A stretch of 64,000 bases of DNA from Vulcanimicrobiota bacterium. GTDB taxonomy: Bacteria; Vulcanimicrobiota; Vulcanimicrobiia; Vulcanimicrobiales; Vulcanimicrobiaceae. Made by a program: the position numbers and the translations under genes. The notes below the pieces were generated by a model. It saw only the letters and a list, made by a program, of their open reading frames with translations, did no database searches and was not told the DNA's origin. Within the stretch, counting starts at the first letter, position 1; every line of letters starts with the position of its first letter. This document shows, piece by piece, positions 1 to 64,000 of this stretch. The stretch is from positions 1 to 64,000 of the forward strand of contig DAIDGX010000004.1 of NCBI GenBank assembly GCA_027452165.1. Reading direction: 5' to 3'.

Positions 1-1
1 C

Positions 2-553
2 GGCGGGCGCCCCGGGTACGAACGCGAGTGGCGGGGCAGCCTCGAACTCGCCGGCGGCGGCGAGCTCACCGATCAAGGCGTTCACATTGCCGACCTGCTT
101 CACTGGTTTGCAGGCACTCCAGCGGAGGCGTTTGCCTTTACCCAAACCGCCGTGTGGCCGATTCAGCCACTCGAGGACAACGCGTTCGGCTTGTTCCGGT
201 TTGAAAGCGGCGCGATCGCCAGCTTTCACACCTCGTGGACGCAATGGAAAAACCTCTTTTCCTTCGAGGTCTTTGGGAGCCTTGGCTCGATTTCAATCGA
301 GGGTCTGGGTGGCAGCTACGGCACGGAGCGCGCCATCATTGCAAAGCGCAGGCTCGAGGGCGGCGTGCCCGAGCTGAACGAAGAGCTTTTCGACGGCCCC
401 GACCGCTCTTGGGAACTCGAGTGGGACGATTTTGTGCGAGCTATGACGCTGGGATCGCCATACTGGGGAACGCCGCACGACGGCGTCACCGCGATGCGCA
501 TGCTCGACGCCCTCTATGCCTCCGTGCGCGAAAAGAGCTCCTGCCGAATATAG
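2..553 (+). CDS. Gfo/Idh/MocA-type oxidoreductase, C-terminal part (5' end outside window)
   Basis: The frame is open from the left edge of the window to a TAG at 551-553, giving 183 residues. The segment GELTDQGVHIADLLHWFAG near residue 20 matches the conserved sugar-binding region of Gfo/Idh/MocA NAD(P)-dependent oxidoreductases, and the rest (SFHTSWTQWKN, then an acidic tail) fits their C-terminal beta-sheet domain. The Rossmann domain is cut off. Such enzymes oxidise or reduce nucleotide sugars, and the position beside epimerase and glycosyltransferase genes suggests a role in surface-glycan precursor synthesis. The exact substrate cannot be read from this fragment. The gene runs convergent to the next one and the two 3' ends overlap by 40 bases. 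Confidence 0.8.
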   Translation, partial: GGRPGYEREWRGSLELAGGGELTDQGVHIADLLHWFAGTPAEAFAFTQTAVWPIQPLEDNAFGLFRFESGAIASFHTSWTQWKNLFSFEVFGSLGSISIEGLGGSYGTERAIIAKRRLEGGVPELNEELFDGPDRSWELEWDDFVRAMTLGSPYWGTPHDGVTAMRMLDALYASVREKSSCRI

Positions 554-1455
554 GCAATCGACCGCTCCAGCCCCTCGGTCAAACCGACGCGCGGGCGCCA
601 GCCGAGCCCCTGTGCAGCGGTGATATCAGCGAGATTTTCTTGCGCCTCGCCGGGTAGGTCTGCGCGATGCTCGGGCTCTACGCGAACGCCAAGCTGCTGC
701 GCGATCTCATCGTAGATATGATTCACGCTGTAGCTTACGCCGCCACCAAGGTTAAACACGCGCCCATCCGTGCGCGCGTCGTCAATACATTGTAGGTGAA
801 AATCGTTCACGTCATCCACGTAAATGAAGTCACGGCGCTTTTCGCCAGATCCGTATATGATCGGCCGTTCGCCGCGAAGCAACTTGATGATGAACGCGCT
901 CATCACCGGAGGAATCGACCGCCGGTAGTCCTGGCGAGGACCATAGACGCAGAAATACCGCAACGCCGTCATACGCAGCGTCGAGAAACGTTGAAAAGCC
1001 TCCGCAAACGCCATCCCAGCCAGTTTGCTCACCGCATAGAAACTCTGTGGCCGAACGTCGTCTTCAGGAGTGGGAAGCTTCTGCGCCCCTTCATACAGCG
1101 CCGACGATTCCGCGTACACCACTTTTTCAACGCCCGCCTTGCGAGCGGCCTCGAACACGTTCACGGTCCCCGTAACGTTGATGTCGCTGGTTTCGACGGG
1201 ATCGATCTGGCAATCAGCGATACAGTTTTTGGCCGCCAGGTGAAATACAACATCGACGCCTTCGAAATGGTGCGCCAAGCCGCGATCGCGAATATCGACT
1301 TGCCGAAATTCGACGCCATCGGGGATTTGCTCGCGTACGCCGTATGCAAGATTATCGATCCCGACGACACGATAGCCCTCAGCGAGGAGGCGATCGGCCA
1401 AGTTGCTGCCGATAAACCCGGCGACGCCCGTTACGCCTATCGTTTTACGTGACAT
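514..1455 (-). CDS. NAD-dependent epimerase/dehydratase (UDP-sugar 4-epimerase type)
   Basis: This 313-residue extended short-chain dehydrogenase has the N-terminal NAD-binding motif TGVAGFIGSNLAD (GxxGxxG, about residues 9-21), a conserved ESSALYEG region with the catalytic serine, and the YxxxK pair in FYAVSKLAG near residue 140. Length and motifs fit UDP-glucose/UDP-glucuronate 4-epimerases or related nucleotide-sugar dehydratases in the cytoplasm. It starts at ATG 1455 and overlaps the upstream glycosyltransferase gene by 11 bases, so it belongs to the minus-strand polysaccharide operon that runs from about 7.5 kb down to here. The exact nucleotide sugar is not determinable by reading. 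Confidence 0.88.
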   Translation of the reverse strand: MSRKTIGVTGVAGFIGSNLADRLLAEGYRVVGIDNLAYGVREQIPDGVEFRQVDIRDRGLAHHFEGVDVVFHLAAKNCIADCQIDPVETSDINVTGTVNVFEAARKAGVEKVVYAESSALYEGAQKLPTPEDDVRPQSFYAVSKLAGMAFAEAFQRFSTLRMTALRYFCVYGPRQDYRRSIPPVMSAFIIKLLRGERPIIYGSGEKRRDFIYVDDVNDFHLQCIDDARTDGRVFNLGGGVSYSVNHIYDEIAQQLGVRVEPEHRADLPGEAQENLADITAAQGLGWRPRVGLTEGLERSIAYIRQELFSRTEA

Positions 1456-2245
1456 GCGTTTGCTCTCTCGGCGGGAAACCCGTAGGAAGATTCCCTGGCT
1501 CAGCGTTCATGCTACGCGCCATCGCAATCTTCATTGCGAGTAATTCTTTCGCAAGCCGAAACGGCCCCGTCAGCGGATCAAACCTTGAATCTGCATCGTT
1601 GCTCCACAGCACAGGGAATTCCAGAACGCGAAAGCCATGCTTTAGCGCACGCAGAATGATCTCAATGTCGAACATGAAGCCGTCGGTAACAACTTCGCCA
1701 AAAAGCATTTTTGCAACGTCATGCCGATAAAGCTTGAAGCCACATTGCGTATCCGAAATGTAGCCTGGTATTCCAATAACCGCATGAATAAATAAGCCAA
1801 ATACCTTTGACCCAATCCTTCTGTACGACGGCTGCGCTCGGAGCGTGCTACCGCGCATTCGTCTCGAGCCCATAGCGATATCACACATGTCTAGGTCAAG
1901 CATCGTGATGCCAAGAAGCGCAATGTCGTAGGGAACACACATGCCTGCGTCAGCAAATAAAATGTAACGCCCCTTGGCTACCTGCACGCCCTGCGCTATA
2001 GCATGTCCCTTTCCCCTGTTTCGCTCGTAACTCAGCACACGAAGACTGGGGTATTTTTTCTGCAAGAGGCGTGCCGTATCAGCCGTTCCATCCGGCGATC
2101 CGTCATCAACCAGAATAATCTCACCACTTATCCGTCGCCTCTCTAGGAAAGCATCCGCTTCAGCTATGTCACGCTGAATCTTGCTGGCCTCCTTGTAAGC
2201 CGGAATAATGATGCTAAGCTGCATCGTTGACAGCGAACCACTCAT
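1445..2245 (-). CDS. Family 2 glycosyltransferase (dolichyl-phosphate glucosyltransferase-like)
   Basis: The 266-residue protein begins with the GT2 signature LSIIIPAYKEASKI, followed by IILVDDGSPDGTADTA (nucleotide-sugar binding) and FADAGM at the usual DxD-like position. The DTQCGFKLYR segment is typical of polyprenyl/dolichyl-phosphate beta-glycosyltransferases of the DPG-synthase type. These transfer a sugar from a nucleotide donor to a lipid-phosphate carrier at the inner face of the membrane. The neighbouring GtrA-like gene fits, because GtrA flippases often pair with this enzyme type. The start could be ATG 2245 or the second Met seven codons later; the latter gives the more usual N-terminus. 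It overlaps the epimerase gene. Confidence 0.9.
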   Translation of the reverse strand: MSGSLSTMQLSIIIPAYKEASKIQRDIAEADAFLERRRISGEIILVDDGSPDGTADTARLLQKKYPSLRVLSYERNRGKGHAIAQGVQVAKGRYILFADAGMCVPYDIALLGITMLDLDMCDIAMGSRRMRGSTLRAQPSYRRIGSKVFGLFIHAVIGIPGYISDTQCGFKLYRHDVAKMLFGEVVTDGFMFDIEIILRALKHGFRVLEFPVLWSNDADSRFDPLTGPFRLAKELLAMKIAMARSMNAEPGNLPTGFPPREQTHVT

Positions 2246-2250
2246 CTAAT

Positions 2251-2700
2251 TTATCTTTCGAGATTGGTCCTGAAGAACGACCGAGCGCGCGCAAGTATTC
2301 CCGGCCCAAACGTGAGATAGCGATTTCCCAGAAAGCCCACCGGTAAATTCACCCCAACAGCAAGGAGCTTCGCCGGCAGCGGAGCCCATCGCAACCATCC
2401 GACCCCAACCGAAATTACCGCCAACGTCAAAAGCCATCCAAAGATGACCACTACGAAATAGGTCGTAGCCTGCTCGTGAATGGCCCGGTCGTGCGCTCGA
2501 AAGTTTGCGAATTTGTTTAAGGTGAAATGCGCCGCCACAGCAACACTATACGCGAGCGTGGCCGCGACCATAGTTTGGAGCTTGCTTATAGTAAACCACT
2601 GAAACAGTCCAACGTCGATCGTAAACACGGCGCCACCGATACACACGTATCGAAGCAACTGATAACGCCAGTGTCCCTCGAGGTAAATCCGGCGCAGCAT
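2251..2700 (-). CDS. GtrA family membrane protein
   Basis: The 149 residues contain four hydrophobic stretches in the GtrA arrangement. The first begins LLRYVCIGGAVFTIDVGLF, and later come the FTLNKFANFR loop and the terminal GNRYLTFG motif, both typical of the family. GtrA proteins are thought to flip or present polyprenyl-linked sugars during glycan decoration, working with the GT2 enzyme encoded five bases downstream. It starts at ATG 2700, six bases after the kinase gene ends, in the same operon. Confidence 0.88.
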   Translation of the reverse strand: MLRRIYLEGHWRYQLLRYVCIGGAVFTIDVGLFQWFTISKLQTMVAATLAYSVAVAAHFTLNKFANFRAHDRAIHEQATTYFVVVIFGWLLTLAVISVGVGWLRWAPLPAKLLAVGVNLPVGFLGNRYLTFGPGILARARSFFRTNLER

Positions 2701-2706
2701 ATTCGA

Positions 2707-5502
<2,796 letters not shown>

Positions 5503-5506
<4 letters not shown>

Positions 5507-6297
5507 AGCCGATCCATGAAGTTGCGTGACGCGGCAACAAACACCAAGCGCCCCATCGCAAGAACGACCACGGCCCATAACCCCATCACGAGAAAGCTCG
5601 CCAGCGTCGGCACGCGATGCAAGATGACGATGGCGCGAAGCTCTTCCACGATGAGCGATATCGGCGTCCACTGGATCAACGGACGCGCCGTTGCCGACAC
5701 GATGCCGAGCGGATAAAAGACCGGTGTCCCCACGAAAATGACGAAATTGATCAAGTCGTAAATGTGCGGAACATCGCGATAGTACACGTGCGCCGCGGCC
5801 GTTATGAGCGATACCCCGAGCGTCACCATCAGTAGGCCGGCGAGTGGAAATATCAGCAGCGGCAAACCCAGCGGATTGCGACCGATGATCAGCGTCAAGA
5901 GCGCCAGCAGCGGCACGACCGTCCAGACGAATTGAATCGAGTTGGCCGCAACGGTTGCCACCGGAAAAATGCTTGGCGGCACACGCATTTTGTTCAGGAG
6001 CAGGCCGTTGTTCACGATACTCTGCAGCGCCTGAGCGCTCGAACTCGAAAAATAGTTGATGGTCACGAAACCGATGAACACGGCGAACAAATAGTCAAAC
6101 ACCGATGGCCCGTAATAATGGCCGAACGCGTGCCCGAACACGAGCGCATAAATGCTCGTCATGGCGAGCGGGTTGAGCAACGACCAAAACACGCCAAGTG
6201 ATGATCCGCGGTAGCGGATCTTCACGTAACGCTCGGCCATGAGGCCGACCAGCTCCATATAACGTCGATAGGGAGCGGCGGTGCTACGTTCGACCAT
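5503..6297 (-). CDS. Polysaccharide ABC exporter permease (Wzm type)
   Basis: This 264-residue ABC-2 permease has about six hydrophobic segments and the conserved cytoplasmic start YVKIRYRGSSLGVFWSLLNP typical of Wzm/TagG/RfbA proteins, plus YFSSSSAQALQSIVNNGLLL and HVYYRDVPHIYDL. I chose ATG 6297, which lies one base after the stop of the O-antigen-ligase gene; the 23 further codons up to 6366 would overlap that gene. The four-base overlap with the ATPase gene indicates coupled synthesis of the two exporter halves. It should form the membrane channel for a lipid-linked polysaccharide. Confidence 0.92.
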
Positions 6298-6298
6298 T

Positions 6299-7543
6299 TC
6301 AGGCGGGCGATTCAACGGCAGCAATCGCGAGTCCGGCCGCCGTGAGTGCCCAAAGCTCGATGCCAACCTTCGTGAAGAACGTCATGTCGTCGAGCACCTG
6401 GTGGAACGCGAGCCCCACGAGCGCGCCGAACATACCGGCGACGAGCGGGTGCGCCGCCGCACGCCGCCACAAGGTGAGGATCGGCTGAAGCGTCGCCCAC
6501 ACGAACGCCGCGAAGAGCGGAATACCGCCATCGACTGCCGCTTGGATGAACTGGCTATTTGCGTGCGTGCGTAGCTCGGGATATCCCGCGCGGCTGAGTT
6601 CGAACTCGTAATCATCGGCACCGATGCCAAGGAGCGGGTGCTGGCGATAGAGCAGCCAAGCGGCGCTCCAGAGCTCGGAGCGCGTGCCGAGGGCGCCCGG
6701 CGTTTTCGCCTGCGCGAACGAAAAGAACCGCGTGATGCGCCCCCCAACGGCAATCACGGCGAGCACGCCGAGCGCGATGGGCGGCGCGGCGACCGCGAGC
6801 AGGGTGCGTGGATCGCGAACGCGCGCGGCAACGAGCGCGGCGCCTACGCCGATGACGCACGTCGCGACACCCGCTCGCGAAAACGTCAACGTCTCTGCGA
6901 GCGCTCCCAATAATGCTACCGGGACGTACCACCACGATCCGTGGCCGCGGATACCCGCCACGATGAGCGGGGGCAGGAGCAGTTGCAGAAAGCCTGCGAG
7001 TTGATTGGGCCCGTCAAGCGGACCGGCGATGCGCGGCACGACGTGCCCTCCGATCAGCAGGGCGGATGGTGCGCCATGAAATACCTGCGCGAGCGCGAGG
7101 AGCGATACCACCGCGGTGATGATCCCGATGCCCGCGACGATCGCCGCAGGGCGTGGCTCCTCCATGTAGGCTAACGCGCACAGCAGAAACGTCGCGAGGT
7201 ATTCGAGCGCCTTGAACGTCTCGCGGATCGCCGGGATCGGCAGGTGCGCTTGCGTGATGCTGAGCGCGGTCGCGCCGGCAAGTGCCAGCAACGCAAGGCC
7301 CGTCCACGTGATTTCGCGACGCATGAGCCGTCGCGCGCGGGCGCGGCGCAGCAGTAACCCAAGCGCGAGGCCGATCAGTGCAGCCTTCGAGACGGTGATC
7401 GTGGTGGGACCGATGTGGCGCGCGAGATCGAACGGATCGAGGACGATGATCGCCGCGACGGCGAGCGCCGGCCGCTTCCAGGCGAGCGCCGCCAGCCCTA
7501 CGCATGCCACGAGATATGCGGCATACACCGCGCCAACGCTCAT
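6299..7543 (-). CDS. O-antigen ligase/polymerase family membrane protein (WaaL/Wzy_C type)
   Basis: This 414-residue protein is nearly all hydrophobic helices. It carries the Wzy_C/WaaL landmarks: PNQLAGFLQLLLP, TFSRAGV, then a periplasmic loop with WLLYRQHPLLGIGADDYEFEL and THANSQFIQAAVDGGIPLF, where the His and Arg residues are the usual functional positions. It would join polysaccharide chains to the lipid core or polymerise repeat units on the periplasmic side. An upstream ATG at 7627 would sit seven bases from the tRNA gene and add a polar, non-membrane leader, so I prefer ATG 7543. It is the first gene of the exporter operon. Confidence 0.85.
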   Translation of the reverse strand: MSVGAVYAAYLVACVGLAALAWKRPALAVAAIIVLDPFDLARHIGPTTITVSKAALIGLALGLLLRRARARRLMRREITWTGLALLALAGATALSITQAHLPIPAIRETFKALEYLATFLLCALAYMEEPRPAAIVAGIGIITAVVSLLALAQVFHGAPSALLIGGHVVPRIAGPLDGPNQLAGFLQLLLPPLIVAGIRGHGSWWYVPVALLGALAETLTFSRAGVATCVIGVGAALVAARVRDPRTLLAVAAPPIALGVLAVIAVGGRITRFFSFAQAKTPGALGTRSELWSAAWLLYRQHPLLGIGADDYEFELSRAGYPELRTHANSQFIQAAVDGGIPLFAAFVWATLQPILTLWRRAAAHPLVAGMFGALVGLAFHQVLDDMTFFTKVGIELWALTAAGLAIAAVESPA

Positions 7544-7633
7544 CGGGCGCGCGCTAGCCTTGCGAGACTCACCATGATCAGCCCGATTCGAGTTCGCATC
7601 CGAAGCCTTGCGGAGCGCGCAGATCAAAAAACA

Positions 7634-7709
7634 TGGAGCCGACGGCCGGACTCGAACCGGCGACCTGCTGATTACGAATCAGCTGCTCTACCAACTGAGC
7701 TACGTCGGC
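7634..7709 (-). tRNA. tRNA-Thr, anticodon CGT
   Basis: The minus strand folds into a full cloverleaf: acceptor stem GCCGACG (7703-7709) with CGTCGGC (7638-7644), D arm GCTCAGTTGGTAGAGC, anticodon stem GCTGA/TCAGC around the loop TTCGTAA, and T arm GCCGGTTCGAGTCCGGC. The discriminator is T at 7637, and the 3' CCA is encoded at 7634-7636. The anticodon CGT reads ACG, hence threonine. It lies between the polysaccharide operon and an orphan gene. Confidence 0.97.
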
Positions 7710-7886
7710 ATATTGGGGCGACGACCGTGCTTCGCCGGGGGGGCCGGGCGCCCTGCTCGACCAATGTCGGAGCCAATTCCGGTGACCGCGGGTTAACCGG
7801 CTCCTTTGGGAAGGTCCACGCCCCTCCTACCCCGGCGGAGAGACACGGGTTCGCGTAAGCTAGCACACAGCACTCGCGATCACCAG

Positions 7887-8387
7887 ATGCGTACATTCTC
7901 GTTCATGACTGTACCTATTCCTGAAGTCGCTCTTGCTCGTCCTCACCCGCTCCTCATGCAACCGATCTCCGAGATGCTCGGGCGATTAGGCATTCGCGGA
8001 CGCGCGCTCGCCTCAACGCGCGATATTGCCAAGCTCGACGAACGAAATCTCGTCGGAGCGATCGTGTCGGCCGCCTCGACATCGGGCGTGAAGGATTCGC
8101 TAAGCGATGTGTGCGCAGCCCTGCGAGAGGCCTACCCGCCTCTCCCGGTCGCGATTACGACCCTCATGAGCGCCGCACAGGCCACACACTCTCTAAAGGG
8201 GCTCCTCACCCCGGTGTTCGGAAATTTTGTGTTTCTCAGCGCCGTTAACCGCATGTCTCCACAACCCGACGCGCCGGCAACACGCGTTCTCCTCATAACG
8301 CGAGAAGATCTTACACAATCGCAGAGCGTTGAGGGTTCCTTGCTCGCGTTTTTCAAGCCCGCGCGGGTTATCGGGCAACTGTGGTAA
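7887..8387 (+). CDS. Hypothetical protein
   Basis: A 166-residue soluble protein of unknown function. From ATG 7887 it reads MRTFSFMTVPIPEVALARPH; a second ATG at 7905 is also possible. The middle alternates hydrophobic strands and helices (LVGAIVSAASTSGVKDS, LPVAITTL, ATRVLLITREDL). That could be a receiver-like or Rossmann-like alpha/beta fold, but no family motif is recognisable and the acidic cluster of a true receiver domain is missing. Neighbours (tRNA-Thr upstream, a small membrane protein downstream) give no functional hint. The reading up to 7806 is less likely because it adds an Arg-rich, non-coding-like leader. Confidence 0.6.
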   Translation: MRTFSFMTVPIPEVALARPHPLLMQPISEMLGRLGIRGRALASTRDIAKLDERNLVGAIVSAASTSGVKDSLSDVCAALREAYPPLPVAITTLMSAAQATHSLKGLLTPVFGNFVFLSAVNRMSPQPDAPATRVLLITREDLTQSQSVEGSLLAFFKPARVIGQLW

Positions 8388-8464
8388 GGGGCATTACAGC
8401 GCGTTCGCTTCGTCGTCTCCGATAATGCCCTCAGCACGACTCCCTTTCGAAAGGATCACACTCC

Positions 8465-8932
8465 ATGGCCACCCTCGCGCGCAGCGCGCTCTTTGGCATC
8501 GTCGGCGGCACGATCATGGCGATGGCCGGCATGATCATGACGGCCTTCACCGCTGCCGGTCCCTTCGCCGTGCCCACGATGATGGGCAGCATCGTTCTTG
8601 GCCCACAAGCCGCGCAGGCGGGCGGCGCGGGCGTGATCATGATCGGCCTCCTGCTGCACATGCTGCTCTCCGCCATGTTCGGCATCGTCTTCGGTGCGAT
8701 CGTACGCCAATGGCCGAAGGATACGATCGGCACCGGCGCCACTTTTGGACTCGCGCTTTGGTTCCTAAATTTTCATTTGCTCGCGCGATTCGTCCCCGGT
8801 GCCGCGGCCATGGCCGCCGTGACGCCCGTTTGGATCGCTCTCCTCACACATCTGATCTTCGGTCTCGCTGTCGGCGCTCTTGAACACAGCGCGCACACGC
8901 GATCGGCATATCAAGTCAACGGCTCCCGCTAA
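8465..8932 (+). CDS. Small integral membrane protein of unknown function
   Basis: The 155 residues form four hydrophobic helices (about residues 8-30, 55-80, 90-110 and 118-140) separated by short loops, ending in a polar tail. A purine-rich ribosome binding site, GAAAGGATC, precedes ATG 8465. No enzyme or transporter motif is visible; the layout resembles small DUF-type membrane proteins. The 3' end overlaps that of the convergent Crp-fusion gene by four bases, so the two transcripts collide there with no terminator between them. Confidence 0.75.
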   Translation: MATLARSALFGIVGGTIMAMAGMIMTAFTAAGPFAVPTMMGSIVLGPQAAQAGGAGVIMIGLLLHMLLSAMFGIVFGAIVRQWPKDTIGTGATFGLALWFLNFHLLARFVPGAAAMAAVTPVWIALLTHLIFGLAVGALEHSAHTRSAYQVNGSR

Positions 8933-9912
8933 CGACGAGGAAAGACCTTGCTCACCAAACGATCGAGCGCGCTCGGCTCCAGCCGATCCGGGCGTACGAT
9001 AAAGCATCGCTCGTCGTCAACCCGCAATGCCCCGGCGACCTGAAGTTTGCCAAGTTCCACCGTGCACGTTTCACGAGATGTCCCAATCAACTGCGCAAGC
9101 TCTTGATGTGATAGCCTGATCGGGATGCGCACCTCTCCGTCCGCAAGCGCTTGACCGTGCTCGCGCGCGAGATGGCGCAGGGCGTGCAGCAAGCGTAGCT
9201 TGATCGAGCCATAGGCGAGGCCGGCGATCCGCGTTTCAACGTCGTGTTGGCGCTTCGCCATCTCGGTCGCCACCATCATCGTCAACTCGGGTCGATGCGC
9301 CATAAGTTCGCTGAAATCGTCGATCGACGCGGCGCAAATGTGCGCAGCATCCACGGCCTCGGCAAACGTTTGGCGATGCGTTTGCTTGAAAAGCGCAAGT
9401 TCGCCGAATACATCGCCAGGGCCCAAGATCGCAAGCGTCAGCTCTTTACCTTCTTCGGTCGAGCGGAACAGCCGCACATGACCGCTCTTGAGCAAATAGA
9501 CGGCGTCGCCGAGATCGCCTTCCGAAAACACGATCTCCTTTGCGCTATAATCCTGCTCGTGAAACAGGTGCGCGTATCGTTCGATCTCCTCACGAGGAAC
9601 GCCGTGAAAGACGCGATTGCGCTCAAGGTACCAGACCTTGTTGGCCATAGGCGCCTCTTTTCCGAAGGCCTCGGCGAGCACCTGGCGCAGGCGCTCCACG
9701 CTCGGCGTTCCCGTAAGGCGCGTACCGTTGGGCAGCAGCAGCGTCGGCGCGGCCGTAACCGACACGCCATCGGCGCGCGCAAGGGTCAGATCGCGCACGA
9801 TGAACGCGACATGATCGAACCCGGTCATCGCCATCTCGGCACGTTGGCGCGCGATCTGGGAAAAGGCACAGTGATCCTGCACGTACAGCGTGACGGAACG
9901 CTTGCCAAGCAT
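8929..9912 (-). CDS. Thioredoxin/glutaredoxin-fold domain fused to a Crp/Fnr-type regulator
   Basis: A 327-residue protein in two parts. Residues 1-88 look like a glutaredoxin-type domain: VTLYVQDHCAFSQ gives a CxxS motif (Cys15-Ser18), and VTAAPTLLLPNG gives a cis-proline (Pro56) at the expected distance. From Met89 the sequence is an ordinary Crp/Fnr protein: cNMP-type beta-roll (VFSEGDLGDAVYLLKSG, GPGDVFGELALF), dimer helix, then winged helix-turn-helix (LSHQELAQLIGTSRETC). The start ATG 9912 overlaps the preceding stop as TGATG, so the fusion is translated from the operon. An internal start at Met89 (9648) could also yield plain Crp. It may sense thiol redox state, which is inferred. The [4Fe-4S] cysteines of Fnr are not obvious. 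Confidence 0.85.
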   Translation of the reverse strand: MLGKRSVTLYVQDHCAFSQIARQRAEMAMTGFDHVAFIVRDLTLARADGVSVTAAPTLLLPNGTRLTGTPSVERLRQVLAEAFGKEAPMANKVWYLERNRVFHGVPREEIERYAHLFHEQDYSAKEIVFSEGDLGDAVYLLKSGHVRLFRSTEEGKELTLAILGPGDVFGELALFKQTHRQTFAEAVDAAHICAASIDDFSELMAHRPELTMMVATEMAKRQHDVETRIAGLAYGSIKLRLLHALRHLAREHGQALADGEVRIPIRLSHQELAQLIGTSRETCTVELGKLQVAGALRVDDERCFIVRPDRLEPSALDRLVSKVFPRR

Positions 9913-10094
9913 CACGCTTTTGCAGCCCGTGAATACAGCGAAACGAGAAACGGCACGAGATAGTTCAGGGTGATCCCGCGGATATTTCCTGTTCGATAGC
10001 TTTGGTTGATGATGCACAATATCGTGCCCACGGCAAACGCCGTCAACAGCGACGCGCGTAGCGCTCCGCCGCCGCTCATAACGGGCACCTTCAC
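9912..10094 (-). CDS. NrtS-like small membrane protein
   Basis: Sixty residues with two hydrophobic helices. The pattern ASLLTAFAVGTILCIINQ followed by LNYLVPFLVSLYSR matches the NrtS family, whose founding cyanobacterial member is a two-part nitrate/nitrite transporter. Here it is a single short protein. It overlaps the upstream TlpA-like gene by ATGA (10091-10094) and the downstream Crp fusion by one base. Its place in a thiol-redox operon is unusual for a nitrate transporter, so a different membrane role is possible. Confidence 0.65.
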   Translation of the reverse strand: MKVPVMSGGGALRASLLTAFAVGTILCIINQSYRTGNIRGITLNYLVPFLVSLYSRAAKA

Positions 10095-10624
10095 GAGCCG
10101 AGAATGACGGCGAGCGCGCCGTCCATCTGTGCGGCATCCAGTTCACCGTAGCGGACCATACGAATCACGCCGTGGCGATCTACGAAAACCGAAACGGGCA
10201 AGCCGCTAACGCCGAACCGCTGAGCGATTGCACCGGGATCGATATAGATGGGGAAGTCGATCCCATACATCCGCATAAAACGCCGGACGAGCGCGGGATT
10301 CTCCTGTTGATCGAGACCGACAACGACAAGGCCACGTGCGCGTAGGGCATTGGCGCGCGCCACGATCTTCGGCATCTCTGCGTTACACGGCGGGCACCAC
10401 GAGGCAAAGAAGTTGATCCAGAGTGGGTGTCCGTGAAGCCCCGTAACGCGAACGTCGCCACCGGCAAGCGTCAGCGCTTCGAGCGGCGGCAACGGGCTGC
10501 CGACTCGCGGCGCTGTCGATACGGGCATCGCTGCGACGCTTCCAAAGTGCCGCATGACGACGCTGGCTGCGAGGGCGATCGCCACGACCCAAAGGCCGAT
10601 CACCAAACGCCACTCGCGCATCAT
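10091..10624 (-). CDS. TlpA-like thiol-disulfide oxidoreductase
   Basis: The 177-residue protein has an N-terminal membrane anchor (LVIGLWVVAIALAASVVM) and a periplasmic thioredoxin-like domain with the active site FASWCPPCNAEMP and the cis-proline in SGLPVSVF. This is the TlpA/ResA/CcmG group, which reduces disulfides outside the cytoplasm, for instance in cytochrome c or CuA assembly. I chose ATG 10624 because it overlaps the stop of the SCO1-like gene as ATGA; the reading up to 10708 adds a basic leader lying inside that gene. The partner SCO1 gene suggests a role in copper-centre or haem-thiol maturation. Confidence 0.9.
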   Translation of the reverse strand: MMREWRLVIGLWVVAIALAASVVMRHFGSVAAMPVSTAPRVGSPLPPLEALTLAGGDVRVTGLHGHPLWINFFASWCPPCNAEMPKIVARANALRARGLVVVGLDQQENPALVRRFMRMYGIDFPIYIDPGAIAQRFGVSGLPVSVFVDRHGVIRMVRYGELDAAQMDGALAVILGS

Positions 10625-11217
10625 GCTGCCTCCCGGGCGAAGGATGCCACCAGATGAGCGATAGCGCGGGGCGGGTATGATGGGGAGAATGCGTATCGTA
10701 CGTGCCAATGCGGATCGATCAGGTACGTCACGACATCGTGCTCGGGGTCCACGCGGGTGTTATGCCGGAAACGCACCCCCACGCCGTATGCTGCGAGCAC
10801 ACGGCGAATCTCGGCGGGCGAGCCGTCGGCGAAAATCAACCGACGCACCGGCGCATCGATCGCCTTAGCCGTCACGCGCATACGAGCGGGCGTATCGGTA
10901 ACGGGATCGACCGTCGCGAGTACGAGCACGACCTTCGATCCCAACAGTCCCTGCATACGCAAATCGTGTGCAACCGCCGAGAACGTCGCTTCGGTAATCG
11001 GACAGGCTTCGCGACAGGTCGTTGCGATGAATGAGAGCAGGACGATTTTGCCACGTATCTCATCGAGAAGCGGTGCACCGGTCACCGCGTCGCGCAACGC
11101 AAGCGGCATCGCGCTCCCCATATCGGGGAAACGCGGCGCCGCCTGCGCCGGCACGGAGACGACCAGCACCGCCACGAGCGAGCAAACGAGGCGTATGGTT
11201 AGCCCAAGGCGATGCAT
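10621..11217 (-). CDS. SCO1/SenC family copper-handling protein
   Basis: A 198-residue secreted or membrane-anchored protein with an N-terminal signal sequence ending near VPAQAAP. It has the SCO1/SenC thioredoxin-like core: FIATTCREACPIT carries the copper-binding CxxxC, and the distal DPEHDVVTYLIDP supplies the conserved histidine. SCO proteins deliver copper to, or keep reduced, the CuA site of terminal oxidases. The gene lies 10 bases after the secreted Cys/His protein and overlaps the TlpA gene by four bases. No oxidase genes are in the window. Confidence 0.88.
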   Translation of the reverse strand: MHRLGLTIRLVCSLVAVLVVSVPAQAAPRFPDMGSAMPLALRDAVTGAPLLDEIRGKIVLLSFIATTCREACPITEATFSAVAHDLRMQGLLGSKVVLVLATVDPVTDTPARMRVTAKAIDAPVRRLIFADGSPAEIRRVLAAYGVGVRFRHNTRVDPEHDVVTYLIDPHWHVRYAFSPSYPPRAIAHLVASFAREAA

Positions 11218-11227
11218 GATCCGTCCC

Positions 11228-11776
11228 CTACATCATGCCCGAGGCGAGCTTTTTACCGTTGATCGACGTGATGGTGAGTGCATGCACGCCACCGCGGTTA
11301 TTGACGTATCCTTCGATCTTCACGCCGGTATTACCGATGACGTCGTACACTTCCGAGGCAATCGGCACCGCGTCTGCTTGACTTACCACCGTGTACGACG
11401 CTCCGCTCGTCGTCAGGAACGTCAGCGGGCTGCCTTGCAGGATACACACCTTCGCACAGAGCGCATGATTGTGTCCATGGTAACCATCCGCGGAATAACA
11501 GTTCGTATCGACGATCTCACCCGTTAGGGCAACCGCCTTCGAACCGGCCGACTTGGTGGGCACGCCGCCCATCAAGAAGGCACCTTTTTTCATCGCCATC
11601 TGCATCGTCGATTTCATATCGCCGTGCGCGAGCATCGCCTTGACCTTTGCATAGGGGATGTCGTTCATCATGCTCGGCCCACCGGGCGAGCCCCCGTCGG
11701 CCAGCGCCGCAACGCCGGAGCCGACGATCACGCTGAGCGCGGCGGCGATCGCCGCTCGCTTCGCAAAAAATGCCAC
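11228..11776 (-). CDS. Secreted Cys/His-rich protein of unknown function
   Basis: A 182-residue protein starting at GTG 11776, chosen because GGAGG lies eight bases upstream; an ATG at 11827 would start upstream of that ribosome binding site. It has a signal peptide (AKRAAIAAALSVIVGSGVAALA) and a C-terminal domain opening LTGEIVDTNCYSADGYHGHN followed by ALCAKVCILQG. Three cysteines and several histidines sit in a compact block that could bind a metal or form a disulfide. The end resembles a small beta-barrel (VKIEGYVNNRGGVHALTI). It is the first gene of the SCO1-TlpA-NrtS-Crp operon, so an extracytoplasmic redox or copper role is likely, but this is inference. Confidence 0.75.
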   Translation of the reverse strand: MAFFAKRAAIAAALSVIVGSGVAALADGGSPGGPSMMNDIPYAKVKAMLAHGDMKSTMQMAMKKGAFLMGGVPTKSAGSKAVALTGEIVDTNCYSADGYHGHNHALCAKVCILQGSPLTFLTTSGASYTVVSQADAVPIASEVYDVIGNTGVKIEGYVNNRGGVHALTITSINGKKLASGMM

Positions 11777-11893
11777 GTACACTACCTCCAAAAAGATGCG
11801 GCAGAACCGCCGCCACGCTTGGAGCATACGCGTGGCCCCGGGGCAGGTCTGTAAGACGGCTCACACACACCCGCCGAAAGCGTACGGGATCGG

Positions 11894-12406
11894 TTAGAGC
11901 TCGTCCGCGGGCGGATCCGGCGCCGTCCACGCGATCAGCGTCGTAGGCAGGATCAGCGGCAGGAAGACCGCTGAGAAAAGGCTCGTAAAGGCGAAGAACG
12001 TGCGGTTGATCGTGAATGCCTTCGCGCAGCCCAGCGGATTCACGAGCACGAGGGTGAAGAGGGCCGCGCCCGCAAGACTGACCGCCACATAGAGCAGCCG
12101 GTATGCGGTACGCATCGCGGCGTCGCGCATCTGCACCAGCCGTTCGTCGAGCACGGCGTCTTCGAGGTTCGGCGCATTGATTGGCGTCCGCGCCATCAGC
12201 TTGGCGAACCCGATGAGCGCGGCCAGCGCGCAGAGTCCGGTCGCGATCCATGTCGCCGTTTGCGCCGCGCCGTGCAGCGGCATGCCGATGCTCCACGCAA
12301 CGATGGCGCCGGCCCAGCCGCCGTAAAGGAGGCTCACCCAGAGGCGCCGCGTGGATTGCACCTCGATCGTCATTGGGATTTCGTTTGCGTAAGACTGTCG
12401 CATCAT
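11894..12406 (-). CDS. Integral membrane protein paired with an Xre regulator
   Basis: The 170-residue protein has four predicted membrane helices (about residues 25-45, 50-68, 103-123 and 140-160). A cytoplasmic stretch between helices 2 and 3 (DAVLDERLVQMRDAAMRTAY) resembles the loop of DUF2178/DUF3796-type proteins, which commonly follow short Xre regulators. Its ATG at 12406 overlaps the regulator's stop as ATGA, so the two are co-translated. The function is unknown; such membrane partners are thought to modulate the regulator or its stimulus. Confidence 0.72.
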   Translation of the reverse strand: MMRQSYANEIPMTIEVQSTRRLWVSLLYGGWAGAIVAWSIGMPLHGAAQTATWIATGLCALAALIGFAKLMARTPINAPNLEDAVLDERLVQMRDAAMRTAYRLLYVAVSLAGAALFTLVLVNPLGCAKAFTINRTFFAFTSLFSAVFLPLILPTTLIAWTAPDPPADEL

Positions 12407-12696
12407 CGTTGTACCCTCGGTTTGTCTGGTGTGGCTCCGTAGAGTTGTTCGCTCATCGGAGTGAATGGAGAACGCGAAAAAATAGCCTCGATCGGCAGAT
12501 CGAAGTATTCGCTTGCGCGGAACGCGAGCTCGAGGCTCGGGTTGTACTCGCCGCGTTCGAGGTAGCCAACCGTCTGGTAGTTGACGCCGAGCGCTTCAGC
12601 GAGTTGCTGGCGGCTGAGGCCGCGCTCGGCACGCAGGACCGCAAGCCGATTGATGATCGGCGGCCGTCCGGAGTCTATGCGTTTTTCACGAGACAT
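12403..12696 (-). CDS. Xre/Cro-type helix-turn-helix regulator
   Basis: A 97-residue DNA-binding protein. Residues 15-70 form a standard HTH_3 domain (LAVLRAERGLSRQQLAEALG, then NYQTVGYLERGEYNPSLELA). I chose ATG 12696; the open frame continues upstream to 12960, but that part crosses the palindrome described below and has a basic, non-coding-like composition. The 28-base imperfect palindrome begins four bases upstream of this start, so the protein probably represses its own transcript. The C-terminal tail (after FSRSPFTPMSEQLYG) is unusually long for the family. Confidence 0.85.
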   Translation of the reverse strand: MSREKRIDSGRPPIINRLAVLRAERGLSRQQLAEALGVNYQTVGYLERGEYNPSLELAFRASEYFDLPIEAIFSRSPFTPMSEQLYGATPDKPRVQR

Positions 12697-12700
12697 GCTT

Positions 12701-12728
12701 CGTATTGTAGTATGAATACAACAATACG
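12701..12728. promoter_or_regulatory. Imperfect palindrome, putative operator of the Xre regulator
   Basis: CGTATTGT (12701-12708) and ACAATACG (12721-12728) are perfect inverted copies, and the inner GTAT (12710-12713) and ATAC (12716-12719) continue the symmetry. Twenty-four of 28 positions are self-complementary. It lies four bases upstream of the regulator's start codon, where binding would block transcription or ribosome entry. This is the usual placement for autorepression by short Xre proteins. Confidence 0.6.
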
Positions 12729-12770
12729 TCAAGCGCTTAGGATATTTTGTCGATATTGAGCCAGGGCGTT

Positions 12771-13682
12771 TTAGGGTTTGTAGGTGTAGCCTTGGAGATA
12801 GGCGGCGCCGGTCGTGCGATCGCTCCAATCCACCCAGATCGTGCCCGTCTTGGGATCGATCGCGGTATTGTGTACGCCCGGCGCAATCTTGATGCGGTCG
12901 AGGAGTTTCGGCGCGGACGTGCCGTCGAACGAAAAGAGCGTGATGCCGCCTCCGGCGCACGCGAGCCAGCCACGCGTCGCATCAAAATCACACTGATCGA
13001 CCCATCCGGGAAGCGTCGTCTTGTACCGTAGCGCACCGGCAGTGCTAAAGACTTCGAGGACGTGATTCTCGCCCGCGACCAATAGATCGCCGTGCGCGGC
13101 GTCGAGTTGCAGGGGATGATTGTTCGTGATGTCGGGCGTTTTGATCAGACGCTCCACTTTAAACGTGGTCGGGCTGATCACCGCGATCTCCGAAGCGCTT
13201 GCGATGTTCTGATAGATCTCGTGCGTCTGCGGATCGATCTGAATGTACTCCGGTTTGTGTCCGGGAAGATGCACGGTTGCGATCTGCTTGAATGTTTTCG
13301 TGTCGATCACGAAGATGCGCGTACCGTCGTCTTCGTCGGCGTAGATGCGGCCGAGCTTTGCATCGTAGGCAATCGCGTCCACATGTCCGTTCACGACGAC
13401 CGTGCGCAGGATCTTCATCGAGACGGGATCGACCTCGCTGATACTGCGCGAGTCGCCGTTGCCCGTGAATACGTACCCGGTTGCCGGATCTACGGCAACA
13501 CCCGCCATCGGTCCGACCGGCACGATGCCGAGCACGTTCCCGGTATCGGCGTCGGCAACGAGCAAACCATTACCGCCGGAGTGCGCGCCGTACACACGAC
13601 CGCGCACCGCATCGATGGTGAGATAGTCGAATCCGCCGCCCGGAGAGACCGGTTGTGCGATGGTAACGGGAACGATGGGCAT
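12771..13682 (-). CDS. YncE-like beta-propeller protein
   Basis: The 303 residues consist of about seven repeats of roughly 40 residues with the YncE/NHL pattern, for example GRVYGAHSGGNGLLVADADT, VAVDPATGYVFTGNGDSRSI and IDPKTGTIWVDWSDR. That predicts a seven-bladed beta-propeller. A good ribosome binding site (GGAGG, seven bases before ATG 13682) fixes the start, so there is no signal peptide even though family members are often secreted. It probably binds a ligand or partner; no catalytic residues are evident. It lies just downstream of an 82-residue conserved gene on the same strand. Confidence 0.8.
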   Translation of the reverse strand: MPIVPVTIAQPVSPGGGFDYLTIDAVRGRVYGAHSGGNGLLVADADTGNVLGIVPVGPMAGVAVDPATGYVFTGNGDSRSISEVDPVSMKILRTVVVNGHVDAIAYDAKLGRIYADEDDGTRIFVIDTKTFKQIATVHLPGHKPEYIQIDPQTHEIYQNIASASEIAVISPTTFKVERLIKTPDITNNHPLQLDAAHGDLLVAGENHVLEVFSTAGALRYKTTLPGWVDQCDFDATRGWLACAGGGITLFSFDGTSAPKLLDRIKIAPGVHNTAIDPKTGTIWVDWSDRTTGAAYLQGYTYKP

Positions 13683-13706
13683 GAACTTACCTCCAGGCGT
13701 CGCGTG

Positions 13707-13955
13707 TTAGACGTCGTCGTGAAATGTGCCGCGTTTTGCAGATCGATCGAGTTCGAGGTCTTCGAGGAAGTAATAGACGATCTTGCGATCTTTGAAGCCG
13801 ACCTTGGCGAGCATACGGCCGCCAATCTCTACGACCTCGTGAATGCTGCCTTCACGCTCGGCGTAGGTGTAGTTGATCGCGGTGTAGTTTGGGTCGTCGG
13901 GCCGCGGGTGCGGGATCGCTTTGACGCCGCGCAGCGGGGTGGCGTGACGGTGCAT
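13707..13955 (-). CDS. Small hypothetical protein
   Basis: Eighty-two residues from ATG 13955. The C-terminal half (EVVEIGGRMLAKVGFKDRKI, then YYFLEDLELD) looks like a compact beta-rich domain with a strong acidic end. No family is recognised. The open frame to 14024 is less likely because it would overlap the divergent carbonic-anhydrase-like gene. An ATG on the other strand (13954) would overlap this start codon, so at most one of the two is real. Confidence 0.6.
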   Translation of the reverse strand: MHRHATPLRGVKAIPHPRPDDPNYTAINYTYAEREGSIHEVVEIGGRMLAKVGFKDRKIVYYFLEDLELDRSAKRGTFHDDV

Positions 13956-14016
13956 GGACGCCCTCTTCGACGCCGACCCACAGGGGTCCCTAAATCGCCC
14001 GGCGCACTCTTTTTGC

Positions 14017-14538
14017 GTGATCATCAGCTACCGCGGCAAGACCCCCAAGATTCACCCATCGGCCTTCATCGCCCCAACCGCCGTGCTCATCGGCGACGTC
14101 GAGGTGGGCGAGGAGTCGAGCATTTGGTTCGGCGCCGTGCTACGCGGCGACAACGGGCCGATCCGCATCGGCAAGCGCACCTCCGTTCAAGATAACGCCG
14201 TCGTTCACGTCGAGGAGCTCACACAGATCGACGACGACGTCACGATCGGCCACGCCGCCGTCATGGAAGACTGCCACGTGAAGTCCGGCGCACTGATCGG
14301 CAGCAATGCGGTCTTGCTCAACGGCAGCGTGGTGGGCAAGGGATCGCTCATCGCCGCCGGCAGCGTCGTTGGGCAAGGGGTCGCGATTCCCGACCACGTG
14401 CTGGCTGCCGGCGTTCCCGCGACGGTCAAGAAACCGATCGAGGGCAACGCGCAGCAGTGGGTCGCGCGAGCAGCCGAAGAGTACGTGCACCTCTCGCGCA
14501 GCTACAAAGCCGAGGGAATCGATGACCAGCATCCGTGA
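14017..14538 (+). CDS. Gamma-carbonic-anhydrase-like hexapeptide-repeat protein
   Basis: A left-handed beta-helix of the YrdA/PaaY group, with hexapeptide repeats such as AFIAPTAVLIGDVEVGEESS and GALIGSNAVLLNGSVVGKGS, and a C-terminal helix (AQQWVARAAEEYVHLSRSY). In zinc-bound family members the pattern is GHxxxxH; here it reads GHAAVMEDCH, so the second ligand position is Glu, not His. Catalytic carbonic anhydrase activity is therefore doubtful. I prefer GTG 14017 (173 residues), because the alternative ATG 13954 collides with the divergent gene's start codon. The 3' end overlaps the next gene by 17 bases. Confidence 0.8.
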   Translation: MIISYRGKTPKIHPSAFIAPTAVLIGDVEVGEESSIWFGAVLRGDNGPIRIGKRTSVQDNAVVHVEELTQIDDDVTIGHAAVMEDCHVKSGALIGSNAVLLNGSVVGKGSLIAAGSVVGQGVAIPDHVLAAGVPATVKKPIEGNAQQWVARAAEEYVHLSRSYKAEGIDDQHP

Positions 14539-14989
14539 CACGGTTGCGCGATTCATCGAGAGCGAAGGCCATCGGGTGGATGCATCTCCCCTCGACGAGG
14601 CCGAAGGCGTAAGCGAATTGCTCTTTCGCACTCGCGGCCAGGTCTTCTCTGTTACGACCTTCGAGAAAAATCCGGGAGCGTTTACCATCTCCACCGCCTA
14701 CGAGATTCCCGACTGGGCTCGCGAGCGCGGGCAGAACGTCGAAACGCTGGCCCGCGTGAACGATGAGTTCCCCGATATCGCGTTCCTGATGGCTCATGAC
14801 GACGGGCTCTTCATCACGACGAGCGACGAGACGCCGGGATCACCGGAGGCCTTTACGCGCACGTTTTGGGAACGCGTCGCGCGCGTGCGCACCGCCGGAG
14901 CCCGCGCCGTCGAGGAGATCGTCGATCGCACCGAGAGCAAAGCAGCAGCGGAGAAGTTCATCAACTCGTTCATGCGAGGCGAGCAGTGA
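14522..14989 (+). CDS. YbjN-like small acidic protein
   Basis: A 155-residue acidic protein of helix-strand-strand character (RDTVARFIESEGHRVDAS, then LLFRTRGQVFSVTTFEK) with a helical tail rich in Ala and Glu. It resembles the YbjN/secretion-chaperone fold, and the next gene is a clearer relative. ATG 14522 is inside the end of the carbonic-anhydrase-like gene, and the stop overlaps the next start as GTGA (14986-14989), so the three genes are translationally linked. The function is unknown; YbjN-type proteins often act as chaperones or regulators. Confidence 0.7.
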   Translation: MTSIRDTVARFIESEGHRVDASPLDEAEGVSELLFRTRGQVFSVTTFEKNPGAFTISTAYEIPDWARERGQNVETLARVNDEFPDIAFLMAHDDGLFITTSDETPGSPEAFTRTFWERVARVRTAGARAVEEIVDRTESKAAAEKFINSFMRGEQ

Positions 14990-15405
14990 GCGACGCATTG
15001 ACGCCGATCGAAGGCGCGCTCGAGGACGAGGGACTCTTCTTCACCCGCGACGACGATGACGACGCGTATCGCGTTGCATTCAAGAGCGAAGGGGACCGGT
15101 ATTTCGTCGTTGCCTATCGCGACGACCCGAACTTCATTATGATCGGGTCGGGCTGGACGCTTCCGGCCGAAGTCGATACGTTCGATGCGCTCGACATCGC
15201 AAACGTCCTCAACGTGCGCAAGAAGTTCGTGAAGACCGCGCTCTGGGAAGAGGAACGCGACGTGCTCTTTACCGTCGAACTGTGCGTGAACTCCGCCGAA
15301 GAAGTACGTCCGAATTTCGGTCGCCTCCTCGACGTGCTACGCGACACAGCCGCGGAGTTCTTCGAAGAGCTGCGCGACGACGAGCCTCAGAACGGCTCGG
15401 AGTGA
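14986..15405 (+). CDS. YbjN-domain protein
   Basis: A 139-residue protein starting at GTG 14986 (GTGA overlap). It shows the YbjN layout: an N-terminal helix (TPIEGALEDEGLFFTRDDDD), strands around YFVVAYRDDPNFIMIGSGW, a central helix (DALDIANVLNVRKKFVKTAL) and a C-terminal helix with RPNFGRLLDVLRD. Proteins of this fold resemble type III secretion chaperones. It sits in a three-gene cotranslated unit with the carbonic-anhydrase-like protein. No catalytic residues are evident. Confidence 0.75.
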   Translation: MSDALTPIEGALEDEGLFFTRDDDDDAYRVAFKSEGDRYFVVAYRDDPNFIMIGSGWTLPAEVDTFDALDIANVLNVRKKFVKTALWEEERDVLFTVELCVNSAEEVRPNFGRLLDVLRDTAAEFFEELRDDEPQNGSE

Positions 15406-15415
15406 CGCTGCGTCG

Positions 15416-16786
15416 CTATGGTTGCGGGTAGTGTGACTCGTCGGCGTAGGGAACGAAGAGCGTGAACTCTTTTTGGAATCGGAGCCGTACCGTTCCGGTT
15501 GGGCCGTTACGATGTTTGGCGATGATGAACTCGGTCACGTCGGGCTCGGGCCCCTCTGGATTGTAGTAGCCGTCGCGATAGAGAAACGCCACCATATCGG
15601 CCTCTTGCTCGAGCGAACCTGAGTCGCGCAGATCGGCGAGCATCGGGCGCTTGTCGTTGCGCGTCTCCACGCCGCGGTTCAACTGCGCAAGCGCGATGAT
15701 CGGTACGCCTAAATCTTTAGCCGTCACCTTGAGCGTGCGGCAAATTTCAGAAAGTTCTTCGTTGCGGTTCACGTTTTTCGTGAGCACGCCCGGGCGCAAC
15801 AACTGAAGATAGTCGATAAAGATCGCCGCGAGGCCCGTCGTCGATTTCAATCGCCGGCCACGACTGCGGACCTCGCTCACCGAGAGGCCGCCGGTGTCGT
15901 CCAAGTAAATCGGCAACTCGTTCAAGCTGCCCATCGCGCGCGAGATGTCTTCCCATTGGTGCGGTTTGATGTTACCACGCCGCATATCGTGCATCGAGAT
16001 GCGCGCTTCGGAGCAGATCAGGCGCTGCACCAACTCGTCATTCGACATTTCGAGCGAGAAAAAGGCGCATGGGGCATTGGCTTCGCGCGATGCGGCAACC
16101 GCCATATTCAGCGCGAACGACGTCTTACCCATGCCGGGCCGCGCCGCGACAATGATGAAATTGCCGGGCTGGAATCCCGTCGTCATCTGATCGATATCGT
16201 GAAAGCCGGCGGTAAGGCCGGTGCGATCGCCCCGCATGTGAAACAGGCGATCGATGTGCTCGAAGGCGTCTTTCATGAGCCGGTTGACGGGCGTAAACGC
16301 GCCGTTAGATTGACGATCGCCGATCGAGTACACGATCTGCTCCGACTGATCCAGCGCCTCGCTGACGTCTTCTTCGCCTTCGTAACCGAGTTGCGTGATT
16401 CGCGTTCCCGCATGGATGAGCGAGCGCAGAACGGATTTCTCGCGCACGATCTCGGCATAGTATTTGGCCGAGCCCGCCGTCTGCACGGTATCCATCAGCG
16501 CATTGATGTACGAGATGCCGCCGACGCGCTCAAGCGCGTCCCGGTTGCGCAGAGCTTCGGCTACCGAAATTTTGTCGAGCGGTTGGCCGCGATCGAAAAG
16601 CTCGAGGAGCACCGCATAGATCGTCTCGTGAACGTGCGCGTAAAAGTCGTTGGCGCGCACGATCTCGCCGACCGTGCCCATGATCTCACGATCGACGAGC
16701 ACCGAACCCAGCACCGCCATCTCGGCCTCCAGGTTGTGCGGCGGGATGCGGTCGATCACGCCGGAGTTCAGGGGCGTAACATTCAT
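15416..16786 (-). CDS. dnaB: Replicative DNA helicase DnaB
   Basis: The 456 residues match DnaB. The N-terminal primase-interaction domain opens IPPHNLEAEMAVLGSVLVDR, then comes a linker and a RecA-like C-terminal domain with Walker A ARPGMGKTSFALNMA, Walker B IFIDYLQLL, and the DSGSLEQEADMVAFLYR and AKHRNGPTGTVRL motifs. It unwinds DNA ahead of the replication fork as a hexamer. It lies two bases downstream of the Lon-type protease gene in the minus-strand block with rplI and rpsR, a conserved neighbourhood for dnaB. ATG 16786 is the only sensible start. Confidence 0.97.
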   Translation of the reverse strand: MNVTPLNSGVIDRIPPHNLEAEMAVLGSVLVDREIMGTVGEIVRANDFYAHVHETIYAVLLELFDRGQPLDKISVAEALRNRDALERVGGISYINALMDTVQTAGSAKYYAEIVREKSVLRSLIHAGTRITQLGYEGEEDVSEALDQSEQIVYSIGDRQSNGAFTPVNRLMKDAFEHIDRLFHMRGDRTGLTAGFHDIDQMTTGFQPGNFIIVAARPGMGKTSFALNMAVAASREANAPCAFFSLEMSNDELVQRLICSEARISMHDMRRGNIKPHQWEDISRAMGSLNELPIYLDDTGGLSVSEVRSRGRRLKSTTGLAAIFIDYLQLLRPGVLTKNVNRNEELSEICRTLKVTAKDLGVPIIALAQLNRGVETRNDKRPMLADLRDSGSLEQEADMVAFLYRDGYYNPEGPEPDVTEFIIAKHRNGPTGTVRLRFQKEFTLFVPYADESHYPQP

Positions 16787-16788
16787 GG

Positions 16789-18762
16789 CTAGGTGCGCCT
16801 GCGACGCGCAGCCTGCGAACGACCTTGCGAACGACGTGTGGATTTCTTGTGGATACGCAGTTCGCGCAGCGCCTGCTCGACCGTCGTCACGGGCGTCACG
16901 TCGAGTCCGGCAAGCTTGGCGTCGATCTCGCGCGCATTCTCCTTGGGGAGCAACATGGCGCGCATGCCCGCTTGGCGCGCCGCGTAGAGCTTCTCCACCA
17001 CGCCGCCGACGGCACGTACCTTGCCTTGGATCGAGAGCTCGCCCGTCACGGCAACGTCCTGCGGCAGCGGCGTCTTGGTGATGGCGGAGTAGAGCGCGAG
17101 GAAGATCGCAAGGCCGGCCGAGGGCCCGTCGATATTTCCACCGCCGACGACGTTGATGTGCACGTCGTAGTCGGCAACGTCGATTCCGGTCTGCGCGCGC
17201 AACACGCTCGCCGCGTTAAAGACCGAATCCTTGGCCATCGATCCTGCGGTGTCGTTGAAACGAATCGTACCCTTCCCGGCTTGCGATGCAGCAAAAGCCA
17301 CCGCTTCGATCTCGATGATGCTGCCCAGATAGTTGTGGACGCCCAAGCCGAACGTCTTGCCGATCTCGCGCGTCGCACGCGCGCGCACGAGCGTATGTTG
17401 CACCAAGCGGCTCGTTTGCACCACCGAGCGCACGTCGTCCTCGGTAATCGTCGTGACGGACGTACCGGTGCCTTTGGGATCGGCGCGATAGAGGGCTTGG
17501 CCGTACGCGTCGGCGACGATCTGCACCGCCTTGCGGCCCTCGATTGTGTATGAGGCGATCAGTTTCGGCACGCCGCGCGCCGCCTTCACGCCCAGGCGTT
17601 TGATCGCGCCCTGCACGATCGAGACCACCTGCGCTTGCGTAAGCGGCTGGAAATAGATCTCGGCGCAGCGCGAACGCACCGCCGGATCAATCTCGGACGG
17701 ATCGCGCGTGGTTGCGCCGATGAGGATGAAGTCTGCTGGAGCGCCCTCGCGGAAAAGCCTTCGCACGTACTCAGGCACGTTCGGTGCGCTCTCATCGTAA
17801 TACGACGACTCAAAGGTCACCTTGCGATCTTCGAGCACTTTCAGCAGACGCGTCTGCAGCATCGCATCCAGTTCGCCGATCTCATCGATGAAGAGCACCC
17901 CGCCGTGGGCGCGCGAAACCAGGCCGATTTTAGGCTCGGGAATACCGGCTTCGGAGAACTCGCGACGGCTGCCCTGATAGATCGGATCGTGCACGCTACC
18001 GAGCAGCGGGTTTGTCGTTTCGCGCGGGTCCCAACGCAGCGTCGTTCCACTCGTCTCAACGAAGGGCGCATCTTTGGCAAACCGCGTGTACGCACGCGAC
18101 TTCGCAAGTTCGAGCACGAGGCGCGCGGCGGTGGTCTTTCCCACGCCGGGCGGGCCGTACAAGAGCACGTGCTGCGGATAGGGCGAACTGATCTTCGCAA
18201 GGAGCGCCTTGATCGCCGCCTCTTGGCCCACGATCTCGCTCAGGCGTTGCGGACGCAATTGCTGCAACGCCGATGCGGCCAAGCTGCGGGCCGAGAGCGC
18301 CTGGAGTTCTTCGAGCTTGGCTTGGGTGGCGGGCGTCTCCGGTCCGGCATCGTCGCGGAGCGCCTCGAGTTTCAAATCCTTGAGGTACTCTTGGTGCCGC
18401 GCGTTCATCTTTTCGGACACCTTACGCTCGATCGCGTCTTCGACGCTCTTCTGCGCAAGGATATCCGCTAGCGCCTCTTCGATCTCGGCAATAGCCTTGC
18501 GCTGTTGCGCGCGTGTTGTAGTACGCTCGAGCGTCGGATCTTCGAAGACCAGACGCGCGAGCGCACACAGACGATCGGGAAGGGCTTGCGAGCGCATCAT
18601 CTTGAGCGCGCTCACCTTGCCGGCACGGAGCACGAGCTTCTCCTGACCGATCGCGCCTGCGAGCATCTCGTAGAGCGCGGAGACGTATCGGTTTAACTCG
18701 TCCTCGACCCCGTACTTACGCCGCAATCGCGACGCGTACGCGTGATCCGTGCCGACAGCCAT
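16789..18762 (-). CDS. Lon-family ATP-dependent protease (LonB/LonC type)
   Basis: A 657-residue AAA+ protease. The first 150 residues are helical and coiled-coil-like, not the classic Lon N domain. AAA+ motifs follow: Walker A LLYGPPGVGKTTAARL, Walker B GVLFIDEIGELD and GATTRDPSEIDPAVRSRCAE. The C-terminal Lon protease domain has the Ser nucleophile in NIDGPSAGLAIFLAL and the Lys in VRAVGGVVEKLYAARQAG, the Ser-Lys dyad. It ends with a basic tail. This resembles the Bacillus/Clostridium LonB and LonC proteins. It degrades misfolded or regulatory proteins in the cytoplasm. Placement between rplI and dnaB is seen in some lineages. Confidence 0.9.
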   Translation of the reverse strand: MAVGTDHAYASRLRRKYGVEDELNRYVSALYEMLAGAIGQEKLVLRAGKVSALKMMRSQALPDRLCALARLVFEDPTLERTTTRAQQRKAIAEIEEALADILAQKSVEDAIERKVSEKMNARHQEYLKDLKLEALRDDAGPETPATQAKLEELQALSARSLAASALQQLRPQRLSEIVGQEAAIKALLAKISSPYPQHVLLYGPPGVGKTTAARLVLELAKSRAYTRFAKDAPFVETSGTTLRWDPRETTNPLLGSVHDPIYQGSRREFSEAGIPEPKIGLVSRAHGGVLFIDEIGELDAMLQTRLLKVLEDRKVTFESSYYDESAPNVPEYVRRLFREGAPADFILIGATTRDPSEIDPAVRSRCAEIYFQPLTQAQVVSIVQGAIKRLGVKAARGVPKLIASYTIEGRKAVQIVADAYGQALYRADPKGTGTSVTTITEDDVRSVVQTSRLVQHTLVRARATREIGKTFGLGVHNYLGSIIEIEAVAFAASQAGKGTIRFNDTAGSMAKDSVFNAASVLRAQTGIDVADYDVHINVVGGGNIDGPSAGLAIFLALYSAITKTPLPQDVAVTGELSIQGKVRAVGGVVEKLYAARQAGMRAMLLPKENAREIDAKLAGLDVTPVTTVEQALRELRIHKKSTRRSQGRSQAARRRRT

Positions 18763-18776
18763 ATCGACGCTCCGCT

Positions 18777-19223
18777 TTACGCGGCGACGACGCTGATCGT
18801 CGCTTTCGCGACGACGTTTTTGTGGAGCTTGATCTCCACCGGATAGGATCCCAGAGCTTTGATCTGGCTCTTGATTTCGATTTTGTGCTTATCAACGGCG
18901 ACGTCGAGCGCGACGTGAATCGCGTCGGCAACGTCGGCATTCGTGATCGCTCCAAAGAGCTTGCCGTTACCGCCCGCCTTGACTTTGACGGAGAGCGGCG
19001 ACTGCTCGATCTTGGACGCAAGTTCTTGGGCGTCGGCGAGGTGCTGCGCTTCGCGCTTCTCTTGAGCGCGCTTCTGATCCGCGTGCGCAGCGAGTGCACC
19101 TTTGTTCGCCTCGGACGCCAGGTTACGCGGCAACAGGAAGTTGCGGCCGTAACCCTCGGCGACCTCGACGACATCGCCCTTCTTGCCGAGCGCTTTGACA
19201 TCGCTCAGAAGAATGACTTTCAT
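18777..19223 (-). CDS. rplI: 50S ribosomal protein L9
   Basis: The 148-residue sequence has the L9 N-terminal signature MKVILLSDVKALGKKGDVVE followed by GYGRNFLLPRNLA, a long connecting helix, and the C-terminal 23S-binding domain (VKAGGNGKLFGAITNADVAD). It is the standard length. It is 27 bases downstream of rpsR and 14 bases upstream of the Lon-type gene. ATG 19223 is supported by the conserved N-terminus. Confidence 0.97.
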   Translation of the reverse strand: MKVILLSDVKALGKKGDVVEVAEGYGRNFLLPRNLASEANKGALAAHADQKRAQEKREAQHLADAQELASKIEQSPLSVKVKAGGNGKLFGAITNADVADAIHVALDVAVDKHKIEIKSQIKALGSYPVEIKLHKNVVAKATISVVAA

Positions 19224-19250
19224 GTGGAACTCCGCTTGGTGGTGGGTTGG

Positions 19251-19499
19251 CTAATCGGCGACGAACGGCAAGAGCGCGATCACGCGGGCGCGCTTCACCG
19301 CGACCGTGACGAGGCGCTGATGCTTGGCGCAGTTACCGGAGATCCGGCGCGGAACGATCTTGCCGCGCTCGGAGACGCATTTTTTGAGACGGGTGACATC
19401 GCGGTAGCTGATGTCGAGCGCCTTATCGCCGCAGAAATTGCACGATTTACGCTTAGGGCGGCGTTCTTTCACCGCTCGCTTCGTCTTGTTGGTGGCCAT
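19251..19499 (-). CDS. rpsR: 30S ribosomal protein S18
   Basis: Eighty-two residues with the S18 signature [20 protein letters not shown] and RVIALLPFV. The N-terminal [10 protein letters not shown] and the later NCAKHQR give a CxxC...CxxH set, as in the zinc-binding form of S18. ATG 19499 is the conserved start; the reading continues upstream to 19862 but that part is antisense to the histidine kinase and lacks coding character. rpsF and ssb, often upstream of rpsR, are 27 kb away. Confidence 0.95.
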
Positions 19500-19749
19500 T
19501 GCAATTGTCCTTTGTAAGCTAGGTGGTTGGCGGTCGATCAGAATGATGTCCAGTGTCCGAGCGACCCTAGCCAGGTGACGCGGCAAGTCCGCGCCACAAA
19601 AAGTCCCGGCCGGAGCCGAGACGAGCCACGATGGTATCATGGCGCGCCCCGGGGCGGCTAGTGCCTTCCGTCGGAGGGGCGACGAAAGGGCCTTATGCGA
19701 ACGTATGTTCGCCAGCAACTCGTCCATTCCTGCCGAATGGAGACGCCAC

Positions 19750-20886
19750 ATGCACTTCGATCTACAGGCCCAGCATGCCGAGGAGACCTTCCGGGGCCTC
19801 TTGGAGTCGGCACCCGACGCCATGGTCATCGTCGATGACGAGGGCCGCATGCTCATGGTCAACGCGCAGACCGAACGACTCTTCGGCTACCGCCGCGACG
19901 AGTTGGTTCACGAACACGTGGAACTGCTGATCCCCGAGCGCCTGCGCGTTCGCCACACCGAGCACCGCCGGGCCTACTTGCACGATCCGCGGGTGCGCCC
20001 GATGGGCGTCGGCATGGAACTCAACGGCCTGCGCAAGGACGGCAGTGAATTTCCGGTCGAGATTAGCCTCAGCCCCATTCGTACACCCAACGGATTGATG
20101 ATCGTAAGTGCGATCCGCGACGTAACGGCGCGCCGCTCGATCGAAGAACAACTGCGCCGCCAGAACCTGCAACTCGAACATGCGAACCTCGCCAAGGATC
20201 GTTTCCTTGCCTCGATGAGCCACGAACTGCGCACGCCCCTCAACGCGATCATCGGCTTCACCGGTACGCTGCTGATGAAGTTGCCCGGCCCACTCACCCC
20301 CGAACAAGAGCAGCAACTCAAGATCATTCAAACCAGCGCCCGTCACTTGCTCTCCCTCATCAACGACATCCTCGATCTCGCAAAGATCGAATCCGGCAAG
20401 GTGGAACTGCACTTCGAAACGATCTTCGTGCGCGACGTGATTGCCGATGTCGTCACCGCGCTTGGCCCGGTCGCGCAGGAGAAGGGGCTCGTCCTCGAAG
20501 CCGACATCCCCTCCGAACGCATCCCCGTGCGCGCCGACCGCCGCGCGCTCCAGCAAATCTTGCTCAATCTCGCCTCCAACGCGGTGAAATACACCGACAC
20601 TGGTTGCGTTCGGCTCACGCTCGAGACCGGGCAGACCGACGGCCGCGAAACGATCAGCGTTGCGGTCACCGACACGGGCATCGGTATCAAACCCGAGGAT
20701 CAGGAGCGCCTCTTCGCCGCATTCGAACAACTCGACACCTCGAACACGCGGCGCTTCGAGGGCGCGGGGCTCGGCCTACACCTGAGCCGAAAACTCGCGA
20801 CATTGCTCGACGGCAGCATCGATTTCACCAGCACCTTCGGGGTGGGGAGCACCTTCACGTTTACGATGGCGCGCGGCGATGGCTAA
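19750..20886 (+). CDS. PAS-domain sensor histidine kinase
   Basis: A 378-residue soluble kinase. Residues 10-130 form a PAS domain ([20 protein letters not shown], later the HxxGxE-like [16 protein letters not shown] and PAC segment [15 protein letters not shown]). The H-box [17 protein letters not shown] carries the phospho-accepting histidine. ATP-binding motifs follow: N box [11 protein letters not shown]1 VTDTGIGI, F box and G2 [12 protein letters not shown]. No membrane segments. GGAG lies seven bases before ATG 19750; the open frame to 19639 has a basic leader. The 3' end overlaps the next gene by eight bases, so signals pass directly to the two receiver proteins. Confidence 0.92.
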
Positions 20887-21658
20887 GATTCTCGTCGTCG
20901 AAGACAATCGCGCCAACCTCGAACTGATGACCTATTTGTTGCGCGCGTTCGGACACGACGTGAACGCATCGCCCAACCCGCTCGACGCGCTCGCCATCGC
21001 CGACGTCGAGCATTTTGATGCGATCGTGAGCGATGTGCTGATGCCTGGTATCGACGGGCTCGAATTCGCCCGTCGCATCAAACAGAGCAGCCACGCGCGG
21101 TCGACGCCGCTCATAGCCGTGACGGCGCTCGCGATGGTAGGCGATCGCGAGCGCATACTGGCCGCGGGTTTCGACGGTTACATTGCCAAGCCGATCGATC
21201 CCGAGCAGTTCGTGCCGACGGTGCAATCGTTCATCGCGAGCGTGACGCCTGGAGCAACGCACGCCCCGCTCGTTCTTGCCGTCGATGACGTGCAGGTAAA
21301 TCTCGACGTCATCGAGGGAACCTTGCGTCCCTCCGGCTTTCGTATGGTGCTCGCGCGCAGCAAAGACGAAGCGCTCGCCGCGATCGCACGCGAACGGCCC
21401 GACGTGATCCTCTCCGATCTTCACATGCCCGGCGGCGACGGCTTCGGCCTGATCAGCGCGATCAAGAGCGACCCGACGCTCAAAGCAATTCCGTTTTTGT
21501 TCGTCTCGTCAACGGGTTGGCGCACGGCCGACCAATTGCACGGCCTCGAACTAGGTGCCGTAAAATTCCTCATCCGTCCGATCGAACCGCAACGCCTCGT
21601 CGATGAGGTGCGTGCAGCGCTCGCGCAAAGCACACATGGCCATCGTTCTGATTCTTGA
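20879..21658 (+). CDS. Response regulator with two receiver domains and no output domain
   Basis: The 259 residues are two consecutive REC domains. The first ([18 protein letters not shown]) has phospho-acceptor Asp in [16 protein letters not shown] and the Lys in IAKPIDP. The second ([17 protein letters not shown]) has [17 protein letters not shown], but the usual Lys position reads LIRPIEP, with Arg instead. Nothing follows the second domain. It probably relays phosphate between the adjacent kinase and the single-domain regulator downstream, or controls a partner by binding. It overlaps both neighbours. Confidence 0.9.
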
Positions 21659-22010
21659 CGACGAGGCGGTGAACCGGTATCTCGTCACGACGGTCCTGAC
21701 GCATGCCGGTCACCGCGTCATCGAGGCCGACGACGGCGCAACGGCCATCGGCTTGGTACGCACGGAGCGCCCGGACCTCGTTATCGTCGATCTCTTCATG
21801 CCACGCATGAGCGGCACCGAGTTCATCCGCGCGCTCCGCAACGATTCCGATTTGGCGAACACGCGCGTAGCGCTCTACACGGGTTCGGCTCCCGACGACG
21901 CCCTGCGTGATTTCATGACGATGACGCGCATCGAGCACGTGATCCCCAAACCCTCAGAGCCGGACGAGCTTGCGTTGATCGTGGCGCGCGCATGCGCGGC
22001 AACGCCCTAA
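21636..22010 (+). CDS. Single-domain response regulator
   Basis: A 124-residue REC domain ([20 protein letters not shown], phospho-acceptor Asp in LVIVDLFMPRMSGTEF, Lys in VIPKPSEPDEL). There is no output domain, as in CheY and Spo0F. ATG 21636 gives the clean receiver start; it overlaps the two-receiver gene by 23 bases. It is the last gene of the kinase operon, and its stop overlaps that of a small gene on the other strand. Confidence 0.88.
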   Translation: MAIVLILDDEAVNRYLVTTVLTHAGHRVIEADDGATAIGLVRTERPDLVIVDLFMPRMSGTEFIRALRNDSDLANTRVALYTGSAPDDALRDFMTMTRIEHVIPKPSEPDELALIVARACAATP

Positions 22011-22183
22011 GAGCCGGTCGTCTTGTCCTTCTTGCGCTCCCGTTCGGCTGCTTCGGCCGCTGCTTCGTCGCTGTGCCACTTGCGCAGCAGGTCGAAGCGC
22101 TGCCGGTCGTCGGTCGAGAAGGCTCCGCCGTCGAGCCCCAGTTCGTCAACCATCTCTTCGCCGGTATCCACGTCGTCGTTCAT
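22007..22183 (-). CDS. Small acidic protein of unknown function (58 residues)
   Basis: A short reading frame from ATG 22183 to TAG 22007, with ribosome binding site GAGGG five bases before the start. The protein opens MNDDVDTGEEMVDELGLDGG and ends KKDKTTGS; the middle (DRQRFDLLRKWHSDEAAAEA) is a charged amphipathic helix. It is convergent to the response-regulator gene, sharing four bases, and divergent from the S9 peptidase gene. The good ribosome binding site and the balanced, strongly charged composition support it; no family is recognised. Confidence 0.6.
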   Translation of the reverse strand: MNDDVDTGEEMVDELGLDGGAFSTDDRQRFDLLRKWHSDEAAAEAAERERKKDKTTGS

Positions 22184-22258
22184 CGTTGCCCTCGCTTTCG
22201 CTCGCTTTTAGGATACCACGCGCGAGGTTGAGCGAATCTCGCGCAAGAAGGCTCTGCC

Positions 22259-24350
22259 ATGCTTGGTTTTGCTGCTGCCGTCCTTGCGGCACAACTCACG
22301 ATCGACGACATCGTCGCACGCCATCCGATCACCGGGAACCCGCCGTTTGCCTTCTCGTGGGCGCCCGACGGCTCGCGATATCTGTACAGCCGGCCCGGTG
22401 CCACCGAAAAAGATCCTCCGGTACTCTACGTACACGATCTGCGCGCGAACACCGATCGCGAGCTCTTAGCAGCGAAAGACGACGCCCGCGGTTCGCGCTC
22501 GCGAGCCATTGCGCAAGTCGTCTGGTCGCATGACTCAAAGCATCTTGCGCTGATCAACGCCGGGTCGCTCGAAGTGGTCGCCGACGACGGATCGGGCGAG
22601 CGTACGCTCGCCAAAGGCGTGGACGATCCGCAGTGGTCGCCCGGCGACCGGCGCATCGCCTACGTCCATAAGAACGATCTTTACGTGGTGGATGTGGCGA
22701 GCGGAACGAAACAGCGCATTACGCACGACGGTTCATCGACGATCATCAACGGCGACCCCGACTGGCTCTATAGCGAAGAGCTCGATGTTGCGCACGCCTT
22801 CGCGTGGTCGCCGGACGGCAAGAGTCTTGCGTTTTTACGCTTCAATGAATCACCAATCAAGCCTTTCCCAATTCAACACTACCTTCCCACGCACAACGTC
22901 GTCGAAGAGCAGCATTATCCACTAGCCGGAACGCCGAACCCACGTGTCTCCTTGCGCGTTGCCGATCTCGCAACCGGAGCGATCCGCACGCTCTACAGCG
23001 GCGCCCCCGACGACGAATACTTGGTCTCGTTCCGCTGGATGCCCAATAGTAGCGCTGTCGTTGACGAGATCGTGGATCGCGCCCAACAACATCTGCGGCT
23101 CACGGCGTTCCCCCGCGACGGGTCGCCTGCGCGCACGATCTTGCGTGAATCGGATCCGCATTTCGTGGATGAACAAAATGCGCCGACATTCATCGACGGC
23201 GGTCGCGCGATGCTCTGGATGTCCGAGAAAGACGGCGTTCAAGCGCTCTACCGGGTGAACGTGCGTACGGGCACGTACGCCCGCCTCACGGGCGATTATC
23301 CCGTGGCCGACTTATTGCGGGTGGATCAGCGCGGGGGCTTCGTGTACGTGAGCGCGTTCTACCCCACGCGTCGCGATCGCGCGATGTTGCGCATCTCGCT
23401 CCACGGCGGGCCGATGGTGAACCTGACGCCTGGCCAAGGTTCGCACATGGTGACGATGTCGAAACACGGCGACGGCTACATCGAGACCGCGTCGTCGTTC
23501 AACCAGCCGCCGATCGTCACGCTGCGTTCGCTCGGGTCCTCCGCGAGCACCGTGCTTTTCCGGACTCCCAATCTCGCGCAGTACGATCTGGGCACAACCA
23601 AACGTTTGGAAATTCCCTCGAAATGGGGACCGCTCGACGCCGAGCTCACCCTGCCGAAGAACTTCGATCCCCGCAAACGTTATCCGGTGGTCGTGTACGT
23701 GTACGGCGGACCGCTCCCGGTGGATTACGGCGTCGCAAGCAACGACGTGTGGCCAGGCCTCTTCCCATACCTGCTGGCACAACACGGCTTCCTCTACTTC
23801 ACGATCGACGGTCCCGCGTCGAACAACGATCGCTCACAGAACGCGCGTCTGTTCTACAAGCGCATGGGCGAGATCGCGATGCAAGGGCCACTCGCCGGCG
23901 CAGCATGGCTGAAGGCGCAACCGTACGTGGACGCCTCGCGCATCGGTCTGTGGGGCTGGAGTTACGGTGGGTACCTCACGGCGTTCACGATGACGCACGC
24001 GCCCGGCATCTTCGAGAGCGGGATCGCCGGCGGTCCGCCGGCCGATTGGCGTTTCTACGATACGGCTTATACCGAGCGCTACATGGGCATGCCGCAAAAG
24101 AACAAGGCCGCCTATACGCGCACCGCCGTATTACCCGCCGCAGCGCATCTCAAAGGCCATCTGCTACTTCTGCAGGGTACAGCCGACGACAACGTTCACG
24201 TGATGAACTCGATCTCACTGCTGCAAGCGTTCATCAACGCGGGCAAACACGTTGACTACTTCGTCTATCCCGATCAACGTCACGGGATCGGCGGCATCGC
24301 GGCCCGCCGCGACCTCTACACGCGCATGCTCGATTGGTGGGAGCGTACCC

Positions 24351-24361
<11 letters not shown>
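22259..24361 (+). CDS. S9-family prolyl oligopeptidase (DPP4-like)
   Basis: A 700-residue serine peptidase. The N-terminus (MLGFAAAVLAAQLTIDDIVA) looks like a short signal peptide. Residues about 20-450 form a beta-propeller (repeats such as FAFSWAPDGSRYLYSRP and FAWSPDGKSLAFLRF), containing the DPP4-type EE pair in DWLYSEELDV. The alpha/beta-hydrolase domain has the nucleophile in GLWGWSYGGYLTAF, then the Asp in GTADDNVHVMN and the His in YPDQRHGIGG. Such enzymes remove N-terminal dipeptides from small peptides, probably in the periplasm. Its 3' end overlaps the oxyR gene by 11 bases on the other strand. Confidence 0.93.
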
Positions 24362-27528
<3,167 letters not shown>

Positions 27529-27553
27529 CGATCCGCGCCGGCGAGCACAACAA

Positions 27554-27586
27554 CGAGAGGCGCGAGCATAACGCTCGCGCCTCTCG
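27554..27586. terminator. Perfect 14-bp hairpin between convergent katG and glnA
   Basis: CGAGAGGCGCGAGC (27554-27567) and GCTCGCGCCTCTCG (27573-27586) pair perfectly around a five-base loop. It lies 25 bases after the katG stop and 21 bases after the glnA stop. No run of T follows on either strand, so it may act as a weak bidirectional terminator or RNA-end stabiliser. Confidence 0.6.
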
Positions 27587-27607
27587 TGCGATGTCGTCGC
27601 CGAACCT

Positions 27608-29035
27608 CTAGAACAGGTTCCAGAGGAACTGGTTGTACACTTCGTGGTGGAACTGCACCTCGGGAGCTTTGACGAAGGTTCCGAGCGAGCGCGGGCACCG
27701 ATCGGCGCTTGCTTGTTTCAAGTCGGCATAACGCGTCACCACGTCGTCGCCGAGCATCGTTGCCGCCCATGCCGAGCCCCGGAAATCACCGAGCGCATCG
27801 TAGATGTTGTCGGGCAGATAGCGGTCGCCGTTACGCAGATCCTTGGCGTCGCTGATCGCGCCGTCGAGCCCTGTTTTAAAGACCGCGAGCATCACGAGAT
27901 ACGGGTTCGCGTCGGGCCCGACGGAGCGCACCTCGACGCGCGCGCTACGCTCGTTACCGATCGGGATGCGCACCATCGAGCCACGATCCACAGCCGAGGC
28001 CTTGATCTGATTGGGCGCCTCGAAGTGCGGATCGAGGCGGCGATATGCGTTCACCGAGGCGTTGAGCATGAGGCAGATGTCGCGACCGGCGGTAAGGATG
28101 CGATCGATGAACTGCCACGCGGGGGCGCTCATCTTTTCCTCGCCGTTTGCATCCCAGAACAGGTTCTTACCGTCTTTGCTGATCGAAACGTTCGTGTGCA
28201 TACCGCTGCCGTTGACGCCCACCACCGGCTTGGGCAAGAAGCTCGCCGTCATTCCCATGCGCGTCGCGACCTGGCGGCAGATGAGCTTGTAGAGCTGAAT
28301 CTGATCCGCTGCCGCAACGACCTCGCCGTAGCTGTAGTTGATCTCGAACTGCGAGGGCGCAACCTCGGGATGATCTTTCTCGTTCTCGAATCCCATCGCG
28401 CGCTGCACCTCTGCAACGGTATCGATGAACGAGCGCAGCGGATCGCCGGGCAACGAGTGATAGTAGCCGCCCGTATTCACGTAGTCGAAACGCCCGGTAT
28501 CGTGATAGCGTTGCTCTGCGTCGATCCCGTCGAACAGGAAGCCTTCGATCTCGTTGGCAGCGTTGAGCGTGAAGCCGTTCTTAGTAAACTGCTCGTTCGA
28601 AAACTGTTTGAGCACGCCGCGCAGGTCGGCAGCAAAGGGCGATCCATCGCGGTTGAGCACATCGGCAAAGACGAGCACTTTGCCCGGACCGAAGACGTCG
28701 GCCGGCGCCCAGTAGAACGACGCCCAATCGAGCGCGAGACGGAGATCGCTCTCGCGCTGCGCCGTGAAGCCGCGAATCGAGGAACCGTCGAACGTGAGGT
28801 TATCGAACGACTTCAACAAGAACTTTTTGTCGTAGTCGAGCATGTGCAAGCGACCTTCGAGATCGCTAAAGAGCACCGTCACCGCTTTGATGCGCGGTTC
28901 CGACGTTAGATAATTGAGGCGCTCCTCCTGAACTTGCGCGGCGGGCACGCGGTCTTTGCGCTGCTGTTTCGCGCGCAGGTTCAATTCTTCGAGTTCGGCA
29001 TAGGGTAACTCGAGAAACTCTCGCATCTCCGGCAT
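27608..29035 (-). CDS. glnA: Type I glutamine synthetase
   Basis: A 475-residue GSI enzyme that makes glutamine from glutamate, ammonia and ATP. Motifs: the beta-grasp FDGSSIRGF (82-90), the ATP site VGVNGSGMHTN (272-282), and NERSARVEVR (361-370). The last residues (VYNQFLWNLF) are unusual. At 410-413 NIYDALG stands where the NLYDLP adenylylation site lies in the regulated subtype; the Tyr is present but the Leu-Pro is not, so adenylylation is uncertain. It starts at ATG 29035 with no nitrogen-regulation partner nearby. The N-terminus is about 40 residues longer than in E. coli. Confidence 0.95.
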   Translation of the reverse strand: MPEMREFLELPYAELEELNLRAKQQRKDRVPAAQVQEERLNYLTSEPRIKAVTVLFSDLEGRLHMLDYDKKFLLKSFDNLTFDGSSIRGFTAQRESDLRLALDWASFYWAPADVFGPGKVLVFADVLNRDGSPFAADLRGVLKQFSNEQFTKNGFTLNAANEIEGFLFDGIDAEQRYHDTGRFDYVNTGGYYHSLPGDPLRSFIDTVAEVQRAMGFENEKDHPEVAPSQFEINYSYGEVVAAADQIQLYKLICRQVATRMGMTASFLPKPVVGVNGSGMHTNVSISKDGKNLFWDANGEEKMSAPAWQFIDRILTAGRDICLMLNASVNAYRRLDPHFEAPNQIKASAVDRGSMVRIPIGNERSARVEVRSVGPDANPYLVMLAVFKTGLDGAISDAKDLRNGDRYLPDNIYDALGDFRGSAWAATMLGDDVVTRYADLKQASADRCPRSLGTFVKAPEVQFHHEVYNQFLWNLF

Positions 29036-29450
29036 CCTCTCCTGTACTAGCGGCGGTCGGCTTTGGGGATTGCCTCACCGCTTACACAATGTGTCGCGCC
29101 CGCCTTTGTGCATTTGGTAAAACGCCGCGAGCGCGCGTTCGCCGCAAGGTGCGAGTATCGTCGCAGCGGGCTAGGCGTACACGTCGATGTTGCGGCCGAT
29201 CCCGATGGCGCGGAAGTAGCGCGTCGTCTCCGCAGACTCGCGCGGGCGGAGCACCTGCGCAGCCCCCTGCACCCGCGACGCCAACGTCGCGAGCGTCTGG
29301 CGGTACTGCGCGATCGCCCAAGCGACCGAGACCGAGACGGCCTGCATGCTCACGATCTATACCATCGGGCAGGTACTCCCGAAACGTGAGGACGAGGGAC
29401 TGGGGCGACGAGGAGTCTAAGGATGCCCGGGTAGGAGGATGAAGCCCGAG
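29036..29450. other. Intergenic stretch of 415 bases upstream of glnA
   Basis: This stretch separates divergent glnA and the first small secreted protein. The only coding-like element is a 58-codon minus-strand frame at 29171-29347, listed separately with low confidence. No riboswitch, RNA gene or long repeat was recognised. Overlapping longer minus-strand frames (to 29768) run antisense into the secreted protein and look like shadows. Confidence 0.5.
29171..29347 (-). CDS. Possible small protein (58 residues)
   Basis: From ATG 29347 to TAG 29171-29173. The first half is an amphipathic helix (MQAVSVSVAWAIAQYRQTLA), followed by a charged stretch and the end RNIDVYA. There is no strong ribosome binding site, only a GTGAG directly before the ATG. 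A GTG at 29353 is an alternative start. No family is recognised. I list it because the composition is protein-like and the region is otherwise empty. Confidence 0.3.
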   Translation of the reverse strand: MQAVSVSVAWAIAQYRQTLATLASRVQGAAQVLRPRESAETTRYFRAIGIGRNIDVYA

Positions 29451-29930
29451 ATGAAGCCTTTTCATCGGGTCGCGTACATGGCGGCCGCACTGACATGCGG
29501 CATCGCGCTCGTGAACGCGCCGGCCCGAGCCAACCTTGACACGGTGATCGCACCGAAAGTCACCGTCACCACCGGAACGATGGACGATTGCAGCGCACGT
29601 GCGAAGAGCGCGCTGACCACCGTGATGAACAGCGCCTTCGAAGCCGGCGCCGGCTCCGGACAGTGGATCGGTGTGGTTCGCGTCGGCGGTGCAGCCTCGG
29701 CCGCCGCCGTCGTCGAGTGTCACCCGCTCGATGCCGGATATACGGCAAGCTTCACCTGCTCGGTGCAAGTGCCCCCCAATCCGGAGACGGCAGACGCTCT
29801 CTGCACGAAGGTCACCGCCGCGTTCACTGCCGCGGGGCCGGCACCCGCGCCTGCCGCGCCGGCAGCGGCGCCAGCGGCGTCGCCCTCACCGGCGCCAGAC
29901 ACGACATCGCCCGCAGGAGGTGCACGATGA
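29451..29930 (+). CDS. Secreted protein with paired cysteines, paralogue of next gene
   Basis: A 159-residue exported protein: signal peptide MKPFHRVAYMAAALTCGIAL ending near PARA, then a domain with GTMDDCSARAKSAL, VVECHPLD, ASFTCSVQVPP and TADALCTKV, four cysteines likely forming two disulfides, and an Ala/Pro-rich low-complexity tail. ATG 29451 leaves 12 bases after GGAGG; an in-frame ATG at 29439 directly abuts the GGAGG and is less likely. It overlaps its paralogue by ATGA. The function is unknown. Confidence 0.75.
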   Translation: MKPFHRVAYMAAALTCGIALVNAPARANLDTVIAPKVTVTTGTMDDCSARAKSALTTVMNSAFEAGAGSGQWIGVVRVGGAASAAAVVECHPLDAGYTASFTCSVQVPPNPETADALCTKVTAAFTAAGPAPAPAAPAAAPAASPSPAPDTTSPAGGAR

Positions 29931-30592
29931 AGGTGAGCGCACGCAGTATCCGCATCTTTGCAGCCATCTTCTTCGCCGGCATCGTTGCGAACATGGGCGT
30001 CGCCCCCGCGGCCGTGGATCTATCAACCGGCATCCGGTACGTGATGCCGGCCGGAACGGTTGACGACTGCGGCACGAAAGCCCAAGCAGCACTCAGCAAG
30101 TATTTGAACGCGCCGAGCGAGTCGCAGCCGGGAAGCCATGAGTACATCGCCCAGGGACCGCTCGGACAGTCGAGCGCACAGTTACTCACCGCGACCGGCA
30201 CCATCCACTGCTTCGCGCTACCGTCCGGATACATCGTCACGTTCACCTGCACGGTCGAGACGCCGAACAATCCGTACACGGCAAACGATCTCTGCCTCGA
30301 TCTGGCGCACAATTTCGCGGGCAAGCCGGAGACGGCGCTTGCGACCCCATCGCCGCAACCGACGGGTTGCACGAGCGCAAACCTCGTCGGCACCTGGAAG
30401 TCGGACAACGATAACAAGGTGCTCACGATGACAGCCGATGGCAGCCTCACCGATGCTGATGGTGTATCGGGAAGTTGGATTCTCTACAACGGCAACGCGA
30501 CGATTACATACTACGGCAATCACGCGATGAAGCTCTCGCCCGACGGCAAGCACCTAAGCGGCGACGGCTACAGTTTCACCCGCCAATGCTAG
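29927..30592 (+). CDS. Secreted protein with paired cysteines and lipocalin-like C-terminal domain
   Basis: A 221-residue exported protein. Signal peptide (SIRIFAAIFFAGIVANMGVA), then a domain like that of the preceding gene (GTVDDCGTKAQAAL, TIHCFALP, VTFTCTVETPN, TANDLCLDL), so the pair arose by tandem duplication. This copy carries an additional C-terminal domain of strand character (NLVGTWKSDNDNKVLTMTAD and GSWILYNGNATITYYG) that resembles lipocalin-like DUFs. A GGAGG lies six bases before ATG 29927. A strong terminator follows. Confidence 0.77.
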   Translation: MKVSARSIRIFAAIFFAGIVANMGVAPAAVDLSTGIRYVMPAGTVDDCGTKAQAALSKYLNAPSESQPGSHEYIAQGPLGQSSAQLLTATGTIHCFALPSGYIVTFTCTVETPNNPYTANDLCLDLAHNFAGKPETALATPSPQPTGCTSANLVGTWKSDNDNKVLTMTADGSLTDADGVSGSWILYNGNATITYYGNHAMKLSPDGKHLSGDGYSFTRQC

Positions 30593-30617
30593 CGATCGCA
30601 TAACGCCGATCGCGTTC

Positions 30618-30658
30618 ACGGAGAAGCCCGGTGCATCGCACCGGGCTTCTCCGTTTTT
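30618..30658 (+). terminator. Rho-independent terminator
   Basis: ACGGAGAAGCCCGGTGC (30618-30634) and GCACCGGGCTTCTCCGT (30638-30654) form a perfect 17-bp stem with a three-base loop, followed by TTTTT up to 30658. It ends the two-gene secreted-protein operon 26 bases after its stop. Confidence 0.9.
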
Positions 30659-30722
30659 CTCGAGCAGGCACGGCATCGATATCGTGCAATACTTGCATCA
30701 ATAGTCACCGGGAGGCTACCGC

Positions 30723-32576
30723 ATGTCCGTACGTCGATGCCCAATGCTGCGCATCGTATCGGCAACGCTCGTTCTTATCGGATTAGCGACGCTACCTGTT
30801 TTTCGTTTGCCCAGTGCTTCGGCAGCGACCTCATCGCTCTCGCCGCTCGACCTGTATCGCCGGGCGGTGAACACGATGAGCAAGCTCGACGAACCGGCGT
30901 ACGTCGCCTTCAACCTCACCGCGATCAGCCAAGGCTTACAAACCGAACTCAGCCCGCTGTGCATGCCGTGCCTCCACGTGCGCGCCAACTTTGCCAACAG
31001 CGTACACTGGTCGGTCGTACATCGCACGGCCGACTATTTGAACGCCGTGCGCAACGACGCCGACGGCAAGCGCTACGTCTCATACAATCCCGACGTCGAT
31101 CCGACGTGGTACGGCACGTTTCGCGCCCTTCGCACGGGTATGATCACCACAATCGGCGATTATACCGTCCCACCGGCTCCCGCGCCGATCGTACGCTCCA
31201 CGCCGCGCCCGGCCAAACCGAGCACGCTTCGCACGATTGCGGCGATCAGGGTGATCGGCCCGGGGATATACCGGGTTTCCGACAACGGAACGATGCCCTG
31301 CCCGAACGGCGATCCGGGACATGCGTTGCATCTCACCTCGCGCGCGGACAATCCGCGCGAACAGCTCTCCGACGTCATCGTCGATCTCCGTTCGATGCGC
31401 TTCTGCATGGTGCGCCTGACGCTCGCCGGGCCAACCATGCACAGCGGCAACGCATCGTGGGAAGAGCATTTCGGCGATGTGGGCGGCTATTGGATGGTGA
31501 CCGATGGGCTGTACCGGATGCAACCGCGCATCAACGGCATGCTCTATCGTGGATTCCACTGGGCATTTCGCCTGACCGACATGCGCTTTCCGCCCGCGTT
31601 GCCGCCCACCACGTTCGATCCGATCCCGCGCACAACGCTGCAACCCGCAACCGACTACGCGCAGGCTCACCGGTTGGTCTCGATCGGCGGACGGCATTTG
31701 AACGTCTATTGTAGCGGAAACGGTCCGATAACCGTCGTGCTCGATGCGCGCGCAGCACATGGACTGCTCGAATGGCGTTACGTTCAGCCGCAGCTTGCCG
31801 CCTCCGCGCGCGTCTGTTCGTACGATCGTGCGGGCATCGGTTTCAGCGATCCCGGGCCGTTTCCGCGTGACGCTGATGCCGACGCATCGGACCTCCATGC
31901 CCTTGTCGCAAGCGGCGCGATCGCACGGCCCTTCGTTCTGGCCGGCTATTCCGGCAGTACCTACGCAACCCGTATCTACGCGGATCGCTATCCGAACGAT
32001 CTCCTCGGCATCGTCCTGATCGAACCACCAATCGACGTCCATGCAGCAGCCTTAACCAGCGTCGCTCCGGCACTCCGGCCGACGTTCGCGCAGGACGCCG
32101 ACTACCGTGCCGTCTGCCCGCATGCGTTCGCGCAACCGAATTTCTCGCCGGACAGCGCGCTCTACACGGCGTGCATGAGCCCGCCGGACGCCGACCTCCC
32201 GCCCGACCTCGCCGCCCTTCAAACACTCCAAACGCTGCGCCCGGACACCTGGAATACGCGCTTCTCCGAACAGCTCTCCGTGGCGAGCACGAGCGCACAA
32301 GAGGCGCACGTCCAGCAGCGTAATTATGGCGCGCTTCCGTTGGAGTTGATCGTTGCACGCGACGCGTTTCCGCCCGGTCCATACCTTCCGACTGCCCAAC
32401 GCAACGCCGAGGTCGCCACACTCACCGCGCTACGCATGTCACCGGCAACCTACACCTCGCGCGCCTCGCGCACACGTATCGTTGGTTGCAGCCACGACGA
32501 CGTTGTTACCGCTTGCGCGAGCAGTGTGGTTACCGCGATCGACGATTTTCTGCACCGCATCAAACCCGCAACCTAG
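30723..32576 (+). CDS. Secreted alpha/beta-hydrolase with large N-terminal extension
   Basis: A 617-residue exported protein starting at ATG 30723 (GGGAGG, seven bases upstream). Signal peptide near residues 8-34. Residues 40-315 form an uncharacterised domain of beta character. From about 320 an alpha/beta-hydrolase domain begins (LVSIGGRHLNVYCSGNGPI), with oxyanion/strand segment VVLDARAAHG, then SYDRAGIGFSDPG and the nucleophile elbow FVLAGYSGSTYATR. A likely acid and base are in the C-terminal third (RIVGCSHDDVV). The substrate is unknown. It may form an operon with the aspartyl-protease-like gene 10 bases downstream. Confidence 0.82.
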   Translation: MSVRRCPMLRIVSATLVLIGLATLPVFRLPSASAATSSLSPLDLYRRAVNTMSKLDEPAYVAFNLTAISQGLQTELSPLCMPCLHVRANFANSVHWSVVHRTADYLNAVRNDADGKRYVSYNPDVDPTWYGTFRALRTGMITTIGDYTVPPAPAPIVRSTPRPAKPSTLRTIAAIRVIGPGIYRVSDNGTMPCPNGDPGHALHLTSRADNPREQLSDVIVDLRSMRFCMVRLTLAGPTMHSGNASWEEHFGDVGGYWMVTDGLYRMQPRINGMLYRGFHWAFRLTDMRFPPALPPTTFDPIPRTTLQPATDYAQAHRLVSIGGRHLNVYCSGNGPITVVLDARAAHGLLEWRYVQPQLAASARVCSYDRAGIGFSDPGPFPRDADADASDLHALVASGAIARPFVLAGYSGSTYATRIYADRYPNDLLGIVLIEPPIDVHAAALTSVAPALRPTFAQDADYRAVCPHAFAQPNFSPDSALYTACMSPPDADLPPDLAALQTLQTLRPDTWNTRFSEQLSVASTSAQEAHVQQRNYGALPLELIVARDAFPPGPYLPTAQRNAEVATLTALRMSPATYTSRASRTRIVGCSHDDVVTACASSVVTAIDDFLHRIKPAT

Positions 32577-32586
32577 AAAGGCCATC

Positions 32587-34092
32587 GTGTTCCTACGTTT
32601 CTCTATTGCTATCGCCGCGCTCGTTCTTGCGGCGAGCGCCTATGCTCGCGCCGAAACCTATACGCCGACCCCGCTGACCCCAAAACAGATCCTCGCACAG
32701 GCCCACGCCGCATACGGCCGGCTCGCTCCCGGAACGTACCAGGAGATCGACGCGGTCCACAGCGGCGCGTTCGACTACACCGACACCACGGTTTCGAACG
32801 GAACCGACTACCGCACGACGATCGACGGCGGCGGCTTCGAGAGCAGCTACGGTTACGACGGTACGCACTCATGGGAACAGAACCCGAACGGCATCGTTAC
32901 CGTGCGCAGTAATTTCCGCAACAAGAGCGATCCCAACGTGCTCGCGCTCGAGCACCCGGATGACCCCAAATACCACGTGCGCGTGCTCGGGATCACCACG
33001 ACCGTTCCGCATCAGTACGTGCTCGACGTCAACCCGCCCGGCGGTTTCGATCAATTTCGATACTACGATGTCACGACGCACGTGCTCACGCAAACGGTCT
33101 CGTACACGAGCGACCGCTACCGTCACGTAACCACGTATTCCGATTACCATACGGCTTTCGGCGAAACGATGCCGTATCGCGTTCATAGCTACGACGGCCG
33201 GCCGCAGAACGACACGACCACAACCACGCTTTCCTATATGAAAGACAGCACGGATAGCCTCGCGATGCCAACACCGCTCGCGTTTTTCAACTACACAGGG
33301 AAGCCGATCGTTTTACCAGCCACCTTCACGGACGGCGGCATCGTGCTGCACACCCAACTGAACGGCCACCCGTATGACTTCATTCTCGACAGCGGAGCCT
33401 CGGGATTGTTCATCGATCCGGGCGCCGCTCATGCACTCGGGCTCACACCATACGGCCGTTCGAGCGAGACGATCGGCGGTGGCGACGTCGATATGGGCCA
33501 CGTGCGCATCGCCGATTTCAGGGTTGGCCCGCTCGATATGAAGCAAGTCGCCTTCACAACAGCGCCATTTGACAGCGTTGCCGGACGCTCGCACGTGATC
33601 GGATTGATCGGCTATGATTTTCTCGCAAGCGGCATCTATAAGATCGATTTCAAAGCGCGCACGCTCACGCTCTATCCGAGCAACGGGTTCGATCCGAAGG
33701 CACTCGGCCTGAATGGCGTTCCCCTCCAACTCGACGACGGCATCGCGCGAGCGAACGTGTGGATCAACGGCGTTCACGGTCATGTGCTCATCGACACGGG
33801 CGCCTTTAGCACCATGCTCTACTCGCGGTTTGCGAACAAAGTGCACGCCTCGAGCGATAACGTGGACACGCGTTTCGAGACGGTCGGTGGCGGCATGAAC
33901 GCGCGCGTCGTCCACATTCAAAACCTCATTTTCGGCGGCATCCGGTTCCAAATCGGGCGCGCGATCGTGCCCGACAGCTCCACCTTCAACGTCTCCGATT
34001 ACGACGGTCTGCTGGGCCGCGACGTCCTCTCAGCCTACCAACTCTTCTTCGACTACCCCGATCACGCGCTATTCGTCAAACCAAACATGTGA
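32587..34092 (+). CDS. Secreted double-domain retropepsin-like aspartyl protease
   Basis: A 501-residue exported protein starting at GTG 32587 with signal peptide FLRFSIAIAALVLAASAYAR. Residues 25-230 form a beta-rich domain resembling outer-membrane lipoprotein-like beta sheets. Two retropepsin-like halves follow: DFILDSGASGLFID near residue 263 and HVLIDTGAFSTMLYS near residue 402, each with the DS/TGA catalytic triplet, with the paired GLIGYDFLAS and GLLGRDVLSAY hydrophobic-Gly segments. It probably cleaves proteins outside the cytoplasm. The GTG is preceded by AAAGG; the ORF frame continues upstream but into the hydrolase gene. Confidence 0.85.
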   Translation: MFLRFSIAIAALVLAASAYARAETYTPTPLTPKQILAQAHAAYGRLAPGTYQEIDAVHSGAFDYTDTTVSNGTDYRTTIDGGGFESSYGYDGTHSWEQNPNGIVTVRSNFRNKSDPNVLALEHPDDPKYHVRVLGITTTVPHQYVLDVNPPGGFDQFRYYDVTTHVLTQTVSYTSDRYRHVTTYSDYHTAFGETMPYRVHSYDGRPQNDTTTTTLSYMKDSTDSLAMPTPLAFFNYTGKPIVLPATFTDGGIVLHTQLNGHPYDFILDSGASGLFIDPGAAHALGLTPYGRSSETIGGGDVDMGHVRIADFRVGPLDMKQVAFTTAPFDSVAGRSHVIGLIGYDFLASGIYKIDFKARTLTLYPSNGFDPKALGLNGVPLQLDDGIARANVWINGVHGHVLIDTGAFSTMLYSRFANKVHASSDNVDTRFETVGGGMNARVVHIQNLIFGGIRFQIGRAIVPDSSTFNVSDYDGLLGRDVLSAYQLFFDYPDHALFVKPNM

Positions 34093-34148
34093 ACGACTTG
34101 TGATTGCCGGTTCCCGGCGGATTCACATAGCTAGGGTAGCGTTGAGGC

Positions 34149-35393
34149 ATGCTCAAAGGCGTGGGATCGCGTCTCGGGACGACGCGCGGCGGGCGTTTTA
34201 TCGCGCTCGCCGCGCTGATCGCCGTTGCGCTTGCGGTATGGTTTGCGCTTGGCCTGCTCGCCCGCGTTCGCGATGCGGGTACGATTCGGGCCTCGGGAAC
34301 GCTCGAGGCAACCGAAAGCGATGTATCGCCGAAGGTCGAAGGGCGCCTGATCGATCTGCGGGCGATCGACGGCCACGCAGTACACCGCGGTCAGGTGCTG
34401 GCGGTCCTCGAAAGCGTCCAGCCGAGCCTCGATCTCGCGCAGGCTCGCGCCAACGTCGCCGCTGCCTCCGCCCAAGTCGCCGTCGCCCAAGCCGCTTATC
34501 GCCTGCAGCGCGCCACCTACGCAACGACCATCACGCAGACGAGTGAAAGCGTCGGCATCGCGCGCTCGCGACTCAGGCAAGCGACCGAAAACTACGGCAT
34601 TGAAGCCCACACGGCCACGCTCAACGTGAGTCAAGCGCAGGCGCAGATGACCGCAGCCCAATCTGCGTTCGCACGCGCGAAGAGCGATCTCGCCCGCACG
34701 ACGAGCCTCGTCGCAACCGGCGACGAAGCGCAACAGACGCTCGACGATGCCACTGCCGCATTTGCCGGCGCGCGCGCGCAACTCGCGGTTGCACGCGATC
34801 AGGTTGCCGACGCCCAAGCCAACCTTCACACGGTCACCGTGCGCCAGCTTGACGTCGTCGCGTCACAGCAAGCCGGCCGCCAGTCGGTCGCGGCTCTGCA
34901 GAACGCACGCGCGCAAGCACAGCTCGTGACGGAACGCCACGCGCAGGCGCTCGCGGCCCAGGCGCAGCTCGCGCAAGCGCGCGCCGCGCTCGGTCTCGCA
35001 CAAAATAACGTCGATGAAACGCAGTTGATCGCGCCGTTCGACGGATACGTCGTCTCGCACAATTTCGAGGACGGCGACCTGATCCAGCCTGGCGCACCAG
35101 TCGTCACCGTCGGCGATCTCGATCATCCCTATGCGTACGTCTATATCCCGGAAACGGATTTTCCGCGCGTGCACACCGGCATGCGCGCCCAGGTGACGCT
35201 CGACGGCCTGCCCGGCCACACGTTCGTGGGCACGGTCACGGAGATATCGACGAGTGCAGAGTTCACCCCCGCGAACGTACAGACGCAAGAAGAGCGCATC
35301 GAATACCTCGTCTTTCGGATCAAGATCCAATTTACCGATCGAACCGGGTACCTCAAGCCCGGACTCCCGATTGACGCGGTCTTGCACGTATAA
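34149..35393 (+). CDS. HlyD-family membrane fusion protein
   Basis: A 414-residue protein with one N-terminal membrane anchor (IALAALIAVALAVWFALGLL), split biotinyl-lipoyl halves (GTLEATESDVSPKVEGRLID and LIAPFDGYVVSHNFEDGD), and a long alpha-helical hairpin rich in Ala, Gln and Arg between them. The C-terminal beta-barrel includes IPETDFPRVHTGMRAQVTL. It bridges an ABC exporter to the cell envelope. Three genes follow at 2-60 base spacing: two ATPases and a permease, as in YbhGFSR-type exporters. ATG 34149 has GAGG just upstream. Confidence 0.9.
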   Translation: MLKGVGSRLGTTRGGRFIALAALIAVALAVWFALGLLARVRDAGTIRASGTLEATESDVSPKVEGRLIDLRAIDGHAVHRGQVLAVLESVQPSLDLAQARANVAAASAQVAVAQAAYRLQRATYATTITQTSESVGIARSRLRQATENYGIEAHTATLNVSQAQAQMTAAQSAFARAKSDLARTTSLVATGDEAQQTLDDATAAFAGARAQLAVARDQVADAQANLHTVTVRQLDVVASQQAGRQSVAALQNARAQAQLVTERHAQALAAQAQLAQARAALGLAQNNVDETQLIAPFDGYVVSHNFEDGDLIQPGAPVVTVGDLDHPYAYVYIPETDFPRVHTGMRAQVTLDGLPGHTFVGTVTEISTSAEFTPANVQTQEERIEYLVFRIKIQFTDRTGYLKPGLPIDAVLHV

Positions 35394-35395
35394 TC

Positions 35396-36317
35396 ATGGG
35401 CGCAAATAGCGCGATCGACGCCACCGGCGTCTCCCGGCGATTCGGAAGCACGATCGCCGTCGATGGGCTCAGTCTTGCCGTTCCACGCGGCGACATCTTT
35501 GCACTGGTCGGCCCGGATGGCGCCGGGAAAACGACGCTCATGCGCTTGATCGGCGGCGCACTTGCCCTCGAGGCCGGGGCCCTCTTCGTGGACGGGATCG
35601 ACGTCGTACGCGACACCTCGGTCGTGCAAGCCTCGATCGGATACATGCCGCAGCGATTCAGTTTGTATCCCGATCTCTCGGTCATCGAGAACCTGCAGTT
35701 TTACGGCAGCATCTTCGGTGTTGCCCGCGCCGACTTCGAGACGCGCGCAAAGACGCTTCTGGCGAGCTTCTCGCTAGCGCCCTTTCAATCGCGCTTAGCC
35801 GAAAAGCTCTCGGGCGGTATGAAGCAAAAGCTCGCGCTCGCATGCACGCTTATTCATAGTCCCTCCACGATTCTGTTGGACGAGCCAACTGCTGGCGTGG
35901 ATCCGGTTTCTCGACGGGAATTTTGGCGTATTCTCTACACGATCAACCGCACCGGTACTACGATTTTCGTTAGCACGCCGTACATGGATGAAGCGGAACG
36001 AGCGAATCACATCGCATTCATGATAGCCGGACGCATCGTGAGTAGTGGGACCGCAGCGCAGTTGAAGGCCGATCTGGACGGCGAGGTGGTGGAGATATCC
36101 TGCGCGGAACGCGGCGCCGCCCGGCAGGCCCTACGGGGCGATCCGCAGGTGCGCAGCGTTGAGATCTTCGGCGAGACACTACATGCCCTCGTGCACGACT
36201 CCGAGCAGGCGATCCCGGTTGCGCGCTCGCTTAAACTCCGCATCGATCACTGATGCCACGCTGCGCACGATCTCCCCGACGCTCGAAGATACGTTTGTCG
36301 CGAGGCTGGCGGTGTGA
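35396..36317 (+). pseudogene. ABC exporter ATPase 1, with an apparent frameshift near its 3' end
   Basis: The uninterrupted frame is 35396-36253 (285 residues) with Walker A VGPDGAGKTTLMRL, signature LSGGMKQKLALA, and Walker B TILLDEPTAGVDPVSRRE. Its tail (ARSLKLRIDH) is atypical. In the other frame the bases after about 36214 encode RLRARLNSASITDATLRTIS, followed by the conserved ABC-family ending PTLEDTFVARLAV, stopping at TGA 36315-36317. That stop overlaps the GTG start of the next ATPase as GTGA, as expected for an intact gene. One extra base, possibly in the CCC run at 36214-36216, would explain it. It is either a sequence error or a real mutation. Confidence 0.75.
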
Positions 36318-37246
36318 ACGGCAAGGAGGCTACGACGGTCCGCGCACGCGACCTCACGCGAAACTTCGGCGATTTTGTAGCCGTCGATCATGTCTCATTC
36401 GAAATACACGCCGGTGAGATTTGGGGATTTCTCGGCCCGAATGGAGCTGGCAAATCTACCACCATTCGCATGCTATGCGGCGTGCTCGAACCCACGAGCG
36501 GGAGTGCCGAAGTGCTGGGATACGATGTTGCGCGCGACCCCGAAGCCGTAAAATTACGCATCGGCTACATGTCGCAAGGTTCGAGCCTCTGGGCCGATCT
36601 CACCGTTGAAGAGCACATGCAGTTCTATGCGGGCATGTTCGATTTCCGGGGCGCCAGTGCCCGCGAGGCCGTGCATACGTGGATCGAGCGCGTGGGACTC
36701 GCCGAGCGACGCGGCGTGCTCGCGGGGGCGCTTCCGGGTGGTTATCGCAAACGGCTCGCGCTCGCATGCACACTGCTGCACCGGCCCCAGATGCTGTTCC
36801 TGGATGAGCCGACCGCCGGTGTCGATCCCATATCGCGGCGCGAATTTTGGGACTTGATCGTCGGTTTTGCCGAGGAGGGCGTGACGGTGATGGTGAGCAC
36901 ACACTACATGGACGAGGCGGAGCACTGCAATCAGCTGGCGTTCATCTACGGTGGCCGCGTGATCGCGCGTGGCGCTCCCGCCGAACTCAAGCGCGACAGC
37001 AGCATCGGCCACACTCTTGAGCTCACCGCAAGTGACCCGATCGCCGCCCTCGAAGCAATCGATGACGCTCCGTTCGTGCTGAGCGCCGCGCTTATAGGAG
37101 CAAGCACGCACGTAACGCTCCGCGATGCCTCGCATGAACCCGCACTACGCGATCTGCTCGCTCAAGCGAATGTAGCGGTACACGATCTGCGTCCGGTAAC
37201 GCCGTCGCTTGAGGACGTTTTCGCCGCACTGGTGAGCCAATCGTGA
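36314..37246 (+). CDS. ABC exporter ATPase 2
   Basis: A 310-residue ATPase from GTG 36314. Walker A LGPNGAGKSTTIRML, Walker B MLFLDEPTAGVDPISRRE, switch VSTHYMDEAEHC. The signature motif reads LPGGYRKRLALA, with Pro in place of Ser, a variant known in some DrrA/NatA-type exporters. It ends with VTPSLEDVFAALV, the conserved C-terminus also seen as the shifted frame of ATPase 1. Two ATPases plus one permease fit the YbhFSR type. Stop and permease start overlap as GTGA. Confidence 0.92.
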   Translation: MNGKEATTVRARDLTRNFGDFVAVDHVSFEIHAGEIWGFLGPNGAGKSTTIRMLCGVLEPTSGSAEVLGYDVARDPEAVKLRIGYMSQGSSLWADLTVEEHMQFYAGMFDFRGASAREAVHTWIERVGLAERRGVLAGALPGGYRKRLALACTLLHRPQMLFLDEPTAGVDPISRREFWDLIVGFAEEGVTVMVSTHYMDEAEHCNQLAFIYGGRVIARGAPAELKRDSSIGHTLELTASDPIAALEAIDDAPFVLSAALIGASTHVTLRDASHEPALRDLLAQANVAVHDLRPVTPSLEDVFAALVSQS

Positions 37247-38370
37247 ACTGGCAACGCGTTTGGACCATCGCCGTCAAAGAGTTTCGCCAATTCTTCCGCG
37301 ATCACCGCACCGTTGGGGCCACGATGCTGCTACCACTCGTGCAAGTGATACTGTACGGGTACCTCTCAAGCGAGGTTCGCAATCAGCCTACGATCGTTTG
37401 GGATAACTCGCAGACCGCGCAGAGTCGGGCGCTCCTGGCCGCCTTTACCAATTCGTCGTACTTCGACCTGCGCTATAGAGCCGCGGATATGCGCGACGTG
37501 GTCCGTCACATCGACGACGGGCAAGCACTTGCCGGGATCGTGATTCCGCCTAACTACGCGCCCCTGCTCCACGAGGGAAAGACGCCTGAGGTGATGGTCG
37601 CGGTGGATGCCTCGGACGCGACCGCAGCCACAACCGCGCTCGCCGCCGCACAGGCGATCGGTGCGAACCTCACCGGGTCCCTGCAAGTACGCGCGCTCAG
37701 AATGCGTGGAATCTCACCGCCCACGGTGGGCGTCGATATTCGTACGCGTGCGTGGTACAACCCGGGCCTTCGCCAGGAGGTTTTCATTGTTCCCGGCGTT
37801 CTCGCACTCGTGATGCAGTTTACGATGACATTTTTAAGCATGAGCACGATCGTACGCGAGCGAGAGCTCGGAACGCTCGAACAACTCGTGGTGAGTCCGA
37901 TTCGTTCAAGCGAACTGATGTTGGGCAAGATGATCCCGCTGATTTCGATCGGATATGTGAACGTGACCACGATTCTGCTGCTCGCGGTTCTGTGGTTCGG
38001 CGTACCGATCGCCGGGAGTGTGGTGCTGCTCTATTTCTCCGTACTCGTATTTTTCTTCACCACGCTCGGTTTAGGGATTCTCGTCTCGACGGTTGCAAAA
38101 ACCTATATTCAGGCAGTGCAACTGATCCAATTCTTCCTTATGCCGAGCATGCTGCTCTCGGGCTTCATTTTTCCGGTGGAGGCCATGCCTGGCCCACTGC
38201 AGGTTATCTCGTATGCGATCCCGCTACGATACTTCCTCACGATCGTACGCGGCATCATCATCAAAGGCGTCGGCATCGACTACCTTTGGCCGCAATTCCT
38301 CTTGCTCGGCATCCTCGGGATTGCCGTCTTCGCAACCGCCGTCTCACGCTTCCATAAACGCATCGACTAA
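37243..38370 (+). CDS. ABC-2 type exporter permease
   Basis: The 375-residue permease begins VWTIAVKEFRQFFRDHRTVG, the standard start of ABC-2 permeases, followed by a helix, a large external loop (about residues 45-180), and five or six further membrane helices. The motif RERELGTLEQLVVSPIRSSE is diagnostic for the YhhJ/YbhS family. It is translated from GTG 37243 in overlap with ATPase 2. With HlyD it should export a lipophilic compound or drug-like substrate. The 3' end is 28 bases before the -35 element of the next promoter. Confidence 0.92.
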   Translation: MNWQRVWTIAVKEFRQFFRDHRTVGATMLLPLVQVILYGYLSSEVRNQPTIVWDNSQTAQSRALLAAFTNSSYFDLRYRAADMRDVVRHIDDGQALAGIVIPPNYAPLLHEGKTPEVMVAVDASDATAATTALAAAQAIGANLTGSLQVRALRMRGISPPTVGVDIRTRAWYNPGLRQEVFIVPGVLALVMQFTMTFLSMSTIVRERELGTLEQLVVSPIRSSELMLGKMIPLISIGYVNVTTILLLAVLWFGVPIAGSVVLLYFSVLVFFFTTLGLGILVSTVAKTYIQAVQLIQFFLMPSMLLSGFIFPVEAMPGPLQVISYAIPLRYFLTIVRGIIIKGVGIDYLWPQFLLLGILGIAVFATAVSRFHKRID

Positions 38371-38398
38371 CCGGCGCAGACCTTTTGTATCACCCATA

Positions 38399-38429
38399 TT
38401 GACACAGCATACGCATTTGTAATATGCTG
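38399..38429 (+). promoter_or_regulatory. Promoter with overlapping inverted repeat, first GntR module
   Basis: TTGACA (38399-38404), 18 bases, TATGCT (38423-38428), a reasonable sigma-70 promoter. CAGCATA (38405-38411) and TATGCTG (38423-38429) are exact inverted copies spanning the spacer and the -10 element, so a dimeric repressor such as the GntR protein encoded here could occlude polymerase. The second module has the same layout. Confidence 0.5.
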
Positions 38430-38480
38430 CATGACACAAAATACCCCCTTCCGCCGCGGGGGCGCCGAAATGGAGACGGC

Positions 38481-39215
38481 ATGCAGAATGACATTGTCGC
38501 CGGATGGGCACTCTATGCTGGATTTGCGTTCCTGTGGTACGCCATTGAGAGCGCCCGGTCGCAGCGCTATGCATCGAAGGAGACAGCCTCAGCTTCACTC
38601 GACCGTCTTCAGCGGGCAGACGACGCCCGTGAACGTCGCCCGGCGGAAGCCCGCCTAGTCGTTTCGGCTACCGGCTTCGCAATGGCCGTCGCAATTTTCT
38701 TCCACGTGGTATCGGCCGCGATCGGCTATTCGATCATCAGCCTGGCGCTAGCAACCCGCTGCATATGGGATCAGGTCGCCGAAGAAACGGCCCCTCGCCG
38801 GCGTTCCACGATCCTCGGACGCCACCGCGCCGTCGATACGGTTCTTCTCGTGTGGCTAGCACTTTCCGCCGCATCGATGCTGGTCTTGGTGCCATTGATC
38901 GGCAGCGAATCAACGCGTCCAAGCGCGATCGGCGTCGCGGTATGCGGCGCCCTAATGGTCGGCGTGGCCTGGCGCATCGCGAGCGCGCCGCCGCTGCTCT
39001 CCGGCGACGATCTGGAAGCCGAGCAAGCGGTGGACAACGAGACACGAGCCATTCGCACGGGAAACACGTGCTTGATGAGCGTTGGTGTAGCCGCGTTTTT
39101 CGCCGCTTATGCCGGAGCACGCGAACCATTCCTCTTTGCGTTCACCGCGTGGATCGTACTCTTCGCGTGGAAACTGCTCTATGCGCGGCAGCTCACGCGC
39201 ATCAGGCTCACCTGA
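38481..39215 (+). CDS. Integral membrane protein of GntR module 1
   Basis: A 244-residue membrane protein with about six helices and cytoplasmic charged loops. ATG 38481 follows GGAGACGGC; an ATG at 38424 is possible but precedes the ribosome binding site. The core stretch VGVAWRIASAPPLLSGDDLE is shared almost word for word with the membrane protein at 40989, so the two are paralogues. Its stop overlaps the GntR start (TGATG). No transporter or enzyme motifs are recognised. The GntR partner suggests a stress- or envelope-responsive role, as for YtrA-regulated membrane proteins. Confidence 0.75.
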   Translation: MQNDIVAGWALYAGFAFLWYAIESARSQRYASKETASASLDRLQRADDARERRPAEARLVVSATGFAMAVAIFFHVVSAAIGYSIISLALATRCIWDQVAEETAPRRRSTILGRHRAVDTVLLVWLALSAASMLVLVPLIGSESTRPSAIGVAVCGALMVGVAWRIASAPPLLSGDDLEAEQAVDNETRAIRTGNTCLMSVGVAAFFAAYAGAREPFLFAFTAWIVLFAWKLLYARQLTRIRLT

Positions 39216-39598
39216 TGCGTGAACTCGTTCTGACGGTCGATCCGGCGCTTGACATACCACCGTACCAACAGATCATCATGCACCTGCGCGAATTCATCGA
39301 ACGCGGGAGACTGAAACCCGGCGAAGCGCTGCCGACGGTACGGCAACTGGCAAGCGATCTGCGCGTCGCCCCCAACACCGTGGCACGCGCCTATACCGAG
39401 TTGCAGGACGAAGGTTGGCTCACAAGTGAAGGCCGCCGTGGTACTCGGGTCGCCGATTCTACGCCCGCGGAGAGCCGCAAAGGGCGCACGCACGTTCTGC
39501 AAGGCGATATCGCCGATTTCGTCAACGCGTTGTATCGGCGCGGGTACTCGAAGTCCGAGATTCGGCTAGCCCTTGAATACGCAGCCGCGCGAATGTAG
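39215..39598 (+). CDS. Short GntR-family regulator (YtrA-like), module 1
   Basis: A 127-residue regulator. The winged HTH (PYQQIIMHLREFIERGRLKP, LPTVRQLASDLRVAPNTVAR, GRRGTRVA) is followed by a short helical tail ending in a helix (FVNALYRRGYSKSEIRLALE) that should form the dimer, as in the YtrA subfamily lacking a ligand-binding domain. The start ATG 39215 shares one base with the preceding stop. It probably represses its own operon at the inverted repeat at 38405-38429. Confidence 0.88.
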   Translation: MRELVLTVDPALDIPPYQQIIMHLREFIERGRLKPGEALPTVRQLASDLRVAPNTVARAYTELQDEGWLTSEGRRGTRVADSTPAESRKGRTHVLQGDIADFVNALYRRGYSKSEIRLALEYAAARM

Positions 39599-39604
39599 CC
39601 GGAT

Positions 39605-39642
39605 AAAAAACGCGCCCGGGCCAACAAGGTGGACCGGGCGCG
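39605..39642 (-). terminator. Rho-independent terminator of the zinc-ribbon gene
   Basis: On the minus strand CGCGCCCGG (39634-39642) and CCGGGCGCG (39611-39619) form a nine-base GC-rich stem, followed by TTTTTT (39605-39610). It lies 19 bases after the stop of the zinc-ribbon gene. On the plus strand it also follows the GntR stop but has no T run. Confidence 0.8.
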
Positions 39643-39660
39643 AATGATGCTGCCTGCGGC

Positions 39661-39978
39661 TTAGCGGTAACTCGGGCGCGCCGAGAAGCAGTCGCGACAG
39701 TAGATGGGCTTGTCGCCACGCGGCTGAAATGGCACCTCAGCCACGCCGCCACATTGACTGCACGTTGCTTTGAACATTTCCCGCGGGCCACCGGATCCGC
39801 CACGCCCAGCGGCGCCACCGCTACGGCCGCCGCCGGCCGCTTTGCGCGCCGCGCGGCAATCGCTGCAGCGGCTTGGCTTGTTGGTGAACCCTTTACTTGC
39901 GAAAAACTCTTGTTCGCTTACCGTAAAGGGGAATGTGCGCCCGCAATCGACGCAAGTGAGGGTTTCATCTTGATACAT
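39661..39978 (-). CDS. Zinc-ribbon protein with three CxxC pairs
   Basis: A 105-residue protein with four-cysteine N-terminal ribbon (LTCVDCGRTFPF, SRCSDCRAARK), a Gly/Arg-rich linker, and a second ribbon (ATCSQCGGVAEVPFQP, IYCRDCF). The layout matches the zinc-ribbon CxxC/CxxC domain family common in deep-branching bacteria. GGAG lies seven bases before ATG 39978. Its function is unknown; nucleic-acid or ribosome contact is possible given the infA gene upstream on the same strand. Confidence 0.85.
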   Translation of the reverse strand: MYQDETLTCVDCGRTFPFTVSEQEFFASKGFTNKPSRCSDCRAARKAAGGGRSGGAAGRGGSGGPREMFKATCSQCGGVAEVPFQPRGDKPIYCRDCFSARPSYR

Positions 39979-40088
39979 GAACGAGTCTCCTAACTCTTAG
40001 TGTTGACGTGTGATGATCGGACTCGCCAGTACCTGGAACGCAAAAACGTTGAAAACACCAGTGAGGCCTCCTTTGTGGCCGGAACGTG

Positions 40089-40385
40089 TTACGTCCGGCG
40101 TGCCTCGCCCGCACGATAGCGATAGACAATGCGACCTTTCGTCAAGTCATATGGCGAAAGCTCGACGTCCACGCGGTCGCCGGGAAGAATTTTGATGCGG
40201 TGCCGGCGCAAGCGGCCCGCGATGTGGGCTAATACGACGTGGCCATTATCGAGTTCAACGGAAAACGTCGTGCTCGGGAAGACCTGCTTGATGCTCCCAA
40301 AAACCTCGATCGGCGCTTCACGGTTATCTTCTACCGGTTTCGCCTTCGAGGCGCGGGGGTTCGAATTACGTTTGCGAGGTGCGAT
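40089..40385 (-). CDS. infA: Translation initiation factor IF-1, with no ATG/GTG/TTG start
   Basis: The frame from 40385 down to TAA 40089 encodes IF-1: [20 protein letters not shown], then [20 protein letters not shown] and [19 protein letters not shown], the S1/OB-fold signature of IF-1. Ahead of it is a basic extension ([20 protein letters not shown]). Upstream of the extension an in-frame TAG (40401-40403) closes the frame, and no ATG, GTG or TTG occurs between them. The best start is ATC 40385, giving a family-like (M)APRKR N-terminus and 98 residues; a second choice is the ATC before EVFG. Both lack a strong ribosome binding site. A usual IF-1 is about 72 residues. Confidence 0.82.
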
Positions 40386-40706
40386 ACGCTGAAGTACTTT
40401 CTATCGCCTGAGCGGCGGCGGCTTGAGAACGCCTTTCGCCGTGGGCGTCCGCATTCTCTGTGAAGGTAACAGCATCTCACGAAATCTCGCCCAGCACAAT
40501 TCCCCGGCCACCCCCACGGGGACTCGGGGTCCGGCGCACGACCGAACCATGGTAAAGTCGTATAATCCGCAAAACGCCGAATGGGTTGCAGCGCCGGGCA
40601 CGAACCATACAGGCCATTCTTACGGGTACCGGGAAGTAGATGGGTGCGTTTTCGCTTTTTTAAACGCGCGCAGCTCTCAGCTCGAGAGCCAGAAACGTAC
40701 ACATTA
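40386..40706. other. Intergenic stretch of 321 bases upstream of infA
   Basis: This stretch separates divergent infA and a 60-residue gene. It holds short frames on both strands but nothing gene-like: the minus-strand frame 40401-40601 ends in the TAG just upstream of infA and has no family similarity that I can see. No clear promoter pair was read for infA. The region probably holds the regulatory signals for both genes. Confidence 0.5.
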
Positions 40707-40889
40707 ATGCCCGTCAAATCTACCAGCCGCGTTCCCGTCGTCGCGAAGCGCTCTACGGCCGCTGCCAAAATCTATCCCCCGCACGAGCATTTCGGCAGCC
40801 CGCTCAACATCTGCCGTGTCTGCGGCGAAAAATACACGTACACGCCGAAGCCCTATACGATCGACGGGCTATCCACGTCTAAGCGCTAG
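40707..40889 (+). CDS. Small protein with one CxxC (60 residues)
   Basis: Sixty residues from ATG 40707. Basic start (MPVKSTSRVPVVAKRSTAAA), then HEHFGSPLNICRVCGEKYTY with a CxxC pair that could bind zinc with the two upstream histidines. The tail is polar. Longer frames to 40581 have an Arg-rich, unlikely leader. No clear ribosome binding site is visible. The protein resembles tiny zinc-finger-like proteins but is not identified. Confidence 0.6.
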   Translation: MPVKSTSRVPVVAKRSTAAAKIYPPHEHFGSPLNICRVCGEKYTYTPKPYTIDGLSTSKR

Positions 40890-40950
40890 GCGCCCACACG
40901 CCAACCCCGCCAGCCCAAGCATCTCCCTGACTTCTGTTTTGTCGCTATGG

Positions 40951-40980
40951 TTGACACAAACCTGTCGTTTGTGTTACCGT
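40951..40980 (+). promoter_or_regulatory. Promoter with overlapping inverted repeat, second GntR module
   Basis: TTGACA (40951-40956), 18 bases, TACCGT (40975-40980). ACACAAAC (40954-40961) and GTTTGTGT (40967-40974) are exact inverted copies with a five-base centre and cover the -35 element and spacer. Transcription would begin near 40987, only about two bases before the preferred ATG 40989, so the transcript may be leaderless. Confidence 0.5.
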
Positions 40981-40988
40981 CTGCTACA

Positions 40989-41714
40989 ATGCATACCTTA
41001 CCGACGTTCGGCCAGAACTTGGCGGTCGCCGCGGTCGCGCTGCTGGCAGCAAGCCTCTATACGGTGCACGGCATTCGAAGCCGCCGCTGTGATCCACCGC
41101 ATGCGCGCGCGCTGTTCGTCACCGCAGCTATCGCGCTTCTCATCACCGTGCTGATGCTCGTGAAGGCCGTCTCGCCGGTGATAGCCTATGGCATCCTGTG
41201 CTTGGCCCTCGCGGGCTTTCAACTGGCGAGTCTGCTCCAAGACGAGCGCGTGCGTGCGCGCCAACGCCGAGCCGCGCTCCTCACGCCCCGTGCTCCCGCC
41301 GATCTCGTTCCCACGATTTGGGTGGTGCTCGCCGTTGCGACGGGACTGATGCTCATGCCGTATATCGCGCTCAACGTACAGGCTGCGGCCGCCGTAATTG
41401 TCGCTCTTTGCACCTTCCTCATGGCCGGAGTCGCCTGGCGCATCGCTAGCGCGCCTCAGCAGCTTTTCGGCGACGATGTTCAATACGAGCGCGCACGCGA
41501 TCGCAGTTCGCGCACGCGAAAGGCGGGCGTAACCGCCGTTATTGCAATGGGCACCGTGATGGTCTTCATGGTCTTCGTCAATTACGATATGCAGACGGTA
41601 GCGCCGTTGCTCCTCACGCTCCAAGACGTCTCTCTGTGGACGTGGGCGCTATCGGGCGCCTCATGGATCGCCTATTCCAGCTATTTGGGCTTTCGGCAAT
41701 CGTCGGCATCGTGA
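40989..41714 (+). CDS. Integral membrane protein of GntR module 2
   Basis: A 241-residue membrane protein with about six helices and the stretch AGVAWRIASAPQQLFGDDVQ shared with the module-1 protein. I chose ATG 40989; the alternative ATG 40947 lies upstream of the promoter elements and of the inverted repeat. No ribosome binding site precedes 40989, consistent with a leaderless transcript. The stop overlaps the GntR start as GTGA (41711-41714). The function is unknown. Confidence 0.72.
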   Translation: MHTLPTFGQNLAVAAVALLAASLYTVHGIRSRRCDPPHARALFVTAAIALLITVLMLVKAVSPVIAYGILCLALAGFQLASLLQDERVRARQRRAALLTPRAPADLVPTIWVVLAVATGLMLMPYIALNVQAAAAVIVALCTFLMAGVAWRIASAPQQLFGDDVQYERARDRSSRTRKAGVTAVIAMGTVMVFMVFVNYDMQTVAPLLLTLQDVSLWTWALSGASWIAYSSYLGFRQSSAS

Positions 41715-42082
41715 GCGATCTCGTCCTCACGGTCGATCCCGACCTGGCGCCGTTTCAGCAAATCATGGATCAGTTCCGGACTTTGATCGAATCCGGTCAT
41801 TTACGAGCCGGCGACGTGTTGCCAACCGTACGGCAATTAGCAAACGACCTGAGCGTCGCTCCAAATACCGTGGCGCGGGCCTACGCCGAATTACAGGAAG
41901 AAGGGCTCGTCATCTCCGACGGACGGCGTGGAACTCGTGTGGCGGCAGACGTCCGCACCACCGATAGAGGGAAACGCACGCATAAACTCCATGAAGCGAT
42001 CGCTCAGTTTTTGCAGACGCTCAAACATCGTGGCTTTTCGGAATCGGAGATATCAACCGCACTACGACGCTTCTCCCGATAG
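41711..42082 (+). CDS. Short GntR-family regulator (YtrA-like), module 2
   Basis: A 123-residue regulator from GTG 41711. The DNA-binding part (FQQIMDQFRTLIESGHLRAG, LPTVRQLANDLSVAPNTVAR, DGRRGTRVA) matches module 1 closely, and the tail ends FLQTLKHRGFSESEISTALR, again a dimerisation helix. It probably controls its own promoter at 40951-40980. Together with module 1 it forms a duplicated regulatory cassette. Confidence 0.87.
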   Translation: MSDLVLTVDPDLAPFQQIMDQFRTLIESGHLRAGDVLPTVRQLANDLSVAPNTVARAYAELQEEGLVISDGRRGTRVAADVRTTDRGKRTHKLHEAIAQFLQTLKHRGFSESEISTALRRFSR

Positions 42083-42127
42083 GAACGCTGTGCGATCGTC
42101 GCATTGCGCGCCCGATTCGCAAGCGCG

Positions 42128-42150
42128 ACCTCGGGATCCGCCTACACCCA
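42128..42150. repeat. 23-base exact repeat, copy 1
   Basis: The 23 bases at 42128-42150 are identical to 44170-44192. This copy lies in the intergenic stretch just after the second GntR stop; the in-frame continuation of GntR past its TAG would read SATSGSAYTQPF, matching the protein reading of copy 2 (ATSGSAYTQP). It looks like a leftover of a gene fragment or recombination. Confidence 0.6.
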
Positions 42151-42203
42151 GCCTTTCGACGACATTTCCGCGGGCTCTGTGTGACATGACTCTGTTAAGA
42201 CGT

Positions 42204-42809
42204 TCAGCAGATTGGTGGAGACGCATGGGACGGTCCCTCAATCACCCAGCCGTCATCCCAGCGTATCGGAAGCGTTCCGCGAAGCAAACGGTTGGCCTTA
42301 TCGAGCCCCACCCCGCCGCCCTCATCAAATCCGACTGAACCCCACGCCGACGCTGGCGCAATCGACAGTAAGTACGGGACACTGGCGTTTGACTTGAACC
42401 AGTAATCGAAATCAACACGTCCAGGTAGTCCCGGTAGCTTCGAATAGGTTAGCGATTCGGTCACAAGAGAAAATGCGCCAAGCGGTATATCAATCTCGCC
42501 GTTTCCTACCCGCCAACCGCGCTTCGACGCAACGTCGATCCCGCGAAGCGTAAGATGAACTTCTCGATTCTCGCCGCACATCACAACCTGCCCAGGAGCC
42601 GGGGTCTGCACGGGATCCCACGCGAAGAGTCCGCTCGCAACGAGCGCATCGACCAGTTGAGGATCCGATGGTATATCCGGGTCCCCGACATACATCATTG
42701 GCGGATTGTCCTTGAAGTAATGTTGCACGAGCAGCGTAACGCTGTTATGCGATAAGTGCGGAACGGAGAAGCCGAAGATTCCGGCAACGATTAGCGCAAT
42801 CGGTAACAT
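42204..42809 (-). CDS. Hypothetical exported protein
   Basis: A 201-residue protein from ATG 42809, preceded by AGGA. An N-terminal hydrophobic segment (LPIALIVAGIFGFSVPHL) could be a signal or anchor. The remainder is beta-rich and holds many Gly and Asp residues, with a single Cys (VVMCGENREVHLTLRG). No family is recognised. It is isolated: the plus-strand GntR operon lies on one side and the membrane glycan-type gene on the other. Confidence 0.65.
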   Translation of the reverse strand: MLPIALIVAGIFGFSVPHLSHNSVTLLVQHYFKDNPPMMYVGDPDIPSDPQLVDALVASGLFAWDPVQTPAPGQVVMCGENREVHLTLRGIDVASKRGWRVGNGEIDIPLGAFSLVTESLTYSKLPGLPGRVDFDYWFKSNASVPYLLSIAPASAWGSVGFDEGGGVGLDKANRLLRGTLPIRWDDGWVIEGPSHASPPIC

Positions 42810-42948
42810 TGTTTCGTCCTGGTTGATTCAGTATTTCGACGCCCACCATTTTCCTTCTGTGACGCGGAGGCCCCACTTTGGTTGAGCGGTTCGCGCCGTG
42901 CGGTCCCGTGGGCATGTGCACGGTGAGCGAAAAGCGAAAAAGGTCTCA

Positions 42949-44673
42949 ATGCGGTTGAAGACGCCGTTTGTAGATTGGCTGTGCCTCGTTTCGATGTTCT
43001 TCGTGTTGGCTGCGATGCGCCATGTCGCAGGGCAACTGCCATGCACGGGCGACGAGCCGCGCTACGCGTTCCAAGGCGTCGGGTTGTACACCACCGGCGG
43101 CTTCTATCCAAAACACACGCGGTGGGAGCGGTTTGCTACCCAAAGCGGCTGCGGTAATGGCGGCGTCTTGCGTTCGGACACGCCTGGGCGGCCACTGCTA
43201 ACGGTTTCTCCCAGCGTCATATTTGGTCCAGCTTTGCAGTTCGGGGGCCTCGAAGCCGCACGCTGGCTCGACTTCGTCGTCGGATGTTCCGGCTTGGCGC
43301 TTCTCTATTTCGTTCTCGCGTCGGTATCGCCAAATCAAAACAGCCGATCGCGCTTTGCCGCTCTCGGCGCTACCGCCGCGATTGCATTTTCGGTTCCTTT
43401 TGCACCCTATCTTCAGCTCATCTATCCGGAGATGCTTCTCTTCACCGCGATCGCGGCGGCCCTCTACGGCTTGCTCGTCGGCAATCGATATGCGACATTA
43501 TTTGCGCTCGTCGTGCTCCCTTTTCTGCACATTCGGACGCTCCCGCTGTCGTTGACGTTCTTCGCCATACTGCTTTACCAAGCAGTCCGCGATAGAACGT
43601 CGCGTGCACAAGTGTGGAAGATATGCGCGCTCTACGTCGCCGGCCTTGGGGTCTTCGCTGTTACGCAATACTGGCTGTACGGATCGTTAACCGGCTCTGC
43701 TTTTCCGACGTATCATCCGTCCGCCGCGATGATATTCGAACGCTTGGGGATGCAATTCTACGATGTTCGGCACGGAGCGATCGCATACGCGCCGTTACTT
43801 CTGGTAGGACTGGCAGGGCTCGCGCTCGGAACCATTCGACGCGACCGGTTCTCCTTGTACAGCCTGCTGCTGTTCGCGACATACTTCGCGACGTTCATGT
43901 GGTCGACGGCCAACGAATCCTGGACTGCGCGGTTTTGGGTGGCCGGATTACCGTTCCTCGCGGTCGGACTCGCCTACTGGTTACGCCTCGCCAAACAGTG
44001 GTGGGAATGGCTGCCGATCGCGCCACTCGCGATGTTGGACCTTTTCAACGTCGCATCGTACGTGATTCATCCGTTATGGTTTCTCGAAAGCAGGCAATCC
44101 TCGATATCTTATGCGGCGCTGTTTCGAATGTCACATGTGGACCTCGGTTTATTCCTTCCGGTTGATGCAACCTCGGGATCCGCCTACACCCAACCGATCG
44201 GCGCTTTGCTTGTGTACACCGCGCTGGTCATCGTGTTTCTGGTCTCGTGCCGAATGCCACGATCGGTTTCGAGCAGAGCCATCTCTTGCGCGCTAACGTT
44301 CGCCGTGCTGGCTGCTCCGCTGGTACTGGGCCTCGCACGTTCCCTTCCCGCGACGACGTATTCGGTCGCCGTCCTTCCTTGGCGGGCCGAACTCGTTGTG
44401 CATCTCAAGGACGGAAGTCAACGGATCGACGCGTTGCAATTCGACAAGCAACTGCAATCGTATTGGACCTCCCCGCCCTATCCGGCCGAATTCACAATCC
44501 GCTGCATTCGTGCGAGCGGCGTCGTACAGCAGACCACGCCGGCTTATCCCATGTTGGTACTCGAAGGCTGCTCCGATACGGACACGCTCGAAATTACCGG
44601 AACGCCGGCTAGCGGCAATGGCTCAATCTACCGAAGCATGGGAACGCTTCGCTTGATACAGCGCATATTCTGA
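42949..44673 (+). CDS. Large polytopic membrane protein, glycosyltransferase-like
   Basis: A 574-residue protein with about 11 hydrophobic segments. It opens with a helix then GDEPRYAFQGVGL, which recalls the acidic first periplasmic loop (GDE/D near DE) of GT-C fold enzymes such as the PMT/ArnT superfamily that use lipid-linked donors. ATG 42949 follows AAAAAGG. The C-terminal 120 residues are a soluble, beta-rich extracellular domain (VHLKDGSQRIDALQFDKQL). It probably adds a sugar from a lipid carrier, but no partner genes are nearby, so the assignment is tentative. Confidence 0.65.
   Translation: MRLKTPFVDWLCLVSMFFVLAAMRHVAGQLPCTGDEPRYAFQGVGLYTTGGFYPKHTRWERFATQSGCGNGGVLRSDTPGRPLLTVSPSVIFGPALQFGGLEAARWLDFVVGCSGLALLYFVLASVSPNQNSRSRFAALGATAAIAFSVPFAPYLQLIYPEMLLFTAIAAALYGLLVGNRYATLFALVVLPFLHIRTLPLSLTFFAILLYQAVRDRTSRAQVWKICALYVAGLGVFAVTQYWLYGSLTGSAFPTYHPSAAMIFERLGMQFYDVRHGAIAYAPLLLVGLAGLALGTIRRDRFSLYSLLLFATYFATFMWSTANESWTARFWVAGLPFLAVGLAYWLRLAKQWWEWLPIAPLAMLDLFNVASYVIHPLWFLESRQSSISYAALFRMSHVDLGLFLPVDATSGSAYTQPIGALLVYTALVIVFLVSCRMPRSVSSRAISCALTFAVLAAPLVLGLARSLPATTYSVAVLPWRAELVVHLKDGSQRIDALQFDKQLQSYWTSPPYPAEFTIRCIRASGVVQQTTPAYPMLVLEGCSDTDTLEITGTPASGNGSIYRSMGTLRLIQRIF
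44170..44192. repeat. 23-base exact repeat, copy 2
   Basis: Identical to 42128-42150; this copy is inside the membrane-protein gene and encodes ATSGSAYT. See copy 1. Confidence 0.6.
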
Positions 44674-44923
44674 TTCGCTCCTGGCACGTCGGTGCGTGAA
44701 ACGCCGATCCATCACCCGCACGCAGCGTAATTACGCCGAAATATCTAACGTAACGCGACACCGTTCCATGTCACCGCGCGTCGGCAAATACAAGAAACCC
44801 CTGTCAAAACAAGGCGTTAGCCTGCGCGATGTGCGGGTTTCTCGTCTGTTAGACGCTTATCTTAACTTAACAAGCGAACTGCATCGCATTATTTTGCGGC
44901 CTGGACGAGCATCTCGCCCTATC

Positions 44924-45637
44924 TCACTTTCGGCCGCCGTCGTCTCTGCGCGACGAATCGATGGAGTATTCCCAGCGTCCGATTTCGGCGTACTGTTTGA
45001 TGTCGTCCGCAGCTTGCGGATCGCCGTAGTGCTTGGTGACGATGGCGACGACTTGCTCCACTTCTGAGTCGTCGAGCCGCCCGAGCATGCGTCAGAGGTC
45101 ACCATGGTCGGTCGTGCGCGCCGAATCTAACTTCATCAAAACGAGGTAGGGGAGAGGCAAAACGCGGGCGTCGTTTTGGGCGCGGGCGACCGGTGCGCCA
45201 AACGCTGCTTCGCCCCAATGCTGCGGGCTGGAAATCAAGGCGAGTTCCTCGTTCGTTTCTGGATGGTTCCAAGCGCTCCCGAAGAGTTCAAGATTGGCGT
45301 TCGGGAAAACGAGTTCTCGCGTTTGCTTCCACCCCTCCGCCGCATGTTTTGCGACTGCATCGCGATAGCGGTGCTTCGGGACGAGAAAGTCTACGTCGGC
45401 GGTATGCCGTGGAGGCATGTAGGCGTTAGCGGCGTGCGCCCCGTTGAGCATGACTGGAATGTCGCCGAACAATTGACTAGCCGTAAGACCGGCATTCGAG
45501 CGAGGTCCCGCCATTAGCCTATCCAGGTCGCTGCCCGATCCTCGGGTGCGAAGCCGCAAGGCTCTCCTAAGGAAGAAGGCACGACGCACGGCCGGCACCG
45601 AGTAATCGATGGGTTCGGCTTTGGTCGAGGTGGTCAC
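44924..45637 (-). pseudogene. Nucleotidyltransferase-like gene interrupted by an in-frame TGA
   Basis: The first part (45637-45092, GTG start) encodes 181 residues with the nucleotidyltransferase core IPVMLNGAHAANAYMPPRHT, then ADVDFLV, as in AbiEii/MNT-like proteins. It ends LDSARTTDHGDL at TGA 45094-45092. The same frame continues after the TGA with RMLGRLDDSEVEQVVAIVTK and more residues in family-like order (an ARDLGDLERLLG-type C-terminus) to a TGA at 44926-44924. One nonsense change could therefore have inactivated it, or the final 56 residues are lost. Its role may be toxin-antitoxin-like. Confidence 0.65.
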
Positions 45638-45957
45638 CGAGAACCATGATATCCCCCTGATTCGAGATTTATCGAACTTTGCCCGGTCAGGCGCCGGGTC
45701 GGATTGGGCCTTGTGGGCAGGGGACTGCGACGAGGCTCATCGCATCGATTTTTCGACAGGTCGGCCTCACGAGACCGTTTCTTTCGCGAGCGTTGCGATG
45801 TCCATCGTCCGCGAAAGAAACGCGAAGCGGAAAGCTGAAAACGCCCCGTGTTCACGGGGCGTTTTTGCTTGTCGTTATTGATGCCGTCGCGGCATTTCGG
45901 ATTTTGCTCGCATTTCGTCCCAACTCGCGGTTTTTCGTCAGTTAGGACGAGACAGCA
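45638..45957. other. Intergenic stretch of 320 bases downstream of ssb
   Basis: No gene is evident. It contains the ssb terminator at 45841-45862 and another inverted repeat, CTTTCGCG (45781-45788) with CGCGAAAG (45810-45817). Short frames here are non-coding in character. Confidence 0.55.
45838..45866 (-). terminator. Rho-independent terminator of the rpsF-ssb operon
   Basis: ACGCCCCGTG (45841-45850) and CACGGGGCGT (45853-45862) pair perfectly with a two-base loop. On the minus strand it is followed by TTT (45838-45840) and on the plus strand by TTTTT (to 45866), so it can work both ways. It lies about 95 bases after the ssb stop. Confidence 0.75.
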
Positions 45958-46389
45958 TCAGAACGGGATTTCGTCGTCGAGTTCGTCGCCGAAGGTATCT
46001 TGCGAGGAGGCGGTACTGCTGCTGCGGGCTCCGGCGTAGTCCCCGCCGCCGCCCATGGCTCCGCCGCCTTCGCCGCGGCTGCTAAGCATCTGCATGTTGT
46101 CGATCACGACTTCAGTGGCTTTGCGCTTGTTGCCGTCTTTGTCGTCGTAGCTACGGATGACGAGGCGGCCCTCAACGAGCGTGCTTGAGCCCTTCTTCAG
46201 ATAGGTGTTGCAGGTTTCACCCAGACGGTCCCACGCGACGATGTCCACGTACGTGGTCTCTTCTTTGTTGCGCGGGTTGTTGACGGCAAGCGTGAACTTC
46301 GCCACACCCTTACCCGACGCCGTGTAGCGTATCTCCGGGTCACGCGTCAGGTTGCCGACCAGGATCACGCGGTTATACGAACCTGCCAT
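45958..46389 (-). CDS. ssb: Single-stranded DNA-binding protein
   Basis: A 143-residue SSB. The OB-fold opens SYNRVILVGNLTRDPEIRYT and includes VAKFTLAVNNPRN and VEGRLVIRSYDDKDGNKRKA. A Gly-rich linker leads to the acidic tail DELDDEIPF, which recruits partner proteins. It starts at ATG 46389, about 115 bases after rpsF, with a hairpin between the two genes. Confidence 0.96.
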   Translation of the reverse strand: MAGSYNRVILVGNLTRDPEIRYTASGKGVAKFTLAVNNPRNKEETTYVDIVAWDRLGETCNTYLKKGSSTLVEGRLVIRSYDDKDGNKRKATEVVIDNMQMLSSRGEGGGAMGGGGDYAGARSSSTASSQDTFGDELDDEIPF

Positions 46390-46453
46390 GTTTCTCTACT
46401 CTCTTTCGCTCTCGTCGCTGTGCTATCGCTTATGGCGTGCTGATAAAATAGAA

Positions 46454-46484
46454 CGGGCCGATGCCACACGGGTGGCACGGCCCG
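46454..46484 (-). terminator. Hairpin between rpsF and ssb (attenuating terminator)
   Basis: On the minus strand CGGGCC and TGCCAC pair with GTGGCA and GGCCCG across 46454-46484, with one small internal mismatch and a four-base loop, then a T-rich tract TTCTATTTT. It lies 21 bases after the rpsF stop and upstream of ssb, so it may lower ssb expression relative to rpsF. Confidence 0.6.
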
Positions 46485-46505
46485 ATTTTGGACGTTCGAA
46501 GACTT

Positions 46506-46862
46506 TTAGACCTGGCCGTAGCCTGCCTGCGCCGGCGGAGCCGCCTGAGCGGCCTGCGCCATCGCGGCGAGGGCATGCTTGTCGAGGTGGATCACCAGGG
46601 CGCGCATCACGTCTTCGTTCAGCTTCAACTGGCGCTCCAGCTCCTTCGAGGCATCGCCCGTGCTACGGAACTGCATCGCCACATAGTGGCCCTCGCGCAC
46701 GTCATTGATCTCGTAGGCCAGGCGCTTCTTGCCCAGCTTCTCGATCGCCACGACCTCGCCACCTTGGGCTTTGATGATCTCGCCGATCGCGGTCGAACGC
46801 GTATCGACGTCGGCTTCCTCAAAGTTCGGACGCAGGATGTAGGTCACTTCGTAATCGTTCAT
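46506..46862 (-). CDS. rpsF: 30S ribosomal protein S6
   Basis: A 118-residue S6. It shows NDYEVTYILRPNFEEADVDT, the middle VAIEKLGKKRLAYEINDVRE and EGHYVAMQFRSTG, all typical of S6. The C-terminal tail is Ala/Gln/Pro-rich (AAMAQAAQAAPPAQA) and replaces the usual acidic end. ATG 46862 is the conserved start. rpsF is separated from rpsR and rplI by 27 kb in this genome. Confidence 0.96.
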   Translation of the reverse strand: MNDYEVTYILRPNFEEADVDTRSTAIGEIIKAQGGEVVAIEKLGKKRLAYEINDVREGHYVAMQFRSTGDASKELERQLKLNEDVMRALVIHLDKHALAAMAQAAQAAPPAQAGYGQV

Positions 46863-47043
46863 CGGTTCTAAAATCTCCAGCTGTGGACACCCTTGCGGGC
46901 GGCCCCCTTCGGCAAGCCAAGCGGGGGCAGGTGGCGGGGCCGTGGCCCCAAAGCTGCTTGAGTTTACCTGAGTAGGGCCCAGAAGGCAATCGCCTTGGTC
47001 TCCTCAGCCGATTGTCAACGCCCCGGGGTACATCTAGTCGGAC

Positions 47044-50000
47044 ATGCGCATCGCCCATTTTGCGGTCACTCGCCGGATCGCGGTCTCGATGATTGCCCTG
47101 GCAATCGTCATCCTCGGCATCTTCGCCCTCCCCCGCCTCCCGGTGGCCCTGCTCCCGAACTTCACCTACCCGGTGGTCAACGTCAGCGTCTCCTACCCGA
47201 ACGTGGGGCCGGAACAGATGGAGGCCTTGGTCACCCGCCCGATCGAGAACGCGGTGAGCCGCGTGAACGGCGTGCAGTTGATCGACTCGACCTCCTCCGA
47301 AGGCCAGACCGAAGTACGCGCGCAGTTCTACTACGGCACCGATATCGACACGGCGGCCGTGGACGTGCAACAGCAGGTCGATCGCATTCGTAGCCAGCTT
47401 CCGAACGATCCGAACCTTGGTCAGCCCGAGGTCTCGAAATTCGATTCGAACGCGTTTCCGATCGTGCGTCTGTACATCACCGATCCAAACATGACGCTGC
47501 GCAAGCTCGGCGATCTTTTCACAAACACGCTCTCCGACGAATTCGCCTCGATCAACGGCGTTGCGGCGGTTACCGTAACCAACGACCAGCAGCGCGCGAT
47601 CATGGTGGAACCGAACGCAAATCTGCTTGCCGCAAATGGGCTGACCCTCGCGCAAGTCACCGCCCGCATCCAGCAAGAGAACTTAAATCTTCCCGCCGGC
47701 ATCATCCGCGTGGGCGCCGACGAATACCAAGTACGTAGCAACGCCCTCCTTCAATCCGCGCAGCAGGTTTCGCGCCTGGTGCTCGCCACGCGTAACGGCT
47801 CGCCCATCCGCATCGGCGACGTCGCTCACGTGACCGACGCGATCACCGAGCAGCGCAGCTTTCAACGCCTCGACGGCAAGCCCGCGCTCGGCATGATTAT
47901 CAACGCGCAGCCGAATGCCAACATCGTCTCCACAACGATCGGCGTCTATCAAAAAATCGCGCAGATCAAAAAGCGTTATCCGGGCATGCAGATGTCGGTA
48001 GTCTTCGAGCAGATGTCCTCGATAAAACAGTCGATCTCGGCGCTTGAACACACGGCGATCTATGGTGCGCTCCTCGCCATCATCGTCATCTTTCTTTTTC
48101 TCCATTCGTGGCGCACCACGCTGATCGTCGGAATTTCGCTTCCGATTTCGGTACTCGGCGCGCTCTTTATCGCTTACCTCTCGGGTTACACGCTCAACAT
48201 CATGACGCTCGGCGGCCTTGCACTTGCCGTCGGCCTGATCGTCGATGACGCGATCGTCGTCATTGAAAACATCTACCGGCACATGGGACTCGGCCAATCG
48301 CCACCGGAGGCAGCCGAATCGGCGACCGCGGAAATTTTCTCGGCGGTGCTCGCGTCGTCGATTACGGTCGTCACCGTCTTCGTTCCGCTCGTCTTGATTC
48401 CGGGGCTCCAAGGCCTCATTTTCACGCCGTTTGCGGTGATGGTGATGGGCGCCGTCGCCATTTCGTTTGTCGTGGCCGTCACCACGGTTCCGATGCTTTC
48501 GACCGTTCTCATCCGTAAGCGCGCAGAGAACACGAACGGCAATGGTTCGGCGGCATCGGGCGGACACTACGCCCGCTTTAGCCGCTCCTTCGATCGCCGC
48601 TACGCCCGCTTTGCAGCGTGGTACACGCGCCTGCTCACTGCCGCTATCGACCGCCCGAAGGTGGTCGTGAGCGTTGCCGGTGGCCTACTGCTCGTCACCC
48701 TCGTCGCGTTGCGTTTTGGCGTCGTCCAAACCGAGATGTTCCCGCCGCAAAACACGACGATCGTGCGCTTTAATTTCCAAATGCCGACCGGCACGGCGCT
48801 TGCGACCACGAACGCCGTTGCAAACGATATCGAGCAGCGCATGCTTGCGGATCCGCGCGTCGCCCACGTCGGTAGCCAAGTCGGCACCGCCGGCTTTATC
48901 GGCAACGGCTCGCAGGTAACGAACCAGGGCAACCTCTCGGTCGATCTCAAGCCGCAGATCAGCGGCGATCAGGCCGCGGTATTCGTGCAGCAGTGGCAGC
49001 GCGCGCTGACGGTCGGCATTCCGCATTCACGCTTCGGCAAACCGATTCCAGGCTTGCGTATGTTCGGACGCACGTTCGATATCGTGCAGGGCACGATTGC
49101 GCGCGGCCAAGACGCGCTCACGATCCAAATCTATGGACCCGACGTCAACACCCTCTACAACACCGCGTGGAACGACGTGATTCCACGCCTGGATCGCATT
49201 CACGGTATCCAATCCCCCAATACGAACATCAACAATTCTCAGCCCGAAATCGACGTGGTCACCGATCGCGCCAAGGCGGCTCAACTCGGCCTTTCCACAT
49301 CAACGATCTCGAACGTCATCGATACCGCCACCGCCGGGACGATTGCCTCCTACATGCAGATCAACGGAACGCAGTATCCGATCGTCGTGCAACTTCCGCC
49401 CGATGAGCGCAGCTCGCTGCAGAGCCTGGAAATGCTCAACGTTCCACTCGGCACGAGCACGACGCCGCTCGCGTCGTCGATCGCGCAAAGCGCGAACCCC
49501 GGCTCGACCGTGCCGACGCAAACGCTCGGCGTCATTCCTTTGCTCGAATTGACGAGCATAAATTTCGGCGCGGGGCCATCCGAGATCACCCGCGAAAACA
49601 AAGAGCGCATGATCGAGATCGATGCGGGTCTGAACAACGTCCCGCTCGGCGCGGCCGTCGCACAGGCGACGCGAATCATGAACGGGATATCGCTGCCGTC
49701 GGGCTATTACTGGCAGTTTGGGCAATCGGTCTCGCAGCAGAGCGACACGTTTGGAAGCCTGGGCCTCATCGTGCTGCTCGCCATCGTACTTGTCTATATG
49801 CTCCTTGCCGCACAGTTTGAATCGCTGCTGCACCCGCTCATCATCATGCTCTCGGTGCCGCTCTCGCTCGTGGGCATCGTCGTGGCGCTCGTCGTCACGC
49901 ACCGTTCGTTCGGGCTTACCGCGTTCATCGGCGTGCTCATGCTCGTCGGCATCGTGGTCAAGAACGCCATCCTCGTCGTCGAGTTCACGAACCAGCTGCG

Positions 50001-50325
50001 GGAGCGCGGTTATTCTGCACGTGAGGCCGTTCTGCACGCCGCCCCCTTGCGTTTACGCCCGATCGTGATGACGACGCTTGCGTCGATCGGCGGCATGATT
50101 CCGATCGCTCTCGGCATCGAGGCCGGCAGTCAAACGCAGGCACCGCTCGGCACCGTGGTGATCGGCGGTTTGCTCTTCTCGACGATGCTCTCGCTGCTCG
50201 TGGTGCCCACGCTGTATCTTTGGACGGCAAAGTATATCGAACCGCGCTTCGGAGGTTTTCGCCGTCATGCCGGCGGCGCCGCGAAAACCACGCTGGGCAC
50301 GACCGCGGCCCCGCTCGAGGTGTAG
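47044..50325 (+). CDS. RND-family efflux permease (AcrB-like)
   Basis: A 1093-residue transporter starting at ATG 47044. It has the RND repeat structure: an N-terminal helix (RRIAVSMIALAIVILGIFAL), a periplasmic porter domain, six helices with the proton-relay VGLIVDDAIVVIENIYRHMG, a second periplasmic part, and six more helices. The segment VVKNAILVVEFTNQL matches the HAE1 family. It exports hydrophobic drugs or metabolites by proton motive force. No membrane fusion protein or outer membrane factor is adjacent. Confidence 0.95.
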   Translation: MRIAHFAVTRRIAVSMIALAIVILGIFALPRLPVALLPNFTYPVVNVSVSYPNVGPEQMEALVTRPIENAVSRVNGVQLIDSTSSEGQTEVRAQFYYGTDIDTAAVDVQQQVDRIRSQLPNDPNLGQPEVSKFDSNAFPIVRLYITDPNMTLRKLGDLFTNTLSDEFASINGVAAVTVTNDQQRAIMVEPNANLLAANGLTLAQVTARIQQENLNLPAGIIRVGADEYQVRSNALLQSAQQVSRLVLATRNGSPIRIGDVAHVTDAITEQRSFQRLDGKPALGMIINAQPNANIVSTTIGVYQKIAQIKKRYPGMQMSVVFEQMSSIKQSISALEHTAIYGALLAIIVIFLFLHSWRTTLIVGISLPISVLGALFIAYLSGYTLNIMTLGGLALAVGLIVDDAIVVIENIYRHMGLGQSPPEAAESATAEIFSAVLASSITVVTVFVPLVLIPGLQGLIFTPFAVMVMGAVAISFVVAVTTVPMLSTVLIRKRAENTNGNGSAASGGHYARFSRSFDRRYARFAAWYTRLLTAAIDRPKVVVSVAGGLLLVTLVALRFGVVQTEMFPPQNTTIVRFNFQMPTGTALATTNAVANDIEQRMLADPRVAHVGSQVGTAGFIGNGSQVTNQGNLSVDLKPQISGDQAAVFVQQWQRALTVGIPHSRFGKPIPGLRMFGRTFDIVQGTIARGQDALTIQIYGPDVNTLYNTAWNDVIPRLDRIHGIQSPNTNINNSQPEIDVVTDRAKAAQLGLSTSTISNVIDTATAGTIASYMQINGTQYPIVVQLPPDERSSLQSLEMLNVPLGTSTTPLASSIAQSANPGSTVPTQTLGVIPLLELTSINFGAGPSEITRENKERMIEIDAGLNNVPLGAAVAQATRIMNGISLPSGYYWQFGQSVSQQSDTFGSLGLIVLLAIVLVYMLLAAQFESLLHPLIIMLSVPLSLVGIVVALVVTHRSFGLTAFIGVLMLVGIVVKNAILVVEFTNQLRERGYSAREAVLHAAPLRLRPIVMTTLASIGGMIPIALGIEAGSQTQAPLGTVVIGGLLFSTMLSLLVVPTLYLWTAKYIEPRFGGFRRHAGGAAKTTLGTTAAPLEV

Positions 50326-50388
50326 CCCAAAGGGCCCTTTGCGGATAGCGGGGCCCGGCTCGGCGCGACCCGAAGGAAGCGAGCACCT

Positions 50389-52194
50389 ATGAGACGGCTG
50401 ATCGTTCCTTTGCTCGCCACGATCGCTGTTGCCGCTTGCAGCGGCGGCTCCGGCGGTTCGAGCGCATCGCTTCCACCGATAGCACCGCACGGCACGCAGT
50501 CCGCGCAGGCGACATTCTCGATCGAGATTCCCGGTCGAGGCGTCATGGCCCAGTTGCGCCGCCCGTTCTACCAGTCGCAAGCAACGGCCGGAATCGCGTT
50601 TAACTGGACCGGCACCGATCCCACGCACCCCGACCTTGCGTTTCCCATTTCGGCCACGTGCCCGTCGCCGCTGCCAGCGGGCATCACGTCATGCGGTACC
50701 GATTCGAGTGGGAACACGGTCTATCAGTTCGCGTTCAATGCGACGCCCGGTGTCTATCCGAAGTTCATGATCACGACGTTCGACGCCGCGCCGGCCGGAA
50801 CGTCGCCGTTTGCGAGCACATTCGGCACAAACGCGCACGAACTCGCGCAAGCGTTTCTGCCGACGCCGCTGACCATCGTCGCGGGCCAGGACAACCCAAT
50901 TCCGAGCATGACGTTCTACGGCATTCCCGCAAGCGTGAGCCTACTGCCCTATCCATCGCAATCCCACGTCGTCACCAACGGCGCACATGCCTATGAAATC
51001 ATTGGGAACACGCAGCAGCTCTTTGGCGTCGCAGCGCTCGACGCGGACGGTTTCCTCATTGGCGCAACAGCAAGCGGCGCACCGACGATCAGCGTCACCG
51101 AAAGTACGAGCGATGCACCGGCCGAGTTTTCGATCGCGCCGATGAGCGGTCCAAACGAGTTCGGCATCACAGCGATCTCCGCGCCGGCAAGCGGCGGTGG
51201 ATCGATCACCGTCAGCGCGACGGCGGGCGTCAGTGGTCCCACCCCCGCATCAACAACCTACGCGATCACGCCGGTTCAAGAGATGTGGCTGACGTTGAGC
51301 AGCGGTGGCGTTGCTACCGCGTACGGGTTTGCCGGCTACCCATTATATCCACCGTCGTACGCGCCGCAGACAACCCCGCTCGATTTCACATACGACAATT
51401 CGACGCTCAATGCGTGCGGAACCGGTGTTGCGTGCTTGTGGGAGGCGGCGACGGCGCTACCCGACGGTTCGTTTATCGCATACTCGCAGAGCGACGGACA
51501 CCTCTATCGGTTCCTCCAAGGCACCGGGTCGCTCTCACCGGCATTTCCAAGCGAACTCAGTGGCTACATCTCGCCGTCGGTCGCCTCCATCGCTGCCGAC
51601 AATGCCGGGCACATCTTCATCGCGGACTCCAACCTGTACGTTCTCTCAAGCTACACGGCTTCATCGGTTGTTTCACCGTCGGTCGCACCGACCAAAGCAC
51701 AGGCGGTGGCCGTCGCGCCAACGCTGGCCGCGCTTCCTTCGGCACTCCAGCAGACGGTATGGGTATCGAACGGAGCCGCCGGACAGAGCTCGATCCTCAG
51801 CTACGCCGTCAACGCAAGCGGAGCGCTCACGAATATCCCCGTCACCATCAACGACAGCGTACCGATCGGAAATCCGACGGTACTCGGCTTCGACTCCTCA
51901 GGCAATCTGTGGGCCTTCGACGGCGCGTATCTCCACGTCTATGCGCTCTCGGGTTCGGCCAGCGGCGCAACGCTCACCGAGCTGCTCTCGACGCCCATTC
52001 AGCCGGCGAGCGGCCTTCGCGGTGCCTCCTTCGGTGCGACGTCACAGGGCACGATGTGGCTCGCGTCCTTTGGATCGTACCCTTGGATGGCACCGCTCGC
52101 GCTCTCGGGCTGCCCGGGTAGCTCGTGCACGGTTCTGCAAAATCCCATCGCGTATTTGAGCGCCGCCGCGGATGCAAGCATCGTCGTTCCCTAA
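50389..52194 (+). CDS. Lipoprotein with beta-propeller-like repeats, tandem copy 1
   Basis: A 601-residue protein with a lipoprotein signal (MRRLIVPLLATIAVAAC, lipobox VAAC with Cys17), then a low-complexity Gly/Ser region and Ig-like strands. The C-terminal part holds repeats like LPDGSFIAYSQSDGHLYRF and ASIAADNAGHIFIADSNLYV, which look like NHL/YncE blades. It is probably anchored to the cell envelope. The first codons and the surrounding bases are close to those of the next gene, so the two arose in tandem. Confidence 0.75.
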   Translation: MRRLIVPLLATIAVAACSGGSGGSSASLPPIAPHGTQSAQATFSIEIPGRGVMAQLRRPFYQSQATAGIAFNWTGTDPTHPDLAFPISATCPSPLPAGITSCGTDSSGNTVYQFAFNATPGVYPKFMITTFDAAPAGTSPFASTFGTNAHELAQAFLPTPLTIVAGQDNPIPSMTFYGIPASVSLLPYPSQSHVVTNGAHAYEIIGNTQQLFGVAALDADGFLIGATASGAPTISVTESTSDAPAEFSIAPMSGPNEFGITAISAPASGGGSITVSATAGVSGPTPASTTYAITPVQEMWLTLSSGGVATAYGFAGYPLYPPSYAPQTTPLDFTYDNSTLNACGTGVACLWEAATALPDGSFIAYSQSDGHLYRFLQGTGSLSPAFPSELSGYISPSVASIAADNAGHIFIADSNLYVLSSYTASSVVSPSVAPTKAQAVAVAPTLAALPSALQQTVWVSNGAAGQSSILSYAVNASGALTNIPVTINDSVPIGNPTVLGFDSSGNLWAFDGAYLHVYALSGSASGATLTELLSTPIQPASGLRGASFGATSQGTMWLASFGSYPWMAPLALSGCPGSSCTVLQNPIAYLSAAADASIVVP

Positions 52195-52231
52195 CCATCA
52201 TGCGTTCCCGACATCGTTCTTCGGAGGGTCT

Positions 52232-54502
52232 ATGAGACGGCTGATAGTGCCGGCGCTGGTCGCAAGCATGCTCGTCGCGTGCGGTGGCGGTGGAGGCGGC
52301 GGTTCTGCGGTTCCCGCAGCGGGTGGCGGCATGCACAGCACCGGCCAAGCCACGGTCAGCGTGCTCATTCCCAACGCACCGTACGCAGCGCCGAGCGCGC
52401 ACCGTGCGCCGCAATTGATCTCCGCGGCAACCGTTGCGCTCCAGTTTAGCGTAATTCGCGTCGATGGCGCATCACCGAGTCCCGCAATCCCGCCGCTCGT
52501 CATCACAATCGCGACCTCGCCCGATTGCTCGAAGGTCTCCGGAGGAACCTCGTGTTCGGTGTCGGTCCCCGTCCCGATTGCAACGAGCGTCGTCATTCAG
52601 ATCGCAACGCTCGATGCGAACGGTAACGTGCTTGGCGTCGGCGACGTCGGCCCGATCGATACGACGCAGGCGAACATTCCCGCCCAATCCGTCTCGCTCG
52701 GAGGCGTACCCGCATCGCTCACGCTCTCGCCAAGCGCGGTCTCGGCGCCCGACGACGGCGCGACGCATACGATCACGCTCACGGTCTCCGCGAAGGACTC
52801 GAGCGGCAATACGATCCTTCCGCCGGGAAGCTACGGCGTTCCAATCACGCTCGCGCTCGTCAACGCGAGTGGCACGGCGCTTTCGCTCTCGCCGGCCACG
52901 ATCGCGTCGCCCGGACCAAACGGCGATACAACCGTGACGCTCACGTACAACGCCGCGCAGCCGGCCGGGCTCACGCAGATCACCGCCTCCAGCGGAAGCG
53001 CAACGCAATCGGCCACGTTTGCCCCGCTCGTCTTCACGCCTACGACCTTCGGCCAGCTCTACACCGGCGCACCGGTCACGGTCACCGTCAGCGAGGCCGG
53101 ATATGGCGGAGCATTCACGATCACGGCCCCGTCCTTCGTCAGCACCACGTGTGCCCCGGCCTCCTGCGCGCCTGCCTCACCCGGTGGCGCGGTAGCGATT
53201 ACTATGAACGCGACGAGCGCCGGGAACGGGAATCTCGCGATTGCCGATACGCATGGTGCCGCAGCCTCGATCGCCCTCTCCGCAACCACCATTAGCGGCG
53301 GCGGCAGCGTGGTCGGCCCGCAATATCACGTGTACGAATATCCCACCGCGACCGGTGGCAGAAATTACGGCATCACCGTTGGCAGCAGCGGTCAATCGCT
53401 CTGGTACGTCGATTCGGCGCTCGCGACGATCGGCACCATTGCCTCGCCCGGCGCATGCAACGGCACGATCCTGAGTTGCCCGATCAAGGAACTCACCCCG
53501 TTCTCGAGTCTGAGCCCGCAACCGTCGGTGATGCAGGCCATCTCGACGGGCTTCGATGGAAACTTGTATATCGCCGATCCTGGAAACCTCGGCAGCGATC
53601 CGGGGAGCGTCGAGCAGATATCGTGCGCCGATGCAACATCGTCATGCGCGACACCACTGCAGATGGGCTTCGCGAGCGCTAGCATCGCCACACCCGCACC
53701 CGCCGACGTCGAACTTGCACCCAACGGATATGTCTTTGCAACCTCCTCGTTCCAGACGATTCTTCCCGGCCCGCCGCCGACGCCCGGTCCATCGGCAATC
53801 TACGCGGTGGCGAAGAACGCATTCGCAAGCGGTGTACCGATCGAGATGCACGTAGCCATGACCCAAAGTTCGCCGGCCTACATGACCCTCGACAGCACCG
53901 GCAGCATCATGTGGTTTACCGATGCCGGCAACGGGAACATCGGCTTCTTCCCCATGACGTGCGGTGTAACGAGCACTTGCACGATCTCGGAAGAGCCCTC
54001 CGAGATCGTGACGCCAAACTCATTCGGAAGCGCACCGCGCGGCGGCCCGCAGATCGCGCCGCACCCGCTAGTATCCCCATCGCCACCGCCGGGAACACCG
54101 TTCTCGACGCCGCTCGAAGGCATCGTCGAAGGACCCGATGGCTACCTGTACGTTGCCGAGCCATCGGCAAACCGCATCGACCGCCTGAACGCTGCGGCTT
54201 GGCAATCGTGTCAGGGAATCAACTGCACGTTTACACCGATTTCGCTGCCGCGCGCGGGCGCGCGTCCGATGATGCTGACCGTCGGCCCCGATGGGAACGT
54301 CTGGTTCACCGATGCCAATCCGACGAGCGGTGCGGTCGGATTCATCGCCCTCTCCTCGTGCACGGCCACCGGATGCGCCGCGTACGAGTACCCCGTGCCG
54401 ACCGCAAACGGCATGCCCTGGGGCATCACAAGCGGCCCCGACGGCAACATTTGGTTTACCGAAAGCGGCACAAACGCCATTGGCGAGGTGAAGCTCCAGT
54501 AG
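52232..54502 (+). CDS. Lipoprotein with Vgb-like propeller, tandem copy 2
   Basis: A 756-residue lipoprotein from ATG 52232 (GGAGG upstream; the earlier ATG at 52172 overlaps the previous gene's stop). Signal MRRLIVPALVASMLVAC with lipobox LVAC. Residues about 30-370 contain repetitive Thr/Ser/Ala-rich Ig-like strands. From about residue 385 there are propeller blades with the Vgb/NHL pattern, for example EGPDGYLYVAEPSANRIDRL and TVGPDGNVWFTDANPTSGAV, ending TSGPDGNIWFTESGTNAIGE. It may bind a ligand at the cell surface. Confidence 0.8.
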   Translation: MRRLIVPALVASMLVACGGGGGGGSAVPAAGGGMHSTGQATVSVLIPNAPYAAPSAHRAPQLISAATVALQFSVIRVDGASPSPAIPPLVITIATSPDCSKVSGGTSCSVSVPVPIATSVVIQIATLDANGNVLGVGDVGPIDTTQANIPAQSVSLGGVPASLTLSPSAVSAPDDGATHTITLTVSAKDSSGNTILPPGSYGVPITLALVNASGTALSLSPATIASPGPNGDTTVTLTYNAAQPAGLTQITASSGSATQSATFAPLVFTPTTFGQLYTGAPVTVTVSEAGYGGAFTITAPSFVSTTCAPASCAPASPGGAVAITMNATSAGNGNLAIADTHGAAASIALSATTISGGGSVVGPQYHVYEYPTATGGRNYGITVGSSGQSLWYVDSALATIGTIASPGACNGTILSCPIKELTPFSSLSPQPSVMQAISTGFDGNLYIADPGNLGSDPGSVEQISCADATSSCATPLQMGFASASIATPAPADVELAPNGYVFATSSFQTILPGPPPTPGPSAIYAVAKNAFASGVPIEMHVAMTQSSPAYMTLDSTGSIMWFTDAGNGNIGFFPMTCGVTSTCTISEEPSEIVTPNSFGSAPRGGPQIAPHPLVSPSPPPGTPFSTPLEGIVEGPDGYLYVAEPSANRIDRLNAAAWQSCQGINCTFTPISLPRAGARPMMLTVGPDGNVWFTDANPTSGAVGFIALSSCTATGCAAYEYPVPTANGMPWGITSGPDGNIWFTESGTNAIGEVKLQ

Positions 54503-54508
54503 CGGCGC

Positions 54509-55228
54509 TTAGCCGCTCCGCGCGAAGAAGACGATCGTCATCGTGGCGCCGATGGCGATGACGATCGTTCGCGCGAGCGTTTGCGGGACCCGGCGAAAAA
54601 AGCGCGCACCGAAATAGCCGCCGCCGAGAGCGACCAACGCCATCGGTATGGCAAAACGCCAATCGACGATTCGCGCGATGAGAAACGGAACGAGCGCGAC
54701 CCCGTTGATCGCAACCGAGAGCACGTTCTTCATGCCGTTGGTGGCATTGAAGCTCGGCAGTCCCGTGAAGGTCAGCACCGCGAGCATCAAAATACCCATC
54801 CCGGCACCAAAATATCCGCCGTACACGGCGACGAAGAACTGCACGACCAGTTGCCAGCCATGGTGCGCCGGATCGCCGCGGTGCGGCTTGACGAGCAGCG
54901 GGCTTGCGGCAAAGACGGACGTCGCGAAGAGCAAGAGCCACGGAATCAAGCGCGCGAACGTCGCAGCGGGCGTCACTAAGAGCAAGCATGCGCCGATGAG
55001 GGAGCCTACTGCGCTAACCGCGAGCACCGAGACGAGCAGCCGCCGGTGTGGCTTGACGTCGCTCCAATACCCGCGCGCACCGCCGATCGTCCCGACCCAC
55101 ATCGCCGCATTGTTTGTCGCGTTGGCCGGGATCGGCGGAACACCCGCAAGCACGAGCGCCGGAAAGCTCAAGAAGCTTCCGCCGCCGGCGACCGAATTCA
55201 TCGCTCCCGCCGCAAACGCCGCCGCCAC
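54509..55228 (-). CDS. TauE/SafE-family transporter
   Basis: At least 239 residues with seven or eight membrane helices. The TauE signature NSVAGGGSFLSFPALVLAG near the start, and again YGGYFGAGMGILMLAVLTFT, is diagnostic; such proteins export sulfite or organosulfonates. GTG 55228 leaves the first helix short. In frame upstream the codons CTG (55234) and CTG (55255) would extend it by 2-9 residues inside the rel stop region, giving a more family-like N-terminus; no ATG, GTG or TTG is available there. The start remains unresolved. The 3' end is six bases from the convergent lipoprotein gene. Confidence 0.82.
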   Translation of the reverse strand: MAAAFAAGAMNSVAGGGSFLSFPALVLAGVPPIPANATNNAAMWVGTIGGARGYWSDVKPHRRLLVSVLAVSAVGSLIGACLLLVTPAATFARLIPWLLLFATSVFAASPLLVKPHRGDPAHHGWQLVVQFFVAVYGGYFGAGMGILMLAVLTFTGLPSFNATNGMKNVLSVAINGVALVPFLIARIVDWRFAIPMALVALGGGYFGARFFRRVPQTLARTIVIAIGATMTIVFFARSG

Positions 55229-55241
55229 CGGCAGCGCGTAC

Positions 55242-57407
55242 TCAGCCGCCTGCAGCGCTCTTCTCGCGTTTCGTGACGCGATAGACGCGTCGTACCTTTT
55301 TCAAGTTTTCGAGCTTGGTGAGGAGCTTGTGCAGGTGATCGAGGTCGCGAATCTGTACGGTCAGGCTCGTAACCGCGGTGCCCTCTTTGCGCACGCGCGC
55401 GTTCACCGAACTCACCGAGGTCTTCAACTCCGCAAAGACCGCCATGATATCTTGCAGCAGTTGCGGCCGGTCTTCGGCTTCAACCTCGATATCGACCGCG
55501 TGCGTCATGTCACTGCCGCCGGTCCACTGCGCTTGCAAAATGCGTTCAGGGGTCGCACTCATGTACGCCACGTTCGGGCAATCGGCCCGATGCACGCTTA
55601 CGCCGCGGCCGATCGTGACATAGCCGATGATCGGATCGCCCGGAACGGGCGAACAGCATTTCGAAAGCCGGACGAGTACGTCATCCACACCCGCGATGCG
55701 CACGCCGCTCGCGCGTTTGGTCGTGCGGCGCGTTACCGGCTTGCGCACCTGCGTAAGATCGACGACGTTGTCACCTTTGATCTCGTCGCGAATGCGGTTA
55801 GCGATCGCCTGCGCGGAAGCGTCTCCGAAACCGATCGCCGCGAAGAGATCGGTTGGCGATCCGTAGTTCATACGGTGCGCGATGCGTTCGATCAGTTCCC
55901 CGCGAGCGAGGTCGGGGCGCAGGCGTTCGCGTGCCAGTTCGGCTTCGAGCGCCTCTTGGCCGGCAAGCACGTTCTCCTCGCGCTGTTCTTTGCGGAACCA
56001 CTGCTTGATTTTGTGTTTAGCGCTCGAAGTTTTAACCACCGAGAGCCAATCGAGCGAGGGCCGCCCGCTCGATTTATTGACGAGGATCTCACAGATGTCG
56101 CCATTTTGCAGCGTGTAGTCGAAGGGTACGATGCGTCCGTTCACCTTGCCGCCGACGCAATGGTTCCCAACGTCGGTGTGTACTTGATACGCAAAGTCAA
56201 GCGGCGTTCCGCCCGCGGGCACCGAGAACACGTCGCCGCGTGGCGAGAAGACGAAAACCTGCGTGTCGAAGAGATCGAGCTTCAGGTTCTCCATGAACAT
56301 GCGCGAATCGCGCATGTCCTTCTGCCACTCGAGCAACGCACGAAGCCACGACAGTTTGTTCTCGAACTGATCGGCCTTGCCGCCCTCTTTGTAACGCCAG
56401 TGGGCCGCGATTCCATATTCGCCGGTTCGATGCATCTCCCACGTGCGAATCTGAATTTCGAGCGGTTCTCCCTGCGGCCCCACGACCGTGGTGTGCAGCG
56501 ATTGGTACATGTTCGGTTTGGGCATCGCGATGTAATCTTTGAAACGCCCGGGAAGCGGCGTCCACATCGCGTGCACGGCACCAAGCGCCGCGTAACAATC
56601 TTTCACCGTATCGACGATGATGCGAATCGCGGTGAGGTCGTAAATCGTCGAAAAATCGCGGCCCTTTTTGATCTTCGAGTAGATCGAGTAGAAATGTTTC
56701 GGGCGCCCTTGAATCTCGGCGTTCACCGTCATCGACGCAAACTCGCCACGCAGCTTTTCGATCGCCTCGCGCACGTCGTTCTCGCGTTCGCGCCGCGTCT
56801 TCGCGACGCGTTCGACGATCTCGCGGTAAGCCTCGGGCTCGAGCCACTTGAGGCATTCGTCCTCGATCTCCCACTTGATCTTCCAAATGCCTAGGCGATG
56901 CGCGATCGGCGCGTAGATGTCGAGCGTCTCGCGCGCGATCGAGAGCCGCTTCTGCGCCGGCAGGCTCGCAAGCGTGCGCATGTTGTGCAGCCGGTCGGCT
57001 AGTTTGATGATGATGACGCGGATGTCGCGCGCCATCGCCATGAACATTTTGCGCAGGTTTTCCACCTGCGCATCCTCTTTCGACTGATACGGGATGCGGG
57101 TGAGCTTCGTCACCCCATCGACGAGCCCGGCAATCTCGTCGCCGAACTGCGCCGCAACCTCGTCGCTCGTTATCGACGTATCTTCGACCACGTCGTGCAG
57201 GAGCGCGGCGGCGATCGTGTGGCGGTCCATCTCGAGGTCGGCGAGGATGCCCGCAACGGCGAGCGGATGCTCGATGTACGACTCGCCCGAGGCGCGGCGC
57301 TGGCCATCGTGGGCGCGGTCCGCCACTTCATAGACGCGCCGCAGCCACTCCCCCTCGAGGGAGGCATCGTACCGTTGGACTGCTGCAATCAGCTCCGAAA
57401 TCGTCAT
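55242..57407 (-). CDS. rel: Bifunctional (p)ppGpp synthetase/hydrolase
   Basis: A 721-residue Rel/SpoT protein. HD hydrolase domain with HDVVEDT (71-77), synthetase domain with LTAIRIIVDTVKDCYAALG and YQSLHTTVVGPQGEPLEIQI, TGS domain (VFVFSPRGDVFSVPAGGTPL), and C-terminal ACT domain (LTVQIRDLDHLHKLLTKLEN). It makes and degrades the stringent-response alarmone. I chose ATG 57407, preceding TISELIAAVQRYD; the longer frame to 57518 adds an unlikely leader. No spoT paralogue is in the window. Confidence 0.95.
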   Translation of the reverse strand: MTISELIAAVQRYDASLEGEWLRRVYEVADRAHDGQRRASGESYIEHPLAVAGILADLEMDRHTIAAALLHDVVEDTSITSDEVAAQFGDEIAGLVDGVTKLTRIPYQSKEDAQVENLRKMFMAMARDIRVIIIKLADRLHNMRTLASLPAQKRLSIARETLDIYAPIAHRLGIWKIKWEIEDECLKWLEPEAYREIVERVAKTRRERENDVREAIEKLRGEFASMTVNAEIQGRPKHFYSIYSKIKKGRDFSTIYDLTAIRIIVDTVKDCYAALGAVHAMWTPLPGRFKDYIAMPKPNMYQSLHTTVVGPQGEPLEIQIRTWEMHRTGEYGIAAHWRYKEGGKADQFENKLSWLRALLEWQKDMRDSRMFMENLKLDLFDTQVFVFSPRGDVFSVPAGGTPLDFAYQVHTDVGNHCVGGKVNGRIVPFDYTLQNGDICEILVNKSSGRPSLDWLSVVKTSSAKHKIKQWFRKEQREENVLAGQEALEAELARERLRPDLARGELIERIAHRMNYGSPTDLFAAIGFGDASAQAIANRIRDEIKGDNVVDLTQVRKPVTRRTTKRASGVRIAGVDDVLVRLSKCCSPVPGDPIIGYVTIGRGVSVHRADCPNVAYMSATPERILQAQWTGGSDMTHAVDIEVEAEDRPQLLQDIMAVFAELKTSVSSVNARVRKEGTAVTSLTVQIRDLDHLHKLLTKLENLKKVRRVYRVTKREKSAAGG

Positions 57408-57474
57408 GCCGGGTATCCGTCTATATTCGCATAAACGTCCCGGTCCCGTCCAATGGTTCTGCCGTTCGGCGTTT

Positions 57475-57930
57475 TTACTGCAATCGATCGCGGAACATGA
57501 TGCCGTCGATCTTGCCATCCGGGCCGATCGTCAGCTCTTCGAATACCGTGGCGTTGGAGCAGCGCATGCGGTAGATGTAGCCGGTCACGCCTTTGGGGCC
57601 GCCGTCGATGCCCAGATACCCCAACCATTCGACCGAGGTCAGGGCGCCGAGCGATGCGAGCGCCTTCGAGGTGGCCGCGATCTTCGCGGGGGTGAGCTTT
57701 GCTTGCGTGACGGCAGCGTAGTGCGTCGGATCCACCACGCCCGCTTGCCAGGCAACGAACTCACGTCGCGCCATCAACGTGATCGCGGGATTCTCCGGCG
57801 GCGGGGTGGGCGTGGAAACAGGGGTGGGGGTCGATGCGGCGTGACCGCGCGCATACGCGGCCGCCGGAACGACGAGCAGCGCAGCAGCAACGACGCTCGC
57901 GGCGAGGCTAGTACCGAATGAACGAGACAA
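57475..57930 (-). CDS. Hypothetical secreted protein
   Basis: A 151-residue exported protein with signal peptide (TSLAASVVAAALLVVPAAAY), a Thr/Pro-rich linker (STPTPVSTPTPPPENPA) and a small globular domain (LASLGALTSVEWLGYLGIDG, then GYIYRMRCSNATVFEELT). The start is TTG 57930, which overlaps the apt stop by 23 bases and has a GGA upstream. No family motif is recognised. It is probably co-transcribed with apt. Confidence 0.65.
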   Translation of the reverse strand: MSRSFGTSLAASVVAAALLVVPAAAYARGHAASTPTPVSTPTPPPENPAITLMARREFVAWQAGVVDPTHYAAVTQAKLTPAKIAATSKALASLGALTSVEWLGYLGIDGGPKGVTGYIYRMRCSNATVFEELTIGPDGKIDGIMFRDRLQ

Positions 57931-58420
57931 CGTCGGTTCCGCCGAGCGATGCGCGACCGTTCAGTGCCTCGAGCTCGATCAGGAACGCAAAGGCCTCGAT
58001 TGAAGCGCCGAGCCGTTCGAGCAGGCGACGCGTGGCCGCGGCGGTACCGCCCGTTGCAAGCAGGTCGTCGATCACGACGACGCGATCGCCGCCGCCCAGC
58101 GCATCGGCGTGAATCTCGAGTGAGTTCGTGCCGTATTCCAACGCATACGACTCGGAGAGCTTGCTGTACGGCAGTTTACCCGGCTTGCGCACCGGAATGA
58201 AGCCCGCACCGATCGCGTAGGCAAGCGGCGCGCCCAGCATGTAGCCGCGCGCTTCGATGCCCACCACGTAGTCGATGCCGCGACCCTTGAAACGATCGAC
58301 GAAGAGATCGACCGCGGACCTGAAGCCGTCTTTATCCTTGAGCATCGGCGTGATGTCGCGGAACAGAATCCCCGGAATCGGGAAATCCGGAATGGCGCGA
58401 ATTAAACGTTCGGTATCCAC
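57908..58420 (-). CDS. apt: Adenine phosphoribosyltransferase
   Basis: A 170-residue PRTase. The motif VVVIDDLLATGGTAAATRRL is the PRPP-binding site, and FPIPGILFRDITPMLKD plus EARGYMLGAPLAYAIGAG are diagnostic of Apt. It salvages adenine to AMP. I chose GTG 58420 because it gives the usual N-terminus (DTERLIRAIPDFPIPGI); the longer frame to 58579 runs inside the pheA-like gene. There is a 37-base gap between that gene's stop and this GTG. Confidence 0.92.
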   Translation of the reverse strand: MDTERLIRAIPDFPIPGILFRDITPMLKDKDGFRSAVDLFVDRFKGRGIDYVVGIEARGYMLGAPLAYAIGAGFIPVRKPGKLPYSKLSESYALEYGTNSLEIHADALGGGDRVVVIDDLLATGGTAAATRRLLERLGASIEAFAFLIELEALNGRASLGGTDVVSFIRY

Positions 58421-58457
58421 GGGGAACGAGCTTTCGAGGCGCGCCGGGACGAGCCTT

Positions 58458-58997
58458 TCATCCGCGCGTGCGAGCGACCAGCCAGAACCGCGTATAGTTC
58501 GCGGCCACATCTTGCACCGCACGCGCGAGGACGGCTGCGCCGTACAGCTCCGCAGCCGGAAGCGGCCCGATCGCCGCATGCGTCATCTCGCCGGCCGCCG
58601 CCACACGCCGAACGGCGGCCGCCGTATCGTAATAGGGCTCGGCCCTCACCCCGAGCCGGCCGAGAAAGAGGGAGCACTGCGCGAGCGCAACCGGGTGCGA
58701 AAGCACGCGACGCACATCGCTCACCGCTGCGCCGGGTGCGCCGATCAACGCCTGCTCGATACGGTGCAGGCGCTCGGCAACCGGCGCCAGCCGTGCCCGT
58801 GCCAGCGCCTCGCGCGCCGCCGCGATGACACCTACGACCGAGTTCTCGACGGGCAGCACGGCATAGGGCAGCGCGCCGCGCTCCACCGCGGCGCAGAGCG
58901 CCGCGAAGCTGGGGTAGCCGCGCGTGGCGCTTGCGCCGAGCGCTCGCGCCGCCTCTTGCGAAAAGGCACCCGCCACGCCCTGAAAACCGACGATCAC
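58458..58997 (-). CDS. pheA: Prephenate dehydratase, short form without ACT domain
   Basis: A 179-residue PDT domain. IVGFQGVAGAFSQEAARAL, LPVENSVVGVIAAA, VLSHPVALAQCSLFL and ANYTRFWLVA match the prephenate dehydratase signatures; the conserved Thr in NYTRF is present. The ACT domain that binds phenylalanine is absent, so allosteric inhibition by that route is not expected. It converts prephenate to phenylpyruvate. Start GTG 58997 overlaps the stop of the DAHP synthase/chorismate mutase gene (GTGA), coupling the two. Confidence 0.92.
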   Translation of the reverse strand: MIVGFQGVAGAFSQEAARALGASATRGYPSFAALCAAVERGALPYAVLPVENSVVGVIAAAREALARARLAPVAERLHRIEQALIGAPGAAVSDVRRVLSHPVALAQCSLFLGRLGVRAEPYYDTAAAVRRVAAAGEMTHAAIGPLPAAELYGAAVLARAVQDVAANYTRFWLVARTRG

Positions 58998-60139
58998 GCG
59001 ATCGCCCGCACCAGATCCGGCCGCAGCACCCGCGCACCTTCGAGATAGACGTGTTCGATCTCACCTGACGAGCGTCGCGTGCTCACGTGGGCAAGCACGC
59101 GCACCACGCGCGCGAGCGCCCCCGGCACGTCGATCTCGCAGAAGTGCAGCATCGGCACCTCGGTCCATCCCATCTCGCGCACGGCCTGCGCGGGAAACGC
59201 CGCGTGGAGATCCGGCGTCACGCTAAAGAGGAGCGACACCACCTGATCGCGCCGCAACCCGTTGCGCGCAAGCACCTCACGCAGCAGCCGAGCCGTGCCC
59301 TCGAGAATCGCGCGCGGCTCGTCGCCGTTGACCGTGATCGCGCCACGAACGGCACGCATCCGCGGCATTGTAAGCGCCGCGTCCATACGATCGAGATCGT
59401 CCACGATCGTGGCGAAGTCGCGTAGATCGAGCGCTTGCTCGGCATCGCTGCGCGCCAGTTCCGGTTGCGGATGCACCTCGAGCAGAATCCCGTCGGCACC
59501 GACAGCCTTTGCCGCTCGCGCGAGCGGCCGAATCCACCGGCGGACGCCCACGCCATGACTTGGATCGACGATCACCGGCAACGGTGAACGTTCGCGCAGC
59601 ACCGGCACCGCCGAGAGGTCGAGCGTATTGCGCGTGGCGGATTCAAACGTGCGAATGCCGCGCTCGCATAGGATGACCCGCGGGTTTCCTTCCGCGAGCA
59701 CGTACTCGGCGGCGCACAGCAACTCATCGAGCGTAGCGGCCGGACCGCGTTTGAGCAAGATCGGATTGCGCACGCGTCCTGCGGCGCGTAGCAAGGGAAA
59801 GTTCTGCATGTTACGCGCGCCGATCTGGAGGACGTCGATCGATTGCGCCATGCGCTCGACGTCGTGCGGCGCCATCACTTCGCTCACGGTCGGCAGCCCG
59901 CTCGCGCGCCCGGCTTCGGCGAGCAACTCGACGCCTTCCCAACCAAGCCCTTGGAACGAATGCGGGCTCGTGCGCGGCTTGAACGCACCGCCGCGCAACA
60001 GCGCCGCGCCCCGCTCGCGCACGCCGTGCGCAGCTGCGAGCACCTGTTCGCGGCTCTCCACCGCACAGGGCCCCGCGATGATCGTGAACCCACCATCCCC
60101 GATGCATACCTCGCCGATCTCGATTGCCGTTCGGTCCAT
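58994..60139 (-). CDS. DAHP synthase fused to an AroH-type chorismate mutase
   Basis: A 381-residue fusion. Residues 1-255 are a type I-beta DAHP synthase: IIAGPCAVESREQVLAAA, GGAFKPRTSPHSFQGLGWEG, ILLKRGPAATLDELL and VIVDPSHGVGVRR. Residues 261-381 are an AroH-class chorismate mutase (MRAVRGAITVNGDEPRAILE, SVTPDLHAAFPAQAVREMGW, HFCEIDVPGALARVVRVL, HVYLEGARVLRPDL), with Arg265, Glu335, Arg347 and Tyr365 at the positions of the Bacillus AroH active site. DAHP synthases are usually fused to AroQ-type mutases, so this partner is unusual. It performs the first shikimate step and the chorismate-to-prephenate step. GGAG seven bases before ATG 60139. Confidence 0.93.
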   Translation of the reverse strand: MDRTAIEIGEVCIGDGGFTIIAGPCAVESREQVLAAAHGVRERGAALLRGGAFKPRTSPHSFQGLGWEGVELLAEAGRASGLPTVSEVMAPHDVERMAQSIDVLQIGARNMQNFPLLRAAGRVRNPILLKRGPAATLDELLCAAEYVLAEGNPRVILCERGIRTFESATRNTLDLSAVPVLRERSPLPVIVDPSHGVGVRRWIRPLARAAKAVGADGILLEVHPQPELARSDAEQALDLRDFATIVDDLDRMDAALTMPRMRAVRGAITVNGDEPRAILEGTARLLREVLARNGLRRDQVVSLLFSVTPDLHAAFPAQAVREMGWTEVPMLHFCEIDVPGALARVVRVLAHVSTRRSSGEIEHVYLEGARVLRPDLVRAIA

Positions 60140-60163
60140 CGCTCAACTCCATCTCAAGAATAT

Positions 60164-60201
60164 GCAAACGAGCCCCCGCCTGTCGGCGGGGGCTCGTTTG
60201 C
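60164..60201 (-). terminator. 17-bp leader hairpin upstream of the DAHP synthase fusion (attenuator)
   Basis: On the minus strand GCAAACGAGCCCCCGCC (60201-60185) and GGCGGGGGCTCGTTTGC (60180-60164) pair perfectly around a GACA loop. It lies 24 bases upstream of the fusion start codon. The T content after the core stem (GTTTGCATATTCTT) is modest. With the aromatic leader peptide upstream it reads as a transcription attenuator. Confidence 0.7.
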
Positions 60202-60227
60202 GAAAACTGCGTCGTCTCTCTCGTCTT

Positions 60228-60311
60228 CTACGCGCGCAAACGGCGTCCGGCCGACCCTTCGGGACGGCTAAAGTACGAATACGTAAACGCTGCGGACGTG
60301 AACGCGATCAT
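60228..60311 (-). CDS. Putative Phe/Tyr attenuator leader peptide (27 residues)
   Basis: A 27-residue frame from ATG 60311 to TAG 60230-60228. Five of its first 14 residues are aromatic: Phe4, Phe9, Tyr11, Tyr13 and Phe14 (FTYSYF at 9-14), then a polar tail ending RRLRA. A strong -35/-10 pair lies directly upstream and the terminator hairpin follows 27 bases after the stop. It would let ribosomes measure charged tRNA-Phe/tRNA-Tyr. There is no Shine-Dalgarno sequence; the predicted transcript starts about six bases upstream, so initiation may be nearly leaderless. Confidence 0.65.
   Translation of the reverse strand: MIAFTSAAFTYSYFSRPEGSAGRRLRA
60244..60266 (-). promoter_or_regulatory. Possible pause hairpin at the end of the aromatic leader cluster
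   Basis: CGTCC (60266-60262) pairs with GGACG (60248-60244), and CGA (60261-60259) with TCG (60254-60252), with a three-base bulge. It starts right after the FTYSYF codons, where an attenuation pause structure would be. The alternative GTCGGC (60255-60250) can pair with GCCGAC (60187-60182), overlapping the 5' arm of the terminator, as a weak antiterminator. Both are hypotheses from pairing by eye. Confidence 0.35.
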
Positions 60312-60323
60312 GATGTGCTGGCA

Positions 60324-60353
60324 ATAACACCACACCGGCTAGGTCGCTGTCAA
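60324..60353 (-). promoter_or_regulatory. Promoter of the aromatic leader/DAHP synthase operon
   Basis: On the minus strand TTGACA (60353-60348), 18 bases, TGTTAT (60329-60324). The perfect -35 and a four-of-six -10 make a usable sigma-70 promoter. Transcription would start near 60317, about six bases before the leader ATG. Confidence 0.55.
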
Positions 60354-60451
60354 GCCTTCCGACTTGCGCGATCCGCGCGAATCGGGGTAAGGTCACGGTA
60401 ATGGTGCTCGTTTGAGGAACTTCGAGGAACGGGCACGACGTTAGGAGAGAT

Positions 60452-60748
60452 ATGAAACAGCGAGTAATGGCGGCCGCGCTCGCGGTGGCGCTGTCGGTCG
60501 GCATGGCCGCGCCGGCGCTGGCCAACGGCGCTGCAAGCGTCCGCAACATCATCATGCTGGGTACCGCAGCCGGCATCCTGATCACCAACTACAACCACAA
60601 ACTTCGCGAAAAGCGCGCCGAGCACAAAGAGGTGACGCGCCGCCAAGAAGCTTATCGCGACTGGTTCTATCACAAGTACGGCTACTATCCGACCTACGAT
60701 CAGTTCAAGCAGTGGTACCTGCAAACGTACGGCATCAACCCTGAATAG
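60452..60748 (+). CDS. Small secreted protein of unknown function
   Basis: A 98-residue exported protein with signal peptide VMAAALAVALSVGMAAPALA ending near AANG. The mature part starts with a hydrophobic stretch (NIIMLGTAAGILITNY), then is basic and aromatic (RRQEAYRDWFYHKYGYYPTY, YLQTYGINPE). TTAGGAGAGAT precedes ATG 60452. No family is recognised. The downstream TonB-like frame overlaps its last codons. Confidence 0.75.
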   Translation: MKQRVMAAALAVALSVGMAAPALANGAASVRNIIMLGTAAGILITNYNHKLREKRAEHKEVTRRQEAYRDWFYHKYGYYPTYDQFKQWYLQTYGINPE

Positions 60749-61619
60749 ACGGCGCTCTACCCGCAACGCCGAGTCATCCGCGCGCGGTTGGCTCGGCGTT
60801 ATCTTCGGCGAAACCTATGCGCGGCGCATCACCGTCGCCCTCGCGTGCTCGATCGCGCTGCACGAGGTTCTCGCCACGTTCATTGCGCCGCTCGCGGCCG
60901 TACCTTCGGCCGAGCACGAGCACCTCACCGAGGTGACGCTCGCACGGATCGAACGCAAACCCACACCGACGCCATCGCCGACCCCGCCGCCGATTCACGC
61001 GCTCGCGCCCGTTCAGGCACGAAGCCTCCCGGCAAAGACGCGCACGATCGTGCCCCGTGCGGCCGGCAAGGCCGCGCAGAAGCAGCCGATCAAGCATCTG
61101 GGGGCCAACCGCCCAAAGCCACCGGTCACCGTGCATACGTCGCCCTCTCCGGCACCCGCGATCCCCACGCCCGGTGAAGGCGCCGGTGCGGGCAAAGGCG
61201 CGGGCGCCGGAAGCCTCGGTAGCGGCACGAACGGCAGCGGTACCGCCGACGCCGGAACCGGTGCGGGCAGCGGCGGCGCGCCGTGCGGCGCAGTGGATTT
61301 CAGCGCGCGCGGGCCCGCCACGTTCAATGCGAAGACCGGATTCTACGAGCGCACCAACGTGACCGCGATCGTCCACTACGCCGACGGCACATCGCAGACC
61401 GTTGCGCTGGATTGGACGTGGCGCTTCAAGAGCGAAGACCTCGATCCGTTCAACCCCAACGCCGACGCGCCGATGTTCTTTCAGTTTCCGCCGCGTTCGC
61501 AACGCGCGAGCGAGCCGCCCGCGGTGCAGTACATCATGCAAAACTCGAAGGCGTACGGCGGCACGCGACTGCGCAGCGACTGTCCGAACATCCCTCCGCC
61601 GCCAAGCGCACATCCCTAA
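60741..61619 (+). CDS. TonB-like proline-rich periplasmic protein (CTG start likely)
   Basis: A 292-residue protein in which a single N-terminal membrane anchor (RRITVALACSIALHEVLATF) is followed by the TonB-like proline-rich spacer (RKPTPTPSPTPPPIHALAPV), a Gly-rich linker and a C-terminal domain (ARGPATFNAKTGFYERTNVT). The frame has a GTG at 60933, but starting there would lose the membrane anchor. Between the anchor and the previous gene no ATG, GTG or TTG is in frame; CTG 60741, which overlaps the previous stop, is the only NTG choice. The anchor plus proline stretch indicates energy-transducer or envelope-spanning use. The C-terminal domain is not the classical TonB fold. Confidence 0.6.
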   Translation: MNRRRSTRNAESSARGWLGVIFGETYARRITVALACSIALHEVLATFIAPLAAVPSAEHEHLTEVTLARIERKPTPTPSPTPPPIHALAPVQARSLPAKTRTIVPRAAGKAAQKQPIKHLGANRPKPPVTVHTSPSPAPAIPTPGEGAGAGKGAGAGSLGSGTNGSGTADAGTGAGSGGAPCGAVDFSARGPATFNAKTGFYERTNVTAIVHYADGTSQTVALDWTWRFKSEDLDPFNPNADAPMFFQFPPRSQRASEPPAVQYIMQNSKAYGGTRLRSDCPNIPPPPSAHP

Positions 61620-61657
61620 AACGCGAAGAGCGGGCATCGCTGCCCGCTCTTCGCGTT
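61620..61657. terminator. Perfect 17-bp hairpin between convergent genes
   Basis: AACGCGAAGAGCGGGCA (61620-61636) and TGCCCGCTCTTCGCGTT (61641-61657) pair perfectly around a four-base loop. On the minus strand TTTT follows (61621-61618), favouring termination of the metalloprotease transcript; on the plus strand there is no T run beyond the stem. It probably insulates both transcripts. Confidence 0.7.
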
Positions 61658-61676
61658 CCGCACCGTGCGTGCGTCG

Positions 61677-64000
61677 CTAGGGTTGGCCCATCGGACGTGC
61701 CATCGGCGACGCGACCATCTCGTGCGCGTTGAGCGCCTGAGCGGCGATGGCCGCAAGCGACTCCAGGTGCGCTCGCGTCACCTCACGCAGTCGTCCGTTT
61801 CGCGCAGCGATCGTCGCATCGTGACGCAGCGCTACGAGGTCCATACGCGCAAGCGCTTGCGCATCGCTCGGCGTCCCCGGTGCCGGCGCGGTGAGCATGG
61901 CGCCGAGGAACCGCGCATAGGTCGTCTGCAGATTGCGACGCACCACACCGTCAGCGCCGGCCTTACCGTCTGCGATGCTGCCGAATATGCTCGCCTGCGA
62001 CCAGTTGAAGAGGTCGTCGAGCGTCATCGTCCTACCGCGTCCGAACGTGTCAGCCATCTCGTCGATACGCTGCAGGCGAAGCGGCGAAAAGAGCTCGTGC
62101 AGCGTCGCGAGTTGCGCCGCACCGACCATCTCGACCACCGGTACGTCATGACGCGGCGTGGGGCTGTACGCCCACGTCGCATCGAGCGTCAGCGAACTCA
62201 TCTCGGAGTACGTGAGCGAGTCGAGGACTGCCGGATTGAAGTGCCACGCAGCATCGGAGAAGAGCCACGAGCTCAAGTCGTTCCATGCACGCAACTCTTG
62301 CCCGCGCGAGACGGGTGTCAGCGGCGCGGCGGATCCCGGTTCACCCTTGACGGCGCGAGAAAGGTATTCGCCGCCGATCGTGTGCGCCGGCATCACCGCG
62401 CAGTTGAGGTACCAGCGCATCGGCATCAGGAACGCACTTCGTGCTTCGTCGTAGGCCATGCCTTGCTCGGGGAAACGACGATTGACCGCATCCATGATGC
62501 CGTGGAACATACGAAGCTCGGTACCGCACCACGCGAGCGGATGATTGGTGAGGTCGAACGTTGCGACGCGCGGATCGATCGAATGACCACTCGCAAATCC
62601 ATCGGCATCCTCATCGCTCGCGAAACGGTATTTCGGGTCGTTCCAGCGCGAGGCCCATTGCGCAAGCGTCGCTTGCGTCTGCGCCGGCGATGCATTTGCC
62701 GGAATATAGCCGTATCCGTAGTTCACCGCATAGTAATCGTACGGTCCGAGCACCAGTTGCACGTAGTCGCCTTGCGGCGTGCCCTTCGGCCACAGGTTGA
62801 TCGGGCTATACTCCATGACCGAGCTCGCCACTCCGTACGCGTTGGTGAATGAGGTGCTCTGCAAATCCTTGGCCGTGTAGGCTTCGGAACCGATGAAATT
62901 GTGCTGCAAGCCGAGATCGTGGCCGGATTCGTGCAGGATCACCGAACGGATGAAACCTTGAGTGAAATTCGCCTCGGCTTGTTTCGAATCGGCGAGCCCG
63001 CGTGCTGGGGCAATTTCGTACTTATAGATCAAACGTCCGCCCACGCCTTCGATCGCATCGAAGTTGACGCCGACGTTGAGCTCTTCACCGGTGCGCGGAT
63101 CGTCCATAATCAGCGCTTCGGCGCCGTACTCGGGACGGCTCGTGTCGATCCAGCGAATCATGTTGTGGGTGATGTCGTCGGGATCCCAATTCGGATCGTT
63201 CGGTTGCTGCTTCACCTCGATTGCATCGAGAATGCCGATCTTCGCAAAGGCTTGATTCCAGGTGAGCAGCGCATCCTTGACCGTCTGACGGTACTCGACC
63301 GGGATGTCGTCGCTCAAGTAGAAGATGATCGGATTCTGCGCGCGCGCCGGCGCTGGCGACGTACGCGGACCAAAGTTCCAGCGCGTGATGTAGTGGACGT
63401 CGCGGCGCAAGATCGCGTCATGCGCGAAATCGAGCAGCGGCTGCGAAAAATAGCCGACCCGCGGATCGTACACGCGCGGTATATATCCGTCCTGCGGAGC
63501 CGCGATGATATTATAGGTCATCTTCACTTCGACGCTGCGTGGATCGGGCGCGTTGTCGATGGTGTCGGGGTTCACCGACATCCACGTCTGATCGACCCGC
63601 AGCACGTCGTTCTTCGGAAACGCTTTCGCGGCCAAGAAAAACGAGCGGTGCGGATCGAGTCCGTACCCATGCATCGGATTCTTCACGGTGTCGCGGAAGC
63701 TCGATGCCAAGTCGGCGACGTCGCCCAAGAACGGATCGGCCGGAATGAGCACGTTCGTGCCGTCCTCGGCGACGATCGGAACCACTGCGACGACCGATGC
63801 CGGAAGCGATTCCTTGACGCCGTGGGCGGCGGCTGCGTTACTTCCCGTCACCGTGTAGGCGTTTGGGTAGCGGATGACGATCGTGCCGTTGACGCGATCG
63901 AAGTGCAGGATGCGCGCGGGCGCGACGTACGGCTCGCCCGGCGCGGGGCCAAAACCGCCGAGTCCCGTAGCGGGAACGGCCGTCTCGATAAAGTCCTTGC
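61677..64000 (-). CDS. Zinc-dependent metalloprotease (DUF5117/DUF4953 type), 5' end outside window
   Basis: The minus-strand frame is open from 61677 to the right edge, about 774 residues, with the start outside. ILHESGHDLGLQHNFIGSEA is the HExxHxxGxxH zinc-binding site of M10/M12-like metallopeptidases, extended by HNF as in the DUF4953 family. Upstream, SVEVKMTYNIIAAPQDGYIP and FYLSDDIPVEYRQTVKDALL are typical of the DUF5117 region. The enzyme is probably exported or surface-bound. The reading from GTG 63851 is inside the gene. Confidence 0.9.
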   Translation of the reverse strand, partial: KDFIETAVPATGLGGFGPAPGEPYVAPARILHFDRVNGTIVIRYPNAYTVTGSNAAAAHGVKESLPASVVAVVPIVAEDGTNVLIPADPFLGDVADLASSFRDTVKNPMHGYGLDPHRSFFLAAKAFPKNDVLRVDQTWMSVNPDTIDNAPDPRSVEVKMTYNIIAAPQDGYIPRVYDPRVGYFSQPLLDFAHDAILRRDVHYITRWNFGPRTSPAPARAQNPIIFYLSDDIPVEYRQTVKDALLTWNQAFAKIGILDAIEVKQQPNDPNWDPDDITHNMIRWIDTSRPEYGAEALIMDDPRTGEELNVGVNFDAIEGVGGRLIYKYEIAPARGLADSKQAEANFTQGFIRSVILHESGHDLGLQHNFIGSEAYTAKDLQSTSFTNAYGVASSVMEYSPINLWPKGTPQGDYVQLVLGPYDYYAVNYGYGYIPANASPAQTQATLAQWASRWNDPKYRFASDEDADGFASGHSIDPRVATFDLTNHPLAWCGTELRMFHGIMDAVNRRFPEQGMAYDEARSAFLMPMRWYLNCAVMPAHTIGGEYLSRAVKGEPGSAAPLTPVSRGQELRAWNDLSSWLFSDAAWHFNPAVLDSLTYSEMSSLTLDATWAYSPTPRHDVPVVEMVGAAQLATLHELFSPLRLQRIDEMADTFGRGRTMTLDDLFNWSQASIFGSIADGKAGADGVVRRNLQTTYARFLGAMLTAPAPGTPSDAQALARMDLVALRHDATIAARNGRLREVTRAHLESLAAIAAQALNAHEMVASPMARPMGQP

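Follow-up and report, generated by a model that had tools for sequence, protein, structure and literature searches.

A predicted leader-peptide attenuator with phenylalanine and tyrosine codons upstream of a DAHP synthase operon in Vulcanimicrobiota, and related leaders at other amino acid operons

Genes and leader features at the locus

The window analyzed here is the whole stretch of 64,000 nucleotides, and the nearest named relatives of its genome are Candidatus Eremiobacterota MAGs; the relatives used for comparison were mostly draft MAGs. On the minus strand, a compact leader region precedes an apparent operon that opens with a DAHP synthase–chorismate mutase fusion (DAHPS-CM) and prephenate dehydratase (PDT). 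The features are as follows.

60324 to 60353, minus strand: sigma-70-type promoter, TTGACA-N18-TGTTAT (−35 at 60353–60348, −10 at 60329–60324), recognized from sequence
60228 to 60311, minus strand: leader peptide ORF of 27 codons, MIAFTSAAFTYSYFSRPEGSAGRRLRA (ATG at 60311, TAG at 60230–60228)
60250 to 60268, minus strand: 1:2 (protector or pause) hairpin, GCCG.CCC-GAA-GGG.CGGC (GCCGTCCCGAAGGGTCGGC), from folding; adjoins the last aromatic codon
60234 to 60256, minus strand: region 2, 5′ strand of the predicted antiterminator, GGTCGGCCGGACGCCGTTTGCGC; its 3′ end lies 3 nt short of the leader stop codon
60181 to 60203, minus strand: region 3, 3′ strand of the antiterminator and also the terminator 5′ arm plus loop, TCGCAAACGAGCCCCCGCCGACA, from duplex prediction
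60164 to 60201, minus strand: 3:4 terminator hairpin, perfect over 17 bp with loop GACA, 24 bases before the ATG at 60139; weak U-rich tail at 60163–60156
58994 to 60139, minus strand: DAHP synthase (type I)/AroH-type chorismate mutase fusion, 381 aa (Pfam PF00793, 1.5e-73, and PF07736, 4.9e-42)
58458 to 58997, minus strand: PDT, catalytic domain only, 179 aa (Pfam PF00800, 3.5e-46)
55242 to 58522, minus strand: APRT-annotated phosphoribosyltransferase, a 151-aa unknown protein and a RelA/SpoT homologue (Pfam); gene order identical at L011, in the second species of the genus

An initial annotation, made from the sequence alone, had placed a DAHP synthase–chorismate mutase–prephenate dehydratase operon here, and the Pfam matches agree with it: PF00793 and PF07736 are fused in one protein, followed by PF00800. 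The promoter, the 27-codon frame with F4, F9, Y11, Y13, and F14, the 17-bp hairpin, and the 24-base gap that it described were all recovered base for base at the positions it gave, and its possible pause hairpin after the aromatic codons corresponds to the 1:2 hairpin. The antiterminator, the wider set of leaders on a shared scaffold, and the rearrangement of the operon go beyond that annotation.

The DAHPS-CM start codon has GGAG 7 nt upstream, unlike the leader frame, which is expected to be near-leaderless. The PDT has no ACT domain and was the sole PF00800 protein detected in a whole-genome search. The phosphoribosyltransferase, the 151-aa protein, and the RelA/SpoT homologue come at short distances behind and are probably co-transcribed with DAHPS-CM and PDT. 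The RelA/SpoT homologue (57518–55242, minus strand) is full length, closes the apparent operon, and holds the same position at L011; were it co-transcribed, aromatic attenuation would also reach (p)ppGpp metabolism. On the other side of the leader, a divergent gene (60452–60748, plus strand) encodes a 98-aa protein with a signal-like N-terminus, which is 90% identical over 70 aa at L011 and gave no Pfam match.

Conservation and pairing elements of the leader

In the second species of the window's genus (L011/L004; DAHPS-CM 81% identical), the leader frame reads MTTRSTTFAYAYFSRPSGSAGGRVRAR and the promoter layout is identical. F/Y/W-clustered leaders occur in another 24 genomes of the family. 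With the window leader alone as the query, blastn also matched other genera (G056, 1.5e-9; G027, 1.6e-7; G026, 3.1e-6), where the matched elements precede PDT-DAHPS genes and lie ahead of the DAHPS match by about 1.05 kb. Inspection of upstream regions revealed aromatic leaders in 26 genomes of the family, usually before PDT-DAHPS operons and otherwise before DAHPS-CM operons, with clusters such as AYAYYFSRP, AFAYYYYFCRP, FSFAYWYYYF, SYAYWYFSRP, and SWFYRYFY. Trp is present in many of these leaders and absent from those of the window's genus. The check proposed at the outset, a search for relatives lacking aromatic codons in the frame, left the attenuator reading standing: F/Y(/W) clusters are kept in 26 genomes. 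The one genus from which the terminator is missing, g35, likewise yielded no comparable leader frame in its inspected upstream regions. At L100, a start-less frame, FAFSYWDGFAHA, looks like a remnant of a leader.

Five aromatics in 26 residues make the window leader only weakly unusual by itself (binomial about 0.02). Over the 26 conserved leaders, aromatics account for 148 of 599 residues (25%) against a background of 6.4%, a comparison to which no literal p-value is attached because the leader sequences are related. All 26 leaders have a −35 of the TTGACA/TTGACG/TTGACT type, and the best −10 ends 8–12 nt before the start codon in every one (12 nt in the window), so the transcripts, with start sites taken from this spacing, are expected to be near-leaderless.

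The 2:3 duplex of the window (60256–60234 with 60203–60181) was predicted at −29.2 kcal/mol, with z = −4.9 relative to dinucleotide shuffles. An antiterminator duplex was detected in 26/26 leaders (mean z, −2.2; z below −1 in 24) and, as read from these duplexes, starts about 8–18 nt past the last aromatic codon. This distance is about that of a ribosome's leading edge, which would make Y13 and F14 the best-placed sensors; the effective control codons of the window are likely Y11, Y13, and F14 (60281–60270). The window stop codon lies just beyond region 2, and inspection of the other leader sequences placed theirs within or adjoining region 2. When duplexes were compared across 58 non-redundant leaders, cognate strands paired more strongly than permuted ones (mean, −18.7 versus −16.5 kcal/mol; z = −7.2; 0 of 20,000 permutations), as was also seen within the aromatic set alone; the test is taken as conservative because relatedness is expected to improve the permuted pairs. 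When the complete leader was folded thermodynamically, the terminator won every time; any switching must therefore be kinetic, as is general for attenuators of this kind.

An RNAalifold consensus over 14 leaders recovered the 1:2 helix, with two-sided changes at two of its pairs; the terminator helix has three such pairs, making five over both helices. Covariation was read on this 14-sequence subset, together with the duplex energies, because MAFFT, when given all 24 leaders, placed the 3′ terminator arm of genus g37 wrongly.

The 64-kb window has only three perfect hairpins of at least 17 bp with a 3–8-nt loop; in five versions of it with shuffled bases, not even one of 11 bp occurred. The other two perfect 17-bp hairpins lie at 61620–61657 and 30618–30654. 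GC-rich hairpins of such sequence are common terminators in these genomes, and the hairpin could be a mere constitutive or bidirectional terminator, or an insulator between the divergent genes, with the ORF fortuitous. This explanation has in its favor the modest composition bias of the window leader by itself (p about 0.02) and the many weak matches to the covariance model described below that are nothing more than hairpins, in some cases on both strands; it has to contend with an upstream side on which no same-strand gene ends, the conserved neighbor from 60452 on the plus strand pointing away, and with the retention in 26 genomes of the leader ORF, the control-codon position, the 1:2 helix, and the cognate 2:3 pairing. 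We consider it very improbable.

Beneath the leader, the genes differ between genera. In relatives the operon, as at L107:511-3445, opens with a PDT-(ACT-like)-DAHPS fusion, after which come a stand-alone AroH-type chorismate mutase and then TyrA, a prephenate dehydrogenase; the ACT-like part in the middle of the fusion gives a Pfam ACT match at 5.5e-5, under that family's cut-off. Compared with this layout, the DAHPS-CM fusion followed by an ACT-less PDT indicates that the operon is rearranged beneath a constant leader in the window's genus. Because the window PDT is without the ACT-like domain of its relatives while the leader stayed, attenuation may now bear control once shared with feedback inhibition.

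Leaders at other amino acid operons

A first covariance model, built from 14 aromatic leaders only, was searched over 103 genomes of the order. It also matched loci other than phenylalanine operons, with codon clusters cognate to the gene downstream. Downstream genes were identified by NCBIfam or Pfam for a sample of loci, as listed here with their leader clusters.

Acetolactate synthase (ilvB): VLVLVVLI; HLLVVVLI
2-Isopropylmalate synthase (leuA): LLLLALAL
Ketol-acid reductoisomerase (ilvC): LVVLVSVLLAVLI
Threonine ammonia-lyase (ilvA): ALVIIAGSII
Branched-chain-type aminotransferase: LRLGLVIL
PAPS reductase (cysH): CCCPCRC
Sulfite reductase: LLCCCLL
NMT1-type ABC binding protein: MCMCC
EPSP synthase (aroA): AYFYRWY
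Anthranilate phosphoribosyltransferase (trpD): RWCVNWC
Threonine synthase (thrC): twelve Thr
Homoserine dehydrogenase (hom): TTTITTTTT; MMCSMCRCM
Aspartokinase-like gene: FTLATIT

Counted by eye, about fifty of the roughly sixty loci inspected carry a cognate leader, the remainder being contig ends, unclear cases, and plain terminators; many of the weak matches (below about 30 bits) are ordinary terminators. No leader was found at the model matches L186 and L221, and L174, L180, and L257 lie too close to contig ends for a leader to be judged. A second model, trained on the wider leader set, was searched against 149 genomes of the phylum and, at E up to 1e-4, matched 59: 54 of the 99 in the window's family, four from another family of the order, and one from beyond the order.

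The sensor cannot be named from a terminator/antiterminator pair alone, and T-boxes serve tyrosine genes in Firmicutes; a T-box-like tRNA or metabolite riboswitch, or a protein-binding attenuator, might work the terminator here, the leader ORF being incidental. The codons of the conserved frame, however, follow the product (V/L/I, L, C, T, W, or Y elsewhere), a property readable only by a translating ribosome. An Rfam scan for known leaders, T-boxes, and riboswitches returned no family at gathering score at the element, the only match in the window being a tRNA. Such a sensor is, in our estimate, very improbable.

Leader-peptide attenuators in model bacteria are regarded as separate inventions, one per operon, and Rfam keeps their families separate. 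Our results lean instead, with some margin for doubt, toward one modular attenuator family in this order-level Eremiobacterota lineage, in which a common near-leaderless scaffold serves a dozen or so operons and only the control-codon cassette is exchanged, making attenuation a general control of amino acid biosynthesis. The proposed common scaffold comprises the 1:2 hairpin, a TCGG-containing region 2, and a CCCYCGCCGA terminator, and the cassettes would be F/Y/W, W, Y, V/L/I, L, T, C, M/C, and possibly P. The likeness between operons may reflect common descent or convergence forced by the conserved terminator; since a model trained on one operon recognizes the leaders of others, attenuator evolution by copying or by convergence becomes directly testable. 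The codon clusters also annotate the genes behind them, each pointing to the amino acid that its gene serves.

Several further leaders were noted. Between trpEG and a second DAHPS in the window's genome, G000 (C3, about 138,500–138,610; L147 reverse strand) lies a Trp leader, FAFSWWW (MTTFAFSWWWHQLSALSAGEACAPWSSSR), with a T7 terminator. It is conserved in G002 and is a candidate isozyme-specific attenuator for the second DAHPS; at the third DAHPS gene of the same genome (G000:C26), no leader was found. A weak scaffold match (E 9.5e-4) at G000:C23:37721-37819 (L228) has a proline-containing leader, MTIRFANPCPPQPHQEMPVR, before proC, and would be a proline attenuator, as a weak candidate.

Pure-Tyr leaders on the same scaffold (SYYYG, AYYYYG, TYAYGYYYYGY) precede a 248-aa protein, represented by G001:C33:177241-177984 (L196:329-1072, minus strand; leader MFARLAAATSYYYGRFDRSRLR) and found also at L201 and L262–L271, which bears a weak likeness to Haem_oxygenas_2 iron-containing redox enzymes. 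The protein occurs in 22 of 99 family genomes. A prephenate dehydrogenase above cut-off is missing in 18 of these 22 compared with 24 of the 77 without the protein (Fisher 4e-5, with genomes counted as independent). The Tyr clusters point to the gene of this iron-redox-like protein as a candidate for tyrosine supply in genomes that mostly have no TyrA. In G000, a whole-genome search detected no prephenate dehydrogenase, biopterin-type aromatic hydroxylase, or Tyr-leader protein, and the leader keeps its Tyr codons; the gap may reflect tyrosine auxotrophy, a hole in the MAG, or a novel route.

Proposed switch and known systems

Because the cognate codons match the downstream genes and cognate antiterminator pairs beat swapped ones, we favor ribosome-mediated attenuation. 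The leader-peptide attenuator envisaged in the initial annotation has since found counterparts in 26 family genomes that combine an aromatic leader, a 1:2 hairpin, an antiterminator, and a terminator. With high confidence for a reading based on sequence, 60353–60164 (minus strand) would be a classical ribosome-mediated transcription attenuator of an aromatic (phenylalanine) operon, one copy of the scaffold shared in its lineage, and the operon is very probably switched on when phenylalanine and tyrosine run short.

Judging from promoter spacing, transcription would start about 0–6 nt before the leader ATG, and the peptide would be translated from an almost leaderless mRNA. With charged tRNA-Phe and tRNA-Tyr plentiful, the ribosome would pass Y11-Y13-F14 and reach the stop codon beside region 2, where it would bar region 2 from region 3, so that the 3:4 hairpin would end transcription near 60160. 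If either tRNA is uncharged, the ribosome is predicted to stall at Y13/F14, or perhaps at Y11, and to cover the 1:2 hairpin's 5′ arm; region 2 (60256–60234) would then pair with region 3 (60203–60181), the terminator would fail to form, and transcription would continue into DAHPS-CM, PDT, and probably also APRT and Rel.

How efficiently the window copy terminates is less certain. A clear U-tract follows the hairpin in most relatives; the tract is weak in the window, G001, and G026/G027, for all of which termination efficiency is uncertain on that account. The window terminator has no clean U-run, its tail being GUUUGCAUAUUCUUG, and that of L004, GUCUGCAUUUCUAG, is also poor. Together with the absence of the whole element from the related genus g35, these tails would fit real attenuation weakened in the window copy, which, with its U-tract decayed and the TyrA-containing tail of the operon lost, would mainly set basal expression. 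Both species of the genus nevertheless keep the 17-bp stem, the YxYF codons, and the 2:3 pairing, and at L011 the terminator hairpin has undergone a compensatory A-U to G-C change; we hold such weakening to be unlikely, if less so than the two alternatives above.

The attenuator proposed here resembles enterobacterial pheL-pheA/pheST (Rfam Phe_leader) in its control-codon leader, its 1:2, 2:3, and 3:4 helices, and its control of PDT. The pheL leader is Phe-only and has a ribosome-binding site; the window leader differs in being mixed Tyr/Phe (with Trp in relatives) and in its predicted near-leaderless start, and it has no Rfam sequence match. The G096 hom leader, MTTTITTTTT, is a run of Thr/Ile codons closely resembling that of E. 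coli thrL. Unlike thrL, it sits on an RNA scaffold common to the aromatic, branched-chain, and cysteine leaders of its lineage.

According to a 2010 survey, Proteobacteria and Actinobacteria were the only groups with demonstrated leader-peptide systems until the Firmicutes cases that the survey itself added (PMC2965389). In the literature searched, whose coverage excludes most subscription papers, we found no description of attenuators in Eremiobacterota or of a near-leaderless, shared-scaffold form of attenuation. The trpL (rnTrpL) transcript of Sinorhizobium meliloti is leaderless, its 5′ end coinciding with the leader ORF's ATG, and is subject to transcription attenuation (PMC7298713); that system is Trp-specific and belongs to a single operon, whereas the window scaffold occurs at many. 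In Corynebacterium glutamicum, a Phe-Tyr-Phe leader peptide is reported to precede a DAHP synthase operon (aroR-aroF), and transcription is reported to rise on Phe limitation (Neshat et al. 2014, summarized in PMC11802643; PMC4046766). Compared by description only, aroR shares with the window a Phe/Tyr leader before a DAHP synthase operon; it belongs to another phylum, is not described as sharing a scaffold with other leaders, and has genes behind it that differ from the DAHPS-CM fusion, PDT, APRT, and Rel genes of the window.

Since mixed Phe/Tyr control of a DAHP synthase (aroR-aroF) and a leaderless leader (trpL) are already known, the window element, taken by itself, adds one somewhat unusual member to the attenuators on record. 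The earlier description of a variant unlike the textbook pheL refers to the mixed Phe/Tyr content and the near-leaderless start, and its novelty is tempered by these two precedents. What is new is the scaffold that the leaders share, in a phylum that has received little study.
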